From positions 1 to 61,415 of the forward strand of contig CAMHJX010000021.1 of the NCBI GenBank assembly GCA_946185535.1: a DNA stretch of 61,415 nt. Reading direction: 5' to 3'. The notes beneath the pieces are model-generated. The model did no database searches, was not told where the DNA came from, and was given only the letters and a program-made list of their open reading frames with translations. Source of the stretch: an uncultured Bacteroidales bacterium. GTDB taxonomy: Bacteria; Bacteroidota; Bacteroidia; Bacteroidales; F082. Below are positions 1 through 61,415 of this stretch, one piece after another. The first letter of the stretch is position 1; each line of letters opens with the position of its first letter. The position numbers were made by a program, and so were the translations under genes.

Positions 1-26
1 CCACATTAGGACTTGACACGTTTCAT

Positions 27-54
27 CTTTCGACCGCTCGTGATTGCAAATCCG
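27..54. repeat. Dispersed repeat at the left window end
   Basis: CTTTCGACCGCTCGTGATT (27-45) recurs in inverted orientation at 61367-61385 at the other end of the window. The rest of 1-260 holds no gene I can support; a 63-codon minus-strand ORF at 23-214 runs through this repeat and looks spurious. Repeats at both ends may be why the assembly or window stops here. Confidence 0.6.
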
Positions 55-272
55 CTGGAACGGGGGTTTTCGACAATGGCCATTGCCTATGCAAACTATC
101 ATTTGGCGTTATGCTTTTTTGCTCGGGAAGCGAAAAAACCATAGACAACCCCATAGACAATGAGGGATGATGCGGTTTCTTAATAGTTGAAATCCAAGCA
201 TTTATATAATTCATTCATTGCTAATTGATAGACAAGGCGGTCGAAGGGCTTGACAACGCTTCACAAGAAGCC

Positions 273-322
273 TACTTTTGCATCATCTTTTAAACTACAA
301 AGCGATGAAAGACGTAGTTTTG
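273..322 (+). promoter_or_regulatory. Two Bacteroidota -7 elements upstream of the first gene
   Basis: TACTTTTG at 273-280 and TAGTTTTG at 315-322 both match TAnnTTTG. They lie 81 and 39 nt upstream of the ATG at 361, so they favour that ATG over the longer frame opening at 250, which begins upstream of both. Confidence 0.5.
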
Positions 323-360
323 CAACAAACAAGAACAATAACCATAAAAATACAAACACT

Positions 361-555
361 ATGAAAAAGGCAATAACATTTTTCGCATTAATCATCCTGT
401 ATATTTGCGGCAAAGCCCAACAGGGGGAAATCATCTATGTAGACTATGAACCTGATTGGATTGCTCAAGACAGCTTTGACACTTTATGGATCGATTTTGA
501 TCAAGACGGAGGATGCCTAGCTTTAATAATGCAAGAATGTCCAAATACAGATTGA
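361..555 (+). CDS. Truncated secreted protein, paralogue of the next gene's N-terminus
   Basis: Encodes 64 residues: a signal peptide (lysines, a hydrophobic stretch, cleavage near GKAQ) followed by about 45 residues. The mature part resembles the start of the 589-1401 protein: GEIIYVDYEPD against NGIIYTYPDTS, then a WIDFDQDG-like segment against FWDLTKDG. It stops before any further domain or sorting signal, so it is probably the decayed 5' end of a duplicated gene. The ATG at 361 was chosen because the signal peptide begins there and promoters lie just upstream. Function unknown; it may still be made as a small secreted peptide. Confidence 0.5.
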   Translation: MKKAITFFALIILYICGKAQQGEIIYVDYEPDWIAQDSFDTLWIDFDQDGGCLALIMQECPNTD

Positions 556-588
556 TTGTAATAGCAACCATATTAAACACTTAATACA

Positions 589-1401
589 ATGAAAGAATTA
601 AATAATTACTTACTGCTTTGGACAGTGACCTTTTTCTTGTCCTTACCAGGTAAGGCCCAAGACAACGGCATTATCTACACATATCCTGATACGTCAATAT
701 ACCACACAAATGTCGAATGGAACACTGATTATCATCGTTTTTTTTGGGACCTCACCAAAGATGGTGAGCCTGACATCACATTCTATTTTGCATGGAACAG
801 AAATACTGACAGGGTTGATATTGACGCGGCTCCGATGTACGAAACCTATGCAATGGGTTTCCCAGATAAGTTATGGATGATATATGACCTTGACATACCT
901 CTTAACAGTGAAGAAGCGTGCTGGATTGTCAATATTTTAGGGCCAAATTATGGTGATCAGCCAGGGAACGACACCTCTCTTTACAAGACCGTTGCCTTCA
1001 GAAGAGAATTGGACAACTCCTATTATTATGGATGGTTTTTACTGAAAGCCGATTGGATTGGTTCCGGCATGACATTCCACATACTTGAATCCGCTTTTTG
1101 CACCATTCCAAACTATCCTCTGATGTGGGGCCAAACAGACCTCACGGGCATAGAGGAAAACGGAGATTCTTCTGCTTTCGCCATTGTCCATCCCAATCCC
1201 ACCACAGGTATAGTAACCATCACTGGAGAGAACCTACGACAGGCCGAGGTGGTCAATACTCTCGGGCAAAAGATACTTAGTGTTCAAGGCAAAAGAGACA
1301 AACTCCATATCGACATGACTGCGCTGCCCACAGGGATATACTTCGTCACTATCACCGACGAGGAAGGACGGAAGTGCGTGCGTAAGGTGGTAAAGGAGTA
1401 A
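589..1401 (+). CDS. Secreted protein with T9SS type A sorting domain
   Basis: 270 residues. Residues 1-23 form a signal peptide ending in GKAQ. The middle, about residues 24-185, is rich in aromatic residues and aspartate and matches no family I recognise. The last ~75 residues are a typical T9SS sorting domain: HPNPTTG, a GQKIL turn, LPTGIYFV and a basic KVVKE end. The product should be exported across the inner membrane by Sec and across the outer membrane by the PorKLMN system encoded at 41-47 kb. It converges with the next gene with only 2 nt between stop codons, so transcription of the pair may interfere. Confidence 0.8.
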   Translation: MKELNNYLLLWTVTFFLSLPGKAQDNGIIYTYPDTSIYHTNVEWNTDYHRFFWDLTKDGEPDITFYFAWNRNTDRVDIDAAPMYETYAMGFPDKLWMIYDLDIPLNSEEACWIVNILGPNYGDQPGNDTSLYKTVAFRRELDNSYYYGWFLLKADWIGSGMTFHILESAFCTIPNYPLMWGQTDLTGIEENGDSSAFAIVHPNPTTGIVTITGENLRQAEVVNTLGQKILSVQGKRDKLHIDMTALPTGIYFVTITDEEGRKCVRKVVKE

Positions 1402-1403
1402 AA

Positions 1404-3950
1404 CTACTCCACCACCAGCTTACGCGTCACCAAGCTGCCACCCAGCATCTGCACAGTGTAAACCCCAGCGGGCCAACGGCTCACATCGATGGTGCGCTGC
1501 CCTTCGACGGTGAAGGTGGCCACAATCTGTCCCTGCATGTTGAGCACCATCACACTGACGACACCCTTGTCATAGTCGGTGCGAAGGGTGAACTGGCCTT
1601 TCGCTGGATTGGGATAGAGCTCAGCGGTGAAAGCCGGCTCAGCATGGGCTTCGTGGACATTCACCAACAAGTCCTCGTCATTACTATAGGTCACAACCTT
1701 GCCCGAGACACGCAAAACCGGGTTGTCGGGCGCAGCACACTCAGTGCAAGTCACGCCATCGATGCAGTCAGGATGGTTGGGATGGCAGAGGTCAAGGTAG
1801 GTCGGGTCAAACTGATAGAACAACTCGGCTTGTCCGGCAGTAAGATATTCCGAAAGGTCGAAGTCCCAAACCATGCCGATGCTGCCAGGACACCAACCGC
1901 TGCGGGGATAGGTCCAAGTGCCGTTTTGCGGCTGACAGCCCGCCGGATTAGGCGTGCAGTTGCGCCACAAGTGCTGGTCGTATTTGCTCTGTCCATTCAC
2001 GAAGATGTGGTGTGTGGCCTCATAAAACTCGGCGGCGTTGCCCGTGTTGTAGCTGTTGTTGGTGCCGCTGCTCCAGTTGTGGCCAGTCGTCGTGATTTTC
2101 AGTTTGGCAGACTGCGCCTGTTCGCTGAAGGAATAATCCACAACGGGTACGGGCTGCTGGTTGGCGTAGTCGCCAAAGGCGTATGTGCCAAACCAAATCT
2201 CATCGACATCGACATAAAGGTAGTCTGGCGTGCCTTTAGTGAAGCTGAAAATCAGGTTGGGGTTATACCCGCTGCCAGCCCAACTTTCCATGTAGAACTC
2301 AAGCTCGACCAAGCCCTGCAACAAAGAAGTGTAGTCGCTCACATCAAGGTCGTCTTCACACTGCACACCGAAGGGCGTGATGTAGCGGAACAACTCCACC
2401 CATTCGCCACGGTAGTTACGCACCTTGACACCACCCACGCGGTCGTAGCTATCGCAGTTGCCATTCACGCAGTTGTGGTCGTAATGCGCCATAATCTCTT
2501 TGAACGCACCCACATGCGAAGGCAGTACATATTCACCTTTGGCACTGTGTACGGTCGGAGTGCAGACGAGGTCGCCGTTCATCGTCACCACATCCAATTG
2601 GCTGTCAATTTGTTCGGTAACTTCAAAACTATTGATGAAGGTCGTCGTCTTGTCGCCAGATTGCGTCACGCTGACGGTCATGTTGTATGAACCAAAGACT
2701 GAAGGTGTCCAGAAACCATAATAATAGCCGTTTTCAGGGTCATCGGGATAGTCGGTCTGTAAGGCGATGTATTCGCCATTAATGGAAGCATGTACATTGG
2801 TGAACTTAATGACTTCGGGATGCTCAATATAAGCCGAAACGACAATCATCACGGGATGGAGGTCGTCCATATAGACCTTGGTACCATCGTAGGGACGGCG
2901 GATTTTCACCTCAGGCTCGTAAGCGTAAGGGTCAACCACCTCAAAGCTTTTCACCACATCGGGGGCGGGTAGCCAGTTGTCATCGCCAGCTTGCGTGGCC
3001 TTAAACTTGACGACACCCGTCTCACCCGTCAAGGTGAGCACATTGCCGCTGATGGTGGCAGGGCCTTCCATCATCTCGAAGCTGACGGGCAGTCCCGACG
3101 AAGCTGTGGCCACAAGGGTAATCGGGTCATTGAAAATCAACTGGTTGGGAATGTCGGCCATCTCGATGAGTTGGGCATTACCGTCGGGCTGCTGACGCAC
3201 GAGGAGGTTATCGAAGCCGCCCGTGCCACCTTGCGAGTGGAAGAAGATACCATCCCACACTTGGTAGTCGTTCGAGTCGCCACTGCCTGGGGTGAGGTTC
3301 ATGCAGACATTGGTGCAGCCAGCCATCTGTATCCATTCGCCCTCGCAGCCAGGCTTGACGAACACCGTCACCGCGCCTGCGCCGTTAAAGGCCGTGAAGT
3401 CGAACGACATCTTGTAGCGTGTCCAGCCGCCCTCTTCATAGTCGAAGGGAATACTAGTGCCGTCGGGCAGACAAACCTTGGCATGGCCGCTGTCGCCTTG
3501 GCTCTTGATGAAGAGATAGACGCCGCCATCGGGGTCGGTCATGCCAGGCAGGATGTGACCATCGCCGTCGCCATCGAAGCCCACGCCGAAGAACGAGCCC
3601 CACCATGTGCGGTTCATGTCGATTTCAAGGTCCATGATGCCACCGTTCTGGAAGCTGAAGTTAAAGTTGGACGAGGCTTTGCGGGTGGCTGTGCGTCCCA
3701 CACCTGAGCCACCGTAAGGATACCAAATGGCGAGGCTCTCGTCGGGAGCCATGTCGGATCCACAGACATAGCTGACATCGAAGTCCTGCGACGAGGTGGC
3801 AGTCTGATAATGCGTTACCCAGCCATCTTGGCCGTTGAGGTTCTGTGAGCCTTCGGTGAGGCTGTTGAAGTCGTAGAGGTATTCCACTTGGGCCTTTGCC
3901 GTGAAGGCAAAAAGGAGATACGTAATGAGTATTGCTATTCTTCTTTTCAT
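1404..3950 (-). CDS. PNGase F-like peptide N-glycosidase, T9SS-secreted
   Basis: 848 residues. Order: signal peptide (1-20, ending AKAQ), a lectin- or laminin-G-like region (~25-255), an Ig-like segment (~260-340), a PNGase F two-lobed domain (~450-710) and a T9SS sorting domain (~772-848, LYPNPAKG to RKLVVE). The PNGase F call rests on the CDSYDR motif followed by GEWVELFRYITPF, on GTPDYLY, and on NAAEFYEATHH and SGWCPGS. The three catalytic acids of Elizabethkingia PNGase F (D60, E118, E206) align with D503, E555 and E641. The enzyme would deamidate glycosylated asparagine and release intact N-glycans from host or dietary glycoproteins, outside the cell. The ATG at 3950 was preferred over a longer frame (to 4022) because it begins the signal peptide and lies downstream of a promoter. 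Confidence 0.85.
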   Translation of the reverse strand: MKRRIAILITYLLFAFTAKAQVEYLYDFNSLTEGSQNLNGQDGWVTHYQTATSSQDFDVSYVCGSDMAPDESLAIWYPYGGSGVGRTATRKASSNFNFSFQNGGIMDLEIDMNRTWWGSFFGVGFDGDGDGHILPGMTDPDGGVYLFIKSQGDSGHAKVCLPDGTSIPFDYEEGGWTRYKMSFDFTAFNGAGAVTVFVKPGCEGEWIQMAGCTNVCMNLTPGSGDSNDYQVWDGIFFHSQGGTGGFDNLLVRQQPDGNAQLIEMADIPNQLIFNDPITLVATASSGLPVSFEMMEGPATISGNVLTLTGETGVVKFKATQAGDDNWLPAPDVVKSFEVVDPYAYEPEVKIRRPYDGTKVYMDDLHPVMIVVSAYIEHPEVIKFTNVHASINGEYIALQTDYPDDPENGYYYGFWTPSVFGSYNMTVSVTQSGDKTTTFINSFEVTEQIDSQLDVVTMNGDLVCTPTVHSAKGEYVLPSHVGAFKEIMAHYDHNCVNGNCDSYDRVGGVKVRNYRGEWVELFRYITPFGVQCEDDLDVSDYTSLLQGLVELEFYMESWAGSGYNPNLIFSFTKGTPDYLYVDVDEIWFGTYAFGDYANQQPVPVVDYSFSEQAQSAKLKITTTGHNWSSGTNNSYNTGNAAEFYEATHHIFVNGQSKYDQHLWRNCTPNPAGCQPQNGTWTYPRSGWCPGSIGMVWDFDLSEYLTAGQAELFYQFDPTYLDLCHPNHPDCIDGVTCTECAAPDNPVLRVSGKVVTYSNDEDLLVNVHEAHAEPAFTAELYPNPAKGQFTLRTDYDKGVVSVMVLNMQGQIVATFTVEGQRTIDVSRWPAGVYTVQMLGGSLVTRKLVVE

Positions 3951-3973
3951 ATTTGTTGGAATTATTTTGAGGA

Positions 3974-3981
3974 CAAAAATA
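3974..3981 (-). promoter_or_regulatory. -7 element for the PNGase F-like gene
   Basis: Minus-strand TATTTTTG (TAnnTTTG), 23 nt upstream of the ATG at 3950. With the plus-strand element at 4023 it makes a compact divergent promoter region. Confidence 0.55.
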
Positions 3982-4022
3982 GAAATAATTGCAAAATAAT
4001 TTGCAGGAAAAGGAAAAAACAC

Positions 4023-4030
4023 TACTTTTG
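4023..4030 (+). promoter_or_regulatory. -7 element for the first lipoprotein
   Basis: TACTTTTG, 24 nt upstream of the ATG at 4055. It lies inside the longer frame opening at 3989, which argues for the ATG at 4055. Confidence 0.55.
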
Positions 4031-4054
4031 CCGTACCAAATAAATTGTTTCAAC

Positions 4055-5113
4055 ATGAAAAACATACGTTTTATTCTAATTATATCATTATTCATTGCCA
4101 TTTTTGACTCATGTAGCACCGACGTTGACATATATGCCGAATACAAGGACGTTCCCATCGTTTACGCCATGCTCAATCCCAAATCTGACACGAATTACAT
4201 CAAGATTACCCGCGCTTTTTGCGGCACCAACGACAATTTCATTAATGCCAACGACGTGGCGCTGATTGCCGACTCGAGCAACTATCCTGGCAAGTTGGAC
4301 ATCCGCATCGTCGAATTGAAAAAGACCCACGGAGACTTATACGAAACTACTGGCCGCGTTATCGTGCTTGACACCATAACCCTTCATGACAAAGAGGAGG
4401 GTACCTTCTATTCCCCCGACCAAACCTTCTATTACACCACCGAGCCTTTCAACACGGGCATGGATGGGGGCAAGTATAAATATCGTCTCATCGTGGTCAA
4501 GCCCAACGGGGACTCGCTTACTGCCCAAACCAACATGGTTGGCAATGGTGAATTCGCCATTATGACAAGTGGCGTGAGCTTCCAGATGGCCGAAACAGAA
4601 CAAGTGAGGAAAATCATGTTTAGGGCCGACGACTTTGCTTCCCTTTACGAAGTCTCGATGCAGTTCAACTACCGCGAGCAAAAGCCAGGCCAAGGAATGA
4701 AGAAAAAAAGCGTCAACCGCACTTTCGGAACAAGAACCATCAAAGAATTCACCAAGCTAGAAGGGTCAGAGAACTCCTATTATTTGGAGTACTCCGCAAA
4801 TTGGTTATTCAACGCCCTATCCAACGCCATCGGCGGAGACACCATTACGAATCCCAATCATCCCAACGTGGTTCGCTACATCGACGATTTCGTCATCTCC
4901 ATCAGTGCCGCCGGTGACGAACTGACCTATTACTATATCGCCAACCTCGCTCAAGCCAGCAGTCCGATGACACTCTTTACAAACTACACCAACATCGAGG
5001 GCGGCTATGGCCTGTTTTCATCCCGCACCCAAATTGAAAAGGTTGTTTCACTCTCTTCCAACACCATAAGAGAGTTATTTGGCATGACATCATGGGGCTT
5101 CAAGGAGCAATAA
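4055..5113 (+). CDS. Lipoprotein, DUF4249-like, first of a paralogous pair
   Basis: 352 residues. A lipoprotein signal peptide leads to Cys20 (IFDSC), followed directly by STDVDIYAEYKD. The body reads as beta strands with repeated polar turns and resembles Bacteroidota DUF4249-type lipoproteins, whose function is unknown; the match is by eye only. It shares the motif order DVPIVYAML, NYIKITRAF, INANDVALIAD.NYPGKL and GGYGLFSSR with the protein at 5181-6227. Likely anchored to the outer membrane. The start was chosen for the lipobox and the promoter at 4023. Confidence 0.7.
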   Translation: MKNIRFILIISLFIAIFDSCSTDVDIYAEYKDVPIVYAMLNPKSDTNYIKITRAFCGTNDNFINANDVALIADSSNYPGKLDIRIVELKKTHGDLYETTGRVIVLDTITLHDKEEGTFYSPDQTFYYTTEPFNTGMDGGKYKYRLIVVKPNGDSLTAQTNMVGNGEFAIMTSGVSFQMAETEQVRKIMFRADDFASLYEVSMQFNYREQKPGQGMKKKSVNRTFGTRTIKEFTKLEGSENSYYLEYSANWLFNALSNAIGGDTITNPNHPNVVRYIDDFVISISAAGDELTYYYIANLAQASSPMTLFTNYTNIEGGYGLFSSRTQIEKVVSLSSNTIRELFGMTSWGFKEQ

Positions 5114-5147
5114 TTACCAAAAAATACGAAGCTTTACGAAAAATTGC

Positions 5148-5155
5148 TACCTTTG
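5148..5155 (+). promoter_or_regulatory. -7 element for the second lipoprotein
   Basis: TACCTTTG followed by GCAG, 26 nt upstream of the ATG at 5181. The second paralogue can therefore be transcribed separately from the first. Confidence 0.55.
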
Positions 5156-5180
5156 CAGTTTCTAAACAACCGACCTAAAG

Positions 5181-6227
5181 ATGAAAAAACTCTTTTTATT
5201 CTTTTTACTCACTGGCTTAGCCTTTTTCAATGCCTGCACCACAGACGTGGACCTCTATTCTGAATACAAAGACATCCCTGTGATTTATGGCCTGCTCGAT
5301 GCCACAGTTGACACCAACTACGTGAGGGTCAACAGGGCTTTCTTGGGCAGTAATGAACAGCACATCAACGCCAATGAGGTGGCCCTCATTGCAGACTCGT
5401 GCAATTACCCAGGCAAATTGAAAGCCTATATCGTTGAATACAAGAACGTTTACGGCAACGAGTACCAACCTACGGGTGACACACTAACGCTTGACACAAC
5501 AACCCTGCACAACAAGGAGGAAGGCCTTTTCTACTCACCCAACCAAAAAGTGTACTTTACCACCGATAGGGAAAAGTTCGCCAACAACAACGGCCACTCC
5601 AAATACAAATACAAACTCGTAGTCTTCAAGGGCAATGACACCATCTCTGCCGAAACAGGCATCGTTGGCGGTGAGGGCTTCAAAATTGCGACCTACTCGC
5701 TCCATTTCACCTCCGAACCTTCAGATAAAGTCGGCAAAATCAAATTCACTGCCGCCGACAATGCCGTCTTTTACGACGTGAAGTTCGTCTTCAACTACCA
5801 CGAATCCATCAATGGAGGCCCGATGGTCGACAAACAAGTGTCGTATTCATGCGGAGCCAGGGGCGTTGATGGCTTGAACTCAGAAAACGGGCTGTATTTC
5901 TTCACTTACAGCAACAACATCCTGTTCAACCTTTTGGAAACTGCCATCGGAGGCGATACGGTTTACGACGTCAACCACCCCAATGTGGTGCGTTCGTTCG
6001 ACAAGTATCCCATCGAAATCAGATTGGCAGCTGGTGGCGATGAACTCTACAACTACATTCAGGTGAACGCGCAGTCAGGCTTCTCGCAAGCCGTACCCGA
6101 CTACACCAATGTCAAAGGAGGCTACGGCGTGTTCTCCTCCAGAATCAACCTGATCCAGAGCGCCCAAATCTCACAAGGCACACAAATCGACCTTTACGGC
6201 AAGCCTTGGGGATTCGTCCAGCAATAG
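5181..6227 (+). CDS. Lipoprotein, paralogue of the preceding gene
   Basis: 348 residues with lipobox FFNAC (Cys19) followed by TTDVDLYSEYKD. It aligns along its whole length with the 4055-5113 product: IPVIYGLLD, NYVRVNRAFLGS, INANEVALIAD, AIGGDTV..NHPNVVR, GGYGVFSSR and a final PWGFVQQ matching SWGFKEQ. The pair arose by tandem duplication and has diverged. Function unknown; a surface or periplasmic lipoprotein role is inferred. Its stop is 23 nt before yicC, so read-through into yicC is possible. Confidence 0.72.
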   Translation: MKKLFLFFLLTGLAFFNACTTDVDLYSEYKDIPVIYGLLDATVDTNYVRVNRAFLGSNEQHINANEVALIADSCNYPGKLKAYIVEYKNVYGNEYQPTGDTLTLDTTTLHNKEEGLFYSPNQKVYFTTDREKFANNNGHSKYKYKLVVFKGNDTISAETGIVGGEGFKIATYSLHFTSEPSDKVGKIKFTAADNAVFYDVKFVFNYHESINGGPMVDKQVSYSCGARGVDGLNSENGLYFFTYSNNILFNLLETAIGGDTVYDVNHPNVVRSFDKYPIEIRLAAGGDELYNYIQVNAQSGFSQAVPDYTNVKGGYGVFSSRINLIQSAQISQGTQIDLYGKPWGFVQQ

Positions 6228-6250
6228 TTATATTCGCAAATACAAAATTT

Positions 6251-7123
6251 ATGATTCGTTCCATGACAGGTTACGGCATTGCCGAACAAACCTATAACGC
6301 GAAGAAAGTATCAGTAGAAGTCAAGACCCTCAACAGCAAACAGTTGGACCTTCAGGTGAAGCTGCCCAACGAATTGCGCTTTGCAGAACTGGATTTCCGA
6401 AACAAGATTGGGGCCAAACTGCAACGCGGCAAGGTGGACGTGGTCATTACCATCACCGACACCGACCTGAGCCAGACTTACCATATCGACCAAGATATTG
6501 TAAAGGCTTACAAGGAGCAGATTGAAACCATCTCCGTTGCCTTGAATGTAGCTCCTGCGGACGACTTGGCTTCCATCCTCTTCCGCATGCCAGGCATCTT
6601 CAACATCCCTGTGGAGAATTACGACGAAGCTTTTGTCGCTAAAGTGGCCGAAACCCTTGAACAGGCTTTGGACATCGTCGACGGCTTCCGCATCCAGGAA
6701 GGCCAGACCTTGAAGAAAGACTTGTTGCATCGCGTGGAACTGATCCTTGACCTGCTTGGCCAAGTGGAACCCTACGAGAAGAGCCGCCACGAGGTCATCA
6801 AGCAACGCATCACCAAGAACCTCAGTGAGTTGACCACGACTGGACAATACGACGAAAACCGCTTCGAGCAGGAACTGATCTATTATCTTGAAAAGCTCGA
6901 CATCACCGAGGAGAAAGTACGCCTGCGCCAGCATTGCAACTACTTCAACGAGAGCTGCGACGACGACCAAGCAGGCAAGAAACTCGGTTTCATCGCCCAG
7001 GAGATGGGCCGCGAAATCAACACCTTGGGCTCGAAGGCCAACGAGGTGAACATCCAGAAGATTGTCGTCAAAATGAAGGACGAGTTGGAGAAAATAAAAG
7101 AACAGGTGTGTAATATTTTATAA
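6251..7123 (+). CDS. yicC: YicC family endoribonuclease-like protein
   Basis: 290 residues, the usual length. It opens with the family hallmark MIRSMTGYG, has a YicC-type N-terminal domain (~1-155) and a DUF1732 C-terminal domain ending in KANEVNIQKIVVKMKDELEKIKEQV, including the conserved REINTLGSKAN stretch. E. coli YicC has been linked to RNA turnover as an endoribonuclease. The ATG at 6251 was chosen over 6206 because the longer frame overlaps the upstream lipoprotein and lacks family similarity. The neighbouring guanylate kinase gene is a common partner of yicC, so this is probably a yicC-gmk-nadD unit. Confidence 0.9.
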   Translation: MIRSMTGYGIAEQTYNAKKVSVEVKTLNSKQLDLQVKLPNELRFAELDFRNKIGAKLQRGKVDVVITITDTDLSQTYHIDQDIVKAYKEQIETISVALNVAPADDLASILFRMPGIFNIPVENYDEAFVAKVAETLEQALDIVDGFRIQEGQTLKKDLLHRVELILDLLGQVEPYEKSRHEVIKQRITKNLSELTTTGQYDENRFEQELIYYLEKLDITEEKVRLRQHCNYFNESCDDDQAGKKLGFIAQEMGREINTLGSKANEVNIQKIVVKMKDELEKIKEQVCNIL

Positions 7124-7192
7124 GCTATCAGCTATCAGCCGTCAGCGGTCAGCAATTGCTAATGCTGATAGCTGACGGCTGACTGCTGAAAG
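7124..7192. repeat. Heptamer-type palindromic repeat, copy 1
   Basis: Built from repeated units such as GCTATCA, GCCGTCA and GCGGTCA and their reverse complements (GCTGATAGC, TGACGGC), giving a long imperfect hairpin between yicC and gmk. Related tracts occur at 10390-10470 and 14463-14538. Confidence 0.7.
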
Positions 7193-7207
7193 CAAAAAAA
7201 CACGACT

Positions 7208-7798
7208 ATGAAAGGAAAACTTCTAATCTTCAGTGCCCCATCGGGCTCGGGCAAAACGACCTTGTTGAATCACGTTATGGCCAACATCCCTGAGATGGCG
7301 TTCTCGGTTTCGGCCACCACTCGCCCACCCCGTGGCGAAGAGGTGAACGGTCGCGAGTATTATTTCCTCACCATGGAAGACTTCAAGCAGCGTGTCGAGA
7401 ACGGCGAATTCCTTGAATGGGAAGAGGTCTATCCCGGCCGTTGCTACGGCACTTTGCTCTCCGTTGTTGCCCAGATGCAGGAAGAAGGCAAGCATGTGGC
7501 CTTCGATGTGGACGTGTGTGGTGGCGTGAACATCAAGAACCACTATGGCGACCAAGCCTTGTCGGTCTTCATCCAAGCTCCGTCGGTGGAAGTGCTGCGC
7601 GAGCGTCTCATCAATCGCGGCACCGATTCGATGGAGGAGATTGAGAACCGAGTCGCCAAGGCCGAATGGGAGACCGAGTTTGCCCAAGGCAAGTTCGACC
7701 GCACCATTGTCAACGACGACCTCGAAACCGCCAAGCGCGAGATCCTCGAAGTGGTCACTACGTTCTTGAATAGTTCCAACGATTCATACACTGGGTAA
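7208..7798 (+). CDS. gmk: Guanylate kinase
   Basis: 196 residues. Phosphorylates GMP to GDP with ATP, an essential step of purine nucleotide synthesis. The P-loop APSGSGKTT is at residues 10-18, followed by the GMP-binding SATTRPPRGEEVNGREYYF segment and the EWEEVYPGRCYGT region. Length is normal. It follows yicC across the heptamer repeat and precedes nadD by 181 nt that contains a dispersed repeat. Confidence 0.96.
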   Translation: MKGKLLIFSAPSGSGKTTLLNHVMANIPEMAFSVSATTRPPRGEEVNGREYYFLTMEDFKQRVENGEFLEWEEVYPGRCYGTLLSVVAQMQEEGKHVAFDVDVCGGVNIKNHYGDQALSVFIQAPSVEVLRERLINRGTDSMEEIENRVAKAEWETEFAQGKFDRTIVNDDLETAKREILEVVTTFLNSSNDSYTG

Positions 7799-7889
7799 GG
7801 GATACCTTTCGCCTCATGACGTCATGGCGGAGGAACATCCGCCATCTCCCAAACGCGAAGATGAATCCCTTTCGATTGGGAGATTGCGG

Positions 7890-7939
7890 GTCAAGCTCGC
7901 AAATCCCCGATTCGACAATGCGAAGCGAGTCAATGACGG
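7890..7939. repeat. REP-like repeat containing ATGCGAAGCGAGTCAATGAC
   Basis: The sequence around ATTCGACAATGCGAAGCGAG at 7910-7939 closely matches 41154-41180 and more loosely 55677-55700 and 16257-16275. It lies between gmk and nadD with no coding potential. This family resembles the interspersed palindromic elements common in Bacteroidota genomes. Confidence 0.6.
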
Positions 7940-7979
7940 TTAAGGCTAGAAAACGGTATTCCTATAAGGTTTACTACCA

Positions 7980-8555
7980 ATGAAAAAAATAGGCATTTAC
8001 TCCGGCTCATTCAACCCCATCCATCACGGCCACGTGATGCTGGCCAACTATTTGGTCGAGTTCTCCGACTTGGATGAACTGTGGTTTGTGGTCACGCCAC
8101 AGAATCCCTTGAAGAAGAAAGAGGATTTGCTTGACGACGATGAGCGCCTCAAGATGGTTCAGCTTGCCATCGGCGATGACCCACGCATCCATGTCAGCGA
8201 CATTGAGATGCACCTGCCCACGCCTTCCTACACCATTAATACCTTAACCGCCCTTTCGGAACAGTATCCCGACAGCGAGTTTGTCTTCATCTGCGGCATG
8301 GACAGCCTGCAAAATTTCAAGAACTGGCGAGAATACCAAAAGATCCTTGACAACTACGAGCTGTTAGTCTTTCCCCGCGAAGGCTACGACGGCGGCGAAC
8401 TTATCAATTATCCTTCTGTGACGGTGCTGAAGACCCCAATCATTGAGATCTCATCCACCTTCATCCGCCAATGCGTCAAGGAGGGGCGCGATGTCAGGCA
8501 TTTCATGCCGGAGAAGGCGTTTGAGTATATGAAAGAGCATCGGCTTTACGAGTAG
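7980..8555 (+). CDS. nadD: Nicotinate-nucleotide adenylyltransferase
   Basis: 191 residues. Transfers AMP from ATP to nicotinate mononucleotide in NAD synthesis. The nucleotidyltransferase signature GSFNPIHHGH is at residues 9-18 and the second signature ISSTFIR lies near residue 158. The length and the final HLYE-like HRLYE tail fit the bacterial NadD family. Likely in the same transcription unit as gmk, with a repeat in the gap. Confidence 0.95.
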   Translation: MKKIGIYSGSFNPIHHGHVMLANYLVEFSDLDELWFVVTPQNPLKKKEDLLDDDERLKMVQLAIGDDPRIHVSDIEMHLPTPSYTINTLTALSEQYPDSEFVFICGMDSLQNFKNWREYQKILDNYELLVFPREGYDGGELINYPSVTVLKTPIIEISSTFIRQCVKEGRDVRHFMPEKAFEYMKEHRLYE

Positions 8556-8573
8556 TTAACATAACCGACTTGT

Positions 8574-8703
8574 GAGATTCCCTAGCGGGAATGGAGCAAC
8601 GTCAATAAGTGATAAGCGGCGGGTTGTAGAGCTTACGGATTGTAAACGTCACGAGCCGCCGCGGGCAACACTAACGACATTTTCCATTCCCGCAGGGAAT
8701 CTC
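8574..8703. repeat. 130-bp dyad repeat, copy 1
   Basis: The ends are GAGATTCCC...GGGAATGGAG and TTCCATTCCC...GGGAATCTC, so each end can fold alone and the two ends can pair. The core has GCGGCGG and CCGCCGC arms around a CTTACGGATTGTAAACGTCA segment. A second copy with the core inverted is at 21552-21682. No ORF is credible here. Confidence 0.75.
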
Positions 8704-8731
8704 GGTCATTTGGCAAAGGTAGAAACAATGC

Positions 8732-9238
8732 TCACAATTCTAAGATTTCGAAGTCGGAAAGTCCCGTAATTTCGGCTATTTCCTCGATTGACATCCCTCT
8801 TGCTCTCATATTCCGAGCCATTCCAACAATGCTTTTATACACAGCGTCTTGTGGGTCGTTGAACAAGTCTTCGCCGTTTTCCCATTCGGCCCAATCGGTT
8901 TCGGTGAGATAGGTTTCGACTTGTTTCCTTAATTCTGGAATGTCATTCGTTGCTGTGCCCCAAAGAATGCGAGGAATTATATTGGTATAGTCATGAACGA
9001 GGATGTGTCTCATGCTTTCTATCATCTTCCAAGGTGTTTGGGGATGTTCCGCTTTGAAAGCCTTGGTCAACATAAAAGCCGCTTCGCCAACCACTTCCAC
9101 ATTCTTCATAACAGCATAATACAACAAGTTATTCGAGGTGAGTTCCTCGAAAGACACACCTTCCATGAATTGCGTGACATGATTGGAATGTTCGATGATG
9201 TCTTCCAACCTTCCTTTATCCCTCGCTCTTTCTCTCAT
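8732..9238 (-). CDS. hepT: HepT-family RNase toxin with extra C-terminal tail
   Basis: 168 residues. Residues 1-110 are an all-helical HepT (DUF86) domain with the RX4HXY motif as R77-H82-Y84 (RHILVHDY). In characterised MntA/HepT pairs the toxin cleaves RNA and is silenced when MntA adds AMP to the motif tyrosine. Residues ~111-168 are not part of a normal HepT: the segment VGMARNMRARGMSIEEIAEITGLS resembles the short helical tail seen at the end of Rpn/PD-(D/E)XK transposase-like proteins. The gene starts inside the 3' end of mntA (23-nt overlap), so the pair is translationally coupled. Confidence 0.85.
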   Translation of the reverse strand: MRERARDKGRLEDIIEHSNHVTQFMEGVSFEELTSNNLLYYAVMKNVEVVGEAAFMLTKAFKAEHPQTPWKMIESMRHILVHDYTNIIPRILWGTATNDIPELRKQVETYLTETDWAEWENGEDLFNDPQDAVYKSIVGMARNMRARGMSIEEIAEITGLSDFEILEL

Positions 9239-9524
9239 AGATTAATTGTTTGTCACGTTCGACACTATCAACGGCATACGGACGAAGCGAACCGTCAACG
9301 ACCAAATCCACTTCCCTTCCAAGCAATTCCCTCAAATCCAAGTACATACCACCCATGGTAAGCAGAGTAAACGGCTTTCCTGAATAGTCTGGCACGAAAA
9401 GGATGTCCACATCACTCCAGGGTTTTTCCTCGCCGCGGGCAAAGGAACCGAAAAGCCATGCTTTCAGGACGGGTTGCGTCTCGAAATACTTAGCGATGAT
9501 TTGGATCATAGATTGCGTGCTCAT
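9216..9524 (-). CDS. mntA: MntA-type nucleotidyltransferase antitoxin
   Basis: 102 residues. A minimal nucleotidyltransferase with the GSX10DXD motif (G26-S27 to D38-V39-D40) and a third acidic residue in the EVDLVVDG strand. In known systems MntA AMPylates the HepT tyrosine and neutralises it. The gene overlaps hepT and has its own -7 element 21 nt upstream. Antitoxin first, toxin second is the usual order. Confidence 0.88.
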   Translation of the reverse strand: MSTQSMIQIIAKYFETQPVLKAWLFGSFARGEEKPWSDVDILFVPDYSGKPFTLLTMGGMYLDLRELLGREVDLVVDGSLRPYAVDSVERDKQLIYERKSEG

Positions 9525-9544
9525 AATGCATTGATTTTATGATG

Positions 9545-9552
9545 CAAAAATA
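9545..9552 (-). promoter_or_regulatory. -7 element for mntA-hepT
   Basis: Minus-strand TATTTTTG followed by GCATC, just upstream of the mntA ATG at 9524. Confidence 0.55.
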
Positions 9553-9593
9553 GCATTATTCTCGGAAAGAGAACCTTTTTTCGAAAAAAAGTA

Positions 9594-10373
9594 CTATCCG
9601 AAGGATTCTCCTCCTATCAGATTCGTCAAGTCAATAAACTCCCGCACCGACAGCTGCTCAGGGCGTTTGTTGAAGACTTCGTTGTCGATGATTTCGGGAC
9701 GGAGCATCGGGCGCAGCGAGTTGCGCATGGTCTTGCGGCGCTGGTTGAAGGCCTGCTTGACGATGCTCACAAACAGGTTCTCGTCGCAGCCCAAATCGGT
9801 GACGGCATTGCGCCGCATCTTGATGACGGCAGACTTCACCTTGGGCGGAGGGTTAAACACATTCTCATGCACAGTGAAGAGATAGTCGATGTCGTACCAA
9901 GCCTGCATTAATACGCTCAAGATGCCATAGGTCTTGCTGCCTTCCTTGGCAGCTATGCGCTCGGCCATTTCCTTCTGCACCATACCGACCACTTCAACGA
10001 CTTGTTCCTTGTATTTCAACACTTGGAAGAAAATCTGGCTGCTGATGTTGTAAGGGAAATTCCCGATGATGGCCATGTTCTGTTGCCCGAACTGGCTGAG
10101 ATCGGTGCGCAGGAAGTCGCCCTCAATGAGCCGATCACCGAGCATGGGGAAATGCTTTTGCAGATAGGCGATGGACTCCTTGTCAATCTCGATAACATGG
10201 AATTTGTCGAGGACGCTTTGCACCAAATATTGGGTCAAAACACCCGTGCCAGCACCCACCTCGATGACGCTCTCCACATCGGGCGACAACTGTTCCACAA
10301 TGCGTTGGGCTATGTTTTGGTCGGTCAGGAAATGCTGGCCTAAGGCTTTTTTCGGTTTTACCTCGTTGTACAT
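9594..10373 (-). CDS. rsmA: 16S rRNA (adenine1518-N6/adenine1519-N6)-dimethyltransferase
   Basis: 259 residues. Uses SAM to dimethylate two adjacent adenines in the 16S rRNA 3' hairpin during small-subunit assembly. N-terminal KKALGQHFL, SAM motif I VGAGTGVLT (~39-47), the catalytic NFPYNIS motif and the C-terminal PPPKVKSAV segment are all present. Length is normal for RsmA/KsgA. Confidence 0.96.
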   Translation of the reverse strand: MYNEVKPKKALGQHFLTDQNIAQRIVEQLSPDVESVIEVGAGTGVLTQYLVQSVLDKFHVIEIDKESIAYLQKHFPMLGDRLIEGDFLRTDLSQFGQQNMAIIGNFPYNISSQIFFQVLKYKEQVVEVVGMVQKEMAERIAAKEGSKTYGILSVLMQAWYDIDYLFTVHENVFNPPPKVKSAVIKMRRNAVTDLGCDENLFVSIVKQAFNQRRKTMRNSLRPMLRPEIIDNEVFNKRPEQLSVREFIDLTNLIGGESFG

Positions 10374-10389
10374 ATTATCATCTATTTTG

Positions 10390-10470
10390 GCTGTTAGCTT
10401 TTAGCTGTTAGCCATTAGCCGCATCAACGTTGCTAATAGCTAACAGCTAATGGCTAATAGCTCAACAGCC
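10390..10470. repeat. Heptamer-type palindromic repeat, copy 2
   Basis: TAGCTGTTAGCCATTAGCC and its near-complement GGCTAATAGC/AACAGCTAATGG form an extended hairpin between the TPR gene and rsmA. The units (AGCTGTT, AGCCATT) differ from copy 1 but keep the same seven-base AGC rhythm. Confidence 0.7.
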
Positions 10471-10496
10471 AATACTCCTAACTACTCACTCCTCAC

Positions 10497-12344
10497 TCAT
10501 AACTTTCTGTAGTTCTTCTTCGCTTGTGAGGTATAAATGCTGGTCGGGTATTCGTCAATCAGTTTCTCGTAATGCTGCTTGGCCAATTCTTTGTCCTTCA
10601 ATTCGTTTTGTTCAATCTGTGCGGCATGCATCAGCGCGGCATCGGCCATGTAACTATAGGGATATTGCTCCACAATCTGCAAAAACAGTTGCTCGGCATC
10701 GACATATTCCTTCCGTTTCTCCATGATCTCACCCTTGCGGAACAGCGCGTGCGGCTTGCTGATTTCGTTGCCTGTAGCGATGATGTCATCCAGTAGCGTT
10801 AAAGCTTCATCTTCCTTTTGCTGATAGATCCTATAGTCGGCGCGCGCCAATCGGTTGAGTTCAGTTCCAGTGGTGTCCGCTTCGTAGTTATCCTTGATGA
10901 CCAACGAAAGCGTCATGGCATCGTTGGCAATAAGTTTGGAAGTGGCAGCTTTCAACACCTTCAACTGGCTCTCCGCCCATTCATACTCACCGATGAAATA
11001 GCGTAGTTGGGCATTTTTGAAACGGGCTTCGTGACCAAGCGGTTCTTCCTTCAGGCTCTTGTCGACTTGGCTGTAGAGCAGCGTGGCCTCCCACACCTCA
11101 TCCTTATAGAGATAGATGTCGGCGAGCTTCAACTTGAGTTCGGCTTTATCCTGCTTGCCTCCTACCCTCTCTATGGTTTGCGTAAGCAAGGCGATGGCTT
11201 CTTCGGTCTTGTCGAGTTGGTAGGTCATGATGTCGGCTTGTATCAAGGCCAACTTCGCCAAGTCGTTGGTGTTGATTTCTGTGTAGGCCTCATCAATGCT
11301 CTTCGAGAGCTTTTCGTAGGCTTTCGTGTCGGTACTATTGTTCGCTTTCAGCTTCAGGTAGTCGGCCTTGATGAGTCCGGTAAGCGCTTGACCATAGAAA
11401 GGGCTGCTCGAGCCTTTGTCCAAGATGTAGGTGTAACCTTGCTTGGCAATGTCGTATTGTTTGTTGTTCAGGCAGATGCCCGACAAGTTGTTGATTTGTG
11501 CGTCTTGGTCGTGGGTCTTGCGGTCAATGCTTTGGCATTGGGCCAAAGCGATGTCATAGTCTTCCTGCTGCAGGGCATACCAAACGAGAAGTTGGGCAAA
11601 CTCCAGATTGTCGGGCTTCTCTTGGGTTTGCTTCAGTAGCGCCATGCGCAACTCATCGGAGATGCTGTGGTTGACATCGTAGAACATCATGGTTTGCAGG
11701 CGGTTGCGAACATTATTGTATTGTCCAGGATGGGTTTCCAATTCAAGGAAATAATATTTGAACGCCTCCTGATAGTTGGCCGACGACTGATGGATATAGG
11801 CCTGGTCCAAATAAAAAGTCTCCTTGCCGTTGAGGAGCGCATTCCCTTTTTCCAAGACGGCCAAAGCCATGTCGTTCATGCTCCGCGACTGGAAAGCATA
11901 GCTCAGGTTTCGGATGGTAGGCGCGTGGTCGGGCAGGTCTTTCACAATCTCGTTGTATTGCTTCTTGGCCTTGTCTGTCTTACCTTGCATGGTATAGACA
12001 TAGATCAGGTCGACAAATGACTTGTAATAGCTGGGATTCTTCTTGACAAACGACTTTAGCTCGCGCTCGGCCTTGTCGTAATCCTTCAGATGAAACAGAC
12101 ATTCGACATACTGCTGGAAATGACCTAGTTGTCCCGACTTTTCGTAGATTTTTTCGTACAAATCACGGGCCTTTTCGTAGTCTTGATCGCGATAGTATTG
12201 GGAAGCCAGCTGTTCATCGATCTGGATTTGCTCTTTTTGTTTCGCGTCCACTTTCTTGCCCTTGGGTGGCACGGTGATTTGGGCGCTCATCTGAACGATG
12301 AAGGCGAGATTAATGAGCAGAATGAGAATCCAGTGCTTTTTCAT
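10497..12344 (-). CDS. Periplasmic tetratricopeptide-repeat protein
   Basis: 615 residues. A signal peptide (MKKHWILILLINLAFIVQMSAQ) is followed by many TPR units from ~residue 45 to the end, for example YYRDQDYEKARDLYEKIYE and EYVDAEQLFLQIVEQYP, with helical linkers. TPR proteins act as assembly scaffolds; no catalytic motif is visible. The frame opens upstream with TTG at 12356, but the ATG at 12344 starts the signal peptide. It follows the lipoprotein gene by 12 nt, so they form an operon. Confidence 0.82.
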   Translation of the reverse strand: MKKHWILILLINLAFIVQMSAQITVPPKGKKVDAKQKEQIQIDEQLASQYYRDQDYEKARDLYEKIYEKSGQLGHFQQYVECLFHLKDYDKAERELKSFVKKNPSYYKSFVDLIYVYTMQGKTDKAKKQYNEIVKDLPDHAPTIRNLSYAFQSRSMNDMALAVLEKGNALLNGKETFYLDQAYIHQSSANYQEAFKYYFLELETHPGQYNNVRNRLQTMMFYDVNHSISDELRMALLKQTQEKPDNLEFAQLLVWYALQQEDYDIALAQCQSIDRKTHDQDAQINNLSGICLNNKQYDIAKQGYTYILDKGSSSPFYGQALTGLIKADYLKLKANNSTDTKAYEKLSKSIDEAYTEINTNDLAKLALIQADIMTYQLDKTEEAIALLTQTIERVGGKQDKAELKLKLADIYLYKDEVWEATLLYSQVDKSLKEEPLGHEARFKNAQLRYFIGEYEWAESQLKVLKAATSKLIANDAMTLSLVIKDNYEADTTGTELNRLARADYRIYQQKEDEALTLLDDIIATGNEISKPHALFRKGEIMEKRKEYVDAEQLFLQIVEQYPYSYMADAALMHAAQIEQNELKDKELAKQHYEKLIDEYPTSIYTSQAKKNYRKL

Positions 12345-12356
12345 GAGGGTGTGCAA

Positions 12357-12851
12357 TTACTTCTTTTTCTTGAATCTGTCCAAGTCCTTGCGGCAGTTGC
12401 CCAAGCGGTCCCTGAAATACTCTACTTGACTTCTCAGCTTTTCCACCTGTTGGGTCTCGTCTTCAAGATAGAGGGAAACCAATGAATCGGCAAGGTAATG
12501 AGTCTTGGCATCAGCTCTGAGCAGGTCGAGGCGTGCCAAGGTGGAGTCCATCTCGGCTTGCATAATGGGTTGGGTCTCCTTAAACTGTTGGAGGTAAGCT
12601 TCCACAAGTTGCATCTTGGGAAAAGCAGCGTCCAATTCCGCTTCGGAAAGGAATTGCAGCGAAGAGTCGCAGGAAATGAAATCCTTTTCAAGTTGCACAA
12701 AGGTGTTCGTGTTCAAGTCATTCAGTGCCTTGACATCCTTGTTGACTTGCTTTTTCAGCGCGTCGATTTTGTCGAGGTCGGTCTTGGGTTGGCAGCCGAC
12801 GAGCAGCAGCAATGCCGCGAGCCAGCCAATAAAACAAAGCTTTTTATGCAT
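12357..12851 (-). CDS. Coiled-coil lipoprotein
   Basis: 164 residues. Lipoprotein signal with lipobox LLVGC followed by QPKTDLDKIDALKKQVNKD; the mature part is almost entirely helical and charged, ending in a lysine run. It is probably a periplasmic coiled-coil lipoprotein partnered with the downstream TPR protein. The ATG at 12851 was chosen over 12863 because it gives the shorter, standard signal sequence. No family identified. Confidence 0.72.
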   Translation of the reverse strand: MHKKLCFIGWLAALLLLVGCQPKTDLDKIDALKKQVNKDVKALNDLNTNTFVQLEKDFISCDSSLQFLSEAELDAAFPKMQLVEAYLQQFKETQPIMQAEMDSTLARLDLLRADAKTHYLADSLVSLYLEDETQQVEKLRSQVEYFRDRLGNCRKDLDRFKKKK

Positions 12852-12881
12852 TTTACTAATCAATCTTAGTGGTTAGGACGG

Positions 12882-12889
12882 CAAAGATA
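12882..12889 (-). promoter_or_regulatory. -7 element for the lipoprotein-TPR operon
   Basis: Minus-strand TATCTTTG followed by CCG, 31 nt upstream of the ATG at 12851. Confidence 0.55.
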
Positions 12890-12912
12890 CGCATTTTGGC
12901 GGAATCAGGCAT

Positions 12913-12946
12913 AAAAAATCCCGACCATCGGACGACAGTCGGGATT
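12913..12946 (-). terminator. Intrinsic terminator of rplU-rpmA
   Basis: Perfect nine-base arms AATCCCGAC and GTCGGGATT (12917-12925, 12938-12946) with a T run on the minus strand side (plus-strand A run 12913-12918). It lies 20 nt beyond the rpmA stop. Confidence 0.85.
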
Positions 12947-12966
12947 AAACGGTATGTTATGAACAA

Positions 12967-13239
12967 TTATTCAGTGACTTGACCTTCAACGGGAAGGATG
13001 GAGACGAAGGACTTACCTTCTTTCTTCTTCTGGAATTCGACGATACCGTCACACAATGCATACAGAGTGTGATCCTTGCCCATACCGACATTCTTGCCGG
13101 GATAGTGCTTCGTGCCGCGCTGGCGAACGATGATGTTGCCAGCGATAGCAGCTTGTCCACCGAAAAGTTTCACTCCGAGTCGCTTACTAGCGGACTCACG
13201 ACCGTTCTCAGAACTACCAACGCCTTTTTTGTGTGCCAT
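12967..13239 (-). CDS. rpmA: 50S ribosomal protein L27
   Basis: 90 residues, starting [16 protein letters not shown] and containing the [20 protein letters not shown] core typical of bacterial L27. It sits near the peptidyl-transferase centre of the 50S subunit. It follows rplU by 23 nt, the standard order, and is followed by an intrinsic terminator. Confidence 0.97.
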
Positions 13240-13262
13240 AGCTTTTTATGTTTTTCGGGTTT

Positions 13263-13574
13263 TTACTCAGTGATGTTTTCAATCTGGATCTTGCTCAGAT
13301 ACTGACGGTGACCGTTAGAAGTCTGATATCCTTTTCTTCTCTTCTTCTTGAAAACGATAATCTTGTTGCCTTTGAGGTGCTGCATCACCGTGGCTTCGAC
13401 ACTGGCGCCGGCTACCGTCGGGGCTCCTATTTTGGTCGAACCGTCGTTTCCAATCAATAACACTTTGTCGAAAGAAACCTTGCTTCCTTCTTCTTCATGC
13501 AGCCTGTTGACGAAGATCTGCTGTCCCTTCTCAACTTTGAACTGTTGTCCTGCGATTTCTACTATTGCGTACAT
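13263..13574 (-). CDS. rplU: 50S ribosomal protein L21
   Basis: 103 residues starting MYAIVEIAGQQFKVEKGQ, with the C-terminal KKRRKGYQTSNGHRQ(Y)L signature. Binds 23S rRNA with L20. First gene of the rplU-rpmA operon, with a promoter at 13623-13630. Confidence 0.97.
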   Translation of the reverse strand: MYAIVEIAGQQFKVEKGQQIFVNRLHEEEGSKVSFDKVLLIGNDGSTKIGAPTVAGASVEATVMQHLKGNKIIVFKKKRRKGYQTSNGHRQYLSKIQIENITE

Positions 13575-13622
13575 TTCTCGATATCTTTTAGTTAGATACT
13601 AACTCTCATTTTTTTCGGACTG

Positions 13623-13630
13623 CAAAAATA
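13623..13630 (-). promoter_or_regulatory. -7 element for rplU-rpmA
   Basis: Minus-strand TATTTTTG followed by GCAG, about 49 nt upstream of the rplU ATG. Confidence 0.6.
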
Positions 13631-13741
13631 CAACTTTTTTCAATCGGAAAAGATTTTCTTTTCGTTTTTCGCATTAATTTTCTTCAAAAAGTCACAATAC
13701 CAACTGCAAGTTGTTGATAAATAATTAAATATAAAAATGTA

Positions 13742-13769
13742 TTTTGTTACATAAAAATGCGTACATTTG
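13742..13769 (+). promoter_or_regulatory. Promoter of the ECF sigma gene
   Basis: A TTTTG at 13742-13746 and TACATTTG at 13762-13769 make a -33/-7 pair in the Bacteroidota style, with GCAG following. The ATG is 40 nt downstream. This is the housekeeping type, so the sigma gene itself does not obviously need its own product. Confidence 0.6.
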
Positions 13770-13809
13770 CAGCCAGTTTTGCCTTTGGCATTAATACCAT
13801 TATTAATTA

Positions 13810-14352
13810 ATGAACGAAAACGAGCTTAAGGTTCTTATCGACAAAATGAAAGGAGGCGACAGAGAGTCGTTCAACCAGATTTTCCGTCGCTATTATTCGC
13901 CTTTAACCCGTTTTTGTGTCCGCTTTGTAGGCGACGGCGACCAAGCGGCAGAAATTGTTCAAGACCTCTTCGTTAAACTGTGGACCAGCCGCGAGAAGCT
14001 GACTTTCAACTCCTCGTTTGAGTCGTACATGCTGCGCGCGGTGCGCAACTCAGCCATCACCTATATTAATAAGGAGCGCACGCATGCCGATGTCAACGAG
14101 CGCATCTACACTGACGATTCGGATGCCAACGACCCCTCGGAGACCTTGCAGTCCAACAACTTGGAAGCCTCTTACCAAAAAGTCTTGGCCGCCATGCCCG
14201 AAAAACGCCGCGAAGTGTTCCTGGCCAGCCGTTTCGACGGACTGAAATATGCCGAAATCGCAGAAAAATTCGGACTGTCGCAAAAAACCGTCGAGGCCCA
14301 CATGAGTGCCGCCATCAAACAGCTCAGGGAAGGACTGAAAGAGTATCTTTAA
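13810..14352 (+). CDS. ECF RNA polymerase sigma factor
   Basis: 180 residues. Region 2 (~residues 20-90) includes FNQIFRRYYSPLTRF and AAEIVQDLFVKLW; region 4 (~120-175) has LAAMPEKRREVFLASRFDGLKYAEIAEKF followed by the recognition helix SQKTVEAHM. It is of the Bacteroidota FecI-like type normally controlled by a FecR anti-sigma factor, here encoded 326 nt downstream on the same strand. Likely targets are the surface-protein genes downstream, by position only. Confidence 0.93.
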   Translation: MNENELKVLIDKMKGGDRESFNQIFRRYYSPLTRFCVRFVGDGDQAAEIVQDLFVKLWTSREKLTFNSSFESYMLRAVRNSAITYINKERTHADVNERIYTDDSDANDPSETLQSNNLEASYQKVLAAMPEKRREVFLASRFDGLKYAEIAEKFGLSQKTVEAHMSAAIKQLREGLKEYL

Positions 14353-14355
14353 CCC

Positions 14356-14538
14356 TCCTGTGGTCCCTGAGCCTGCGGTCCCTGAGGCCCATCGAAGGGT
14401 CAAAGGGCCACATTAATTTAGGCCACATTAAGTAATCGTTCAAAAATAATGTATAGTATTATTGGCTGTAAGCTATCAGCCGTCAGCTATCAGCTCGGTA
14501 GCACCAAGGCTGACTGCTGATGGCTGATAACTGATGGC
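14356..14538. repeat. Two dispersed repeats between sigma and fecR
   Basis: 14356-14394 holds GGTCCCTGAGCCTG and CCATCGAAGGG, a degenerate copy of the element whose other strand reads CCCTTCGACAGGCTCAGG. 14463-14538 is a third heptamer-type hairpin tract (AGCTATCAGCCGTCAGC against GCTGACTGCTGATGG). No ORF lies in this 326-nt gap. Confidence 0.65.
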
Positions 14539-14678
14539 CAAATTCTTTTGCCTTTTATGTAAACTATATTTGCTCATTTACTTATTAAATTAATTTCCAA
14601 AAATTTTCTTTTCCCGACTAAGGGTAAAACCAAAGTTGTTAGTCTTTTAGGTGAATCGAAGAGATAAAAACGATAGAA

Positions 14679-15701
14679 ATGTACTCGGCAAACGACAAAT
14701 ATGAGGCATTAATCATGAGCTACTTGGACGGGCAATGCTCGGCTGAGGAAGCCCATGAACTGCTTTTGTGGGTGGCCGAGTCGGAAGAGAATCGTCTTTA
14801 TTTCAATGCATTAAAGGATCAGTACGAGGTGTGGAACCTCACCGACTTCGCCATGCCCGAGCTTGACGAGGCCGATGTGGAAGCCGCACTCGATGCCGTC
14901 AACGCGAAGATTGATGCCATCGAAGAGACCGAGACCAAGGTGGTGCAGATGCCTTGGCTCCGCAGGAACTACAAGTACGTTTCCGGCGTGGCCGCTGCCT
15001 TCCTCATCGCCTTGTTTGTGGGCTTCTTGGTGCGCAACAACTTCGATTCCACCGTTACTTACGCCTACAACGGACAAAACGAGTCAGCATTCATCCTTCC
15101 CGACAACACTTCAGTCAACTTCAATAGCGAAAGCTCGCTCAGCTATACCAAGCACTTTGCCGAGTCTGACCGTTCCGTCGACTTCGAAGGTGTCGCTTAT
15201 TTCGATGTCGCCAAAGACGAGAACCTGCCTTTCGTGCTCCATTGCAATAACATGGATGTAGAAGTGCTGGGTACCAGTTTCCTGCTGAATGCTGAAAAGA
15301 ACGCCGAGCGTTGCACACTCGACCTCTACACGGGCAAGGTGAAGATGACCGCATTCGACAAAAAAGGCAACATCCTGTCGGTAGTGGAAATCAACCCAGG
15401 CGAACGCGGCGTGTGGGATGCCACAGCAAACGAGCTGAAGGCAATGAGCTATTCCGAGGTGAAGGAAGATGAGTTGTTGACCGAGCATGTGCTGGTGTTC
15501 AACAACGAGAAACTGTCGAAGATCGTCGAGGCTTTGGAGTACATCTATAAGGTTGAAATCGACCTTGGTGAATCCTGCGCTTCAAAGAAACTCACCGCCC
15601 GTTTCTCCGATGACGAATCCATTGACGAAGTGCTCGAAACCATTGCCTTGGTGTCGGAAGTGACGGTCACCAAGACGGAAGAAGGTTACCAGATTCGCTG
15701 A
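14679..15701 (+). CDS. FecR-family anti-sigma factor
   Basis: 340 residues. Cytoplasmic N-terminal sigma-binding part (~1-95), one membrane helix (~100-116, SGVAAAFLIALFVGFLV), a FecR domain in the periplasm (~120-250) and a C-terminal DUF4974/STN-like domain (~265-340, VFNNEKLSKIVEALEYIY to GYQIR). It would hold the sigma factor inactive until an outer-membrane transducer signals. The expected TonB receptor with an STN domain is not adjacent; the nearest STN protein is at 21867-23192. Confidence 0.92.
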   Translation: MYSANDKYEALIMSYLDGQCSAEEAHELLLWVAESEENRLYFNALKDQYEVWNLTDFAMPELDEADVEAALDAVNAKIDAIEETETKVVQMPWLRRNYKYVSGVAAAFLIALFVGFLVRNNFDSTVTYAYNGQNESAFILPDNTSVNFNSESSLSYTKHFAESDRSVDFEGVAYFDVAKDENLPFVLHCNNMDVEVLGTSFLLNAEKNAERCTLDLYTGKVKMTAFDKKGNILSVVEINPGERGVWDATANELKAMSYSEVKEDELLTEHVLVFNNEKLSKIVEALEYIYKVEIDLGESCASKKLTARFSDDESIDEVLETIALVSEVTVTKTEEGYQIR

Positions 15702-15779
15702 GTAAGTCATTCTACGGAATTTTCATATAAAAGTATTCCCATTGTCAAAAGTATTCCCATTGTCATTTCTTTTTTCTGT

Positions 15780-15787
15780 ACTTTTGT
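15780..15787 (+). promoter_or_regulatory. -7 element upstream of two small ORFs
   Basis: TACTTTTG directly upstream (8 nt) of the ATG at 15796; very short leader if used. Confidence 0.4.
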
Positions 15788-15795
15788 ACCCAATT

Positions 15796-15903
15796 ATGAG
15801 TGACATCACAACAGAATTGGCCAAACTGCATGTGCTTGTTGGAGCAGACTTCATCATACAGCTAAAGTCAATAGCTGCCCGTAATGAATTACTTTCAGAT
15901 TAA
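15796..15903 (+). CDS. Small ORF, possibly first half of a frameshifted gene
   Basis: 35 codons: starts MSDITTELAKLHVLVGADF and ends NELLSD. It overlaps the next small ORF by 20 nt in another frame. Together they may be one disrupted gene of ~70 codons. No family recognised. Confidence 0.3.
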   Translation: MSDITTELAKLHVLVGADFIIQLKSIAARNELLSD

Positions 15904-16015
15904 CCCTCAAGCATGTGAAGTACTGATTTTCAAAGGAAAACAAGTGTTTACAGTAAAACGTAAGTTTGCACTTAAAAAGTCATTCATTATTGACTTTAGA
16001 AAACGCTTTGGATAG
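15884..16015 (+). CDS. Small basic ORF overlapping the previous one
   Basis: 43 codons, starts MNYFQINPQACEVLIF and continues with a lysine/arginine-rich stretch ending DFRKRFG. The hairpin at 16021-16050 could end its transcript. It may be the second half of a frameshifted gene; no homologue recognised. Confidence 0.3.
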   Translation: MNYFQINPQACEVLIFKGKQVFTVKRKFALKKSFIIDFRKRFG

Positions 16016-16020
16016 ACATG

Positions 16021-16120
16021 AAAAAAGCCACCCACAAGGATGGCCTTTTTAATTTGGAGCAGGGACGATACGGTCTTACTCCCACGCGGCAACTTACCGG
16101 ATAGCCAATCTCATAGATTG
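16021..16120 (-). ncRNA. Candidate ~100-nt structured small RNA
   Basis: A strong minus-strand promoter (TTG, 19 nt, TATTTTTG) points into this stretch. The RNA would begin with the hairpin CAATCT-ATG-AGATTG, continue through a GGAG...CTCC stem with an inner GAC/GTC pairing, and end in the terminator GGCCATCC-TTGT-GGGTGGC plus T6 at 16021-16050. There is no downstream gene on that strand before fecR's antisense side, so it is not a leader. It is not a tRNA, and I do not recognise SRP, 6S or tmRNA features. Confidence 0.5.
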
Positions 16121-16126
16121 ACACTG

Positions 16127-16134
16127 CAAAAATA
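16127..16134 (-). promoter_or_regulatory. -7 element of the candidate small RNA
   Basis: Minus-strand TATTTTTG with a TTG 19 nt further upstream, one of the best -33/-7 pairs in the window. Confidence 0.55.
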
Positions 16135-16240
16135 CAATCTTTTTCTCACTCCGCAAGCCTTTTTGTGAAAAAAATGCAGTTTTTCCCACCCCCAAAGGAT
16201 TTTCTTCCTATTTTTGAAGCCTCAAATCGAAAGATTGGCT

Positions 16241-16280
16241 AACGTCGAAATGCTTTGCATTCGACGTAGTCAATCGGAGA
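16241..16280. repeat. REP-like repeat fragment
   Basis: CGAAATGCTTTGCATTCGAC followed by GTAGTCAAT resembles the element at 55668-55694 (AAATGCTCTGCATTCGAC, GGAGTCAAT). It is itself an inverted repeat. Confidence 0.5.
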
Positions 16281-16394
16281 TTTCAACGTAGTTAAAAGAA
16301 AGTCTAACCAAACCCAATAGAAAAATGATTGCAGCGCATTGGGCGCACCTGATTTAGGCATATTTAAAACAAAGCGTTAGCTTAAAAGCTTGTG

Positions 16395-16516
16395 TTTTTG
16401 GAAACTTCGACCTTTTCATTACACCACGAGTGAGTAAGCCGATGCCTGCGTGTTTTCAACACGTGGGCTTACTCGTAAATAGTTGTGGTGTAAGGGCAGT
16501 CGAAGGCCTCCAAAAA
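16395..16516. other. 122-bp nested inverted repeat before the LRR gene
   Basis: Paired arms from outside in: TTTTTGGA/TCCAAAAA, CTTCGAC/GTCGAAG, TTACACCAC/GTGGTGTAA, GAGTAAGCC/GGCTTACTC and CGTGTT/AACACG around a TTC loop at the centre (16449-16463). It ends 77 nt before the LRR start and may be a 5' leader structure or a small non-autonomous repeat. Confidence 0.75.
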
Positions 16517-16593
16517 CCAACTAGAATAATTAAGTAAGTCCACGTTTTTATTGCCCTCTCGGGAAAGGATAAAAAGAAAACACATTAAAACAA

Positions 16594-19500
16594 ATGTATA
16601 TGCAAATTAGATCTTTACAAATGAAAAGGGCGTTGCGTAGCGTCCTGCTCGTCTTGCTACTGAGTGTGGCTGGGATGGGGAAAATGGATGCGCAGAGTTT
16701 CACCGTGGGTGATTTGAATTACTTCGTTAATAGTGATGGAACAACCGTAACCGTGACTGGCCATGTGGATGGGCATTCCGCTACAGGTTCGTTAGTGATT
16801 CCTGAAATAGTGGAGTACAATAGTTCAACTTATTCTGTGACCACGATAAGTGATTATGCTTTCTATGGTTGCAGCGGCTTCAACGGTAGCCTGACTATCT
16901 CCGATTCCGTGACAACTATAGGCGAATATACTTTCTATAATTGCAGTGGTTTCACGGGCAGCTTGACCATCCCCAATTCCGTAACCACGATAGGCGAAGG
17001 GGCTTTCTCTAATTGCAGCGGTTTCACTGGCAGCCTGACCATTCCCAATTCCGTGACCACTATAGGTGATGGGGCTTTCTCTTGGTGCGGCTTCACGGGC
17101 AGTCTGGCCATTCCCAATTCCGTGACCACGATAGGCGGTGGTGCTTTCTCAGGTTGCAGCGGTTTCACAGGCGATTTGGTCATTCCCAATTCCGTGACCA
17201 CGATAGGCAGTTATGCTTTCTTAGGTTGCAGCGGTTTCACGGGCAGCCTTACCATTCCCAATTCCGTGACCACGATAGACGAAGGTGCTTTTAATGATTG
17301 CAGTGGTTTCACGGGCAGCTTGACCATCCCCAATTCCGTGACAACGATTGGCGATAATGCTTTCACTGATTGCAACGGTTTCACGGGTAGCTTGACAATT
17401 CCCAATTCCGTGACCACGATAGGCTATGAGGCTTTCTCTGGTTGCAGCGGCTTCACAGGTAGCCTGACCATCGGCAATTCCGTGACCACGATAGGCAATT
17501 ATGCTTTCTCTGATTGCAGCGGTTTTACGGGTAGCCTGACCATCCCCAATTCCGTGACCACGATAGGTGAAGAAGTTTTCTATAATTGCAGTGGTTTCAC
17601 GGGCAGTCTGACTATCGGCAACTCCGTGACCACGATAGGCAGTGGTGCTTTCCGTGACTGCAATGGTTTCACGGGCAGCTTGACCATCCCCAATTCCGTG
17701 ACCACGATAGGCCGTGGTGCTTTCCGTGGTTGCAGCGGTTTCAATGGCAGCTTGACCATCCCCAATTCTGTGACCACGATAGGCAATTCTGTTTTCTCTG
17801 GTTGCAGCGGCTTCACAGGCAACTTGATCATTCCCAATTCCGTGACGACTATTGGCGAAGGTGCTTTCTCAAGTTGCAGTGGCTTCACAGGCAACCTGAC
17901 CATCCCTAATTCCGTGACGACTATTGGCGATGCTGCTTTCTCTAGTTGCAGCGGCTTCACAGGTAGCCTGACCATTCCCAATTCGGTGACCACGATTGGC
18001 GATGCTGCTTTCTATAATTGCAGCGGCTTCACGGGCAGCCTAACCATCCCCAATTCCGTGACCTCAATAGGAGAGGATGCTTTCTGGCATTGCAGCGGCT
18101 TCACAGGCAGTTTGGTCATTCCCAATTCCGTGACCACGATTGGCGATTATGCTTTCTATAATTGCAGCGGTTTCACGGGTAGCCTGACCATTCCCAATTC
18201 CGTGACCACGATTGGCGATTTTGCTTTCTTCTGGTGTGGCTTCACAGGCAACCTGACCATTGGTAATTCCGTGATTTCTATAGGTGAAGGAGCTTTCTTT
18301 GATTGCAGCGGCTTCACGGGCAGCCTGACCATTGGCAATTCCGTGACCACGATAGGCTGGTATGCTTTCTCTGGTTGTAGCGGCTTCACGGGTAGCCTGA
18401 CCATTGGCAATTCCGTGACCACGATAGGCGATTTTGCTTTCGAAGGTTGCAGCGGCTTCACGGGTAGCCTGACCATTGGCAACTCCGTGACCACAATAGG
18501 AGAGGATGCTTTCGACGGTTGCAGCGGCATCACTTCAATGACTATTCTTGCTGAAACGCCGCCTGTGTTGGGTTCTTATGCTTTTTATAATGTCAACAAA
18601 TCTATCCCAGTCTATGTGCCATTTGGAACAGTAAGTGCATACCAAGTTGCATCAGGCTGGAACGAATTTACAAACATCCAAGAATATGGTCCTTGTCCTA
18701 TCATTTTTGCCGATGCCAATGTAAAAGCCATTTGTGTTGCGAATTGGGATACCAATGAAGATGGAGAATTAAGTTATACCGAAGCTGCCGCAGTAACCAA
18801 CCTTGGAGAAGTGTTTAGAGAAAATACAGAAATTACATCATTCGAGGAATTGCAGTATTTTATCGGATTGACAAGAATAAGTAGCTCTGCTTTTTATGGT
18901 TGTAGCAATTTGTCTGGCTCTTTGTTTATTCCCAACTCTGTGACCAGAATAAACGGTAGTGCTTTCTATGGTTGCAGCGGCTTGACTGGTAGCCTGACCA
19001 TCCCCAATTCTGTAACCTCGATAGGCAATTCTGCTTTCTATGGTTGCAGCGGTTTCACAGGTAGTCTGACCATCGGCAATTCCGTGACCACGATAGGCGA
19101 TTGGGCTTTCTATAATTGCAGCGGCTTGACGGGCAGCCTGACCATCGGCAATTCCGTGACCACGATAGGCGGTTGGGCTTTCTCTGGTTGCAGCGGCTTG
19201 ACGGGCAGCCTAACCATTCCCAATTCCGTGACCACAATAGGCTATGGTGCTTTCGATGTTTGCAGCGGCTTCACAGGTAGCCTGACCATTCCCAATTCCG
19301 TGACCACGATTGGCGATTATGCTTTCTATAATTGCAGCGGTTTCATGGGTAGCCTGACCATTGGCAATTCCGTGACCACGATAGGCAGTTTTGCTTTCTC
19401 TGGTTGTAGCGGCTTCACGGGTAGCCTGACCATTCCCAATTCCGTGACCACAATAGGTGGTTCTGCTTTCTCTGGTTGCAGCGGCTTCACTGGCAGCCTG

Positions 19501-21549
19501 ACCATTGGCAATTCCGTGACCACAATTGGCATTGGTGCTTTCGAAGATTGCAGCGGCTTCACTGGCAGCCTGACCATCCCCAATTCCGTTAATTATCTTT
19601 CGGGATTTCAAGGTTGTACTGGTTTGACAGGAGAACTTGTAATCCCCAGTTCCGTGACCACGATAGGCTATAAGGCTTTCTCAGGTTGCAGCGGCTTGAC
19701 GGGCAGCTTGACCATTCCCAATTTCGTGACCACGATAGGTGGAGAGGCTTTTAGAAACTGCAGCGGCTTCACAGGCAGTCTGACTATCCCCAATTCCGTG
19801 ACGACTATTGGCGATGCTGCTTTCTCTAGTTGCAGTGGTTTCACTGGCAGCCTGACCATCCCCAATTCCGTGACAGAGATAGGCGAATGGGCTTTCGGTA
19901 GTTGTAGAGGTTTCACTGGCAGCCTGACCATACCCAATTCCGTGACCACGATAGGCAATTCTGCTTTCTATAATTGCAGCGGTTTGACAGGCAGCCTGAC
20001 CATCCCCAATACCGTGACCACGATAGGCGGTTCTGCTTTCTATGGTTGTAGCGGCTTGACGGGCAGCCTGACCATTCCCAATTCTGTGACGACGATAGGC
20101 AATTATGCTTTCGATGGTTGCAGCGGTTTCACGGGTAGCCTGACCATTCCCAATTCCGTGACCACAATAGGCCAATATGCTTTCTGGTATTGTATAGGCT
20201 TGTCAGAAGCGATATTGTATAACTCCAATCCACCTTCTTTGGGTAGTAATGCATTTTCTAATGCGAGTTTCCCCATTTACGTTCCATACGAATCCCTATA
20301 TGATTACAAATCAGCCATGAATTGGAGCGATTACGAAGCCAGAATCTTCCCCATGGCATACACCACCGTTTCAGGCTACGGCGAAGGCGAGGGCAACTAC
20401 CGTTTTATCGCTTCTCCATTGGTGGAAGACACAGACCCAACAGCGGTGGATAACATGATAACCGAAACGGCATACGACCTCTATCGCTTCGATCAGAGCG
20501 AGAATGCCGAATGGCAAAACTACAAATACCCAGAAAACACACCAAATTTCTTCCTTGCTAACGGCCAAGGTTATCTCTATGCCAATGCCGAGGATGTCAA
20601 TGTCATTTTCAAAGGCGAGTTCAATGAGGATGATACCAAGGAAGAGGGTCTTGCTTACGATGCCAATGCTGAGTTTGCTGGCTGGAACTTGGTGGGCAAT
20701 CCTTTCCCAGTCAATGCCTACGCCAATAAGAGTTACTATACGATGAATGAGGAGGGCACGGCTGTTGAGCCTAATATGGTTTCGTCTGCTACGGCTATTC
20801 CTGCCTGTACGGGTGTCATGGTAATGGCTGAGGCAGAAGACGAGACGGTTGTTTTCAGCACGGAGGCACCCGAAGCAGCAACTAACCAAGGCTGTTTGCG
20901 AATCGCCGTGGCGCAAGCCAACAAGCGCGGCACTTCGACAGGCTCAGTGACCGATTTGGACAAGGCCATCGTGAGCTTCAATGCTGGTGACAGGTTGGAG
21001 AAATTTGTCTTCAACAAGGAAAATGCAGTCATCAGTATTCCACAAGGCGGTAAGGAGCTTGCCATTGCTTGCTCAGACAAGCAAGGTGAGATTCCGCTTA
21101 ACTTCAAGGCTACAAAGAATGGAGAATATACCATAACCATCTATCCCGAAGCAGTGAAATTGGATTACTTGCACCTCATCGACAACCTCACGGGTGCGGA
21201 TGTGGATTTGCTGGCCGCTAGTCCTTCAACAGGCTCTGGAGCCGGCTATACTTTTGAGGCCAAGACAAGTGATTACGCTTCGCGTTTCCGTTTGGTGTTT
21301 AGCTCAAGCGAAATGGACGGCCCTTCGACAGGCTCAGGAACCTTTGTGTTCATTAACAATGGAAACATAATTATCAGAGGTGCTGAGCTGGGTTCTACGT
21401 TGCAGATTGTGGATGTGACAGGTCGTATTCTCATCTGTAAAGACGCATTGAATGCGTCTTTGACAACCGAAGAGATGGTTCCTGGCGTTTATGTTTTGCG
21501 GCTTATCAATGGCAACGATGTGAAGACGCAGAAAATTGTAATTGAATAA
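16594..21549 (+). CDS. Giant BspA-like leucine-rich-repeat surface protein, T9SS-exported
   Basis: 1651 residues. Signal peptide with core SVLLVLLLSVAG; ATGs at 16594 and 16621 are both possible starts, and 16594 is used here. Two blocks of treponemal-type LRR: 23 units (DNA 16876-18525) and 18 units (18907-20196), each mostly 24 residues, for example GFTGSLTIPNSVTTIGEGAF. Between them lies a cap and an EF-hand-like loop (DTNEDGELSYTEA). After block 2 come a cap, a beta-rich region (~1250-1580) and a sorting domain (GSTLQIVDVTGRIL to KTQKIVIE). BspA-like proteins bind host proteins or other bacteria. The region near the C-terminus contains PSTGSG motifs encoded by a dispersed DNA repeat. Confidence 0.9.
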   Translation: MYMQIRSLQMKRALRSVLLVLLLSVAGMGKMDAQSFTVGDLNYFVNSDGTTVTVTGHVDGHSATGSLVIPEIVEYNSSTYSVTTISDYAFYGCSGFNGSLTISDSVTTIGEYTFYNCSGFTGSLTIPNSVTTIGEGAFSNCSGFTGSLTIPNSVTTIGDGAFSWCGFTGSLAIPNSVTTIGGGAFSGCSGFTGDLVIPNSVTTIGSYAFLGCSGFTGSLTIPNSVTTIDEGAFNDCSGFTGSLTIPNSVTTIGDNAFTDCNGFTGSLTIPNSVTTIGYEAFSGCSGFTGSLTIGNSVTTIGNYAFSDCSGFTGSLTIPNSVTTIGEEVFYNCSGFTGSLTIGNSVTTIGSGAFRDCNGFTGSLTIPNSVTTIGRGAFRGCSGFNGSLTIPNSVTTIGNSVFSGCSGFTGNLIIPNSVTTIGEGAFSSCSGFTGNLTIPNSVTTIGDAAFSSCSGFTGSLTIPNSVTTIGDAAFYNCSGFTGSLTIPNSVTSIGEDAFWHCSGFTGSLVIPNSVTTIGDYAFYNCSGFTGSLTIPNSVTTIGDFAFFWCGFTGNLTIGNSVISIGEGAFFDCSGFTGSLTIGNSVTTIGWYAFSGCSGFTGSLTIGNSVTTIGDFAFEGCSGFTGSLTIGNSVTTIGEDAFDGCSGITSMTILAETPPVLGSYAFYNVNKSIPVYVPFGTVSAYQVASGWNEFTNIQEYGPCPIIFADANVKAICVANWDTNEDGELSYTEAAAVTNLGEVFRENTEITSFEELQYFIGLTRISSSAFYGCSNLSGSLFIPNSVTRINGSAFYGCSGLTGSLTIPNSVTSIGNSAFYGCSGFTGSLTIGNSVTTIGDWAFYNCSGLTGSLTIGNSVTTIGGWAFSGCSGLTGSLTIPNSVTTIGYGAFDVCSGFTGSLTIPNSVTTIGDYAFYNCSGFMGSLTIGNSVTTIGSFAFSGCSGFTGSLTIPNSVTTIGGSAFSGCSGFTGSLTIGNSVTTIGIGAFEDCSGFTGSLTIPNSVNYLSGFQGCTGLTGELVIPSSVTTIGYKAFSGCSGLTGSLTIPNFVTTIGGEAFRNCSGFTGSLTIPNSVTTIGDAAFSSCSGFTGSLTIPNSVTEIGEWAFGSCRGFTGSLTIPNSVTTIGNSAFYNCSGLTGSLTIPNTVTTIGGSAFYGCSGLTGSLTIPNSVTTIGNYAFDGCSGFTGSLTIPNSVTTIGQYAFWYCIGLSEAILYNSNPPSLGSNAFSNASFPIYVPYESLYDYKSAMNWSDYEARIFPMAYTTVSGYGEGEGNYRFIASPLVEDTDPTAVDNMITETAYDLYRFDQSENAEWQNYKYPENTPNFFLANGQGYLYANAEDVNVIFKGEFNEDDTKEEGLAYDANAEFAGWNLVGNPFPVNAYANKSYYTMNEEGTAVEPNMVSSATAIPACTGVMVMAEAEDETVVFSTEAPEAATNQGCLRIAVAQANKRGTSTGSVTDLDKAIVSFNAGDRLEKFVFNKENAVISIPQGGKELAIACSDKQGEIPLNFKATKNGEYTITIYPEAVKLDYLHLIDNLTGADVDLLAASPSTGSGAGYTFEAKTSDYASRFRLVFSSSEMDGPSTGSGTFVFINNGNIIIRGAELGSTLQIVDVTGRILICKDALNASLTTEEMVPGVYVLRLINGNDVKTQKIVIE
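16876..18525 (+). repeat. LRR repeat block 1, 23 units of ~72 bp
   Basis: Near-identical direct repeats encoding the 24-residue LRR unit (two units are one codon shorter). Identity at DNA level, including runs such as CCCAATTCCGTGACCACGAT, makes unequal recombination likely. Confidence 0.9.
18907..20196 (+). repeat. LRR repeat block 2, 18 units of ~72 bp
   Basis: Same unit as block 1; one unit near 19583 is two codons shorter and lacks the TTIG core (NSVNYLSGFQGCTG). Units with PNSV and GNSV variants are interspersed in both blocks. Confidence 0.9.
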
Positions 21550-21551
21550 TG

Positions 21552-21682
21552 TGATTCCCCTTTCAGGGAATGGAGACTATCATTAGGTTATCTAGCGGCG
21601 GCTAGTGACGTTTACAATTCGTAAGCGTTATAGGCCGCCGCCTTTTAACGCCACAACACACTCCATTCCCTTTGGGAATCTC
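21552..21682. repeat. 130-bp dyad repeat, copy 2 (core inverted)
   Basis: Ends GATTCCC...GGGAATGGAG and CTCCATTCCC...GGGAATCTC as in copy 1 at 8574-8703, but the core GTGACGTTTACAATTCGTAAG is the reverse complement of the copy 1 core. It starts just after the LRR gene stop. Confidence 0.75.
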
Positions 21683-21790
21683 CTCTACTACAAATCATAT
21701 GGTAACAGCCTCAGTGAAAACCTGACAGCAACTACCGTGATACGATAGCCTTTCAAGGCAAAACAAAACAGGCAACCTTCCAAAAGGAAA

Positions 21791-21829
21791 CTCATTTTTT
21801 TGCCCAAATGAGAGTCCTCTCATTTTTTT
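21791..21829 (+). promoter_or_regulatory. Possible transcription attenuator before the STN operon
   Basis: Three segments: CTCATTT (21791-21797), AAATGAG (21806-21812) and CTCATTT again (21819-21825) followed by a T run. Segment 2 can pair with either segment 1 or segment 3; the 2:3 hairpin plus T run is an intrinsic terminator. It may simply terminate the LRR transcript. Confidence 0.5.
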
Positions 21830-21866
21830 GTCGTATCTTAGCGGCCTATTTTGAATTATCTTGGAA

Positions 21867-23192
21867 ATGGAATACCCTCATCTCAATATATCTCTTAACA
21901 AACAGACAAATAGAAAAACAGGGTTGCGATGGCTGCCGCTGTTGTTCCTGTTTTTCTTGGCCCTGGCTCTCCCCCAGCGCTCCCAAGCCCAATCGTTCAA
22001 CCCGCTGATTTCGTTCTCGGTCAAGTCATGTACTTTGGACAAAGCCTTGGAGAAACTTTTTGCCGAGTATGAACTGAACGTGGCCTTCAGCAAGGCAGAA
22101 CTGAGTAAAATCCGCATCGAGAGCTATTCCTGTTCCTATAAATCCGTCGAGGAAGTGCTGACCGACCTGCTGAAAGGCACCGACTATGGCTTCAAGAAAG
22201 TCGGCAAGCAATATGTGATCCGAAAGAACCAACAACTCGTGAACGAACCCGAAGCCACAATAACAACTCCTGTTGAACCTATTACCGAAGTCACCAAGCC
22301 TAAACGCGACACCGTGGTCGACAAGACGGAAAAAACCATACACATCTACGACACCTTGCAGATCATCCGCACCGTGATGCGTTACGACACCATTGTGCAA
22401 GTGAAGCACGAGGTACAGACCGACACGGTGTATCAGGTGAAATACAGAGGCCTGGAAATTCCTTGGCCAAAGTTCCGAAACAATGGCTGGTTCATCACGC
22501 CGTCGATAGGTTTAGGCTCTGCCCAATTCAAACACGAAGTAGACATGCCGAAACCCGAAGACGGCTCGGTCGACTTGACTCCAAGTCTGGTCTATGACAT
22601 CGGCCTTGACGGTGGCTACAAGCAAAACCGCCTCAGTGTAGGCATGAACCTCGGCTACCGCTCGGTGCGTTATCGCTTCCTGCTTGAGCAGACCGTTTTC
22701 TCTGGCGACTGCTATGTGAACGACACCCTAGACACTTATTATGTGGTGCATTCCACTGGCGACACCACCTACCAATACATATTGGATTCGACCTATATCC
22801 CATTGACCACGACCCATTACGCCTACCGCGACATCAACCGCCTAGATTACTTGACCCTAGGACTCTTTGCCACCTTCGACTTTGTCAAGATGGAGCACTT
22901 CAGGGCATTCATCAATGCGGGCGCATCGATTGATTTCCTGGTCGATTATGCTGGTTCGCTCAATTCAGCAGAGTCGCCTTTCCATACGCCCATCACCAAA
23001 GAACAAGTGGAAACGACCAAATTCTCCTATTATGGCGGGTTGGGCGTCGCTTGGAAGGTGGCCAATCGCATCGAATTCGTGCCCGAGGTTCACTACCGCG
23101 TGACCAACGGTTCCTTATACCGCGCCGACTTCCCCTTCGACTTGCGCATGCGACTTTGGGATTTCCGACTGGGTTTGACTTATTACTTCTAA
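21867..23192 (+). CDS. Outer-membrane beta-barrel protein with N-terminal STN domain
   Basis: 441 residues. Signal sequence with a long n-region (hydrophobic ~22-36), STN domain (~45-115: ISFSVKSCTLDKALEKLF, NVAFSKAEL, YGFKKVGKQYVIRKN), a threonine/aspartate-rich linker with DTVVDKTEKTIHIYDTLQI, then a beta barrel (~190-441) ending in LGLTYYF with terminal aromatic. STN domains normally sit on TonB-dependent transducers that contact FecR; here the barrel is far too small for a TonB receptor and no plug domain is visible. First gene of a five-gene unit with gaps of 3, 14, 3 and 6 nt. Start: ATG at 21867; the frame opens two codons earlier at TTG. Confidence 0.8.
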   Translation: MEYPHLNISLNKQTNRKTGLRWLPLLFLFFLALALPQRSQAQSFNPLISFSVKSCTLDKALEKLFAEYELNVAFSKAELSKIRIESYSCSYKSVEEVLTDLLKGTDYGFKKVGKQYVIRKNQQLVNEPEATITTPVEPITEVTKPKRDTVVDKTEKTIHIYDTLQIIRTVMRYDTIVQVKHEVQTDTVYQVKYRGLEIPWPKFRNNGWFITPSIGLGSAQFKHEVDMPKPEDGSVDLTPSLVYDIGLDGGYKQNRLSVGMNLGYRSVRYRFLLEQTVFSGDCYVNDTLDTYYVVHSTGDTTYQYILDSTYIPLTTTHYAYRDINRLDYLTLGLFATFDFVKMEHFRAFINAGASIDFLVDYAGSLNSAESPFHTPITKEQVETTKFSYYGGLGVAWKVANRIEFVPEVHYRVTNGSLYRADFPFDLRMRLWDFRLGLTYYF

Positions 23193-23195
23193 ACC

Positions 23196-26189
23196 ATGAA
23201 ACCGCTCAAGCACATACGGCATCTCTTACTCATGCTCTTCTTGGTACAAGGCGTTTGGGCCGAGGCACAGCATTATGTCCCAATCAACGGAGAGGTTGAC
23301 TCATTGCTGGTTTTGCCGAAGTTGGGTGGCGATTCGGTGTACTGGGTGAATGAGTCGCTGACCGTTCAGAACGGTGGCACCTTGCGCGTGGAAAGCGGCG
23401 TGAGGATGTATTTCGGACAATCGGCCTATCTGCGTGTCGATGGCGGCAACCTCTTGCTTGAAGGGCAATGCAACGACTCGATCTACCTGCTCTGTTACGA
23501 GATTTCGCACGACTGGGCAGGCATCCAGCTGAAAAACATCACCGAGGAAGACACCGTGTGGATTTCCTATGTTGAAGTTGTGGGAGCGCTCACCGCTCTG
23601 AACGCTTCGACCAGCAATCATGTGACCGTCAGCCATTGCACATTCAACAACTACTATGCGGGCAAAGGCATCGAGCTCATTGACTGCAACCAATTCCTGG
23701 TCGACAGCTGCTTCTTCTTCCAATGTGTGTCGGGCATCGAGTTGAAGGCCCGTGCTGCCGACAGCGAAGACAACACCTTTTCGCACAACATCTTCGACCA
23801 AGGTCAGATTAATATCGAAATCTCCAATGTGGAATACGGCTTCAAGTGCAACCGCAACCACATCACAGGCAACTGCTTCCAAGGTGCTGCCACGGCCATC
23901 AGCTTCGAGAATGTGGGCGGCATTTCCGACAAGGACGCGACCAACTACATTGAAGACAACCTAATTTCATCTGACTTGCCAGAAGGCGGCTCGGGATATT
24001 CCTCGTATGGCTTAAAAGCCGCTATGGACTCGGTCGTCATCCGCAACAATGTGTTTTGGAGCAACGATGAAGCCGTCCGCATGATGCGGGTGTGCCATCT
24101 TGATTTTGAACATAACACCTTCTTTGAGAACGAACTGACCATTGCCAATCTGATGGCAGCAGGGTCGATGCGTTTTGTCGGCAACACCATCAGCGAGGCA
24201 AAGAAAAGGATTGTGAGCTTCCCCTCCGACAAGTCGCAGATGAACGGCAACAACTTCCTGCACTACAAGAAAGACGCGATACTCTTTGCCAATGTCTCGT
24301 CCCAAGACATCGACATGCGCGACAACTATTGGGATGCCGAAACCACAGCCGAGATCGAATCAGTTATCCTCGACGGACACGACACGCCTGCCTTGGGCTC
24401 AATTGTTTATGAAAACTACCTGACCGAATGCGATACGACAGTGCCCATTGCACCGCCATTCAATGTGAAGAAACAGTTCGTAAACAACAAATGGCTGATT
24501 TCGTGGGATGAGAACAAAGAGCGTGACATTGACCATTATGTACTGTTTTATGGCAATTTCAACTACTACAAATTCGCCAACCATATTGATGGCATCACCG
24601 GCAATTCCTATCTTATCAACCCTCAACAAGCTGAAAACGTTGCTGTTATGGCCTGCGACCGTCCCTATAATCCCGATGTGTACGCCTCGGTCGGACAAAG
24701 TGCCTACGCTTTTGCGACTTATTATCCTTATGCAGGTCAAGACGATTTCCTTTGTGCTTCACCATCAGGATATTCCATTAACGATGCGAACATCCCTTAC
24801 ATCTACAGCAATTTCATTTGGCAAACCTCAGGCTCGGGCATGTTTTCCGACTCGACATCGCTGAGCACCACTTATTTCCCCTCTGATGAGGACTACGATG
24901 CTGGTGAGGTGACACTGACCTTGCGAGTGACTAGCAATGGCGTGACCAAGACAGATGCCTTCACACTCAACCTTTACAAAGCATTATATGTGTTTGCAGG
25001 CGAAGACAGCTATAGTGGCATTAATCGCCCGTTGTCGCTAGACCAAGCTGAGGCCCAGTATTACGACACACTTCGATGGACCTCAATGGGAGATGGTCAT
25101 TTTGAGGATGCGACGGCACTTCACACCCTGTATTATCCAGGTGAAAGTGACATCGAGCAGGGCTTTGTCAAGTTAATACTCGAGGCTTGGTCGTTATGTG
25201 GCCATTCATCAGATACAGTGCGTTTTGAGTTGTTTAAGGACTATGCCCTTGAAGGTCACACCTGGTCGGGTGGAATTATGCGACCTTACACTCAAGTGGT
25301 TGCCGTCGCTTTAAGCGATGACAACCCCTTTGTCTCAGGGTTTTATCGAACGACTTCCGATGAAGGAGGCTTCTTCAGATTCGATGCCTTGTTGCCCGAC
25401 ACCTATATCCTGTACGCCTTCCCCGACACTTTGGATGCCGAGGCGGGCGGCTGCTATTATCTCGGCGACCTGCAATGGAACGAGTCAAACATGATTGAGG
25501 TAGATGGCGATGTCTACGATGTGGATATTGACCTGCCCTTGATGGAGCCTGGCTTCCATACGGGCAACGGCCTCATCAGCGGTGTGTTCGACTATCCCGA
25601 TTGGACATTCAAGGCGCGTGACTTCTATTGCCAACCTTGGTTGCAGGAAGGTAGCGACATCACTTATTGCTCCGACGGCCTTTCCAATGTCGGCGTGCTC
25701 TTGCTCAATGCCACCAAACAACGCATCTTGGGCTTTGCCCTGACTGGCCCTGACGGCCATTTCAGCTTTAACGACTTGCCTTTTGGAACCTATTATGTGA
25801 TGGCCGACTTGCCACGCTATGGCCGAGGGATGTGCGAAGAAATCATCCTCTCTCCCAACCAACCTTTGGTGGAAGATTTGCATCTCTTTATCACTCAAGA
25901 AGGTAGAGTGAGCATGAGATACCAAAGCAACATCCAACTTCCGACAGATTTGGAGGTTTATCCCAACCCTGCTGAAGAAACAGTTGTGGTGAGAGGTTTA
26001 AGCAGCAACACCACTTACAATGTCAGCGTGATGAACAGCCTGGGAATCGCAATACTACCTGAAACCCAAATGAGTTCTGATTTGTTGGGCGAGCTACCGA
26101 TTTCCGTGAGCAAATTGTCGACTGGCATTTACTTTATCCAAGTAAGAGGCAATAAAGGAACGATGATGGCCAAATTTGTTAAACGATAA
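23196..26189 (+). CDS. Parallel beta-helix surface protein, T9SS-exported
   Basis: 997 residues. Signal peptide to ~25 (VWAEAQ); right-handed beta-helix repeats from ~55 to ~400, for example HVTVSHCTFNNYYAGKGIELIDCNQF and DSVVIRNNVFWSNDEAVRM; FN3-like segment (~420-510); PKD/Ig-like domains (~515-690); carboxypeptidase-regulatory-like (CarboxypepD_reg) segments (~700-900); sorting domain (YPNPAEETV to MAKFVKR). No catalytic pectate lyase residues were identified with confidence, so an adhesive or carbohydrate-binding role is as likely as an enzymatic one. Confidence 0.8.
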   Translation: MKPLKHIRHLLLMLFLVQGVWAEAQHYVPINGEVDSLLVLPKLGGDSVYWVNESLTVQNGGTLRVESGVRMYFGQSAYLRVDGGNLLLEGQCNDSIYLLCYEISHDWAGIQLKNITEEDTVWISYVEVVGALTALNASTSNHVTVSHCTFNNYYAGKGIELIDCNQFLVDSCFFFQCVSGIELKARAADSEDNTFSHNIFDQGQINIEISNVEYGFKCNRNHITGNCFQGAATAISFENVGGISDKDATNYIEDNLISSDLPEGGSGYSSYGLKAAMDSVVIRNNVFWSNDEAVRMMRVCHLDFEHNTFFENELTIANLMAAGSMRFVGNTISEAKKRIVSFPSDKSQMNGNNFLHYKKDAILFANVSSQDIDMRDNYWDAETTAEIESVILDGHDTPALGSIVYENYLTECDTTVPIAPPFNVKKQFVNNKWLISWDENKERDIDHYVLFYGNFNYYKFANHIDGITGNSYLINPQQAENVAVMACDRPYNPDVYASVGQSAYAFATYYPYAGQDDFLCASPSGYSINDANIPYIYSNFIWQTSGSGMFSDSTSLSTTYFPSDEDYDAGEVTLTLRVTSNGVTKTDAFTLNLYKALYVFAGEDSYSGINRPLSLDQAEAQYYDTLRWTSMGDGHFEDATALHTLYYPGESDIEQGFVKLILEAWSLCGHSSDTVRFELFKDYALEGHTWSGGIMRPYTQVVAVALSDDNPFVSGFYRTTSDEGGFFRFDALLPDTYILYAFPDTLDAEAGGCYYLGDLQWNESNMIEVDGDVYDVDIDLPLMEPGFHTGNGLISGVFDYPDWTFKARDFYCQPWLQEGSDITYCSDGLSNVGVLLLNATKQRILGFALTGPDGHFSFNDLPFGTYYVMADLPRYGRGMCEEIILSPNQPLVEDLHLFITQEGRVSMRYQSNIQLPTDLEVYPNPAEETVVVRGLSSNTTYNVSVMNSLGIAILPETQMSSDLLGELPISVSKLSTGIYFIQVRGNKGTMMAKFVKR

Positions 26190-26203
26190 GAAAGGGTAAT
26201 ACG

Positions 26204-29146
26204 ATGAAGAGATGGGCATGGGTAATATTGGTATTCGTATTCTTCGCTGCAAGACAAGATGCCTGGGCTCAAATTATAGTCAATGGCAATGTGTACGAAC
26301 AAGACGAAATCACTCCCATTGAAACCGCCACTGTCACTTTTTCAGGAATGAATATATCAGGCGACACCATTGTATATCAGTTTATTACAGACTCGTTAGG
26401 CCATTATTGCGACAATGTGACGGCAGGCATGTATCGTGTTTGGGCATCAGCTGAAGGATATGCAACAGCTTACCTTGCCGACTCGCTATTTTTAACAGGA
26501 GAACAGACACAAAACGACATTGATTTCTCACTGCACGAGCTGTTTTACCCCGTACGATATGTGGCAGCACGTCAGTTCACCAACGACTTGGTGCGCATAA
26601 GCTGGTCAATGCACGACCCCTTGTTGGTTGAGGATTTCGAGACAGGCGACTTTAGCCGTTTCCCATGGAACAACAACCTGAGCGATTACCCTTGGTCCAT
26701 TGACACCCTCCATGCCTACGAAGGCAACTATTGCATGAAGTCGACCTGCGAAACTGTAGGAAGCGGCGTTTCGCAAATCGAGGTTTCCGTTTTTGTGCCT
26801 TTGGAGGGCCAAATGAGTTTCTATAGCAAGATTTCATCGGAAAATCCATGGGACATGGGGCGTTTTTATCTTGACGGCGTGAAAAAAATGGAATGCTCTG
26901 GCGAGGAAGGATGGATTGAACATCGGTTTGATATTTCTGTGGGCGAACATGTTTTCCGCTGGGATTATGTCAAAGACGCCTCCACCGATGTGGGCAACGA
27001 CTGCTTCTACGTGGATTGCATACGTTTCTACCAAAACGACGGCTCAAAGACGACGCGCTCTTTTCAGTATTATGACTTGTTCCGCAGTCGTTTCGAAGAA
27101 GAGCCCGTGATGATGGCCTCCCATCTGACCGATACAGTCTTTATGGATATGAGCTGGAACAGCCTTCCATGGGGACAATACCGCTGGGGCGTAAGTTGCC
27201 ATTACGAAGGCAACCGAAGCGTTTCTGACACCATCTGGTCGGCTTATTTGGACAAGGAAATGACTACCAGTTTCGTCCTCGACGTCGCAACAAATGTAGG
27301 CTTGTCACCTTTAGGTGCCTCCGTAACGCTTTCATCACACGACGAACAAAGTCATGCCTATCAGGCAACCTTAGATGCCAACGGTCATCTGATGTTGCCA
27401 ACAGTCTACCGCGATGAATATGACTTGAGGATCCATCTTGACGGTTTTGTGGATTATGTTTCAGATTCAGTCATTTCCGTTTTCGAACCAACCCAAATCG
27501 AAGTGGAATTGATGGAGGCGACAAATGGCGTTGACAGTCTGTATGTTTCTTCCACAGGCTGGGCGATTTGGTCCATAGAAGAAACTCAGAACCGTGATTT
27601 ACAGTATTTTGAAATCCTGTTGAATGGAGAAGCAATTGGCCAAACGACCAACACTTCTTACCAATTGGATATCAGCAATTTGACTGAAGGCGACACTTGT
27701 ATGGCTCAGGTAAGACCCATTTATCTGTCCGACACATGCGAATGGAAGACCTTCCAATGGGTTTATCGACCATGTTCTGACTATACGGGAATTACTGCTT
27801 TGACATGGGCTTTACATTACGGTGGAATCCAACTATCCTGGGATTACCCGGAAGGAAATTTCATTGGTGCCATGCTGTTCCGCGATCGCGAATTTCTTGG
27901 TTTTACCGAGGACGATACCTTCTTGGACGAGACATTGGAATTGCACGGCGAGGTGGAATATTGCCTGCGCTTGGTTTTTGATGGCCCATTGGACGGCACC
28001 TACTACTCCATGTCGTGTGAGGAGTGTACCTCTGCCCTTCTCCCATCCTATTGCGACCCACCAGTGAAATTGGACGGCACGAACTATTACGAGGACGACA
28101 ACGACCATGGTGCCTTGATTTCGTGGGGCGAACGACCCGAGCCTATCAACCAATGGCTCTATCATGATGATGGTGTCTTCAAACGTTCTTTAGGAGGTAA
28201 TGATGAACCACGCATCTTTTGGGCTATCCGTTTCGAAGCCGAAGACTTGGCCGAGTATGTTGGAACTTATTTGAGGGAAGTGTCGCTTTACGATGTGGGC
28301 GCAGGCACTTACCAGCTTTGGGTGTATGTCGGTGGCGACACGGCACCGCGCACCTTGGTCCGCTCCCAAAACATGACTTTGACCAATGTCCAAGCCTGGC
28401 ATGAGGAAAGCATTAGTCCAGCTTTCGAGATTCCAGAAAACGAACCGCTTTGGATTGTCGTCGGGCAGCAAGGTTTGTCACGTCCGGCATCCGCTTGCCA
28501 AGACATGGGTAATGCCAACGGCCGTTGGGTGTCGTTGGACGGTCAGACCTGGACCGACATGCACACCTTCAACATGTACTACACCTGGATGCTGCGCGCC
28601 TTTGTCACCAACCAAGCGGGGCGCGAGATGGCACTCGACAAAGAAGGCTACATCTTGCAGCAATACAATCTGTATCGCTCGTTCGACAACACAGACTATG
28701 AACAAGTGGCATCAATTCCTGCCATAGAAAGCCAACTTTATTATGAATACCGCGACAACCTGGCCGATGATGACCACGAGGACGTCTATTACCGTTTGAC
28801 GGCCTTCTATTTGGCTGACAACGGCGAGACCTGCGAGTCGGACTATGCCGCCTCTTTGAATGACTCCGAACAGAACTATGTCGCAATAGACCTGACTTCG
28901 ACCGATGAAAACCAAACGCTTGATTTCAAGCTCTATCCCAATCCAACGAGCGGCCAAATTACCATTGAATTGGAGGAAATGCAAAAGGTCATGGTATACA
29001 ATGTCTTGGGACAGGTCTTGCTCAGCAAAGAGGCCAAGGGTGATGCTTTGCAGCTGGATTTGTCGGGGTTGGGGAATGGTTTGTATTGGGTGAAAATCAT
29101 ATCTCAAAACGGAATAGCGGTTAAACCTTTAGTCATTTCAAAATAA
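26204..29146 (+). CDS. Large adhesin-like T9SS protein
   Basis: 980 residues. Signal peptide (ends DAWAQ), a carboxypeptidase-regulatory-like domain (~24-110), a cleaved-adhesin/MAM-like jelly-roll (~140-280: VEDFETGDFSRFPWNNN, SIDTLHAYEGNYCMKS), another regulatory-like domain, FN3 segments, a second jelly-roll region (~620-800) resembling the 51516-52634 protein, and a sorting domain (LYPNPTSGQITIE to KPLVISK). The architecture is that of gingipain-associated haemagglutinin-type adhesins without a protease. Follows the beta-helix gene by 14 nt. Confidence 0.8.
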   Translation: MKRWAWVILVFVFFAARQDAWAQIIVNGNVYEQDEITPIETATVTFSGMNISGDTIVYQFITDSLGHYCDNVTAGMYRVWASAEGYATAYLADSLFLTGEQTQNDIDFSLHELFYPVRYVAARQFTNDLVRISWSMHDPLLVEDFETGDFSRFPWNNNLSDYPWSIDTLHAYEGNYCMKSTCETVGSGVSQIEVSVFVPLEGQMSFYSKISSENPWDMGRFYLDGVKKMECSGEEGWIEHRFDISVGEHVFRWDYVKDASTDVGNDCFYVDCIRFYQNDGSKTTRSFQYYDLFRSRFEEEPVMMASHLTDTVFMDMSWNSLPWGQYRWGVSCHYEGNRSVSDTIWSAYLDKEMTTSFVLDVATNVGLSPLGASVTLSSHDEQSHAYQATLDANGHLMLPTVYRDEYDLRIHLDGFVDYVSDSVISVFEPTQIEVELMEATNGVDSLYVSSTGWAIWSIEETQNRDLQYFEILLNGEAIGQTTNTSYQLDISNLTEGDTCMAQVRPIYLSDTCEWKTFQWVYRPCSDYTGITALTWALHYGGIQLSWDYPEGNFIGAMLFRDREFLGFTEDDTFLDETLELHGEVEYCLRLVFDGPLDGTYYSMSCEECTSALLPSYCDPPVKLDGTNYYEDDNDHGALISWGERPEPINQWLYHDDGVFKRSLGGNDEPRIFWAIRFEAEDLAEYVGTYLREVSLYDVGAGTYQLWVYVGGDTAPRTLVRSQNMTLTNVQAWHEESISPAFEIPENEPLWIVVGQQGLSRPASACQDMGNANGRWVSLDGQTWTDMHTFNMYYTWMLRAFVTNQAGREMALDKEGYILQQYNLYRSFDNTDYEQVASIPAIESQLYYEYRDNLADDDHEDVYYRLTAFYLADNGETCESDYAASLNDSEQNYVAIDLTSTDENQTLDFKLYPNPTSGQITIELEEMQKVMVYNVLGQVLLSKEAKGDALQLDLSGLGNGLYWVKIISQNGIAVKPLVISK

Positions 29147-29149
29147 GTC

Positions 29150-29731
29150 ATGAAAAAAAGCATTATAGGCATAGTATTGTTATTATCAATACTTGCATTG
29201 AACGGAAAAACCGTTGCTCAATCAAGGCTGTCACTTTGTACCAGGTTAGATGTGACTACACAATTGAAAAGCTATTACAATTCCATGGATAGTGTTATAC
29301 AGACCCGATTAGGAGATGAGTATCTTTTCCGATTCACAGTCATGCCATCGTTTGATCCTGAATATGCATTACAAATAGAATCCGTTGAAGAGCTGTATTT
29401 CTTAAAGGTAATCTCGTTTGACAAAAACCTATGGTATGCAAAAGACGTTACAGACATCAATATAGATGAATGTTTTGTTGAGTTGGAAACGGAGCTTGCG
29501 GAACAAGTGTTGTATTTAAGCAGGCAATTCATCGATAATAAAATAGATAGTGTTTCCGTCGGAGGCACTATTGATGGAAATCTGTATCAATTTGAGATAA
29601 ACGAAAATGGGGTGATTTCTTGTGGGCAAATTTGGGAACCAGCCCCCGAAAGTCCTTTGGATCATTTTTGTTTATTATGTGCTCATTTAAAGGATGGCTG
29701 CTTGACTGAAAACAAATCTAAAAACCAATAA
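29150..29731 (+). CDS. Secreted protein of unknown function
   Basis: 193 residues with a signal peptide (MKKSIIGIVLLLSILALNGKTVAQ). Mature part has two cysteine pairs near its end (CLLCAHLKDGC) and no family I recognise. Starts 3 nt after the previous stop, so it belongs to the STN operon. Lacks a T9SS sorting domain, so probably periplasmic or outer-membrane associated. Confidence 0.68.
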   Translation: MKKSIIGIVLLLSILALNGKTVAQSRLSLCTRLDVTTQLKSYYNSMDSVIQTRLGDEYLFRFTVMPSFDPEYALQIESVEELYFLKVISFDKNLWYAKDVTDINIDECFVELETELAEQVLYLSRQFIDNKIDSVSVGGTIDGNLYQFEINENGVISCGQIWEPAPESPLDHFCLLCAHLKDGCLTENKSKNQ

Positions 29732-29737
29732 AATCTC

Positions 29738-30475
29738 ATGAAAAGCATAAAAACCATCATATTACAAATCTGTAGGAAAGGCTTGAAAATCGTTTTTGCC
29801 CTACTATGTCTCTATTTGTTTAAAGCAAATGATGCTTATGCTCAGGAAGGCGAATATGTTTTAACCGAAGATAAAAAGGTCACGATTATTATCAAAAATG
29901 GGTATTACGCTTTGGATATTGACAATTCATTTCATGATGTATTGACATATGATCGTGTGTCATTTGGAAAGTATGAATGGAACGGTGACACTATTCGGCT
30001 AAAAGATGTTTTGCTCAACTTTACAATGGAGATGAGAGTCCTTGATTCTCGTGATTTAGTGCTCACAAAAGGGTTCCATTTATGGATAGGCAAGACATTC
30101 AAATATGACCATGATTTACAGCGGTGGGATTGGACAAAAACCATCGAAGATTATGAAACGCACACAAAAAACATCTGGGTTCATTGGCGAGCCGATTCAA
30201 CATTTGCATGTGATACAGGTTGGTATGTATGGAAGGATTTCAGCAGACATGGGACGGATTTCCAATTAAAGGAAGATGGTCGTTTTGAATTCACAATTGG
30301 CGATATGGTTTTCCTTTCAGGATGCTGGAATCAAGTGGGTAATCTCCTTGTTTTTAAGGATGATATAATAGCCGAACCGTTTTATGCTGTGGTTGAAGAA
30401 GACGGCATCGTTCCTTTCTTGCCTAACATATTAGGTTTATGGGAATATCATCACTATGATGAAGGAGGAGAATAA
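29738..30475 (+). CDS. Secreted protein of unknown function, last gene of the STN operon
   Basis: 245 residues. Signal peptide with core IVFALLCLYLF ending NDAYAQ; mature part rich in beta strands and tryptophan, for example KSFKYDHD-like LQRWDWTKTIEDYE and IWVHWRADS. Resembles lipocalin-like or DUF-type calycin folds only in general composition. Starts 6 nt after the previous stop. No sorting domain. Confidence 0.65.
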   Translation: MKSIKTIILQICRKGLKIVFALLCLYLFKANDAYAQEGEYVLTEDKKVTIIIKNGYYALDIDNSFHDVLTYDRVSFGKYEWNGDTIRLKDVLLNFTMEMRVLDSRDLVLTKGFHLWIGKTFKYDHDLQRWDWTKTIEDYETHTKNIWVHWRADSTFACDTGWYVWKDFSRHGTDFQLKEDGRFEFTIGDMVFLSGCWNQVGNLLVFKDDIIAEPFYAVVEEDGIVPFLPNILGLWEYHHYDEGGE

Positions 30476-30490
30476 ACCAATAAAAATCCA

Positions 30491-30498
30491 TACCTTTG
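30491..30498 (+). promoter_or_regulatory. -7 element for the ABC-F gene
   Basis: TACCTTTG followed by CCG, 20 nt upstream of the ATG at 30518. Confidence 0.55.
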
Positions 30499-30517
30499 CC
30501 GCCTAAAACGGTAAACG

Positions 30518-32470
30518 ATGATTTCAATCCAAAACCTGAGCATGCATTTTACTGGTGAGGACCTCTTCACCGATATTTCCTTTTTGATTCGCGAGAAGGA
30601 CCGCATCGGTTTGGTGGGCAAGAACGGCGCAGGAAAGACCACGCTGCTGAAGCTCATTTGTGGATTGGAACAGCCTTCAAAAGGTGATGTCATTATCCCG
30701 CAAGGCGTTACCATTGGCTATCTTCCCCAAGAGAAGAATGTGAACAGCACGAAAACCGTTTTGGATGAAGCGCTTTCCGCCTTCGATGAATACCATCAAT
30801 TAGAACGCGATGTGGAAAAGTTGCAGCAGGAATTAGCCGACCGCACCGACTATGAAAGCCCGCAATACGAGAAGCTCATCGTCAAGCTGAACAACTTGAA
30901 CGACCGCTTGGCCTTACTCGGTGGCAACAGCATCGAGGGCGAAGCGGAAAGGATTTTGGTCGGCTTGGGCTTCGGTCATGAGGATATGCAACGCCCTATG
31001 CGCGAGTTCAGCAACGGTTGGCAGATGCGCGTAGAATTGGCCAAGATCCTATTGAAAAAGCCCAACCTGCTCCTTCTTGACGAGCCCACCAACCACCTCG
31101 ATATTGAGTCCATCCAATGGCTCGAAGGCTTCCTGAAAGCCTATTACGGTGCCATCCTGATGGTGTCGCACGACCGCGCCTTCTTGGACAATATTACTAT
31201 CCGCACGGTGGAAATCAGCAACGGCAAGATTTACGACTACAAGGTGCCATATTCCGATTATGTCGGTCTGCGCGAAGAGCGCATCGACATGCAGCGTTCG
31301 GCCTACGAGAACCAACAGCGCGAAATCAAGAACATCGAGGCCTTCATCGAACGATTCCGTTACAAGGCGACCAAGGCCAAGCAGGTGCAGAGCCGCGTGA
31401 AAATGCTCGAGAAGATGGATGAGATTGTGATCGACGACATCGACAGCACGGCTATCCACTTCAAGTTTCCGCCTGCGCCACATTCCGGTAAGGTCACTTT
31501 GGAACTGAACCATGTCGGTAAGTCATACGGAGACCAAGTCATCCTCAAAGACATCAACCTGCTGATTCCGAGAGGTGAGAAAATAGCCTTTGTGGGACGC
31601 AACGGCGAAGGCAAGTCCACACTATCGAAAATCATCTGCGGTGTACTCGACCATGAAGGCGAGGTGAAACTCGGTCACGAAGTGAAGATCGGATATTATG
31701 CGCAAAACCAGCAGGACATGCTCGACATGAACAAGACCGTATTCGAGACCTTGGATGATGTAGCCGTTGGCGATATGCGACAGAAGGTAAAAGCTTTGCT
31801 CGGTTCCTTCCTCTTCCGTGGTGATGACATCGACAAGAAGGTGAAAGTGCTCTCGGGTGGCGAGAAAGCCCGCCTTTCCTTGGCCAAGATGCTGCTTTTC
31901 CCGACCAACCTATTGGTCCTCGACGAGCCGACCAACCACTTGGACATGCTTTCCAAGGATATCTTAAAAAACGCCTTAATCCAATACGACGGCACCTTAA
32001 TCATCGTCTCCCACGACCGTGACTTCCTGCAAGGCTTGACTAACAAGGTCTACGAGTTCCGCAAGCCCAACATCAAGGAATACATCGGCGACATTTACGA
32101 CTTCTTGGAGCAGAAGAATCTCAGCCACTTGAAGGAGTTGGAGATTGCTGCCAAACAAACCAAAGTCCAAGAAGTCGTACCACAGTCACAGAATAAGATT
32201 AACTACGAGCGCAAGAAGCAGATTGATGCCAAGTTGCGCAAAGTTGACAAGGAAATCCAACGCCTGGAGGAAGCCATCGGGAAATTAGAGACCGAACTAG
32301 CTGAACAAGATGCCATCATGGCCCATCCCGACCAACATCCTGACATCAAAATCGACAACGACTGGTATTGGGCCTATGGACAGAAAAAAGAGCAACTCCA
32401 ATCACTAATGGATGATTGGGGAGAGAAGCAGATAGAACGGGAAGAGATTTTGACAGAATATGAGAAATAA
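30518..32470 (+). CDS. ABC-F family ATPase
   Basis: 650 residues with two ABC domains and no membrane segments. Domain 1: Walker A GKNGAGKTT (~36-44), LLLLDEPTNHLD; domain 2: GRNGEGKST, LSGGEKARLSLAKM, LVLDEPTNHLD; between them the ABC-F linker (~240-310, arginine/lysine-rich). A C-terminal coiled coil (~560-650) resembles that of Uup. ABC-F proteins act on the ribosome to relieve stalling or protect against drugs; which role applies is not clear. Its last ~20 codons are duplicated, diverged, at 34198-34260 beyond the neighbouring ATPase gene. Confidence 0.92.
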   Translation: MISIQNLSMHFTGEDLFTDISFLIREKDRIGLVGKNGAGKTTLLKLICGLEQPSKGDVIIPQGVTIGYLPQEKNVNSTKTVLDEALSAFDEYHQLERDVEKLQQELADRTDYESPQYEKLIVKLNNLNDRLALLGGNSIEGEAERILVGLGFGHEDMQRPMREFSNGWQMRVELAKILLKKPNLLLLDEPTNHLDIESIQWLEGFLKAYYGAILMVSHDRAFLDNITIRTVEISNGKIYDYKVPYSDYVGLREERIDMQRSAYENQQREIKNIEAFIERFRYKATKAKQVQSRVKMLEKMDEIVIDDIDSTAIHFKFPPAPHSGKVTLELNHVGKSYGDQVILKDINLLIPRGEKIAFVGRNGEGKSTLSKIICGVLDHEGEVKLGHEVKIGYYAQNQQDMLDMNKTVFETLDDVAVGDMRQKVKALLGSFLFRGDDIDKKVKVLSGGEKARLSLAKMLLFPTNLLVLDEPTNHLDMLSKDILKNALIQYDGTLIIVSHDRDFLQGLTNKVYEFRKPNIKEYIGDIYDFLEQKNLSHLKELEIAAKQTKVQEVVPQSQNKINYERKKQIDAKLRKVDKEIQRLEEAIGKLETELAEQDAIMAHPDQHPDIKIDNDWYWAYGQKKEQLQSLMDDWGEKQIEREEILTEYEK

Positions 32471-32482
32471 GATGCGATAAAG

Positions 32483-32586
32483 TGCTGTTAAGTGAAAATT
32501 TTTCTGACATAACAGCATTTTATCTGCAAAAAATGTTTAATAGCGTGCTGGTAAGTCGAATTTTTAGGGACTTAACAGCACGCTAT
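32483..32586. repeat. Palindromes A1 and A2, 3' side of ATPase A
   Basis: A1: arms TGCTGTTA (32483-32490) and TAACAGCA (32510-32517). A2: arms ATAGCGTGCTGGTA (32540-32553) and TAACAGCACGCTAT (32573-32586), one mismatch. Both have exactly 19 nt between arms, with a T5 tract. The TAG stop of ATPase A (32583-32585) lies inside the A2 right arm. A1 followed by T4 could also terminate ABC-F transcription. Confidence 0.85.
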
Positions 32587-34007
32587 CGTGATTCTTTGAA
32601 CAAATCATCCATCGTCACTTCCGATTGGATGTTGTTCCAATAAGCATTATGAGCGACACCGTATGTGGTAATCATGGTAAGGTGGATGGCTTTGCGGGTT
32701 TTGGTAACTTCTTGAAACACAGATTTCCGTCTCCGAAGTTTGTTGTCTTCCTCTTTGTCAATCCGATAAACATCATCCGAAAACTTCATTTCACAAAGAT
32801 TGATGACGCCATCGTTACGGTCAAAAAGCAAGTCGATTTGCACACCCTCGTGTTCTTTGATAGTTTCGACATGCCATGATTGGGCGTTGCTGATCACTCC
32901 AGCGATACCTAATGCAGACCTGATTTGAGGTAAATGCCATAAACATACCCGCTCAAAAGCCAGTCCTGCCCAAGCTGTGTGGATTGGAGTAGATAAGTTG
33001 TTGGTCCAGAAATGGTTGTCGTGGTGGTAGTTGTTCTCAATATAGCGGAAGTAGAACAAGGTGAAATGATCCATAAGTTGATAAATCGCCTCGCGTTTTA
33101 TCTTGCCAATGACCTGATACTTTCGAATGAAATTGCATTTCTCTAACTCCTCGGTCGCCTGTATGAAAACCTTATTGTCGTCAAGTCCGGTGCTTTCGAG
33201 CAGCGCTTTTCGGGTCATGCCCGCTTTCTTGGTTGCCAAGGCAGTAACGATGGCAATGTAAGGTGCAGGTCGCTTGAACAAGGAGGCATAAAGAGCATTG
33301 AATTCATCAGCAAGGCGTCCGTCCTCTTCAAAAAACAAACGGTCAATATTCTGTGCCAGACTCTCATTGCGTCGCAAGAGGCTCCAATAATAGGGTATGC
33401 CGCCCAAGATCATATAGGTTTCCACAAGGTCTTTTCTTGTCATGCTGAGTTTGAGTGACTGGGCTAATTGTTCACATTCGTTGATACAGAAAGGCTGGAG
33501 GTAAATCTTGTCAGTCAATCGGTTATGCAATCCGCCATGGTCGCGGATGATTTTCTTGATAATCCATGAGGTGGCACTTCCGCAAACGACGAGGACGATG
33601 TCTTTACGCATATTGGCCCAACCATTCCAAAAATGCTCCAAGGCACTGATGAGCTGTGACTTTGGGGTATCCATCCACGGCAGCTCGTCCAAAAAAACCA
33701 CCTTTTTCTTATCGGGAGATTGTTCTAATACCATCTCAAGTAAGTGGAAGGCCTCAAACCAAGTGCGTGGCATCTTGCAGCGCTTCAATCCAGCCTTGCG
33801 CAGCGATTCGCGAAACTCGGTCAGTTGTTCTTTTTTCGGGGCATTGGCTACACCTGTGTGATAAAATGCGAAATGGTTCTCAAAGGTCTCTTTGATAAGG
33901 TAGGTCTTGCCCACGCGTCGCCTCCCATAAACGGCGCAGAATTGCGATTCGTCTTTCTCCAATAGTTCAAGGAGTTCTCTTCTTTCTTCGTTGCGTCCAA
34001 TTAGCAT
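32583..34007 (-). CDS. AAA ATPase with DUF234 nuclease-like domain (ATPase A)
   Basis: 474 residues. N-terminal ATPase_2-type AAA domain: Walker A GRRRVGKT (28-35), Walker B VVFLDELPW, and the CGSATSWI sensor segment. A winged-helix middle follows (~250-320, MTRKALLESTGLDDNKVF). The C-terminal DUF234-type part has a PD-(D/E)XK-like core: D392, E406, K408 (GVQIDLLFD, LCEMKFS). Such proteins are multi-copy in many Bacteroidota and archaea and their role is unsettled. Clear paralogue of the gene at 59520-60938. ATG at 34007 chosen; the frame opens at a TTG at 34034. Flanked on both sides by its own palindromes. Confidence 0.88.
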   Translation of the reverse strand: MLIGRNEERRELLELLEKDESQFCAVYGRRRVGKTYLIKETFENHFAFYHTGVANAPKKEQLTEFRESLRKAGLKRCKMPRTWFEAFHLLEMVLEQSPDKKKVVFLDELPWMDTPKSQLISALEHFWNGWANMRKDIVLVVCGSATSWIIKKIIRDHGGLHNRLTDKIYLQPFCINECEQLAQSLKLSMTRKDLVETYMILGGIPYYWSLLRRNESLAQNIDRLFFEEDGRLADEFNALYASLFKRPAPYIAIVTALATKKAGMTRKALLESTGLDDNKVFIQATEELEKCNFIRKYQVIGKIKREAIYQLMDHFTLFYFRYIENNYHHDNHFWTNNLSTPIHTAWAGLAFERVCLWHLPQIRSALGIAGVISNAQSWHVETIKEHEGVQIDLLFDRNDGVINLCEMKFSDDVYRIDKEEDNKLRRRKSVFQEVTKTRKAIHLTMITTYGVAHNAYWNNIQSEVTMDDLFKESR

Positions 34008-34031
34008 GGCGTTATTTTTAGATTGATATTG

Positions 34032-34039
34032 CAAAGAAA
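34032..34039 (-). promoter_or_regulatory. Probable -7 element of ATPase A
   Basis: Minus-strand TTTCTTTG followed by GCAA, one base off TAnnTTTG. About 20 nt upstream, the expected -33 position falls inside palindrome A3. Confidence 0.4.
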
Positions 34040-34053
34040 CGTAATTTTTTTCG

Positions 34054-34163
34054 ATTATTTGCTGTTAAGTCGCTATTTTTTACACTTAACAGCAAATAAT
34101 CTGATATTTTTGCTCGATAATATGCTGTTATGTTAATTTTTTGAGGACTTAGCAGCTGATTAT
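34054..34163. repeat. Palindromes A3 and A4, 5' side of ATPase A
   Basis: A3: perfect arms ATTATTTGCTGTTA (34054-34067) and TAACAGCAAATAAT (34087-34100). A4: arms ATAATATGCTGTTA (34117-34130) and TAGCAGCTGATTAT (34150-34163), three mismatches. Both have a 19-nt spacer with a T6 tract. Core TGCTG.TA/TA.CAGC is shared with A1 and A2 while the outer bases differ yet still pair. Confidence 0.85.
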
Positions 34164-34197
34164 ATACAATGAATAGAAGGGGAAAAGGACGCAAGCC

Positions 34198-34260
34198 CAA
34201 ATGGACGACTGGGGAGAGAAGCAAATTGAGCGCGAGGAAGTAATGGCAGAGTACAATTGA
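34198..34260 (+). pseudogene. Duplicated 3' end of the ABC-F gene
   Basis: Encodes QMDDWGEKQIEREEVMAEYN and a stop, matching the ABC-F C-terminus LMDDWGEKQIEREEILTEYEK at 32407-32470. DNA identity is roughly three quarters and most differences are silent, so it is old or came from another strain. It lies directly beyond palindrome A4. The remainder of 34261-34380 shows nothing but AT-rich sequence. Confidence 0.8.
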
Positions 34261-34384
34261 GTGCAAACATGCCATTTCTTTATTCGATAAAAATTGATAA
34301 TCCACAAACGGCTTTGAAAATCAACGCTTTAAAAATGTAATAATCTTATTTTCAATTATTTATGAAAACTGTGGATTTTTTTCC

Positions 34385-34392
34385 TACCTTTG
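34385..34392 (+). promoter_or_regulatory. -7 element for the small coiled-coil gene
   Basis: TACCTTTG followed by GCG, 51 nt upstream of the ATG at 34443. Confidence 0.55.
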
Positions 34393-34442
34393 CGTTCGAT
34401 TTTGAAAACGAACAACCAACAACAGTATAAATTCAACGGATT

Positions 34443-34754
34443 ATGTACCAAATTTTTAAAGACCAACTCGACAAGTCAAAACTCATCATTTCGGGCGTAA
34501 AAAGAAACCAACGTCTCGGTCGCGATGCCGGCGTGGAAGAAAGCGTGATCCAAAAGATGGAGGAAGACTGCAAGCGTTTGGAAGCCATTTCTGCCGAAAT
34601 CGACAAACTTCAAGAAGAACTTCGCAAGAAGAGCGATGAAGCCCATGTCGCCCTCAACACCTTGAAAAGCAGGACACAAATCGTGAAAAAATCCATCAAA
34701 TCGAAGTATGACCAAACTTGGTGGACCAAGTTCGGCATCCCTGACAGGAGATAA
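34443..34754 (+). CDS. Small coiled-coil protein
   Basis: 103 residues, no signal peptide. Mostly a charged helix (~25-85: VIQKMEEDCKRLEAISAEIDK) with a conserved-looking tail TWWTKFGIPDRR. Cytoplasmic. It has its own promoter and an intrinsic terminator that falls within the 3' end of the opposing gene. I recognise no named family; it looks like a conserved Bacteroidota small protein. Confidence 0.75.
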   Translation: MYQIFKDQLDKSKLIISGVKRNQRLGRDAGVEESVIQKMEEDCKRLEAISAEIDKLQEELRKKSDEAHVALNTLKSRTQIVKKSIKSKYDQTWWTKFGIPDRR

Positions 34755-34760
34755 GACAAT

Positions 34761-36008
34761 TTACTTATGAACCCTATGAGCCGCTTCTGACGAGGCGGCT
34801 TTTTTTGTGCGGATGATGACCTTCTCCTCCCCTTTCAAGGTAGTGGCAAAGAGATAGGTCTCATCGCCGTCACCAATCTTCAAGGACTTGCGCAACTCCA
34901 CAACCGAAAGCGGGAAATTGCGCACAGCAATACTGGCCCTCTCCACATTGGACAGCAGAGATTGCTTCACTTTTTTGTTATAGGGTGCCCAAGCCTCCAC
35001 TTCGAAGATGCGACCAGGAAAACTGGGAACCGAATTTTCAGATGTATATAGATTGCTGTTTTTGTGCAGCTTATAAACATCAAAACGCTCGGTCAACAGT
35101 TTGAAACAGCCTGCTTTCATCACAGCAGGATTGGGTTCGTAGAGGTAGTTCAAAACACCATCTGCAAGTCGGCTTGGGCACTGGCGTTCTTCCTCCTGCG
35201 TGAAATAAACTACAGGTTGGGGAGTCATCAAATTGACGCAGACAAATTGAGGTTCACTTTGGTAACCGCGTTCCAAAACGAAAACCAGTTCCTTGCACTC
35301 GTTGGCAACAGCCACCACATGCATCTCTTTCACATGATGCAACTCCTCCAAAGCCTTACTGATATCGAGCATCGGTGACAGCTTAATCATCACTTTTTGA
35401 GCCTTTTGTAGAAGTTCATCTTGTAATGCCGACACATCGGGTGTACAGTCAGCGATGGATACCGTCTTACGGCCATGCTCGTCTCTTCGGGCTGGGTCAA
35501 TGAAGATGCAATCCTTGGGTTCGCAGTGAGCTAAATACTCTTCTGCAGTTTCATTCCAAACTTTGACATTGGCCTTCAAAACCTCATAGTTGTGCATCGC
35601 CAAGTCGCAGAGCTCAGCCTGTCGCTCCACATAGTCGGCTTGTTGGAATTGTTGTGCGATGAAATAGGTGTCCACACCCAAGCCGCCCGTCAAGTCGGCA
35701 AAGGTTTGGCCTTGTAATAAACCCGCTTTGTATTGCGCGCTGGCCTCCGAAGAGCATTGCTCAATGGAGAGGTGCGCTGGGAAGAGCAAGTCTTCATTCT
35801 CGCTCCACGAAAGCACTTTCTTGCGCAGCAACTGCCGTGCTTCGATTTGTCGCAGAGCCAATGAAACATCAGTGCCGACGGGCGCCTTTTTCAAGGCGAG
35901 CGCCGGCACATCAGCATTCAGGTTTTCCCTGATGTATTGTCTAGTGATATCGTTCAAACTCAAATCTTCTTCAGATTGTTCACCTCGAGATCGGTGAGGA
36001 AACGCCAT
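34761..36008 (-). CDS. SAM-dependent methyltransferase with THUMP-like domain
   Basis: 415 residues. A Rossmann methyltransferase core at ~95-220 (FADLTGGLGVDTYFIAQQF, then CIFIDPARRDEHGRK) and a C-terminal THUMP-like region (~325-410: GRIFEVEAWAPYNKKVKQ, VERASIAVRNFPLS). Proteins of this architecture are common in Bacteroidota and are annotated as RNA methyltransferase-like; the substrate is unknown. The ATG at 36008 makes a 49-nt overlap with rluB; a TTG near 35963 (before SLNDITRQYI) would fit the family N-terminus better. Confidence 0.8.
   Translation of the reverse strand: MAFPHRSRGEQSEEDLSLNDITRQYIRENLNADVPALALKKAPVGTDVSLALRQIEARQLLRKKVLSWSENEDLLFPAHLSIEQCSSEASAQYKAGLLQGQTFADLTGGLGVDTYFIAQQFQQADYVERQAELCDLAMHNYEVLKANVKVWNETAEEYLAHCEPKDCIFIDPARRDEHGRKTVSIADCTPDVSALQDELLQKAQKVMIKLSPMLDISKALEELHHVKEMHVVAVANECKELVFVLERGYQSEPQFVCVNLMTPQPVVYFTQEEERQCPSRLADGVLNYLYEPNPAVMKAGCFKLLTERFDVYKLHKNSNLYTSENSVPSFPGRIFEVEAWAPYNKKVKQSLLSNVERASIAVRNFPLSVVELRKSLKIGDGDETYLFATTLKGEEKVIIRTKKAASSEAAHRVHK
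34779..34806 (+). terminator. Intrinsic terminator of the coiled-coil gene
   Basis: Arms AGCCGC (34779-34784) and GCGGCT (34795-34800) plus a run of seven T. It lies inside the coding 3' end of the opposing gene (stop at 34761). Confidence 0.75.
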
Positions 36009-37417
36009 TCGCCGCGAGGCAGTCTGTACTTGTCGAGACCAGCAAACATCACGCGGTCGAGCTTGGTCACTTCGTAGCCGAGGTGTTCGAAGATACGGCG
36101 CACGATGCGGTTGCGGCCTGAATGGAGTTCGATACCGATGCTCTTCTTGCTGTCATCGTCCTGGTCGTAGGCAATATTGTCAGCGGCAATAGGTCCATCG
36201 TCCAACTCGATGCCTTCAGAGATGCGAAGCATATCGTTTTTGGTCAAGGGCTTGTTCAGGATCACATGATAGAGCTTCGGAACTTCGCTGCTCGGATGGG
36301 TCAGCTTCTTGGCCAAGTCACCATCGTTGGTGAACAGCAAGAGGCCCGTGGTCTGCTTGTCGAGACGACCCACGGGAAAGATGCGCTCAGGGCAAGCATC
36401 TTTGACAAGTTCCATCACGGTGTCGCGTTCATACGGATCGTCGGAAGTGGTGATATAGCCTTTAGGCTTGTTGAGCAGGATATAGCGGAGCTTTTCGCGG
36501 TTAAGGGTCTGGCCACCATATACCACCTTATCATCAGTCTTCACCTTATAGCCCATGGTGGTAATCACCTCGTCGTTCACCATCACACAGCCAGCCTTAA
36601 TGAGGTCGTCGGCTTCACGGCGTGAGCAGATGCCACAGTCGGCCAAATATTTGTTCAAACGGATTTCACCAGTGGCTTTCGGACGATCGTACAGCGGGTC
36701 TTTCTCGCGGACATAACCCTTACGGCCACGGCGCGGCTCTTCTTCATCCTCAAAACCGCGATGCGGGCGGTCGTCAAAACGACGATTGCCTCCACGTGGT
36801 CTGTCGTCATCAAAACGACGGCGAGGCCTGTCTTCGTCGTTGAATCTGCGACGTGGACGCTCGTCATCGTCAAAACGGCGGCGTGGTCTATCGTCGTCAT
36901 GGAAACGGCGCTCATGCGGTTTGTCGTCATCGAAGCGACGGCGCGGACGGTCATCATCGTCGAACCTACGGCGGGGACGGTCGTCGAAACGGCGTTCGCC
37001 ACGAGGTTTGTCATCATCAAAACGGCGGCGGGGTCTGTCTTCGTCGTCAAATCTGCGACGCGGACGGTCGTCGTCGTGGAAACGGCGTTCACGCGGTTTG
37101 TCGTCATCAAAACGACGGCGTGGACGCTCGTCATCGTCGAAACGGCGGCGCGGGCGGTCGTCACGACGGCCTTCACCGTGTTCGTCATCGAAGCGACGGT
37201 GGGGACGGTCACCGAACTTACGGTCGCCAAACCTGCGGTCGCCACGGTTGTCATCAAATCGGCGCTCACCTCTCGGCTTGTCGCCAAAACTTCTCTCTTC
37301 GCGTCCTTCCTCGTCACCGTCGCGGTGATAGAACTTGAAGGACCTTCTCTGCTGGAATTCATCTTCAGCAGGCTTTCTGGTGCGCGGACGCTTGCCAGAT
37401 CTTTCGTTTTCAGTCAT
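35960..37417 (-). CDS. rluB: 23S rRNA pseudouridine synthase with RRRFDDD-repeat N-terminus
   Basis: 485 residues, about twice the family core. Residues ~45-235 are low-complexity repeats of RPRRRFDDD type, mixed acidic and arginine-rich. Then an S4 RNA-binding domain (~250-300: IRLNKYLADCGICSRREADDLI) and the RsuA/RluB catalytic domain with the active aspartate in GRLDKQTTGLLLFTNDG, LTHPSSEVPKLYHV and SGRNRIVRRIFEHLGY. It would convert a uridine of 23S rRNA to pseudouridine. RluB rather than RsuA/RluE is inferred from the family context. It overlaps the downstream methyltransferase gene. Confidence 0.9.
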   Translation of the reverse strand: MTENERSGKRPRTRKPAEDEFQQRRSFKFYHRDGDEEGREERSFGDKPRGERRFDDNRGDRRFGDRKFGDRPHRRFDDEHGEGRRDDRPRRRFDDDERPRRRFDDDKPRERRFHDDDRPRRRFDDEDRPRRRFDDDKPRGERRFDDRPRRRFDDDDRPRRRFDDDKPHERRFHDDDRPRRRFDDDERPRRRFNDEDRPRRRFDDDRPRGGNRRFDDRPHRGFEDEEEPRRGRKGYVREKDPLYDRPKATGEIRLNKYLADCGICSRREADDLIKAGCVMVNDEVITTMGYKVKTDDKVVYGGQTLNREKLRYILLNKPKGYITTSDDPYERDTVMELVKDACPERIFPVGRLDKQTTGLLLFTNDGDLAKKLTHPSSEVPKLYHVILNKPLTKNDMLRISEGIELDDGPIAADNIAYDQDDDSKKSIGIELHSGRNRIVRRIFEHLGYEVTKLDRVMFAGLDKYRLPRGEWRFLTDLEVNNLKKI

Positions 37418-37445
37418 TTATAAATATGTATTAGTGATAAAAAAT

Positions 37446-37476
37446 CCATTCCATCGCGGAATGGGCGGCAAAAGTA
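37446..37476 (-). promoter_or_regulatory. -7 element and leader hairpin of rluB
   Basis: Minus-strand TACTTTTG at 37469-37476, then a perfect hairpin CCATTCC-atcgc-GGAATGG (37446-37464) within the short 5' leader. Confidence 0.5.
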
Positions 37477-37578
37477 CGAATAATTTGGGAATATGCCATT
37501 GTTTTAGGTGAATTATTTGTTTTTCTTGATATTACTTCATATTGAGAAACACTTAGAAAATCCATTGTTCCAAATCTG

Positions 37579-37611
37579 GTTCACAACTTTGTGGACCACA
37601 GGTTTGTGAAC
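37579..37611. repeat. Palindrome C1, 5' side of ATPase C
   Basis: Outer arms GTTCACAA and TTGTGAAC, inner arms TGTGG and CCACA. Its right end contains the TTTG (37603-37606) that forms the -33 element of ATPase C's promoter, 20 nt before the -7 element. Confidence 0.8.
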
Positions 37612-37626
37612 TAATGAAAAAAGTTG

Positions 37627-37634
37627 TATCTTTG
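37627..37634 (+). promoter_or_regulatory. -7 element of ATPase C
   Basis: TATCTTTG followed by GCAG; the -33 TTTG lies in palindrome C1 at the right spacing. ATG is 26 nt downstream. Confidence 0.65.
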
Positions 37635-37659
37635 CAGCGAATAAAAGGGATTTCTCATT

Positions 37660-38784
37660 ATGAAAAAAACATTTATCTATGGCGTGGCGGTTGAAGGTAC
37701 CAACTTTACAGACCGTAAGAAAGAGACAAGACGTCTCAAACAGGACTTTGAAAACGGGCAGAATGTGATACTTATCTCTCCTCGAAGAATGGGCAAGACT
37801 TCTCTCGTGAGGAAAGTTCAAACTTTAGTTGACAAAGACATCGTGACGGTTTACATGGACATCTACGACTGTCGCAACGAATATGAGTTCTATAATAAAT
37901 TTGCAGCCGAGCTCCTCAAACAAACCGCTGGCAAAGCCGAAGCCGTCATGAAAAACATCAAGGAATTCCTGGTCCGATTGTCACCAACTATTTCCTTCGG
38001 TCTCGACCCCAACAACGAGTTTTCCCTATCTCTTGGCATTACATCCAAAAACTATTCTCCAGAAGAAATCCTACAATTACCCGAACGCATGGCCGAAAAA
38101 ATGGGCAAGCACATTGTGGTTTGCATCGACGAGTTCCAACAGATTGGCGAATTCCCAGACTCACTGAAAGTACAGAAAAAAATGCGCGGCATCTGGCAAC
38201 TGCAAAGTAATGCTTCCTATTGCCTGTTTGGAAGCAAAAAGCATCTGCTTGCCAATCTCTTTCAAAGCAAGAAGATGCCATTTTACCAATTTGGCGACAT
38301 TCTGTTTCTCCAACCCATCCCTACAGAAGACTGGATTCCTTTTATCAGCCAGAAGTTCGAGGAAAAAAGCATGAGCATTTCTGATGCCATCATCGAAAAG
38401 ATTTGCTCTACAGTGCAAAGCCAATCCTCATACGTTCAGCAACTGGCATGGAATGTCATGCTCAACACCACAAAAAAAGCGGATAAAGCCGCATTGGAAA
38501 CTGCCATTGAAGACCTGCTGAATCAAAACTCGTTGCTGTTTCTGCAGCAAATCGAGAATCTGACTGCCTACCAAATGAACTTCCTGAAAGCCGTCGCAAA
38601 AGGCGTACACACCGACTTCACTTCCAAAGAGGTACTATCCACCTATGATTTAGGGTCAAAATCCAATATTTCAAGAATCAAGACCGTATTGACCCAAAAA
38701 GAGTTGATAGAAAAAACGCCCAACGGAATCGTGTTCTCAGACCCTGTTTTTGAGCTTTGGTTTACCAAAGAATGGTGTAAATAA
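37660..38784 (+). CDS. AAA ATPase without nuclease-like domain (ATPase C)
   Basis: 374 residues. ATPase_2-type AAA domain: N-terminal FTDRKKETRRLKQDFENG, Walker A SPRRMGKTS (~40-48), Walker B HIVVCIDEFQQI, sensor FGSKKH; a C-terminal winged-helix part (~290-370: SKEVLSTYDLGSKSNISRIKTVLTQKELI, IVFSDPVFELWF). It lacks the DUF234 PD-(D/E)XK end of ATPases A and B, so it is a different family of the same clan. Flanked by palindromes C1 and C2. Function unknown. Confidence 0.85.
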   Translation: MKKTFIYGVAVEGTNFTDRKKETRRLKQDFENGQNVILISPRRMGKTSLVRKVQTLVDKDIVTVYMDIYDCRNEYEFYNKFAAELLKQTAGKAEAVMKNIKEFLVRLSPTISFGLDPNNEFSLSLGITSKNYSPEEILQLPERMAEKMGKHIVVCIDEFQQIGEFPDSLKVQKKMRGIWQLQSNASYCLFGSKKHLLANLFQSKKMPFYQFGDILFLQPIPTEDWIPFISQKFEEKSMSISDAIIEKICSTVQSQSSYVQQLAWNVMLNTTKKADKAALETAIEDLLNQNSLLFLQQIENLTAYQMNFLKAVAKGVHTDFTSKEVLSTYDLGSKSNISRIKTVLTQKELIEKTPNGIVFSDPVFELWFTKEWCK

Positions 38785-38823
38785 CAAATTGTTATTTAAG
38801 TAATTACAAATTACATATCAAAA

Positions 38824-38871
38824 GTTCACAACTTTGTGGACCACAAAATTGTAGACCACAAGATTGTGAAC
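38824..38871. repeat. Palindrome C2, 3' side of ATPase C
   Basis: Same outer arms GTTCACAA and TTGTGAAC as C1, with an internal duplication of the TTGTGGACCACAA unit (second copy TTGTAGACCACAA). The last base is the first base of the plus-strand CTA that is the GSCFA stop codon. Confidence 0.8.
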
Positions 38872-39818
38872 TAAATATAATCAAGACAAATACTCGGGAA
38901 AAACCTCTTCAATTCACTCATTTTCAACTCTTTCTGCAACTCAAACTTCTTGAAAGCCTCACTCTCAGGAAACAGTGGCTTATGCTGCAGCATCAACTTC
39001 AACTCGGCAGCAGCCTTCATGGCAGGCTTTTCTTTAGGGTCAATGGCAAAGTCCGTAAAACGCTCCCAAATGAAGCGCACAGCCTGTTCGGTGGGATGCA
39101 CCATGTCTTCTTTGTAGAAACGATAGTCGCGCAATTCGTCCAAAAGGATTTCGTAAGCGGGGAAATAATGCGCGTTGTCGAAGTGTTTGCAAACTTGGTC
39201 AACCGCCAAAAGCAATGCCGCCTTGCTCAGTTGGTTCTCATGCAATCCGTCCTTCAAGTGGCGCAAGGGCGACACAGTGAAAATGAATTGTTTGTTGGGA
39301 TGGGCTTGCAGCATCTTGACAAAGCAATCCTCCGACTGTCCCACAGAGAGAAACTCCCTGTCAAATTGTCGGGCAGGCAACTTATGGCAATTGGAGACCA
39401 CCAGGCGGCTTCCCTTATGCCTAAAAACCCACGAGGAGCCCAGACTGATAATAACCCATTTGGCATTCAAAAACCGCTCATGCGCCTCCTTTAAGCCATT
39501 ATTGACCGTTTCCAAAAGCATCTGTTCGTCGGATTGCCAAAACGCAGTATTATGGCTAAAAGTGCAGTACTGCCCCTCGCCTACTTGGACCACTTCCTCA
39601 TGACAAAACGGATTGCCACTATCCAATCGTTCCACCGACTGCGAGATGCTGGCTGGGTTGTACAACACGCCAAAAGGATTCACCAAAGCATCGAAACCCA
39701 AGCCACGACAAATACTGCCCACCTCATCGGCGAAGCAGGAGCCCAAAAAGAGCAAACCATCACCATAACAGATGGTTTGCTCCAAAGGATTAATACTTAT
39801 TTCAGTCTGAAGCTTCAT
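38871..39818 (-). CDS. GSCFA family protein
   Basis: 315 residues. The family name motif is present as GSCFADEVG (~30-38), followed by NPFGVLYNPASI, a FSHNTAFW segment and the C-terminal EDMVHPTEQAVRFIWERF, as in SGNH-hydrolase-like GSCFA proteins. The reaction is unknown. The ATG at 39818 was chosen; the upstream part of the frame is encoded by a dispersed repeat (39845-39875). Its stop codon abuts palindrome C2. Likely co-transcribed with trxB. Confidence 0.85.
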   Translation of the reverse strand: MKLQTEISINPLEQTICYGDGLLFLGSCFADEVGSICRGLGFDALVNPFGVLYNPASISQSVERLDSGNPFCHEEVVQVGEGQYCTFSHNTAFWQSDEQMLLETVNNGLKEAHERFLNAKWVIISLGSSWVFRHKGSRLVVSNCHKLPARQFDREFLSVGQSEDCFVKMLQAHPNKQFIFTVSPLRHLKDGLHENQLSKAALLLAVDQVCKHFDNAHYFPAYEILLDELRDYRFYKEDMVHPTEQAVRFIWERFTDFAIDPKEKPAMKAAAELKLMLQHKPLFPESEAFKKFELQKELKMSELKRFFPSICLDYI

Positions 39819-39844
39819 GTCTGAATTACTTCTACCGTTTTCAC

Positions 39845-39875
39845 GGAATGATGCCTCGCAGTGACGCGAAGCGGC
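39845..39875. repeat. Partial REP-like repeat between trxB and the GSCFA gene
   Basis: ATGATGCCTCGCAGTGACGC and following GAAGCGG resemble the ends of the elements at 41075-41189 and 55648-55706. Confidence 0.4.
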
Positions 39876-39880
39876 GTAAA

Positions 39881-40819
39881 TCAATGCCCCATAAGGAAAC
39901 GTTCCACCTCGATACCAGCCATAGCACCTGTGCCAGCAGCCACAATGGCTTGGCGATAGATGCGGTCCTGGCAGTCGCCGCAAGCGAAGATGCCTTCCAC
40001 GTTGGTTGCCGTCGATTTGGGTTTGGTGATGATATAGCCTTCCTCATCCATGTCGAGGATGCCCTTGAATGGCTCCGTGTTGGGCGTATGGCCGATGGCC
40101 TCGAAGAAGCCGTCCACATAAATGGTGCGCTCCTCTTTGGTGTCGCTGTGATAGAGCACGGCACCCTTCAGCTTCTTCATGAAGCCTTGTTGCTCGCCAA
40201 AGAGTTCCTTGGTTTGATGTTTCCAAAGCACCTCGATGTTGGGCGTGTTCAGCACGCGATGTTGCATAGCCTTGGAGGCGCGCAACACGTCGCGGCGGAC
40301 GATGAGATAAACCTTGTTACAGAGTTTGGCCAAATAAGTGGCATCCTCACAAGCCGTGTCACCACCGCCAACAACTGCCACATCTTTACCTTTATAGAAG
40401 AACCCATCGCAAGTGGCGCAAGCCGAAACGCCGCCACCTTTGAATTCCTCTTCGGTGGGCAAGCCAAGATAACGAGCTGCAGCACCCGTGGAAACAATGA
40501 TAGAGTCGGCCAAAAGTTCGCCGTCATATTCCGTTGTCACATTGAAAGGACGTTGACTAACATCAATGGTTGTAACCTCGCCTTCGCGAATCTCAGCACC
40601 AAATCGCAAAGCCTGTTGACGGATGTCTTCCATCATGTCGGGGCCATTGATACCCTTGGGATAGCCAGGAAAATTCTCGATTTCTGTAGTTTGGGTGAGC
40701 TGTCCACCGGGTTGCATACCTTCATAAATGACGGTTTTCACGTCAGCGCGGCAGGTGTAGATGGCGGCTGTGTAGCCTGCTGGACCTGAACCAATTATCA
40801 GACATTCAACATGTTCCAT
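39881..40819 (-). CDS. trxB: Thioredoxin-disulfide reductase
   Basis: 312 residues. FAD-binding GSGPAGYTAAIY (~10-21), redox-active C134-A-T-C137, NADPH-binding VVGGGDTACEDA and the C-terminal GIFACGDCQDRIYRQAIVAAGTG. Reduces thioredoxin with NADPH. Normal length. Confidence 0.96.
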   Translation of the reverse strand: MEHVECLIIGSGPAGYTAAIYTCRADVKTVIYEGMQPGGQLTQTTEIENFPGYPKGINGPDMMEDIRQQALRFGAEIREGEVTTIDVSQRPFNVTTEYDGELLADSIIVSTGAAARYLGLPTEEEFKGGGVSACATCDGFFYKGKDVAVVGGGDTACEDATYLAKLCNKVYLIVRRDVLRASKAMQHRVLNTPNIEVLWKHQTKELFGEQQGFMKKLKGAVLYHSDTKEERTIYVDGFFEAIGHTPNTEPFKGILDMDEEGYIITKPKSTATNVEGIFACGDCQDRIYRQAIVAAGTGAMAGIEVERFLMGH

Positions 40820-40866
40820 TTTCTTAAGTTTAAAGTTAAGTGTTTAGAGTTTAGTGTTATTTTGTG

Positions 40867-40874
40867 CAAAGGTA
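40867..40874 (-). promoter_or_regulatory. -7 element for trxB
   Basis: Minus-strand TACCTTTG followed by GCAC, 48 nt upstream of the trxB ATG. Confidence 0.55.
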
Positions 40875-40916
40875 ACTTTTTTTTCGGAAAGTGAACATCA
40901 ATTCAAAAAACATTCG

Positions 40917-40924
40917 TATCTTTG
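40917..40924 (+). promoter_or_regulatory. -7 element for tRNA-Pro
   Basis: TATCTTTG followed by GCAG, about 40 nt upstream of the tRNA. Confidence 0.55.
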
Positions 40925-40963
40925 CAGCCGCAAATCGAAAGATTCAACGCAGTTAAATGCAAT

Positions 40964-41037
40964 CGGGGTGTGGTGCAGTTGGCTAGCATTCTTGCATGGG
41001 GTGCAAGCGGTCGCCCGTTCGAGTCGGGCCACTCCGA
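40964..41037 (+). tRNA. tRNA-Pro (GGG)
   Basis: Cloverleaf: acceptor arms CGGGGTG/CACTCCG with discriminator A, anticodon stem CTTGC/GCAAG with loop ATGGGGT (anticodon GGG), T arm CCCG-TTCGAGT-CGGG. CCA is not encoded. A terminator follows after 5 nt. Confidence 0.95.
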
Positions 41038-41042
41038 CGGAA

Positions 41043-41070
41043 AGCAGCAGAATTCTCTGCTGCTTTTTTT
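41043..41070 (+). terminator. Intrinsic terminator of tRNA-Pro
   Basis: Perfect arms AGCAGCAGA and TCTGCTGCT around ATTC, followed by a T run to 41070. Confidence 0.9.
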
Positions 41071-41074
41071 GTAC

Positions 41075-41189
41075 CATCATTGCGAGGCACGAAGCAATCC
41101 AGGACATATGCTTTTGCTCTATATTGCTTCGTCTTTCCTCCTCGCAAATCGCGATTCGACGATGCGAAGCGAGTCAATGACGCGAAGCG
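41075..41189. repeat. REP-like element, fullest copy
   Basis: Starts CATTGCGAGGCACGAAGCAA and ends ATGCGAAGCGAGTCAATGAC then GCGAAGC; the two ends are roughly complementary around ATTGCTTCGTC. The type resembles dispersed elements seen in many bacterial genomes. Confidence 0.65.
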
Positions 41190-41197
41190 ACAACAAC

Positions 41198-41230
41198 AAA
41201 AAAAAGGACGTCCGAAGGCGTCCTTTTTCA
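41198..41230 (-). terminator. Intrinsic terminator of the T9SS operon
   Basis: Arms AAAAAGGACG and CGTCCTTTTT around TCCGAAGG, with T runs on both strands; 18 nt beyond the gldN stop. Confidence 0.85.
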
Positions 41231-41247
41231 TTGTCATTAGCAAACCA

Positions 41248-42090
41248 TCAATACTCCCAGAGGCTTTGTTCGAAGTCGAACATCTCGTTCTTGATACGCT
41301 CTGATTCGTAGAGTGCATCAATGTTGAAAGCATAGGAGTTGATGTAACGGTCATAAACGTTCTCTTCCTTGATGATATAGCTATCGAAGATACGCTTTTG
41401 CAGGACTTCGTCGTATGTGCGACGTTGAGCCGAGTTGTTGCGGTTGAAGGCAAAAGCCTTGGCCAGCACGTCACGAGAGTCCTCGTAAGGAATCCAGCAC
41501 ACTTGCGAGAGACCGCCATCATCGTCGACGACGATGGGGCCCAAGGCAATGATGCGGACAAGGAACTGAGACAATTTCTTGTCGAAATACCAATCTTCTT
41601 TGATTCTCAAACGAGTCACATTAATCATACGATCCTTGAAGACAATCTCATTCGGGACCTCTTCACCGTCCTTCCAAATGACCGGTGGATCGCCAATCTT
41701 CACGTTTTCCTTTTCAAAGTCATCGCGAGTCAAGGGCGTCACCATGTCATCGATGTTGTTTTCAACACGGTAAGGAGTGATGTCACCGCTATTGATGCCA
41801 TCATAAATCACAGTGATGAGGTTTCTCCAATCCTCAGTCGGATTGATTGGGTAGTAGAACACTTGATTGATCTTCTGACGGAAGTCGATTTCCCTAATCA
41901 CCGTCTTCTTCCACATCACATTCGACTCGTCGATGACAGGAAGCGGCGAAGGGGTCTTTTCGTTCATGATTTGCTGCTGACCAGAGAGGATACTGTTCTT
42001 CGGCGGCTTGATGTCGGTCGTCTGGGCATTGAGGCACAGACTGCCGAAGAGCGCCACAAGGGTCAACATGGAAACAAGTGTCTTTTTCAT
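41248..42090 (-). CDS. gldN: T9SS component GldN/PorN
   Basis: 280 residues. Signal peptide (ends LCLNAQ), then the GldN domain: WKKTVIREIDFRQKINQVFYYP, GDPPVIWKDGEEV, LGPIVVDDDGG. PorN forms the periplasmic ring with PorK beneath the outer membrane. Last gene of the porP-gldKLMN unit, 21 nt after gldM. Confidence 0.95.
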   Translation of the reverse strand: MKKTLVSMLTLVALFGSLCLNAQTTDIKPPKNSILSGQQQIMNEKTPSPLPVIDESNVMWKKTVIREIDFRQKINQVFYYPINPTEDWRNLITVIYDGINSGDITPYRVENNIDDMVTPLTRDDFEKENVKIGDPPVIWKDGEEVPNEIVFKDRMINVTRLRIKEDWYFDKKLSQFLVRIIALGPIVVDDDGGLSQVCWIPYEDSRDVLAKAFAFNRNNSAQRRTYDEVLQKRIFDSYIIKEENVYDRYINSYAFNIDALYESERIKNEMFDFEQSLWEY

Positions 42091-42110
42091 TGTATAAGGG
42101 TTTTAGTTGT

Positions 42111-43829
42111 TTACTTGATTTCAACACCGATAGGCGTTTCAAGGGTCTTGGTCTTACCATCGTTACCACGCACTTGGATAGCCGTGAACTGGAACATGTC
42201 GCCCACGTTGGAACCACTGATGGCATTCTTGATTTCATCAGTGAACGCGCCACTGCTAGCCTTGGCTTCCTTGGTGGTACCAGCCTTGGTCTTGTAACGG
42301 AAGGTATAACCGACCACGTCGTACTTAACGCCATCGAAGTCAAAGTCTTTCATCTCAGCTTCCACACGGTTGGCAGCAAGCAGAGCGCTCTTCGACACCT
42401 GTCCGTTGACAACGTTACGGATAAGAGCCTGAGGTTTGGGCAGGTCTTTCACACGGAACTTCATGCTACCCAAGCTTGAGCCGGCAGAACTAACATTGAT
42501 AGTCACTTCGTTGGCATCACCCGGACGCAAATTGTAGGTACCGTTACCCGTTCTGGTCAGAGAACCGTTGCTGGCCGTGGCACTGATTTCGCCACCAACA
42601 CCGCCACCGACGGCAATCGGGTTGTCGATACCGCGATAGACGACGTTCATCTTGGTGGCCGAAACACTCACCGCAGGAGGAGCCACTGTGAAGGCACCTT
42701 CAAACGGGAATTCTTCAATTTGGTTGGTGGCAGGATCCAACATGTCAATGACACCAGTGTATTTGTGCGAGCCAACGCCAACATTCCATTCCAACGGAAT
42801 CACGCCTTGGGCATTGCTGGTGTATTCTTTTTCGGCACCGCCATCGAGTTTGACACGAGCGGTCAGTTGTGAGTTCTTCCAAGCAGTCACCATGGCCTGA
42901 GCCTTATAGGTCTGGCCAGAGAGGAGGTAACCACTTTCAGCAAACACACGGGCACCAATCTCATCGAAGGTGAAGTCTTGGGCATGGATGTTGGTCATCA
43001 ATTGGGTGACAGCATTCAACTCAGCGGTTTCAGCCTCGGAGATAATCTTGTTCAACAAGGTGACGTCAGCAACCAACACCGTGTGGTGGAAGTTGTGGTA
43101 CTCCCAGCTGTCTTGCACTGGGTCGGTCACACCAGGATAGTAGCCGATTTTAGCACCATAATACTCACCTTCAAGCGGAAGTCTCTTAAGTTGGGCATCC
43201 TTATAGCCGTTTTCCTCAAGATAAGCTTTCGTTCCATAGATACTGTCAGTAATCAAGCCGATTTCGTGAATGTGCTGAGGTCCCATAGCTTTGACCACTT
43301 CACCACGGAAACGTCTGATCTTCTCTGAAAGTTCGTAAGCCTTACCGCCACTGCTGGGACCTTCTGGGTCACCCATCATATAAGCAGTAGGTTTGTTGTA
43401 GTTGTCTCTCGATTTGACCTTCGAGGTGTTGATATCGTAAATCTTACGACCATTACGGACAGTATCAGCTGATTTCAGCAGACCGTCGGTGAGAGCAGTA
43501 GTGGCATCCTTCGCCTCAATCTTCTTCACCAAGTCCCACTTGAGGGCCTCGACGTAGTTGATGAGGTCGGTGGCTTCCTCTCTCAGGGCTTGAGCCTGTT
43601 CCCAATAAGGACCGACTTTTTCCTGATCCAAGCCATACTGTTCCTCGAAAGCAGCATATTTCTGATTAATCTGATTCGAAAGTGTAATGTTTGTGGTCTG
43701 AACACCACTATTCACTGTGTCGAAGGCATCCAAGATGTCCTTCGAGACATTCATGGCTAACAAGGCAGTGTAGACCAGGTACATCATACCGATCATTTTC
43801 TGTCTTGGGGTTTCTTTTGCGCCTGACAT
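42111..43829 (-). CDS. gldM: T9SS component GldM/PorM
   Basis: 572 residues. A short cytoplasmic N-terminus leads to one membrane helix (~12-28, MIGMMYLVYTALLAMNV), followed by the long periplasmic rod of domains (SYYGAK-like YYGAKIGYYPG, PPAVSVSATKMNVVYRGIDNPIAV). PorM couples the inner-membrane motor GldL to the PorKN ring. Confidence 0.96.
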   Translation of the reverse strand: MSGAKETPRQKMIGMMYLVYTALLAMNVSKDILDAFDTVNSGVQTTNITLSNQINQKYAAFEEQYGLDQEKVGPYWEQAQALREEATDLINYVEALKWDLVKKIEAKDATTALTDGLLKSADTVRNGRKIYDINTSKVKSRDNYNKPTAYMMGDPEGPSSGGKAYELSEKIRRFRGEVVKAMGPQHIHEIGLITDSIYGTKAYLEENGYKDAQLKRLPLEGEYYGAKIGYYPGVTDPVQDSWEYHNFHHTVLVADVTLLNKIISEAETAELNAVTQLMTNIHAQDFTFDEIGARVFAESGYLLSGQTYKAQAMVTAWKNSQLTARVKLDGGAEKEYTSNAQGVIPLEWNVGVGSHKYTGVIDMLDPATNQIEEFPFEGAFTVAPPAVSVSATKMNVVYRGIDNPIAVGGGVGGEISATASNGSLTRTGNGTYNLRPGDANEVTINVSSAGSSLGSMKFRVKDLPKPQALIRNVVNGQVSKSALLAANRVEAEMKDFDFDGVKYDVVGYTFRYKTKAGTTKEAKASSGAFTDEIKNAISGSNVGDMFQFTAIQVRGNDGKTKTLETPIGVEIK

Positions 43830-43873
43830 AATTTTACTCCTTTTTTATATTAAACAATCAGGTTTGAGTAGAA

Positions 43874-44722
43874 TTATGCCTTGATGTTCATTGCTGACAA
43901 CATTCCACCATAGACATTGTTCAAAGCGGACAAGCGCTGTTGCAACTGGGTCAACTGTTGATTGAGTTGGCCGGCGTTCTGTGATGAAGCGTTGAGGTTA
44001 TCCATGTACTTGTTCATAGTTTCGGTCAACTTCTTGCTGGCAGCTGAAGTCTGCTCGGCACCTTGGAGCTGGAGCTCGTAGATGGAGTTGAGCGAGGTCA
44101 TGCTGTTAGCAACCTTCTTGATGGTGTTGGCATCGAGGGCGCTGAAGTCGAGCTTGCCCAAAGAATCAGAAAGTTTCTGGTTGGTCTGGACGTATGCGTT
44201 CGAGAAGTCGGCGATTGACTTCGTGGCGCGATCCATAGCGTTGGCATAGTTGGTGGTAGCAGCCATAGCATTGGAGATGTCGGCCATCTGACCAGCGTTC
44301 TCAGCCAGTTTGTCAATACCTCTACCGAGTTTCTTGAAGGTATCTTCGCTGACGTTCATCTTTTCAAACATCTTGCTTAACATGGCTTCTTCAGCATCAG
44401 TGACAGCAGGCTTACCGGCAGCACCACCGCTTGTGGCAAATTGTGTACGCGTCTTTCCATCCCAATCCTCTTCGAGTTCAACGAAAACATTGTCCCATGC
44501 ATAGTCGACATGCTGAGGCTCAAAAGCCGACATGAAGAAAATCAATGCTTCGATACCCAGACCGAGAGCCAACATGAAGTCAGCACCGGGAATGTGGGTC
44601 AGTTTAAAATATGCACCGATCATAACCACGGAAGCACCCCAACCATAGAGGTAGCCCATAAAGGTTTTAAACTTTCTCGAAACGAGGAATTGTTGAAATT
44701 TGCTTAGTTCTTTTTTTGCCAT
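43874..44722 (-). CDS. gldL: T9SS motor component GldL/PorL
   Basis: 282 residues. Two membrane helices (~20-38 and ~49-67) with a glutamate, E58, in the second, where GldL proteins carry the proton-coupling residue. The rest is a long cytoplasmic coiled region ending NNVYGGMLSAMNIKA. With GldM it forms the proton-driven rotary motor of T9SS. Confidence 0.95.
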   Translation of the reverse strand: MAKKELSKFQQFLVSRKFKTFMGYLYGWGASVVMIGAYFKLTHIPGADFMLALGLGIEALIFFMSAFEPQHVDYAWDNVFVELEEDWDGKTRTQFATSGGAAGKPAVTDAEEAMLSKMFEKMNVSEDTFKKLGRGIDKLAENAGQMADISNAMAATTNYANAMDRATKSIADFSNAYVQTNQKLSDSLGKLDFSALDANTIKKVANSMTSLNSIYELQLQGAEQTSAASKKLTETMNKYMDNLNASSQNAGQLNQQLTQLQQRLSALNNVYGGMLSAMNIKA

Positions 44723-44788
44723 GACAATTGTAATTTAAAAGATTGTTATTCTGTTATTTTTTAATTTAATTTGTTGATTTCTTGATAA

Positions 44789-46198
44789 TTATCTATAAAC
44801 CCTCGACAATCTCGGGTTGTCGCCCTTGTTGCGGCCTAAGTAAGGCTGGATGCAACGGAAGCCCGTGTAGCAATTGGCAGTATCTTGGTACTGATAGTCG
44901 CGAGTGGTAACTTGCATATAGTAGGACACATCCTTCCAAGAACCGCCACGGACAACCTTACGCTTCATGACCGGCGGGTCATCGTTCTTAGCGTTATAGG
45001 TGTAGTTCGGGTTCATGTCCCAAGTGAAATTGTAGGAATTGGGGTCGTAGGCAGTGTTGGTCCATTCGGCCACATTACCAGCCATGTCATAGAGGCCCCA
45101 GCCATTGGGAGGATAGCAGCCCACCACGAGGGTGCGCAGACCACCGTCGGCGAGGTAGTTACCTCTTCTTGGCTTGAAGTTGGCCAGGAAGCAGCCCTTG
45201 GCATTGCTAGCATTGGGACCACCCCACGGATAAGGATTCAGCATCTTGCCTCCACGAGCAGCCCATTCCCATTCAGCCTCGGTGGGCAAGCGGAACTCCG
45301 ACACATCAACATCCTTCTTCGAACGCATGTAGGAGTTGAGCAACTCGGTACGCCACACACAGAAGGCACGAGCCTGCTGCCATGTGACACCCACTACTGG
45401 ATAGTTGTCGTAGGCCGGATGCCAGAAATACTTCTCAGTCATCGGGTCGTTGAATGAATAACTATAGTCGTGGATCCAGCAAAGCGTGTCAGGATACACA
45501 TTAATGACCTCAGCACGGGCATAAACCGAACGATCAGTGTAACCCTGCTTACGGTTCGACCAAGCACCCTTACGGTCGACATTAATGCCTGCGTCGGCCT
45601 CTCCCAACGAATAGTCGTTCGGTGCTAATTTGCCATCGGCAAAGTCCTTCTTTGCAGCGGCCACCATGTCGAACCAGAAATAGGAATAATACAACTTCCT
45701 GGTATCAATTTCCTTACGGCGGAAATATCTCTCATGTTCAGGGAGATACATCGGCTCAAGAGCCTCGCGTACATCCTGCTCTTTGCTGTTCCAGTCGAGT
45801 TTTTCTTTCCAGTTCAGCCTCGGCGGGTCATACACCTCACCCGTTTTGCTCTCGGTGATGGCGAAACGATCCGGGAATTGGTCGGCAAGAATTCTTCTTG
45901 CGATAGAGTCTCTTACCCAATATACGAATTGGCGATACTCATTATTGGTGATTTCGGTCTCGTCCATAAAGAACGCCGAAACCGAAACTGTTTTGGGCTC
46001 ATTGAGATAAGAACCGGTGATGTCTTCACCACCTGCACCCATCGTAAAACTGCCCTGCGGGACAAAAACCATCCCGTAAGGATCCGGTTGATTGAAGGTC
46101 TTATTTGACTTACGCACTCCAACCAACTCGCCTTGGTTTGAATTGCCGCAGGCTGTGAGCAGCAACGCTACGGAAAACATGAACAATAGTCTTTTCAT
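44789..46198 (-). CDS. gldK: T9SS lipoprotein GldK/PorK
   Basis: 469 residues. Lipobox LLTAC (Cys17), then a formylglycine-generating-enzyme (SUMF1)-like fold: MVFVPQGSFTMGA, FFMDETEITNNEYRQFVYW, RLPTEAEWEWAARGG, GLYDMAGNVAEWT, RKVVRGGSW. The fold is structural here. PorK forms the outer-membrane-associated ring with PorN. Confidence 0.96.
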   Translation of the reverse strand: MKRLLFMFSVALLLTACGNSNQGELVGVRKSNKTFNQPDPYGMVFVPQGSFTMGAGGEDITGSYLNEPKTVSVSAFFMDETEITNNEYRQFVYWVRDSIARRILADQFPDRFAITESKTGEVYDPPRLNWKEKLDWNSKEQDVREALEPMYLPEHERYFRRKEIDTRKLYYSYFWFDMVAAAKKDFADGKLAPNDYSLGEADAGINVDRKGAWSNRKQGYTDRSVYARAEVINVYPDTLCWIHDYSYSFNDPMTEKYFWHPAYDNYPVVGVTWQQARAFCVWRTELLNSYMRSKKDVDVSEFRLPTEAEWEWAARGGKMLNPYPWGGPNASNAKGCFLANFKPRRGNYLADGGLRTLVVGCYPPNGWGLYDMAGNVAEWTNTAYDPNSYNFTWDMNPNYTYNAKNDDPPVMKRKVVRGGSWKDVSYYMQVTTRDYQYQDTANCYTGFRCIQPYLGRNKGDNPRLSRVYR

Positions 46199-46406
46199 CT
46201 TCTTGACAATGATATGATTACTATTTATTTTTCTTTATTTTTTCTATTCAATCTCCCTGACATTTCAAGACAGCGATTCTTATTAAAAACCGCCAAAATT
46301 AGAAAATATTATAATCCCCTCCATTTTTTTTCCAACTTTTTTCCCTCAATTCCCTCCTAAATCATCATTAATCTATTCCAAAACGTCAACATCCTCTTCC
46401 CAAAAA

Positions 46407-47384
46407 TTACAGATAACGCACACTGCGATAGTCGCGCGGCGTCCGGTCGAGGTCAAGCTTGAAGCAATAACTCAGACCTATTTCATGTGATCCTGGCAAT
46501 CCCAAGCCCAAAGTATTAATATCGTATGAATAAGCAATGGTCAAATCCTTGATACTGATGCCCGCCATCAAACCAACGGATTCCTGAAAGCGATAGTTGA
46601 CACCCAAAGAGAACACATTATTATAAATGACACGAGCACTGGCATTGAACTGCGTCGAGGCAATATCGCTCATCACGCTGACCGACGGAACAAAGGTCAG
46701 ATAAGGAAGATCTTCAAACTGGAACGGATAGCCGGCAATCGCATAAAACGTACGGTCGGTGGTGAAACTGGCACTGGTCTCAGAGTTGTCATTCAGCGCC
46801 TCGCTCATCGATTCCAGCACATTGACGACCGAAAAGCCCAAGAAGAACGAATCGGGGATTTGCCAGAACAAGCCAACATTGAAGTCGAACATCATGGCAC
46901 TTTCTTCGCCCAAGCCCGCCAAAATCGGGTCACCCTCCTGATTGGGGTGCAACTGTCCGAAATCGACGGAGCGGTTAAGCAAGGTGCCCGCCACGCCAAT
47001 GCCAAGAGTAGAGCCTCCAAGGTCCATGTGGTAGGAATAGCCCAAGCCCACATTGACATTGTTCTCAAAGCCCAACTTGTCCTGCATGATGGAAAACTCC
47101 ATGCCGCCATGCAGCTTACGGAAAGGCATGTCGCCCGACAAAAGGAAGGTCGTCGGCGCAATCTCGTTACCATCCATATCTGTGAAGCCCGCCCATTGCA
47201 TACGATAGAGACCCAACACATTAATCCCTTCGCTCATACCCGCAAATCCAGCATTGGCGTAAGCATAGGAATTCGCGTAATTGGTGAAGATGGGCGCCTG
47301 TTGTGCTTGGGCTCCCATGCCTGCCGAAAACAGCATCACAATGAGTATAACGATATGTGTTATTTTCGTCTTCAAATTCAACAA
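46407..47384 (-). CDS. porP: PorP/SprF family T9SS outer-membrane protein, probable TTG start
   Basis: 325 residues. Signal sequence KITHIVILIVMLFSAGMGAQAQ then QAPIFTNYANSYAYANAGFAG, the family start, and a barrel ending GSHEIGLSYCFKLD. PorP/SprF proteins are outer-membrane components that help anchor or export substrates and usually precede gldK. No ATG lies before the signal core; the start is TTG at 47384 (or 47381). It leads the gldKLMN genes. Confidence 0.9.
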   Translation of the reverse strand: MLNLKTKITHIVILIVMLFSAGMGAQAQQAPIFTNYANSYAYANAGFAGMSEGINVLGLYRMQWAGFTDMDGNEIAPTTFLLSGDMPFRKLHGGMEFSIMQDKLGFENNVNVGLGYSYHMDLGGSTLGIGVAGTLLNRSVDFGQLHPNQEGDPILAGLGEESAMMFDFNVGLFWQIPDSFFLGFSVVNVLESMSEALNDNSETSASFTTDRTFYAIAGYPFQFEDLPYLTFVPSVSVMSDIASTQFNASARVIYNNVFSLGVNYRFQESVGLMAGISIKDLTIAYSYDINTLGLGLPGSHEIGLSYCFKLDLDRTPRDYRSVRYL

Positions 47385-47489
47385 TACTGCTGCGATTGAA
47401 ACCGCGAATTTACGAAAATAGTATTTATCTAAACAAATTAATTTTCGAGCGGTTGAACTAATACTTTGTTTTTCAGTATGATATTTTTT

Positions 47490-48980
47490 TTATTTGAACA
47501 ATCTGATGATGTCGTTGCCATTGGCCAAGATGACCAATCCCAACACGAGGATGAGACCCACCGTTTCGGCCACTTCCATGAACTTGTCGGAGGGTTTGCG
47601 GCGCGTGATGATTTCCACCAACAGGAAAAGGATATGGCCGCCGTCCAAAGCCGGAATGGGCAAAATGTTCATCACGGCGAGGGCGATGGAGAGGAAGGCT
47701 GTCATACGCCAGAACAAGCTCCAAATCCAGGTTTCAGGGAAGATCTTGCCAATGGAGATGAAGCCGCCAACACTTTCATAGGCCTTGGTCTTGGGACTGA
47801 AAATAAGCTTCACCTGTTTCCAATAGTCACTCAACCCACTGAAGGTCTCAGAGAAACCTGCGGGAATGGCCTGGAAGAAGGTGTATTGCTTCACTGCCAT
47901 GTCAAACGACTTGACGGTGGCTCCGATGAGAGGTTGTTCGCCAAGATGCATATCCAAAGCAATCGTATCTCTTGCCCGAAGTGCCAACAGCTTGAGATCC
48001 TGATTCCTATATTTTACAATCGTATTCTTGAAATCATGGAAATAAGGCGTCGCCTCATCATTAATGCCGATGATTTGGTCACCTTTTCTCAGCCCTGCCT
48101 TACGGGCGGGGCTCACCTCCATTTTGCCATTGACCGCAATGCTATCGGCCACGCTGTCAATCACAAAAGGCAATCGGGTTGAAATAAACTCTGCATCTTG
48201 TGTGCTAAGCAAGGTAGCCGTGGCATCTTCAGGCAGTTCGACGACGACATTTTTGCCTTCACGTTCTACCTCAACGGTTTTTGCTTTGTCGATGATGATT
48301 TGCAACGGTATCTTGGCAAAGTCTTCATAATACTTGCCGTCAACAGACAATATCTTGTCGCCATCACGGAAGCCCAACTCATAACCCAAGCTATCAACCG
48401 CTATACCGTATTTGTTGACTTCGGCTGTGGGCAGGTATGTCTTACCCTCCGAGGTCAGCAGGCCAATATAGATGATGAAAGCCAACACCACATTCATGAA
48501 CACGCCTGCCACCATGATGATGAAACGCTGCCAAGCAGGTTTGCTGCGAAACTCCCACTCCTTCGGAGGCTGCTGCATCTGCGACTTGTCCATCGACTCG
48601 TCAACCATACCGGCGATTTTGTTGTAGCCGCCCAATGGGAACCAACCAATGCCGTATTCCGTCTCGTCACTGCGACGCCAGTCATCCTCGGGCAAGGTAT
48701 TCAAGTCAATAGGCTCGTAGTTCTTTTGTTTTTTTCCAGCTGCGTCTCTATATTCGGTGACAGTATATTTCTCTGGCACATTCTTCGAGAAGAACTTGAA
48801 GCGCCACTTGCCGTTCACCTTTTTGCAACGGAAAAGCGAAAAGCCCCAATCGAAGAAAAGATAGAACTTCTCGACACGGGTCTTGAAAGCTTTGGCAGCA
48901 AGGAAATGCCCTAATTCGTGGACAAAGATCAAAATGGAAAGGGAAAGGAAAAACTGTAATACCTTTATTAATATAGTCAT
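47490..48980 (-). CDS. rseP: Site-2 intramembrane zinc protease
   Basis: 496 residues. The active site HELGH is at residues 21-25 in the first membrane helix; two PDZ-like domains lie in ~185-355; the second zinc-ligand motif NILPIPALDGGH is near ~440, followed by a membrane helix. RseP-type proteases cut membrane-bound anti-sigma factors and leftover signal peptides. FecR at 14679 is a possible type of substrate, by analogy only. Confidence 0.94.
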   Translation of the reverse strand: MTILIKVLQFFLSLSILIFVHELGHFLAAKAFKTRVEKFYLFFDWGFSLFRCKKVNGKWRFKFFSKNVPEKYTVTEYRDAAGKKQKNYEPIDLNTLPEDDWRRSDETEYGIGWFPLGGYNKIAGMVDESMDKSQMQQPPKEWEFRSKPAWQRFIIMVAGVFMNVVLAFIIYIGLLTSEGKTYLPTAEVNKYGIAVDSLGYELGFRDGDKILSVDGKYYEDFAKIPLQIIIDKAKTVEVEREGKNVVVELPEDATATLLSTQDAEFISTRLPFVIDSVADSIAVNGKMEVSPARKAGLRKGDQIIGINDEATPYFHDFKNTIVKYRNQDLKLLALRARDTIALDMHLGEQPLIGATVKSFDMAVKQYTFFQAIPAGFSETFSGLSDYWKQVKLIFSPKTKAYESVGGFISIGKIFPETWIWSLFWRMTAFLSIALAVMNILPIPALDGGHILFLLVEIITRRKPSDKFMEVAETVGLILVLGLVILANGNDIIRLFK

Positions 48981-49013
48981 AGTAGGTTTTGTTTATCGTT
49001 GAAAAAAACGGCG

Positions 49014-49021
49014 CAAAGATA
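49014..49021 (-). promoter_or_regulatory. -7 element for rseP
   Basis: Minus-strand TATCTTTG followed by GCGC, 33 nt upstream of the ATG at 48980. Confidence 0.55.
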
Positions 49022-49028
49022 GTGATTT

Positions 49029-49964
49029 TTAGTTTTCGTCGGGATGATTAATGGTCATATAATCAACAGGGTTGACTGCGATACCGCTATGCCATAGTTC
49101 GAAATGCAAGTGCTCAATCTCTTCCTGGTCACCTGAGCGGCCCAAAATGGCTATGGCCTCCCCTGCCTTGACATAGTCGCCTTCTTTCTTGAGCAGCGTT
49201 GCATTATGCTTATAGACTGAGAAATAGCTGTCGGAATGTTGAATGCCCATGCAATAGCCGTTATTGATGCTCCATGTGGAGAAGACCACAGTGCCGTCGT
49301 ATGTTGCATTAATGATTTGGTCACCGTCAGAAATAATGTCGACGCCAAAATGTCCGTTATCGGGATTGAAGCCATTAATCACCGTGCCATTAATGGGGAC
49401 AAAGAAATTCTTTACCAGTGAACTCGGCTTAGTGGGCGGCAGATAGTCGGGGCCGAAGAGGTTGTATTGGTTTTGTGCCTCGTATTCAGCGCGCAACAGG
49501 CTGTCCTCCACCGATTTCTTCAGCGTAATGGTATCCGTGACGCCCTTCGGCAATGGTTCGTAAATATTCAACGATGCCAAAGTGCTATCGGCGGCAAAGT
49601 CATAGCCTTCGACGATTTTCTTCAGGTTCTCAAAGTAGACATCCTTTTTCCGCATCTCGCGACTGAGCGAATCGGCGCGAAGATTGAGTTCGTACACCTC
49701 ACGGTCCAAGCTAGTGTCAGTGTAGCCTGGGATGTATTCGCGCAAGGGTGTAAAAGCGATGATGAATGTGGTGATGACAATAAGCAGCAGAGCGATGCCG
49801 ATGATGACGAGGATCAGGTTGAGTAAGTTCAGCTTGAAGTTGAGTATGGGCCGGCCACTTTCGTCGTGCGACATCAAGAAGTCATATTTCCGGTTCAGTT
49901 TCTTCAGCGAAATATTGCGGAGCTTCGGTCTCTTCGGCTTTGTATTTTGGGGTGTTTCTGACAT
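49029..49964 (-). CDS. M23-family peptidoglycan endopeptidase
   Basis: 311 residues. One membrane helix (~48-71, LILVIIGIALLLIVITTF), a coiled segment, then an M23/LytM domain (~190-305) with metal ligands in HFGVDI and HLHFELW. It would cut peptide crosslinks in the cell wall or act as a degenerate activator. The ATG at 49964 is used; the longer frame to 50027 begins upstream of the promoter at 49995. Confidence 0.9.
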   Translation of the reverse strand: MSETPQNTKPKRPKLRNISLKKLNRKYDFLMSHDESGRPILNFKLNLLNLILVIIGIALLLIVITTFIIAFTPLREYIPGYTDTSLDREVYELNLRADSLSREMRKKDVYFENLKKIVEGYDFAADSTLASLNIYEPLPKGVTDTITLKKSVEDSLLRAEYEAQNQYNLFGPDYLPPTKPSSLVKNFFVPINGTVINGFNPDNGHFGVDIISDGDQIINATYDGTVVFSTWSINNGYCMGIQHSDSYFSVYKHNATLLKKEGDYVKAGEAIAILGRSGDQEEIEHLHFELWHSGIAVNPVDYMTINHPDEN

Positions 49965-49994
49965 TTTGCTATATGATAGGTCATTAATAACCTG

Positions 49995-50002
49995 CAAAAA
50001 TA
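49995..50002 (-). promoter_or_regulatory. -7 element for the M23 peptidase
   Basis: Minus-strand TATTTTTG followed by GCAGG, 31 nt upstream of the ATG at 49964. Confidence 0.55.
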
Positions 50003-50025
50003 GGAAAAAATTGCGACATACACGC

Positions 50026-50058
50026 AAAAAGGCCGACCGCTCACGCAGTCAGCCTTTT
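50026..50058 (-). terminator. Intrinsic terminator of the 52634-50080 operon
   Basis: Minus-strand AAAAGGCTGACTGC...GGTCGGCCTTTTT hairpin, 22 nt beyond the stop at 50080. The same GAGCAAAAG lead-in occurs at 54158-54193 and 55591-55629. Confidence 0.8.
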
Positions 50059-50079
50059 GCTCGATTTGAAAAGTGATCC

Positions 50080-51519
50080 CTATTCTTTCACCACCAACCG
50101 CTCTGTATGGTTTCTCCCTTCTGCATCCGTAATGCGCAGCAGATAAACCCCTTCCACTAAACCAGCCACATTGATTTCATTCGACCCTCGCACCGTCTTC
50201 ACCAACTGGCCAAGGGCGTTGTAAACCTGCACCTCATTAGCGATAACACCCTCAATTTTGACAACACCATTGGCAGGATTTGGGAAAACTTCAACCTTTG
50301 ATGAATTCAATTCTTTTGTACTTGTTTCTCCGTTTATTTCTGTGTTAAGAATATAAAAAATAGGATTCCTATAATTATCCATTATCATCCTTGGAATAAA
50401 GGTGGCGGTCACTTCTTCATAGTCAGAGTAATGAATTGTGTCATTGCCGACAATAAAAGTGTGATAGAGATAATCATAGGATATTGAATCCCAGACCATT
50501 GGGTTGTCAATATAATGATGACCATTGCTATAAAATGACATGTTTATGCCTGGTATTGGCGGCCCAATATTTATATATGGAGTTCCTGCATCTGTCAGCA
50601 TTCCTGTTAGAGTTATTTGCTCCTCCGTTTCCAGTTTTATCACCTCCATTGCATTGAAAGGCACACCGAAAAGATCATGATGAATTGCTTCAAAACCGCC
50701 AGCTACAACCGGAGTGTTGTTGCCAAAAGTATTCCTGATGTCATATAACGTGTACCTGTTTTGGAGGACTCCTTTGTTTGTCACATAACGGTGCATCTCT
50801 CCGTCAAATACCGAAAGATAAGGCGCTTCGCCACGAGGCCAAGAAAGGCATAGGTCGTTTTCCGTAGTAAGTGTGCCACTAATGGTCGAATCCTCCGTGT
50901 CATACGGGAGTGCATCAATCAGTTCGAAGACATAGAAAACATTGCCGTTATAGTCGGTCAAGCTATTGTTTTCGCCAACGAAGAGATACCGTTTGTCTGC
51001 CATAAGAGTCCTTCCGTTAACGACAAGAGGCATTTCCGTCTGAAGTTCTCCATCGATTGTAACGTAATATAATTCCGTCCCACTATATTTGACAAAGCTG
51101 GCTGCCGAAACAGGATTGGGTCCTGGATAGACAATGTCGCGGAAATCAAAAAAGCCAAGGATTTGTCGACGTGTTGAATTAAGGTTTTTGCTGATGTCGA
51201 TGGCTTGAAAAATCTCCCCATTCCCATCTTCCATTTCCAGAACAGTTCCCATAACCTCAATCTCGTTCCCAACCGGGATGGTGTCGTAATGGATAACCAA
51301 ATCCTCCAAATAAGGATTCGGCCAGTAGTTGTCAACCATCACATAATATGTCTCACCTTCGGAGATGATGGCAAAACGATCGTTACACACATTTTGTTCA
51401 AAGTAAGGAGCGTCAACTCTACTTACCACACCTGTGACGTTTATTTCTTGCGCTTGCATCGTCACCCCTCCTGCCATCAGCAGGAGCGCAAGCAGGGCAT
51501 AAATCTTCAAGTATTTCAT
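50080..51519 (-). CDS. Secreted T9SS protein of unknown function
   Basis: 479 residues. Signal peptide (MKYLKIYALLALLLMAGGVT..QAQ) almost identical to that of the 52683-53861 protein; the body has repeated beta segments with no family recognised; sorting domain VFPNPANGVVKIEG to TERLVVKE. ATG overlaps the upstream TGA by 4 nt (ATGA), so it is translationally coupled to the preceding gene. Confidence 0.78.
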   Translation of the reverse strand: MKYLKIYALLALLLMAGGVTMQAQEINVTGVVSRVDAPYFEQNVCNDRFAIISEGETYYVMVDNYWPNPYLEDLVIHYDTIPVGNEIEVMGTVLEMEDGNGEIFQAIDISKNLNSTRRQILGFFDFRDIVYPGPNPVSAASFVKYSGTELYYVTIDGELQTEMPLVVNGRTLMADKRYLFVGENNSLTDYNGNVFYVFELIDALPYDTEDSTISGTLTTENDLCLSWPRGEAPYLSVFDGEMHRYVTNKGVLQNRYTLYDIRNTFGNNTPVVAGGFEAIHHDLFGVPFNAMEVIKLETEEQITLTGMLTDAGTPYINIGPPIPGINMSFYSNGHHYIDNPMVWDSISYDYLYHTFIVGNDTIHYSDYEEVTATFIPRMIMDNYRNPIFYILNTEINGETSTKELNSSKVEVFPNPANGVVKIEGVIANEVQVYNALGQLVKTVRGSNEINVAGLVEGVYLLRITDAEGRNHTERLVVKE

Positions 51520-52634
51520 CTAATCGTGATTTTGTTCGTGTAAACTTTACCTTCCGCATCCATGATGCGCACCAAATAAACCCCTTCCGCCAATCCCTCA
51601 ACATCAATCTCATTCGTCCCTCTCACACACTTCACCATCTGCCCTGAAGTATTGTAAACCTTTACCTCAACAGCCTCAATGCCTCCAACAACAACCCTGT
51701 CCCTTGCCGGATTGGGATAAACCACGACATCCTTTTCTCCTAATTCATTAATCCCAGTCACATAAATATGGACATAATCGTTTTCAGGATTGTCCATGTC
51801 TAAGGCGTATGCCGATTCGCAGCCGTCTTCATAGGAAGCCGTGAGGCGATAATAGTAGTTGCCTGGTGCTTCGGTTAAAGTGTCGTAATAGAACCATGAA
51901 TACTTCCCCGATTCAGCAATCTGTTCCATTTCGTCCAAACTCTCACCGCGATAGATGTTGAAATGATCTATTTCCGTATCGTTTTTTCTATCATTAGTGA
52001 AACAAGCCCTTACCATCCAGTCCCCACCTGTACCGTTTACGGCGAAGTAGTCGTGCAAGCCGTTTTCAGCCGACCAAGCCCAACGTCCATCGGGATTGCC
52101 CGCAGTTGGACAGTAAGCAGCAGCATTTGAAATGTCTGAAGTCTCCAACATTATCCAAATTGGACTTTCATAGTAAGTAATCCAAGACATCAGCTCGATT
52201 TCAACCCATTCATCAGGACCTTGTTCAATGTCTACGGTAGAACTATATGCAATCATACCGGGCGTGGTTTCACCTCCCAAATAAATCTTCAAATTGACAG
52301 TCCCTCCATGTTCTGTGCATCCAGTTTTGAAAAACATTACCTTAGTCAAGAACAATACATTTTTATTGATATTATAGGGAATTCTTATACCCCAACAGGA
52401 CACATCGACAGAACCTGACATCGGCTCCTCGTCGTAATGGAACCAAAAGTTATTATCAGGGTGTTGCCATGAAAGCATTGTGCCATAACATAATTCCTTA
52501 GCGTTATCAGTGTAGCGGTATTCGCCCCGAAAGTTTTCAGGTGCATCGCAGTCAAGAGTTGCTTTTGAAGGTTCTTGGCCAAACATCGCTCCGCATACCA
52601 GAAATGCGGCAAGGATAAATGATAGTTTCTTCAT
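51516..52634 (-). CDS. Secreted T9SS jelly-roll/FN3 protein
   Basis: 372 residues. Signal peptide to ~20 (GAMFGQ); a beta-sandwich of ~190 residues (WGIRIPYNINKN, TVNLKIYLGGETTPGMIAYS, ESPIWIMLETSD, NPDGRWAWS) that matches a region of the 980-residue adhesin at 26204 (LWVYVGGDTAPRTL, NGRWVSLDGQTW); an FN3-like part; sorting domain VYPNPARDRVVVGG to YTNKITIR. Such domains occur as C-terminal modules of cysteine peptidases in oral Bacteroidota but no protease is attached here. Confidence 0.8.
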   Translation of the reverse strand: MKKLSFILAAFLVCGAMFGQEPSKATLDCDAPENFRGEYRYTDNAKELCYGTMLSWQHPDNNFWFHYDEEPMSGSVDVSCWGIRIPYNINKNVLFLTKVMFFKTGCTEHGGTVNLKIYLGGETTPGMIAYSSTVDIEQGPDEWVEIELMSWITYYESPIWIMLETSDISNAAAYCPTAGNPDGRWAWSAENGLHDYFAVNGTGGDWMVRACFTNDRKNDTEIDHFNIYRGESLDEMEQIAESGKYSWFYYDTLTEAPGNYYYRLTASYEDGCESAYALDMDNPENDYVHIYVTGINELGEKDVVVYPNPARDRVVVGGIEAVEVKVYNTSGQMVKCVRGTNEIDVEGLAEGVYLVRIMDAEGKVYTNKITIR

Positions 52635-52665
52635 AGTTTATTCTGTTTTAATGATTTGTCGTTTG

Positions 52666-52673
52666 CAAAGTTA
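52666..52673 (-). promoter_or_regulatory. -7 element for the 52634-50080 operon
   Basis: Minus-strand TAACTTTG followed by GCAAACG, 31 nt upstream of the ATG at 52634. Confidence 0.55.
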
Positions 52674-52682
52674 CACATTAGT

Positions 52683-53861
52683 TCATTCCCTCAGCACTTT
52701 CCGTGTGAGGCACACTTCCGCATTGCGGATCCTCAGTATGTACATCCCTTTGGGCAAGTCGCCCATCTCCATCCAACCACCCTTGCCGCTGAAGGTCTTT
52801 GTGGCCACCACTTGGCCGCTCATGTTGATGAGTTCCATTTCCGTGACCTCGGCCTCGTTGGGCAGCACAACATGAACCAAATTGCGTGTAGGATTCGGAT
52901 AGACTTCCATCTCCAAATTGTCTTCTTGTTCGTCAACTCCATCAAAGTCAACCTCAATGAAATTGGTGAACTCCGACCAATACGGCGCACTTCGATAGGC
53001 TTCAATCGTTCCCATGGGGATATAGACGGGAATATCGCGGTTAGTGTTGAGAAAAGCTCCTTCCTCAAGATAGGGAGGGTCAATGGCCTTCACCGTCATT
53101 TGCTCAAGGAAGAACAAACGGCAGAAAGCGTCGTCCCCAATAAACGTAATCGTTGAAGGAAGCGTCAGTTCTGTGGCATACTGCAGGAAGTCGAAGGCAG
53201 AATGAAGTATATTGCTTACGCCTTCAGGGATATCGACGGCCTTAAACATGTAACAATTCTCAAAACCTCCATCGATATATACCATTTGTGGCGAAAGGTA
53301 TAATGTGCCGTCAAATCTGCAATTCTCAAATGCCTCTGGCGTAACATATCTAACAGATTCAGGGATTTTCAGGTCGCCCCTAAATCCATAGCACTGCAAA
53401 AAGGTCAAAGACTCAATGACGGTCAAAGACTCCGATAAGGTCAAGCTGGTGAACCTGTCACAATTCATGAACGCCCTGAAGCCAATTGTTTCAACGGAAT
53501 TGGGAATCACCAACGGACCAGTGAAACGGCAATCCGAAAAAGCGTCTATCCCAATGTTTCTAACCGTGTTGGGAATGGACAAAGGTCCGTTGAAAAGAGT
53601 ACCTTCTAACGCAAATGCCGACATTCCTATGGAGACAACAGCGTAGTTCGTGCCATTAAAAATCACTGAGTCAGGAATTGTAACTCCTCCAAAACGATCT
53701 TCACATTGCACAAGTTCAACTTCGGGTGGGTTTTGGCTTGTGACCGTGTAACGCAAAGACTGTCCCGTCTCGCAGACGGAGCTGAAGGTTTGTGCCTGCA
53801 TCGTCACTCCTCCCGCCATCACCAGCAGCGCAACCAGGGTATAAAGTCTTGTTGCTTTCAT
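52683..53861 (-). CDS. BspA-like LRR protein, T9SS-exported (small relative of the giant LRR)
   Basis: 392 residues. Signal peptide (ends TMQAQ), about seven degenerate treponemal-type LRR units (IPNTVRNIGIDAFSDC, IPNSVETIGFRAFMNC, IPESVRYVTPEAFENC), the cap VYIPMGTIEAYRSAPYWSEFTNFIEV that also ends block 1 of the giant protein, and a sorting domain (VYPNPTRNLVHVVL to CLTRKVLRE). The repeats are diverged, unlike those of the 16594 gene. Confidence 0.85.
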   Translation of the reverse strand: MKATRLYTLVALLVMAGGVTMQAQTFSSVCETGQSLRYTVTSQNPPEVELVQCEDRFGGVTIPDSVIFNGTNYAVVSIGMSAFALEGTLFNGPLSIPNTVRNIGIDAFSDCRFTGPLVIPNSVETIGFRAFMNCDRFTSLTLSESLTVIESLTFLQCYGFRGDLKIPESVRYVTPEAFENCRFDGTLYLSPQMVYIDGGFENCYMFKAVDIPEGVSNILHSAFDFLQYATELTLPSTITFIGDDAFCRLFFLEQMTVKAIDPPYLEEGAFLNTNRDIPVYIPMGTIEAYRSAPYWSEFTNFIEVDFDGVDEQEDNLEMEVYPNPTRNLVHVVLPNEAEVTEMELINMSGQVVATKTFSGKGGWMEMGDLPKGMYILRIRNAEVCLTRKVLRE

Positions 53862-53889
53862 TTCAAAGTGTTTTTCTATGTTATACGCG

Positions 53890-53897
53890 CAAAATTA
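53890..53897 (-). promoter_or_regulatory. -7 element for the small LRR gene
   Basis: Minus-strand TAATTTTG followed by CGCG, 28 nt upstream of the ATG at 53861. 53898-54157 shows no gene; it is AT-rich to ~54060. Confidence 0.5.
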
Positions 53898-54157
53898 TTC
53901 AAAAAATCACCAAAAAAGCTATCTGTCAAGCCCTAAAACAGTTTTGTCCCTATTATTTTCGGTTTTGAAATTTTCAATGTATTGAAATTCAAATGTTTAT
54001 GAAAAATCGGATTTTGGGTTTGTCCCTATTTTTTTGTTTCAAGAGAAAGTGACGAAACAATATACCGTCTGCAGCGGCCATAGATCCCAAGCCATCGCAC
54101 AAGCCATCGTAGGGATGACATGTCCACTGCAGCCTTGATGCTGAAGGTCAATAACGC

Positions 54158-54189
54158 AAAAGACCCACCCCTTTCGAGGCAGGTCTTTT
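54158..54189 (-). terminator. Intrinsic terminator of the CsgG-like gene
   Basis: Arms AAAAGACC and GGTCTTTT (54158-54165, 54182-54189) with inner CCT/AGG pairing. Confidence 0.75.
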
Positions 54190-54219
54190 GCTCGTTTCCA
54201 TTAATTCTGTGGCTTTAGC

Positions 54220-54239
54220 GCTGTCGTACCACGGCAGCC
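54220..54239. repeat. 20-bp exact repeat, copy 1
   Basis: GCTGTCGTACCACGGCAGCC, identical at 61294-61313. Imperfect palindrome (GCTG...CAGC). Confidence 0.6.
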
Positions 54240-54261
54240 CTACAACCACCATTCCAATGGA

Positions 54262-55245
54262 TTAAAAATTCAAATAAACGCCCATTCCGATGCCTTTGGT
54301 GGCAGGCCCGAAACTCAGCATGGCCGTGGGCTTGGCACAATACTCGTTATAGACTTGGTAGGCGTTTTCCTTTTTATGTTTGCCTAAGGCATAAAACGGG
54401 ATGGATGCCAAAGCAGATATTCCGCCAACAGCGGCACCAATCATTGATCCATCTATGACACGAACTCCCAAACGATTATCTCCCACCCTAAAAACACCAC
54501 CTATTACACCACCTATTACTATACATCCAGCAGGAACCCAAATCGACAGAATCCTTCCCGTTTTCCTTTGCTTGCACCCTTTTTCATAGTAATACCTTGA
54601 CTCAGGGCAATTGTTGATGAGTTCCAAAAACTCCTTGTTTGTCAGCCTTTGGCCGTCCAAGTAATAGATATAATTCCCTTGATTGTCTTTGATGTCGCCT
54701 TTGGTTAGCAATCCTTTTCGCTCCACAAACACCACCTCTGGTTCTTCCTCCATCAGGTTCTTAGCCAGCTGGCAGCCTATTTTTTCCATCATTGAACGAT
54801 AGGTTGAGCCAGAAGACTTGGTGGCACCAGCCGTAGTCACCACCTCGCCCGATTCGACATCAACGGCACGAACATCCACATTGTACTCGCCTGTCATTGA
54901 ACCATCAGGATTTTTATGCTCGGCGAGGAAATTCACTGTGCCTATCAAAACGGATTCCACGCCTAAGATGCGACCCACTTCGGCCAACTGTTCATTAGTA
55001 AGCTCGGAAGCCTGAAATTTTTGTTCCTTCAGCACTTGGTTGATTTGAGAACGCTCAACGATGGAGAACTTGCCCGATTCGTACAGTGTGTTGATGAGCA
55101 TGTCGCTGAGGCCTTCCACCTCGGCGGCGTTCACGCCCACGCCAGCCTTGAAGTCCATCACGGCGATTTTCATTTTCTTGTTTTGCGCCGTGGCCGTCAT
55201 CGTAAAGGCCAGCAGCAACATGATGATTAAGGAAATTTTCTTCAT
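54262..55245 (-). CDS. CsgG/curli-assembly-like periplasmic or outer-membrane protein
   Basis: 327 residues. Signal peptide (ends MTATAQ), then a CsgG-type domain (~22-170): KMKIAVMDFKAGVGVN, EVEGLSDMLINTLYESGKFSIVERSQINQVLKEQ, VGRILGVESVLIGTVN and VDVRAVDVESGEVV. A small membrane-like stretch rich in glycine is at ~245-300. Exact role unknown; related proteins help assemble envelope structures. The ATG at 55245 is used; the frame runs on upstream through the palindromic leader. Confidence 0.83.
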   Translation of the reverse strand: MKKISLIIMLLLAFTMTATAQNKKMKIAVMDFKAGVGVNAAEVEGLSDMLINTLYESGKFSIVERSQINQVLKEQKFQASELTNEQLAEVGRILGVESVLIGTVNFLAEHKNPDGSMTGEYNVDVRAVDVESGEVVTTAGATKSSGSTYRSMMEKIGCQLAKNLMEEEPEVVFVERKGLLTKGDIKDNQGNYIYYLDGQRLTNKEFLELINNCPESRYYYEKGCKQRKTGRILSIWVPAGCIVIGGVIGGVFRVGDNRLGVRVIDGSMIGAAVGGISALASIPFYALGKHKKENAYQVYNEYCAKPTAMLSFGPATKGIGMGVYLNF

Positions 55246-55316
55246 GATTTGATGATTTAGTTTGTTATTTGATTGATTTGTGTTTTCTAGGTTTTGGAAA
55301 TGACATAAAAAAAGAA

Positions 55317-55440
55317 CCGCGAACTTCATTGCTGAGATTCGAGGTCCTAGACTACCTTCACAACAAAACAAGAAGTTCGCGGGATACACGAACATTCTCA
55401 CTTTCTTTTTGTTGTGACTGAAATTGTCTAGGTTTCGAAT
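55317..55440 (-). promoter_or_regulatory. Interleaved inverted repeats in the CsgG-like gene leader
   Basis: Arm a CCGCGAACTTC (55317-55327) pairs with a' GAAGTTCGCGG (55372-55382). Arm b (55337-55368: ATTCGA, CCTAGAC, TTCACAACAAAA) pairs with b' (55407-55440: TTTTGTTGTGA, GTCTAGG, TCGAAT). The order a-b-a'-b' is that of a pseudoknot. It lies between the promoter at 55531 and the ATG at 55245. Confidence 0.65.
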
Positions 55441-55530
55441 CATCCAAGAGAAGCGAAAACGCTTTTATGTCAATATGTTGAGATTGTGTTTATTCTGTCA
55501 TTCGATAGGGATTGGTTGGAATTATCGGGG

Positions 55531-55538
55531 CAAAAATA
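55531..55538 (-). promoter_or_regulatory. -7 element for the CsgG-like gene
   Basis: Minus-strand TATTTTTG followed by CCCC; implies a leader of ~280 nt. Confidence 0.5.
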
Positions 55539-55590
55539 CAAATAATTTGCAAAACATAAAGATATTGCCGATAATTTGCGATGATACACG

Positions 55591-55624
55591 AAAAAAGGCC
55601 AACCCCACATAGGGTCAGCCTTTT
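55591..55624 (-). terminator. Intrinsic terminator of groEL
   Basis: Minus-strand AAAAGGC-TGACCC...GGGTTGGCCTTTTTT hairpin with T run, ~95 nt beyond the groEL stop. Confidence 0.8.
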
Positions 55625-55647
55625 GCTCGTTTCCAAAACTTTTGGAC

Positions 55648-55706
55648 TGGATTGCTTCGTTCCTCGCAAATGCTCTGCATTCGACGGAGTCAATGACGCG
55701 AAGCGT
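55648..55706. repeat. REP-like repeat copy after groEL
   Basis: ATTGCTTCGTTCCTCGCAAA ... ATTCGACGGAGTCAATGACG then CGAAGCG, matching the element at 41124-41189. Confidence 0.65.
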
Positions 55707-55718
55707 GTCATACGCGGA

Positions 55719-57353
55719 TTACATCATCCCGTCCATTCCACCGCCCATGGGCATCGGAGGTGTGGGAGGCGTAGGCTCCTTGTGGTTGCTGATGACGCAC
55801 TCGGTGGTCAGCAACATGCCGGCGATGCTGGCAGCGTTCTCCAAGGCGACACGCGACACCTTCACGGGGTCGATGACACCCGTTTCGAGCAGGTTCTCGT
55901 AAACCTCGGTGCGGGCGTTGAAGCCGAAGTCATTCTTGCCTTCCTTCACCTTGTTGACGACAACCGAACCTTCCAAGCCGGCGTTCTCAACAATCTGGCG
56001 CAGCGGCTCTTCCAAGGCGCGCTTGATGATGGCGATACCCGTGGTCTCGTCCTCGTTGTCGCCCTTCATCTTCTCGATGGCCTTGATGGCGCGGATGAAG
56101 CCGACACCGCCGCCAGGGATGATACCCTCTTCGATGGCAGCGCGGGTGGCGTTCAGAGCGTCCTCAACGCGGTCTTTCTTTTCCTTCATCTCGACTTCTG
56201 AAGCGGCACCCACGTAGATGACTGCCACGCCACCGGCCAACTTGGCCAAGCGCTCTTGCAGTTTCTCGCGGTCGTAGTCGCTTGTGGTGGTCTTGATTTG
56301 GGCCTTGATTTGGTTGGTGCGGCCTTCGATGTCCTTCTTGGCACCATGACCGTTCACGATGGTGGTGTTGTCCTTGTTGATGCTGACCTTGTCGGCCTGA
56401 CCCAGCATTTGCAGGGTGGCATCCTCAAGCTTGTAGCCCTTTTCTTCGCTGATGACGGTGCCACCAGTCAGGATGGCGATGTCTTCCAACATCTCTTTTC
56501 TACGGTCACCGAAGCCAGGAGCCTTGACGGCAGCGACTTTCAGCGAGCCACGCAGACGGTTGACAACCAAAGTAGCAAGAGCTTCACCGTCGATGTCCTC
56601 AGCGATGATGATGAGGGCACGACCGGTTTGCAAGGTCTTTTCGAGCACGGGCAGCAAGTCCTTCATCACGGAGATCTTCTTGTCGTAGATGAGGATGTAA
56701 GGATTCTCGTAGACGGCTTCCATTTTCTCGGTGTTGGTCACGAAGTAAGGCGAAATGTAGCCACGGTCGAACTGCATGCCTTCGACGACATCGACATAAG
56801 TATTGATGCCCTTGGCGTCCTCAACGGTGATAACGCCTTCTTGCTTCACTTTGCCCATAGCCTCGGCGATGAGGCCGCCGATTTCGCTGTCGTTGTTGGC
56901 CGAGATGGTAGCCACTTGCTTAATCTTCTCGTTGTCGCCATCGACCTTCACCGACATCTTCTTCAGCGAAGCGACCACAGCGGCAACAGCCTTGTCGATA
57001 CCACGCTTCAGGTCGAGCGGGTTGGCACCGGCGGTGACGTTTTTCAGACCCGTGGCCACGATGCTTTGGGCCAACACGGTGGCGGTGGTGGTACCATCAC
57101 CAGCGAGGTCGTTGGTCTTGGAAGCCACTTCCTTCACCAACTGGGCACCCATATTCTCAACGGGGTCGATGAGTTCGATTTCCTTGGCGACCGTCACACC
57201 GTCCTTGGTGATTTGGGGAGCGCCATACGACTTTTCGATGACCACATTACGACCTTTGGGGCCGAGGGTCACCTTCACTGCGTTTGACAATGCATCGACG
57301 CCTTTCTTCAGGCCGTCGCGCGATTCGATATTGAAAAGAATGTCTTTTGCCAT
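55719..57353 (-). CDS. groEL: 60-kDa chaperonin GroEL
   Basis: 544 residues, normal length. [41 protein letters not shown] start, the ATP-binding [11 protein letters not shown], and a short GGM-type tail ([12 protein letters not shown]). Forms the folding chamber with GroES. 179 nt separate it from groES. Confidence 0.97.
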
Positions 57354-57439
57354 GATATTTGTTGTTTATTTGTTGACTGTTGAAGTGTTTAATTGTTGTC
57401 ACAAAACTTGCAAAACCTTCAAAAACATTTTCTATTTGT

Positions 57440-57490
57440 GGAAGCCTGCCAACCGGCGGCTTCCAGCGACAAGGCGGTTGCCGTGTCGCT
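57440..57490 (-). promoter_or_regulatory. Two tandem hairpins between groES and groEL
   Basis: GGAAGCC/GGCTTCC (57440-57464) with inner GCC/GGC pairing and AGCGACA/TGTCGCT (57465-57490) with inner GGC/GCC. No T run follows, so they may be RNA-stability or processing elements; no CIRCE operator (TTAGCACTC) was seen. Confidence 0.55.
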
Positions 57491-57532
57491 CAACCAAGAA
57501 AAGAAGTTTTGTTTGTTTTGTGGGTTTTGTGA

Positions 57533-57811
57533 TTAGATGATTGCGATGACGTCGTTTTCACGCATGATCATGTAGTCTTTGCCGTCGAGATGGAACTCGG
57601 TGCCGGCATATTTGCCATAGATGACCTTATCGCCCTCTTTCAGGGTCATTTGGTTGTCTTTCGTGCCGGGACCCACGGCGACGACGGTTCCTTGTTGGGG
57701 TTTTTCTTTGGCGGTGTCGGGGATGATGATACCGCTAGCGGTTTTCTGTTCGGCTTCTGCGGGCTCGATGACCACGCGGTCGGCCAGAGGTTTGATTGCT
57801 AATTTTGCCAT
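57533..57811 (-). CDS. groES: 10-kDa co-chaperonin GroES
   Basis: 92 residues. [35 protein letters not shown] start with the mobile loop, and the C-terminal [25 protein letters not shown]. Caps GroEL. First gene of the groES-groEL pair. Confidence 0.97.
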
Positions 57812-57857
57812 TTTATTTGATGTTTAATTGTTGATTATATTCGTTTAATTGTTGAAG

Positions 57858-57882
57858 CGGCCCTTCGACAGGCTCAGGGACC
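57858..57882. repeat. CCCTTCGACAGGCTCAGG dispersed repeat
   Basis: Full-length copy of the element also found degenerate at 14356-14394 and, in coding frame, inside the giant LRR gene (20935-20952, 21224-21241, 21321-21341). Confidence 0.7.
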
Positions 57883-57980
57883 GCGACCTTTCAGAACGGC
57901 TTTTGCTTGTCACATTTCGTGCCAAAGTGGAAAATGGCAGGGTTTTGTCAGTTGGGGTGACAAAGTGACACAAAAAGGGC

Positions 57981-57988
57981 TATCTTTG
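57981..57988 (+). promoter_or_regulatory. -7 element for the MATE gene
   Basis: TATCTTTG followed by GCAC. The downstream ATGs at 58001 and 58007 leave a leader of only about 6-12 nt, so the real start could be as late as 58051. Confidence 0.55.
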
Positions 57989-58006
57989 CACTCGAATTCG
58001 ATGACC

Positions 58007-59398
58007 ATGTCAAACATCAACGACGAGCGGAAACTCAACGAGCGGTATAAGATGATGACGGAGCAGCCCGTCAGGCGGCTGATCCTCAAGATGGCTGTGC
58101 CGACCATCATTAGCATGCTCGTAACCACCATTTATAATATGGTGGACTCGTTCTATGTGGGTCATCTGAGCACCGAAGCCGTGGCTGGCGTGGGCGTTTC
58201 GTTTGCCTACATGGCCTTTATTAATGCTTGCGGCTTCTTTTTCGGGCATGGCTCGGGCAATTACATCTCACGGGCCTTGGGTGCAAAACAAGGACAGAAT
58301 GCAGGGCGTATGGCAGCCACGGGTTTCTTCTCCCCTTTGATTCTGGGTGCTATTGCAGGCCTCATCTGCATGATCTTCATCTCGCCCTTGTCGCGGGCCA
58401 TGGGCGCCACCGAGAGCATCCTCCCCTACGCCAACGACTACCTGCGGTTCATCTTGATTGCCACGCCTTTCATGATGTCGTCGCTGACGCTCAACAACCA
58501 ACTCAGGCTACAAGGCAATGCCCGTTTCGGCATGATTGGCATCGCCTCGGGTGCCATCCTCAACATCATCCTCGACCCCATCTTTATCTTTGTGCTTGAC
58601 TTGGGGGTCAGCGGGGCCTCGTTGGCCACGGCAGTGAGCCAGTGCTTCGGCTGGTGCGTGCTGCTTTGGGGCACTTCGCGACCTGGCAATGTGCATATCA
58701 AACCGAAGAACTTCACTCCTACCCTATACTATTACAAGGAAATCACGCGGGGCGGATTGCCATCGCTGGCACGACAGGCTTTGTCGGTGGTGGCCACCAT
58801 CAGCCTCAACCGAATGGCGGTGCATTATGCCTTGCCCGGCAATGAAGCCTCCACCGTTGCGGCCTTCACCATCGTTTCGCGCATCACCATGTTCTGTTTT
58901 GCCGTTGTCATTGGGTTCGGGCAAGGATTCCAGCCCGTGTGCGGCTATAACTACGGCGCCAAACTCTATGCCCGCGTCAAGGAGAGCTATATGTTTTGCA
59001 TCACGCTTTCCACGGCATTTCTGATTGTCCTTGCAACCGTTGTCTATATCTTCGCTCCTGACATCATCTCATGGTTCCGTGGCGAGGATCCAGAGCTCAT
59101 CCGCGTAGGCAGTCAGGCGTTGCGCTGGCAATGTATCGCCTTCCCGCTGATGGGTATGTGCACTGCGACCAACATGCTGTTCCAAAACATCGGATACACT
59201 TGGCAGGCCACCTTGCTCTCGATGTGCCGTCAGGGCTTGTATTTCCTGCCAGCGGTCTTTATCATGTCGTGGCTTTGGGGCATCACAGGTCTCGAAGCCG
59301 CCCAAGCCGTCGCCGATGTTTGCACCTTCTTAACCTCGTTGCCGTTTGCTGTGTGGATTAGTCGGATTCTGACCGCGAAGTCACAGCATAATGCGTGA
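58007..59398 (+). CDS. MATE-family multidrug exporter
   Basis: 463 residues from 58007. Twelve membrane helices; family features MAVPTIISMLVTTIYNMVDSFYVG, GASLATAVSQCFGW and VIGFGQGFQPVCGYNYGAK. Exports cationic drugs or metabolites with Na+ or H+. The start must lie after the promoter at 57981; 58007 is used, 58001 and 58051 are alternatives. A palindrome (B1) with T6 beyond it lies 61 nt after the stop. Confidence 0.9.
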   Translation: MSNINDERKLNERYKMMTEQPVRRLILKMAVPTIISMLVTTIYNMVDSFYVGHLSTEAVAGVGVSFAYMAFINACGFFFGHGSGNYISRALGAKQGQNAGRMAATGFFSPLILGAIAGLICMIFISPLSRAMGATESILPYANDYLRFILIATPFMMSSLTLNNQLRLQGNARFGMIGIASGAILNIILDPIFIFVLDLGVSGASLATAVSQCFGWCVLLWGTSRPGNVHIKPKNFTPTLYYYKEITRGGLPSLARQALSVVATISLNRMAVHYALPGNEASTVAAFTIVSRITMFCFAVVIGFGQGFQPVCGYNYGAKLYARVKESYMFCITLSTAFLIVLATVVYIFAPDIISWFRGEDPELIRVGSQALRWQCIAFPLMGMCTATNMLFQNIGYTWQATLLSMCRQGLYFLPAVFIMSWLWGITGLEAAQAVADVCTFLTSLPFAVWISRILTAKSQHNA

Positions 59399-59459
59399 AG
59401 ATGGAAGGCAAATTCAGCCGAACGAAGTTCTGAAAACGATAAATGACCCTGAAAAACTT

Positions 59460-59512
59460 GCCTATACTCAGCGGAAAGTAGTAAAAATCGGTAGATTCCG
59501 CTGAGTATAGGC
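59460..59512. repeat. Palindrome B1, 3' side of ATPase B
   Basis: Perfect 17-bp arms GCCTATACTCAGCGGAA (59460-59476) and TTCCGCTGAGTATAGGC (59496-59512), spacer exactly 19 nt with an A5 tract. ATPase B's stop is 8 nt away. Followed on the plus strand by T6, so it can also terminate the MATE transcript. Confidence 0.9.
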
Positions 59513-59519
59513 ATTTTTT

Positions 59520-60938
59520 CTATTTTTCAAAAAGAGATTCTGAGGTGATTACTGCTTGAAATTCATCAGAATATGGATTTGGTTTCACACCGCTGGCTGA
59601 AACAAGGATAAGATGGACAGCTTTGTCGGTGCCAGTCTCGGCGATGAGGCGAGAACGGCGGTTCTGGACTTTCTGTTCTTCATCAAATGTCATTTCGTAT
59701 GGTTGCTTGGTGTATTTCATCTCACAGATATCAATAACATTGTCGTCGCGATCGATAAGCAAATCTATCTGCGCGCCTTTCCCTTCAAAGGTGGCAGGCT
59801 GATGCCAGGAGCACACACGGCTAATAGTACCGAAAATACTGAGGGCTTTCTTAATCTGAGTGACATGCAGAAGACAAACACGCTCAAAAGCGAGTCCGCA
59901 CCAGTTATAATAAATTGGCGAACCCATCTGACGCGACCAAAAATACTCATCGCCGCCAGTGTTCTGTTGTATGAAACGATAATAGAAGAGTGTGTAAGAG
60001 TCGATGAGTTGGAAGACAGCACTTTTTATTTTCAGCCCGAAGTTGGTGTACTTTCTGACAAAACCACAAGCTTCGAGGTCTTGCAATATCTCGGAAAGCC
60101 GTCCGTTGTCTTGGAGATGTGCCTCACTGATGATTTCATCACGGGTCATGCCGATACGCTTGCTACCTAAGGTCTGAACAACGGTAATGTAAGGGTCAGG
60201 ATTTTTGAAGAGCGAGGCGTAGAGCGCATCAAATTCATCATGGAGTTCCCCATCGGGATTAAAAAAAAGATTGTCGATATTCTGGGCAAGACTAAAGCTG
60301 CGCTCGAGTTTTGACCAATAATAAGGAATGCCACCCATAATCATGTAACACTCCATAAGTTGTCGGCGATTCATTCCAAGTTTGCGGCGGGTGGCATACC
60401 GCTCGCATTCGTTGAGCGTGAATGGCTGCAGGTGAATCTTTGTATTGACACGGTTATGCAAGCCTCCTTTGTTTTTGAGTATTTTCTTGATGATCCAAGA
60501 GGTGGCACTACCGCAAACGATAAGCACCACGTCCTTACGAGCCGACGCCCATCCGTTCCAGAAGTTCTCGAGTGCGGGAATAAAACCGGAACGCTGAGTA
60601 TCCATCCAAGGAAGCTCATCGATGAATATGATTTTTTTGGATTCCGTTGACTGGCGTATGATCTCCTTTAGAGCCTCGAAAGCATCGAGCCAAGTGTGAG
60701 GCAGGGCAGCTTTTTTGAGCCCGTACTCGCGTAGGGAAAGACGCCAGGCGGCGAGTTGTTTCTTCATAGGAGACTTGGCCAGTCCAGTATGGTAGAAGGT
60801 AAAACTATTGTTGAATGTTTCGCGTATCAAGTAGGTTTTGCCGACACGACGACGACCATAAACTGCTACAAACATTGAGTCTTCTTCGTCAACAGCTTGA
60901 AGCAGGCGTTGTTGTTCTTTTTCTCTTCCAATAAGCAT
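59520..60938 (-). CDS. AAA ATPase with DUF234 nuclease-like domain (ATPase B)
   Basis: 472 residues, co-linear with ATPase A. MLIGREKEQQRLLQAVDEEDSMFVAVY, Walker A GRRRVGKT (28-35), Walker B KIIFIDELPWMDT, VCGSATSWIIKKIL, NECERYATRRKL, IMGGIPYYWSKL, and C-terminal GAQIDLLIDRDDNVIDICEMKYT with the PD-(D/E)XK-like D, E, K. The ATG at 60938 is used; the frame opens at a TTG at 60962. Promoter at 60960. Flanked by palindromes B1 and B2. Function unknown. Confidence 0.88.
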   Translation of the reverse strand: MLIGREKEQQRLLQAVDEEDSMFVAVYGRRRVGKTYLIRETFNNSFTFYHTGLAKSPMKKQLAAWRLSLREYGLKKAALPHTWLDAFEALKEIIRQSTESKKIIFIDELPWMDTQRSGFIPALENFWNGWASARKDVVLIVCGSATSWIIKKILKNKGGLHNRVNTKIHLQPFTLNECERYATRRKLGMNRRQLMECYMIMGGIPYYWSKLERSFSLAQNIDNLFFNPDGELHDEFDALYASLFKNPDPYITVVQTLGSKRIGMTRDEIISEAHLQDNGRLSEILQDLEACGFVRKYTNFGLKIKSAVFQLIDSYTLFYYRFIQQNTGGDEYFWSRQMGSPIYYNWCGLAFERVCLLHVTQIKKALSIFGTISRVCSWHQPATFEGKGAQIDLLIDRDDNVIDICEMKYTKQPYEMTFDEEQKVQNRRSRLIAETGTDKAVHLILVSASGVKPNPYSDEFQAVITSESLFEK

Positions 60939-60959
60939 AATGATAGTGTTTTTCGTCTG

Positions 60960-60967
60960 CAAAGGTA
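60960..60967 (-). promoter_or_regulatory. -7 element of ATPase B
   Basis: Minus-strand TACCTTTG followed by GCAG, 22 nt upstream of the ATG; the expected -33 position lies in palindrome B2. Confidence 0.6.
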
Positions 60968-60979
60968 TGAAAAAATATA

Positions 60980-61030
60980 TCTATACTCAGCGGAAAGTGG
61001 AAAAATTTGATAGATTCCGCTGAGTATAGA
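60980..61030. repeat. Palindrome B2, 5' side of ATPase B
   Basis: Perfect 16-bp arms TCTATACTCAGCGGAA (60980-60995) and TTCCGCTGAGTATAGA (61015-61030), spacer exactly 19 nt. Same as B1 except that the outermost C-G pair has become T-A on both sides. Confidence 0.9.
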
Positions 61031-61039
61031 CACTTTTTT

Positions 61040-61108
61040 CTGTTTTTCGAAAAGAGCTTCAGAAGTGATTACAGCTTGAAATTCAACGGAAAAGGAAAGG
61101 CCTTCATT
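61040..61108 (-). pseudogene. 3' remnant of another DUF234 ATPase
   Basis: Encodes FSVEFQAVITSEALFEK against YSDEFQAVITSESLFEK at the end of ATPase B. The stop codon position reads CAG instead of TAG, and an in-frame TAA at 61109-61111 closes it upstream. It directly abuts palindrome B2 as the ATPase B 3' end abuts B1. Confidence 0.8.
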
Positions 61109-61130
61109 TTATTCTGATCCTAAAAGTCCC

Positions 61131-61175
61131 AAAAGTGTCCATAACTCGAAATTTTGTTGAGATATGGACACTTTT
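61131..61175. repeat. Orphan palindrome D
   Basis: Perfect 13-bp arms AAAAGTGTCCATA (61131-61143) and TATGGACACTTTT (61163-61175), spacer exactly 19 nt. Same design as A and B but a different sequence, and next to the ATPase remnant. Confidence 0.85.
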
Positions 61176-61293
61176 GAGTGTTATTGCCGGAACAAAAGCG
61201 GCCATGACAACCATAAACAAAGCGGCTGCCACGGTGCTTCTACAGGCTCAGCAACCTTGTGACAGCCCAACACCACCACGCCTGGGCTGCAAG

Positions 61294-61313
61294 GCTGTCG
61301 TACCACGGCAGCC
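61294..61313. repeat. 20-bp exact repeat, copy 2
   Basis: GCTGTCGTACCACGGCAGCC as at 54220-54239. The surrounding 61176-61415 has no credible gene; TTCTACAGGCTCAGCAACC at 61234-61252 resembles the CCCTTCGACAGGCTCAGG element. Confidence 0.6.
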
Positions 61314-61360
61314 GCATTAATCATTCGCGCATTGCAAATGCTGATATTCAAACCTTCCGA

Positions 61361-61385
61361 ATTGCAAATCACGAGCGGTCGAAAG
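61361..61385. repeat. Dispersed repeat at the right window end
   Basis: AATCACGAGCGGTCGAAAG (61367-61385) is the exact reverse complement of 27-45. Confidence 0.6.
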
Positions 61386-61415
61386 ACATGCAAAAGTACC
61401 AAAAATACATAAAAG

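What the first reader, a model, noticed from the sequence alone, without database searches (positions are those of the whole stretch)
59460..61030. ATPase B cassette: same architecture, different palindrome sequence
Seen: ATPase B, a paralogue of A, has perfect 16-17-bp palindromes at both ends, again with a 19-nt spacer, but arm sequence unrelated to A. The outermost pair is C-G in B1 and T-A in B2, a compensatory change. Spacer length is conserved across A, B and D while sequence is not, suggesting that each ATPase has co-evolved with its own site, like a family of specificity variants. No such architecture is known to me for this family.
Basis: partly seen in the sequence, partly recalled or inferred. 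Interest (0 to 1): 0.85.

Follow-up and report, generated by a model that had tools for sequence, protein, structure and literature searches.

The report
Mobile ATPase-nuclease gene with own palindrome
A single gene for an ATPase fused to a DNA-cutting domain sits between two copies of its own palindromic DNA site, and comparison of related bacteria indicates that gene and palindrome travel together as a small mobile unit, with a different palindrome for each version of the protein.

Summary
Confirmed. Window 59459-59513 and 60980-61030 are perfect palindromes (18- and 16-bp arms, 19-nt spacers) around a 472-aa ATPase gene (59520-60938, minus strand). The protein is AAA+ (ATPase_2) plus winged helix plus PD-(D/E)XK-like nuclease and matches candidate defence family PDC-S27. 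The genome has eight full-length copies. Among 197 distinct relatives, 156 have an upstream palindrome. Where both sides have one, arms match within a cassette in 31 of 45, between cassettes in 60 of 1980. In 60 same-genus genomes, B-type palindromes occur at 15 places, 14 beside a B-type ATPase. The cassettes are mobile: three insertion loci are empty in related species; close copies sit at unrelated loci, their homology often ending at the palindrome edge; 21 of 191 show long flank repeats versus 3 of 1910 controls. Only 1 of 865 within-genome pairs reaches 65% identity. Best reading: a restriction-modification-like mobile module whose protein binds its own palindrome, which serves as operator and unit boundary. 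Binding, regulation and self-insertion are inferred.

The parts
59520..60938 (-). ATPase B: 472-aa AAA+ (ATPase_2) + winged helix + PD-(D/E)XK-like nuclease; candidate-defence family PDC-S27
   Evidence: ATG at 60936-60938
60980..61030 (.). Upstream palindrome (16-bp arms, 19-nt spacer); upstream boundary of the unit
60960..60967 (-). TACCTTTG, a Bacteroidetes-type -7 promoter box (motif recalled) between upstream palindrome and ATG
59459..59513 (.). Downstream palindrome (18-bp arms, 19-nt spacer), same arms and same spacer orientation as the upstream one
60968..61091 (-). Second copy (84.7% over 124 nt) of 59450-59571: palindrome plus 3' end of a B-like ATPase gene; relic of an adjacent copy or a target duplication
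61130..61176 (.). Palindrome D: relic of a D-type cassette that is present at this locus in genomes G021 and G031
61131..61369 (.). About 240 bp shared (86-91%) with the flank of D cassettes in G021, G031, G048, G018, G050
57965..59398 (+). MatE-family transporter gene whose 3' end is an insertion hotspot; no cassette in 8 of the 15 genomes inspected
32583..34007 (-). ATPase A, paralogue (53% identical to B)
34053..34101 (.). Upstream palindrome of A (18-bp arms, 13-nt spacer)
32540..32586 (.). Downstream palindrome of A (one mismatch), overlapping the stop codon; an imperfect second one at 32476-32524
32399..32445 (.). 3' tail of the neighbouring gene, one copy of the target duplication around A
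34192..34238 (.). Other copy of that gene tail, on the far side of cassette A

Best explanation
The B cassette is one member of a large family of horizontally mobile one-gene units: palindrome - promoter - ATPase/nuclease gene - in under half of cases a second palindrome. SHOWN by comparison: units occupy sites that lack them in related species; close copies sit at unrelated loci; the upstream boundary often coincides with the outer edge of the upstream palindrome; a minority of insertions lie between long, variable direct repeats of the target, several of them gene 3' tails; closely related copies almost never occur twice in one genome; arms and protein diverge together. INFERRED: the protein binds the palindrome as a dimer (two half-sites at fixed core spacing) through its winged helix. 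Because the upstream palindrome lies just before the promoter, binding regulates the gene and makes copies of the same specificity incompatible, as with C-protein operators of restriction-modification systems. The nuclease domain cuts DNA, against foreign DNA and possibly also to open target sites for the unit's own insertion. The most likely biological class is a restriction-modification-like selfish or defence module (PDC-S27).
Against: No binding, cutting, regulation or transposition was observed. The downstream palindrome is missing in 57 of 103 cassettes, including several with clear target repeats, so two palindromes are not needed for insertion. 170 of 191 distinct cassettes show no recognisable flank repeat; some of the 21 that do are the same insertion in two species (L002/L103) or may be repeats of another short element (L339, L352). 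In 7 of 19 pairs the boundary was not within 10 nt of a palindrome edge. The one-copy rule has an exception in this very genome (L005/L007, 82%); six of nine genomes were sampled in part; and expected within-genome pairs are only about 7.6. No upstream palindrome was found in 41 of 197. The arm-protein correlation over all pairs is weak (Spearman 0.17).
Confidence: 0.55

Rival explanations
1. Self-mobilising element: the palindromes are true ends recognised and cut by the element's own ATPase-nuclease, which acts as a transposase making widely spaced cuts, hence long duplications. Defence is secondary or absent.
For: L236 (G048) and L354 (G050), 97.4% identical DNA at loci without flank hit, end exactly at the palindrome edge at -103; in L331 a 36-bp repeat (33 of 36 by eye) lies 1 and 9 nt from the outer palindrome edges; the unit holds no other gene.
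Against: Repeat length varies widely and most copies have none; no within-genome multiplication; downstream palindrome optional.
Confidence: 0.3
2. Palindromes are only operators for autoregulation; the module spreads passively by illegitimate recombination, as proposed for restriction-modification genes, and the boundary coincides with the operator because the functional unit begins there.
For: Upstream palindrome placed consistently relative to the promoter (centre to -7 box median 38 nt, interquartile 36.5-57) and commoner than the downstream one (88 versus 46 of 103); insertion with long and variable target duplications is described for restriction-modification systems (PMC3031569, passages).
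Against: Does not explain the second palindrome after the stop codon, nor the sharp ends shared by copies at different loci.
Confidence: 0.35
3. Ordinary bidirectional transcription terminators.
For: Stems are flanked by A and T runs and the downstream one follows the stop codon.
Against: The upstream one lies before the promoter box; long spacers; arms specific to the neighbouring ATPase type; far rarer at other ORFs of the same loci. The terminator scan tool was not run.
Confidence: 0.03
4. REP/MITE-like dispersed repeats mobilised by another transposase.
For: Palindromes without an ATPase nearby exist (61130-61176 in the window; beside secA in G058 within the 1.5 kb seen; one B-like site in G018).
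Against: B-type sites are not dispersed: 15 places in 60 genomes, none in 51 of them. Other types were not searched genome-wide.
Confidence: 0.04

Closest known systems
PDC-S27, candidate single-gene phage-defence family (PADLOC; PMC12988326, passages read)
   Same: Same protein family: PADLOC model PDLC04984 matches 4 of 4 copies scanned with E from 5e-188 to 3e-203; described there as an ATPase fused to a PD-(D/E)XK domain, most such candidates not yet validated.
   Different: The passages read say nothing of cognate palindromes, target duplications or one copy per type; the rest of the paper was not read.
Restriction-modification systems as mobile modules (long variable target duplication; C-protein operator incompatibility)
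   Same: Long variable target duplications (PMC3031569, passages); operator specificity limiting co-residence (PMC3874152, passages); patchy and diverse.
   Different: No methyltransferase or separate regulator in the unit; a single gene with its own palindrome.
Archaeal ATPase_2 proteins SSO1545 and PABY2304
   Different: Alignments end at residue 321-324; the nuclease domain lies outside them.
REP/RAYT elements (recalled)
   Same: Gene flanked by palindromes that its product may recognise.
   Different: No Y1 transposase match among the Pfam hits shown; B-type palindromes not dispersed.

Membership tests
PDC-S27 (PADLOC) | Full-length match to the family profile | tested here: met
   E 1.8e-197 for B, covering 4-473 of 474 profile positions
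PDC-S27 (PADLOC) | Anti-phage activity | not testable with these tools
   Described as awaiting validation for most such candidates
Pfam ATPase_2 (PF01637) | Score above gathering cut-off | tested here: met
   58.8 bits versus 33.2
Pfam DUF234 (PF03008) | Score above gathering cut-off | tested here: not met
   B scores 16.2 versus 22.5 bits; 55 of 102 relatives match at E up to 1
Insertion sequence / DNA transposon | Target duplication of fixed length | tested here: not met
   About 14 to 118 bp where present, absent in most
Insertion sequence / DNA transposon | Near-identical copies within a genome | tested here: not met
   0 of 865 within-genome pairs at 90% or more; six of nine genomes sampled in part
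Insertion sequence / DNA transposon | Recognised transposase or recombinase domain | tested here: inconclusive
   None above cut-off for B in Pfam; PD-(D/E)XK domains can serve in transposition (recalled)
Restriction-modification system | Cognate DNA methyltransferase | tested here: not met
   Unit holds one gene; distant methyltransferases not searched for
REP/RAYT | Palindromes dispersed in the genome | tested here: not met
   2 B-type places in the own genome, both beside B; other types not searched
Intrinsic terminator | Hairpin plus T run ending a transcript | tested here: inconclusive
   Upstream copy precedes the promoter box; the downstream copy could double as a terminator; no scan or transcript data

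The most novel reading that the evidence does not exclude
A new kind of mobile element: a single ATPase - winged-helix - PD-(D/E)XK protein, without any known transposase or recombinase, recognises its own palindrome as the end of the unit, inserts itself preferentially at gene 3' ends leaving long duplications, and excludes a second copy of the same specificity; many mutually compatible specificities have radiated by co-change of winged helix and palindrome.
Probability: 0.3. Interest if true: 0.88.

Novelty: new variant of a known kind. Interest (0 to 1): 0.74.

Why it matters
PDC-S27 genes are counted among abundant candidate defence genes in rumen microbes (PMC13356809) and archaea (PMC12988326; passages), and the passages seen name no trigger or target. 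A cognate, type-specific palindrome beside most copies is a direct handle: it predicts what DNA each protein binds, supplies over a hundred natural protein-site pairs for reading a recognition code, and suggests how such genes spread and why each type tends to appear once per genome.

Tried and rejected
Chance, terminators and dispersed repeats were judged unlikely. A fixed arm-to-arm spacer was rejected in favour of a core-to-core spacing (the core motif was chosen after seeing the arms). The L003 locus gave no clean empty site, because the relatives printed differ beyond the junction. The winged helix as specificity domain is only suggestive: Spearman 0.218 versus 0.183 (ATPase) and 0.072 (nuclease); the wHTH-ATPase difference was reached in 65 of 300 permutations. 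The family is rare on plasmids (6 of 72,556 records at E 1e-30), phages (4 of 50,697 at E 1e-20) and viral contigs (5 loci from 46 pattern matches). PADLOC gave no hit for five of six hotspot neighbours scanned; the gene left of A (window 30518-32470) hit eight models, best mad3 at 3.6e-48, possibly generic ATPase cross-matches, not verified. NCBIfam gave no hit for 3 copies and PHROGs one weak hit for 2. Ten literature searches listed no paper that I recognised as describing this architecture; listings only, except five papers of which passages were read. Absence is limited to that library and those terms.

Rows dropped and recounts: searches left out L009-L012 and 15 loci whose ORF did not fit the motif filter, giving 103 cassettes from 102 of 121 loci. 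Searches counted ten cassettes twice (207 entries, 197 distinct); one search recounts (156 of 197; 21 of 191). In one search, 113 copies of nine genomes were compared; G000, G048 and G022 were complete for full-length matches, the other six limited to copies visible in the truncated list, which favours copies similar to B. One search had wrongly treated L320, whose flank was too short to test, as lacking flank homology; one search leaves it out and uses a looser flank test (50 of 5359 became 46 of 5248; 17 at 90% became 14). Of the 19 pairs, L320/L342 share their downstream flank and L236/L319 gave a flank hit in the looser test; without these two, 11 of 17 remain. L319 and L354 share a right flank. 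Several of the 18 hits are leftover palindrome arms.

Full report
OBSERVATION. The two palindromes stand at 59459-59513 and 60980-61030, with 18- and 16-bp perfect arms, 19-nt spacers and the same arm sequence. They enclose a minus-strand gene whose likely ATG is at 60936-60938, 472 aa. The window is the whole of contig C21 of its genome, so the cassette lies near a contig end. The own genome has eight full-length copies, one broken copy in two pieces and two distant relatives (12 matches). Palindromes with matching arms on both sides flank A, B, and the C9, C4 and broken C8 copies; the C39 and C1 copies have an upstream one only; C17 has an imperfect one; C46 has none above threshold.

THE PALINDROME BELONGS TO THE ATPASE. 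Among 103 cassettes from the named loci and the genus search, a hairpin of score 10 or more lies upstream in 80 of 102, versus 2 of 102 shuffles and 12 of 263 other ORFs; downstream in 38 of 100 versus 1 of 100 and 23 of 283. Over all distinct copies seen, 156 of 197 have an upstream one. In cassettes with palindromes on both sides, arms share 9 nt or more in 31 of 45, versus 60 of 1980 crossed pairs. The spacer has the same orientation in 29 of 32 by the script's label, inverted in 1, ambiguous in 2, some on small score differences, so the two sites are mostly direct repeats. In 60 genomes the B-type palindrome, two mismatches allowed, occurs at 15 places in nine genomes; 14 lie beside a B-type ATPase by the positions, and one in G018 does not. 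Variants CTCAGCGGAA, CTCGGCGGAA and CTCTGCGGAA mostly change on both arms together.

SITE GEOMETRY. With a GCNRAA-like core in the arm (76 of 176 distinct palindromes; 14 in shuffled arms) the core-to-core distance is 19 or 20 nt in 56 of 76. A TAnnTTTG promoter box lies between upstream palindrome and ATG in 138 of 166, the palindrome centre a median 38 nt from the box; the box occurs within 45 nt of the ATG in 182 of 207 entries versus 4 of 207 shuffles. This is the geometry of a bipartite protein site next to a promoter, not of an RNA hairpin in the gene's own transcript.

MOBILITY. At the MatE 3' end, 8 of 15 genomes inspected show a junction without cassette; G000 and G016 hold B, G021 and G031 hold a different ATPase D (56% to L008), G048 and G018 hold two in tandem. 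The window retains palindrome D and about 240 bp of the D flank, a relic. Pieces of the MatE tail recur beside the inserts (about 14 nt with one mismatch in G021, about 31 nt in G016). Locus A lacks the cassette in G044 and G029 and holds it in G000, G016 and G021, with a 47-62-nt repeat of the neighbouring gene's tail. At the secA 3' end, four genomes have the two flanking genes adjacent without cassette. Another conserved gene end has five extra short tail copies in G048. Eleven B-clade members share flanks only in the pairs G000/G016 and G018/G048, and on one side between G057 and G056 and (53 nt) G050 and G056. Over distinct cassettes, 21 of 191 have strong flank repeats versus 3 of 1910 mismatched controls; not all 21 are independent, and 170 have none.

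UNIT BOUNDARY. For 19 close pairs at different loci, upstream homology ended within 10 nt of an upstream palindrome edge in 12; dropping two pairs with shared flanks leaves 11 of 17. The clearest case is L236 in G048 with L354 in G050 (97.4% DNA identity), ending exactly where the palindrome begins at -103. The downstream end lies at the downstream palindrome in some clades, 55-73 nt beyond it in others, and near the stop codon where no downstream palindrome exists.

ONE COPY PER TYPE. G048 holds 23 and G022 holds 21 intact copies, with a highest within-genome identity of 60.3 and 60.4%. Over nine genomes, 1 of 865 within-genome pairs reaches 65%; between genomes without flank hit 46 of 5248 do, 14 of them at 90% or more. 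About 7.6 within-genome pairs would be expected at that rate; relatedness among genomes and partial sampling of six of them make this rough. The exception is L005/L007 in the own genome (82%), where L007's palindrome is imperfect.

PROTEIN-SITE CO-CHANGE. Mean arm similarity is 0.23-0.29 below 60% protein identity, 0.58 at 60-70%, 0.85 at 70-80% and 0.95 above 80% (81 cassettes). The overall rank correlation is weak (0.17) but was reached by 0 of 300 permutations. The two best 25-residue windows lie in the winged helix (0.23), with an ATPase window close behind (0.22).

INTERPRETATION. Shown: a mobile one-gene unit with a cognate palindrome at its promoter side and, in under half of cases, also at its far end. 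Inferred: DNA binding, autoregulation, incompatibility, nuclease action and self-insertion. The closest working analogy is the restriction-modification module, reported to insert with long and variable target duplications (PMC3031569), whose C-protein operators define incompatibility groups (PMC3874152). It is not a restriction-modification system by membership, having no methyltransferase in the unit. It is a PDC-S27 member by profile; a defence role is unproven.

Noticed in passing
L003 about 2945-3300 (own genome, contig C9): The downstream palindrome of this cassette sits just upstream of a promoter box and a frame that looks RhuM-like (recalled, no profile run) and is apparently interrupted; the palindrome might serve both genes.
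   Followed up: partly
MatE 3' end (window 59398), secA 3' end (L004 downstream), conserved gene end at L331/L366: Three gene 3' ends are recurrent insertion hotspots across the genus, with different ATPase types or other genes in different species.
   Followed up: partly
window 10390-10461 and 7117-7200; also L003 4232-4297, L277, L289: Dispersed intergenic palindromic repeats of the form TTAGCTGTTAGCCATTAGC, not associated with the ATPases.
   Followed up: no
L182 3127-3165 (G016), L185 4576-4614, L187 4931-4969; similar text at window 61261-61299: A recurring short element GACAGCCCTACACC...GGCTGTAGGGCTGTC beside hotspot inserts in several genomes; may explain the flank repeats of L339 and L352.
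   Followed up: no
G048 contig C13, 28.7-33.4 kb: Five extra short copies of the tail of one conserved gene near its intact 3' end, suggesting serial insertions.
   Followed up: partly
MN180249.1 (Wolbachia phage WO) and 6 plasmid records: Distant relatives of the ATPase (26-44% identical) occur occasionally on phages and plasmids.
   Followed up: no
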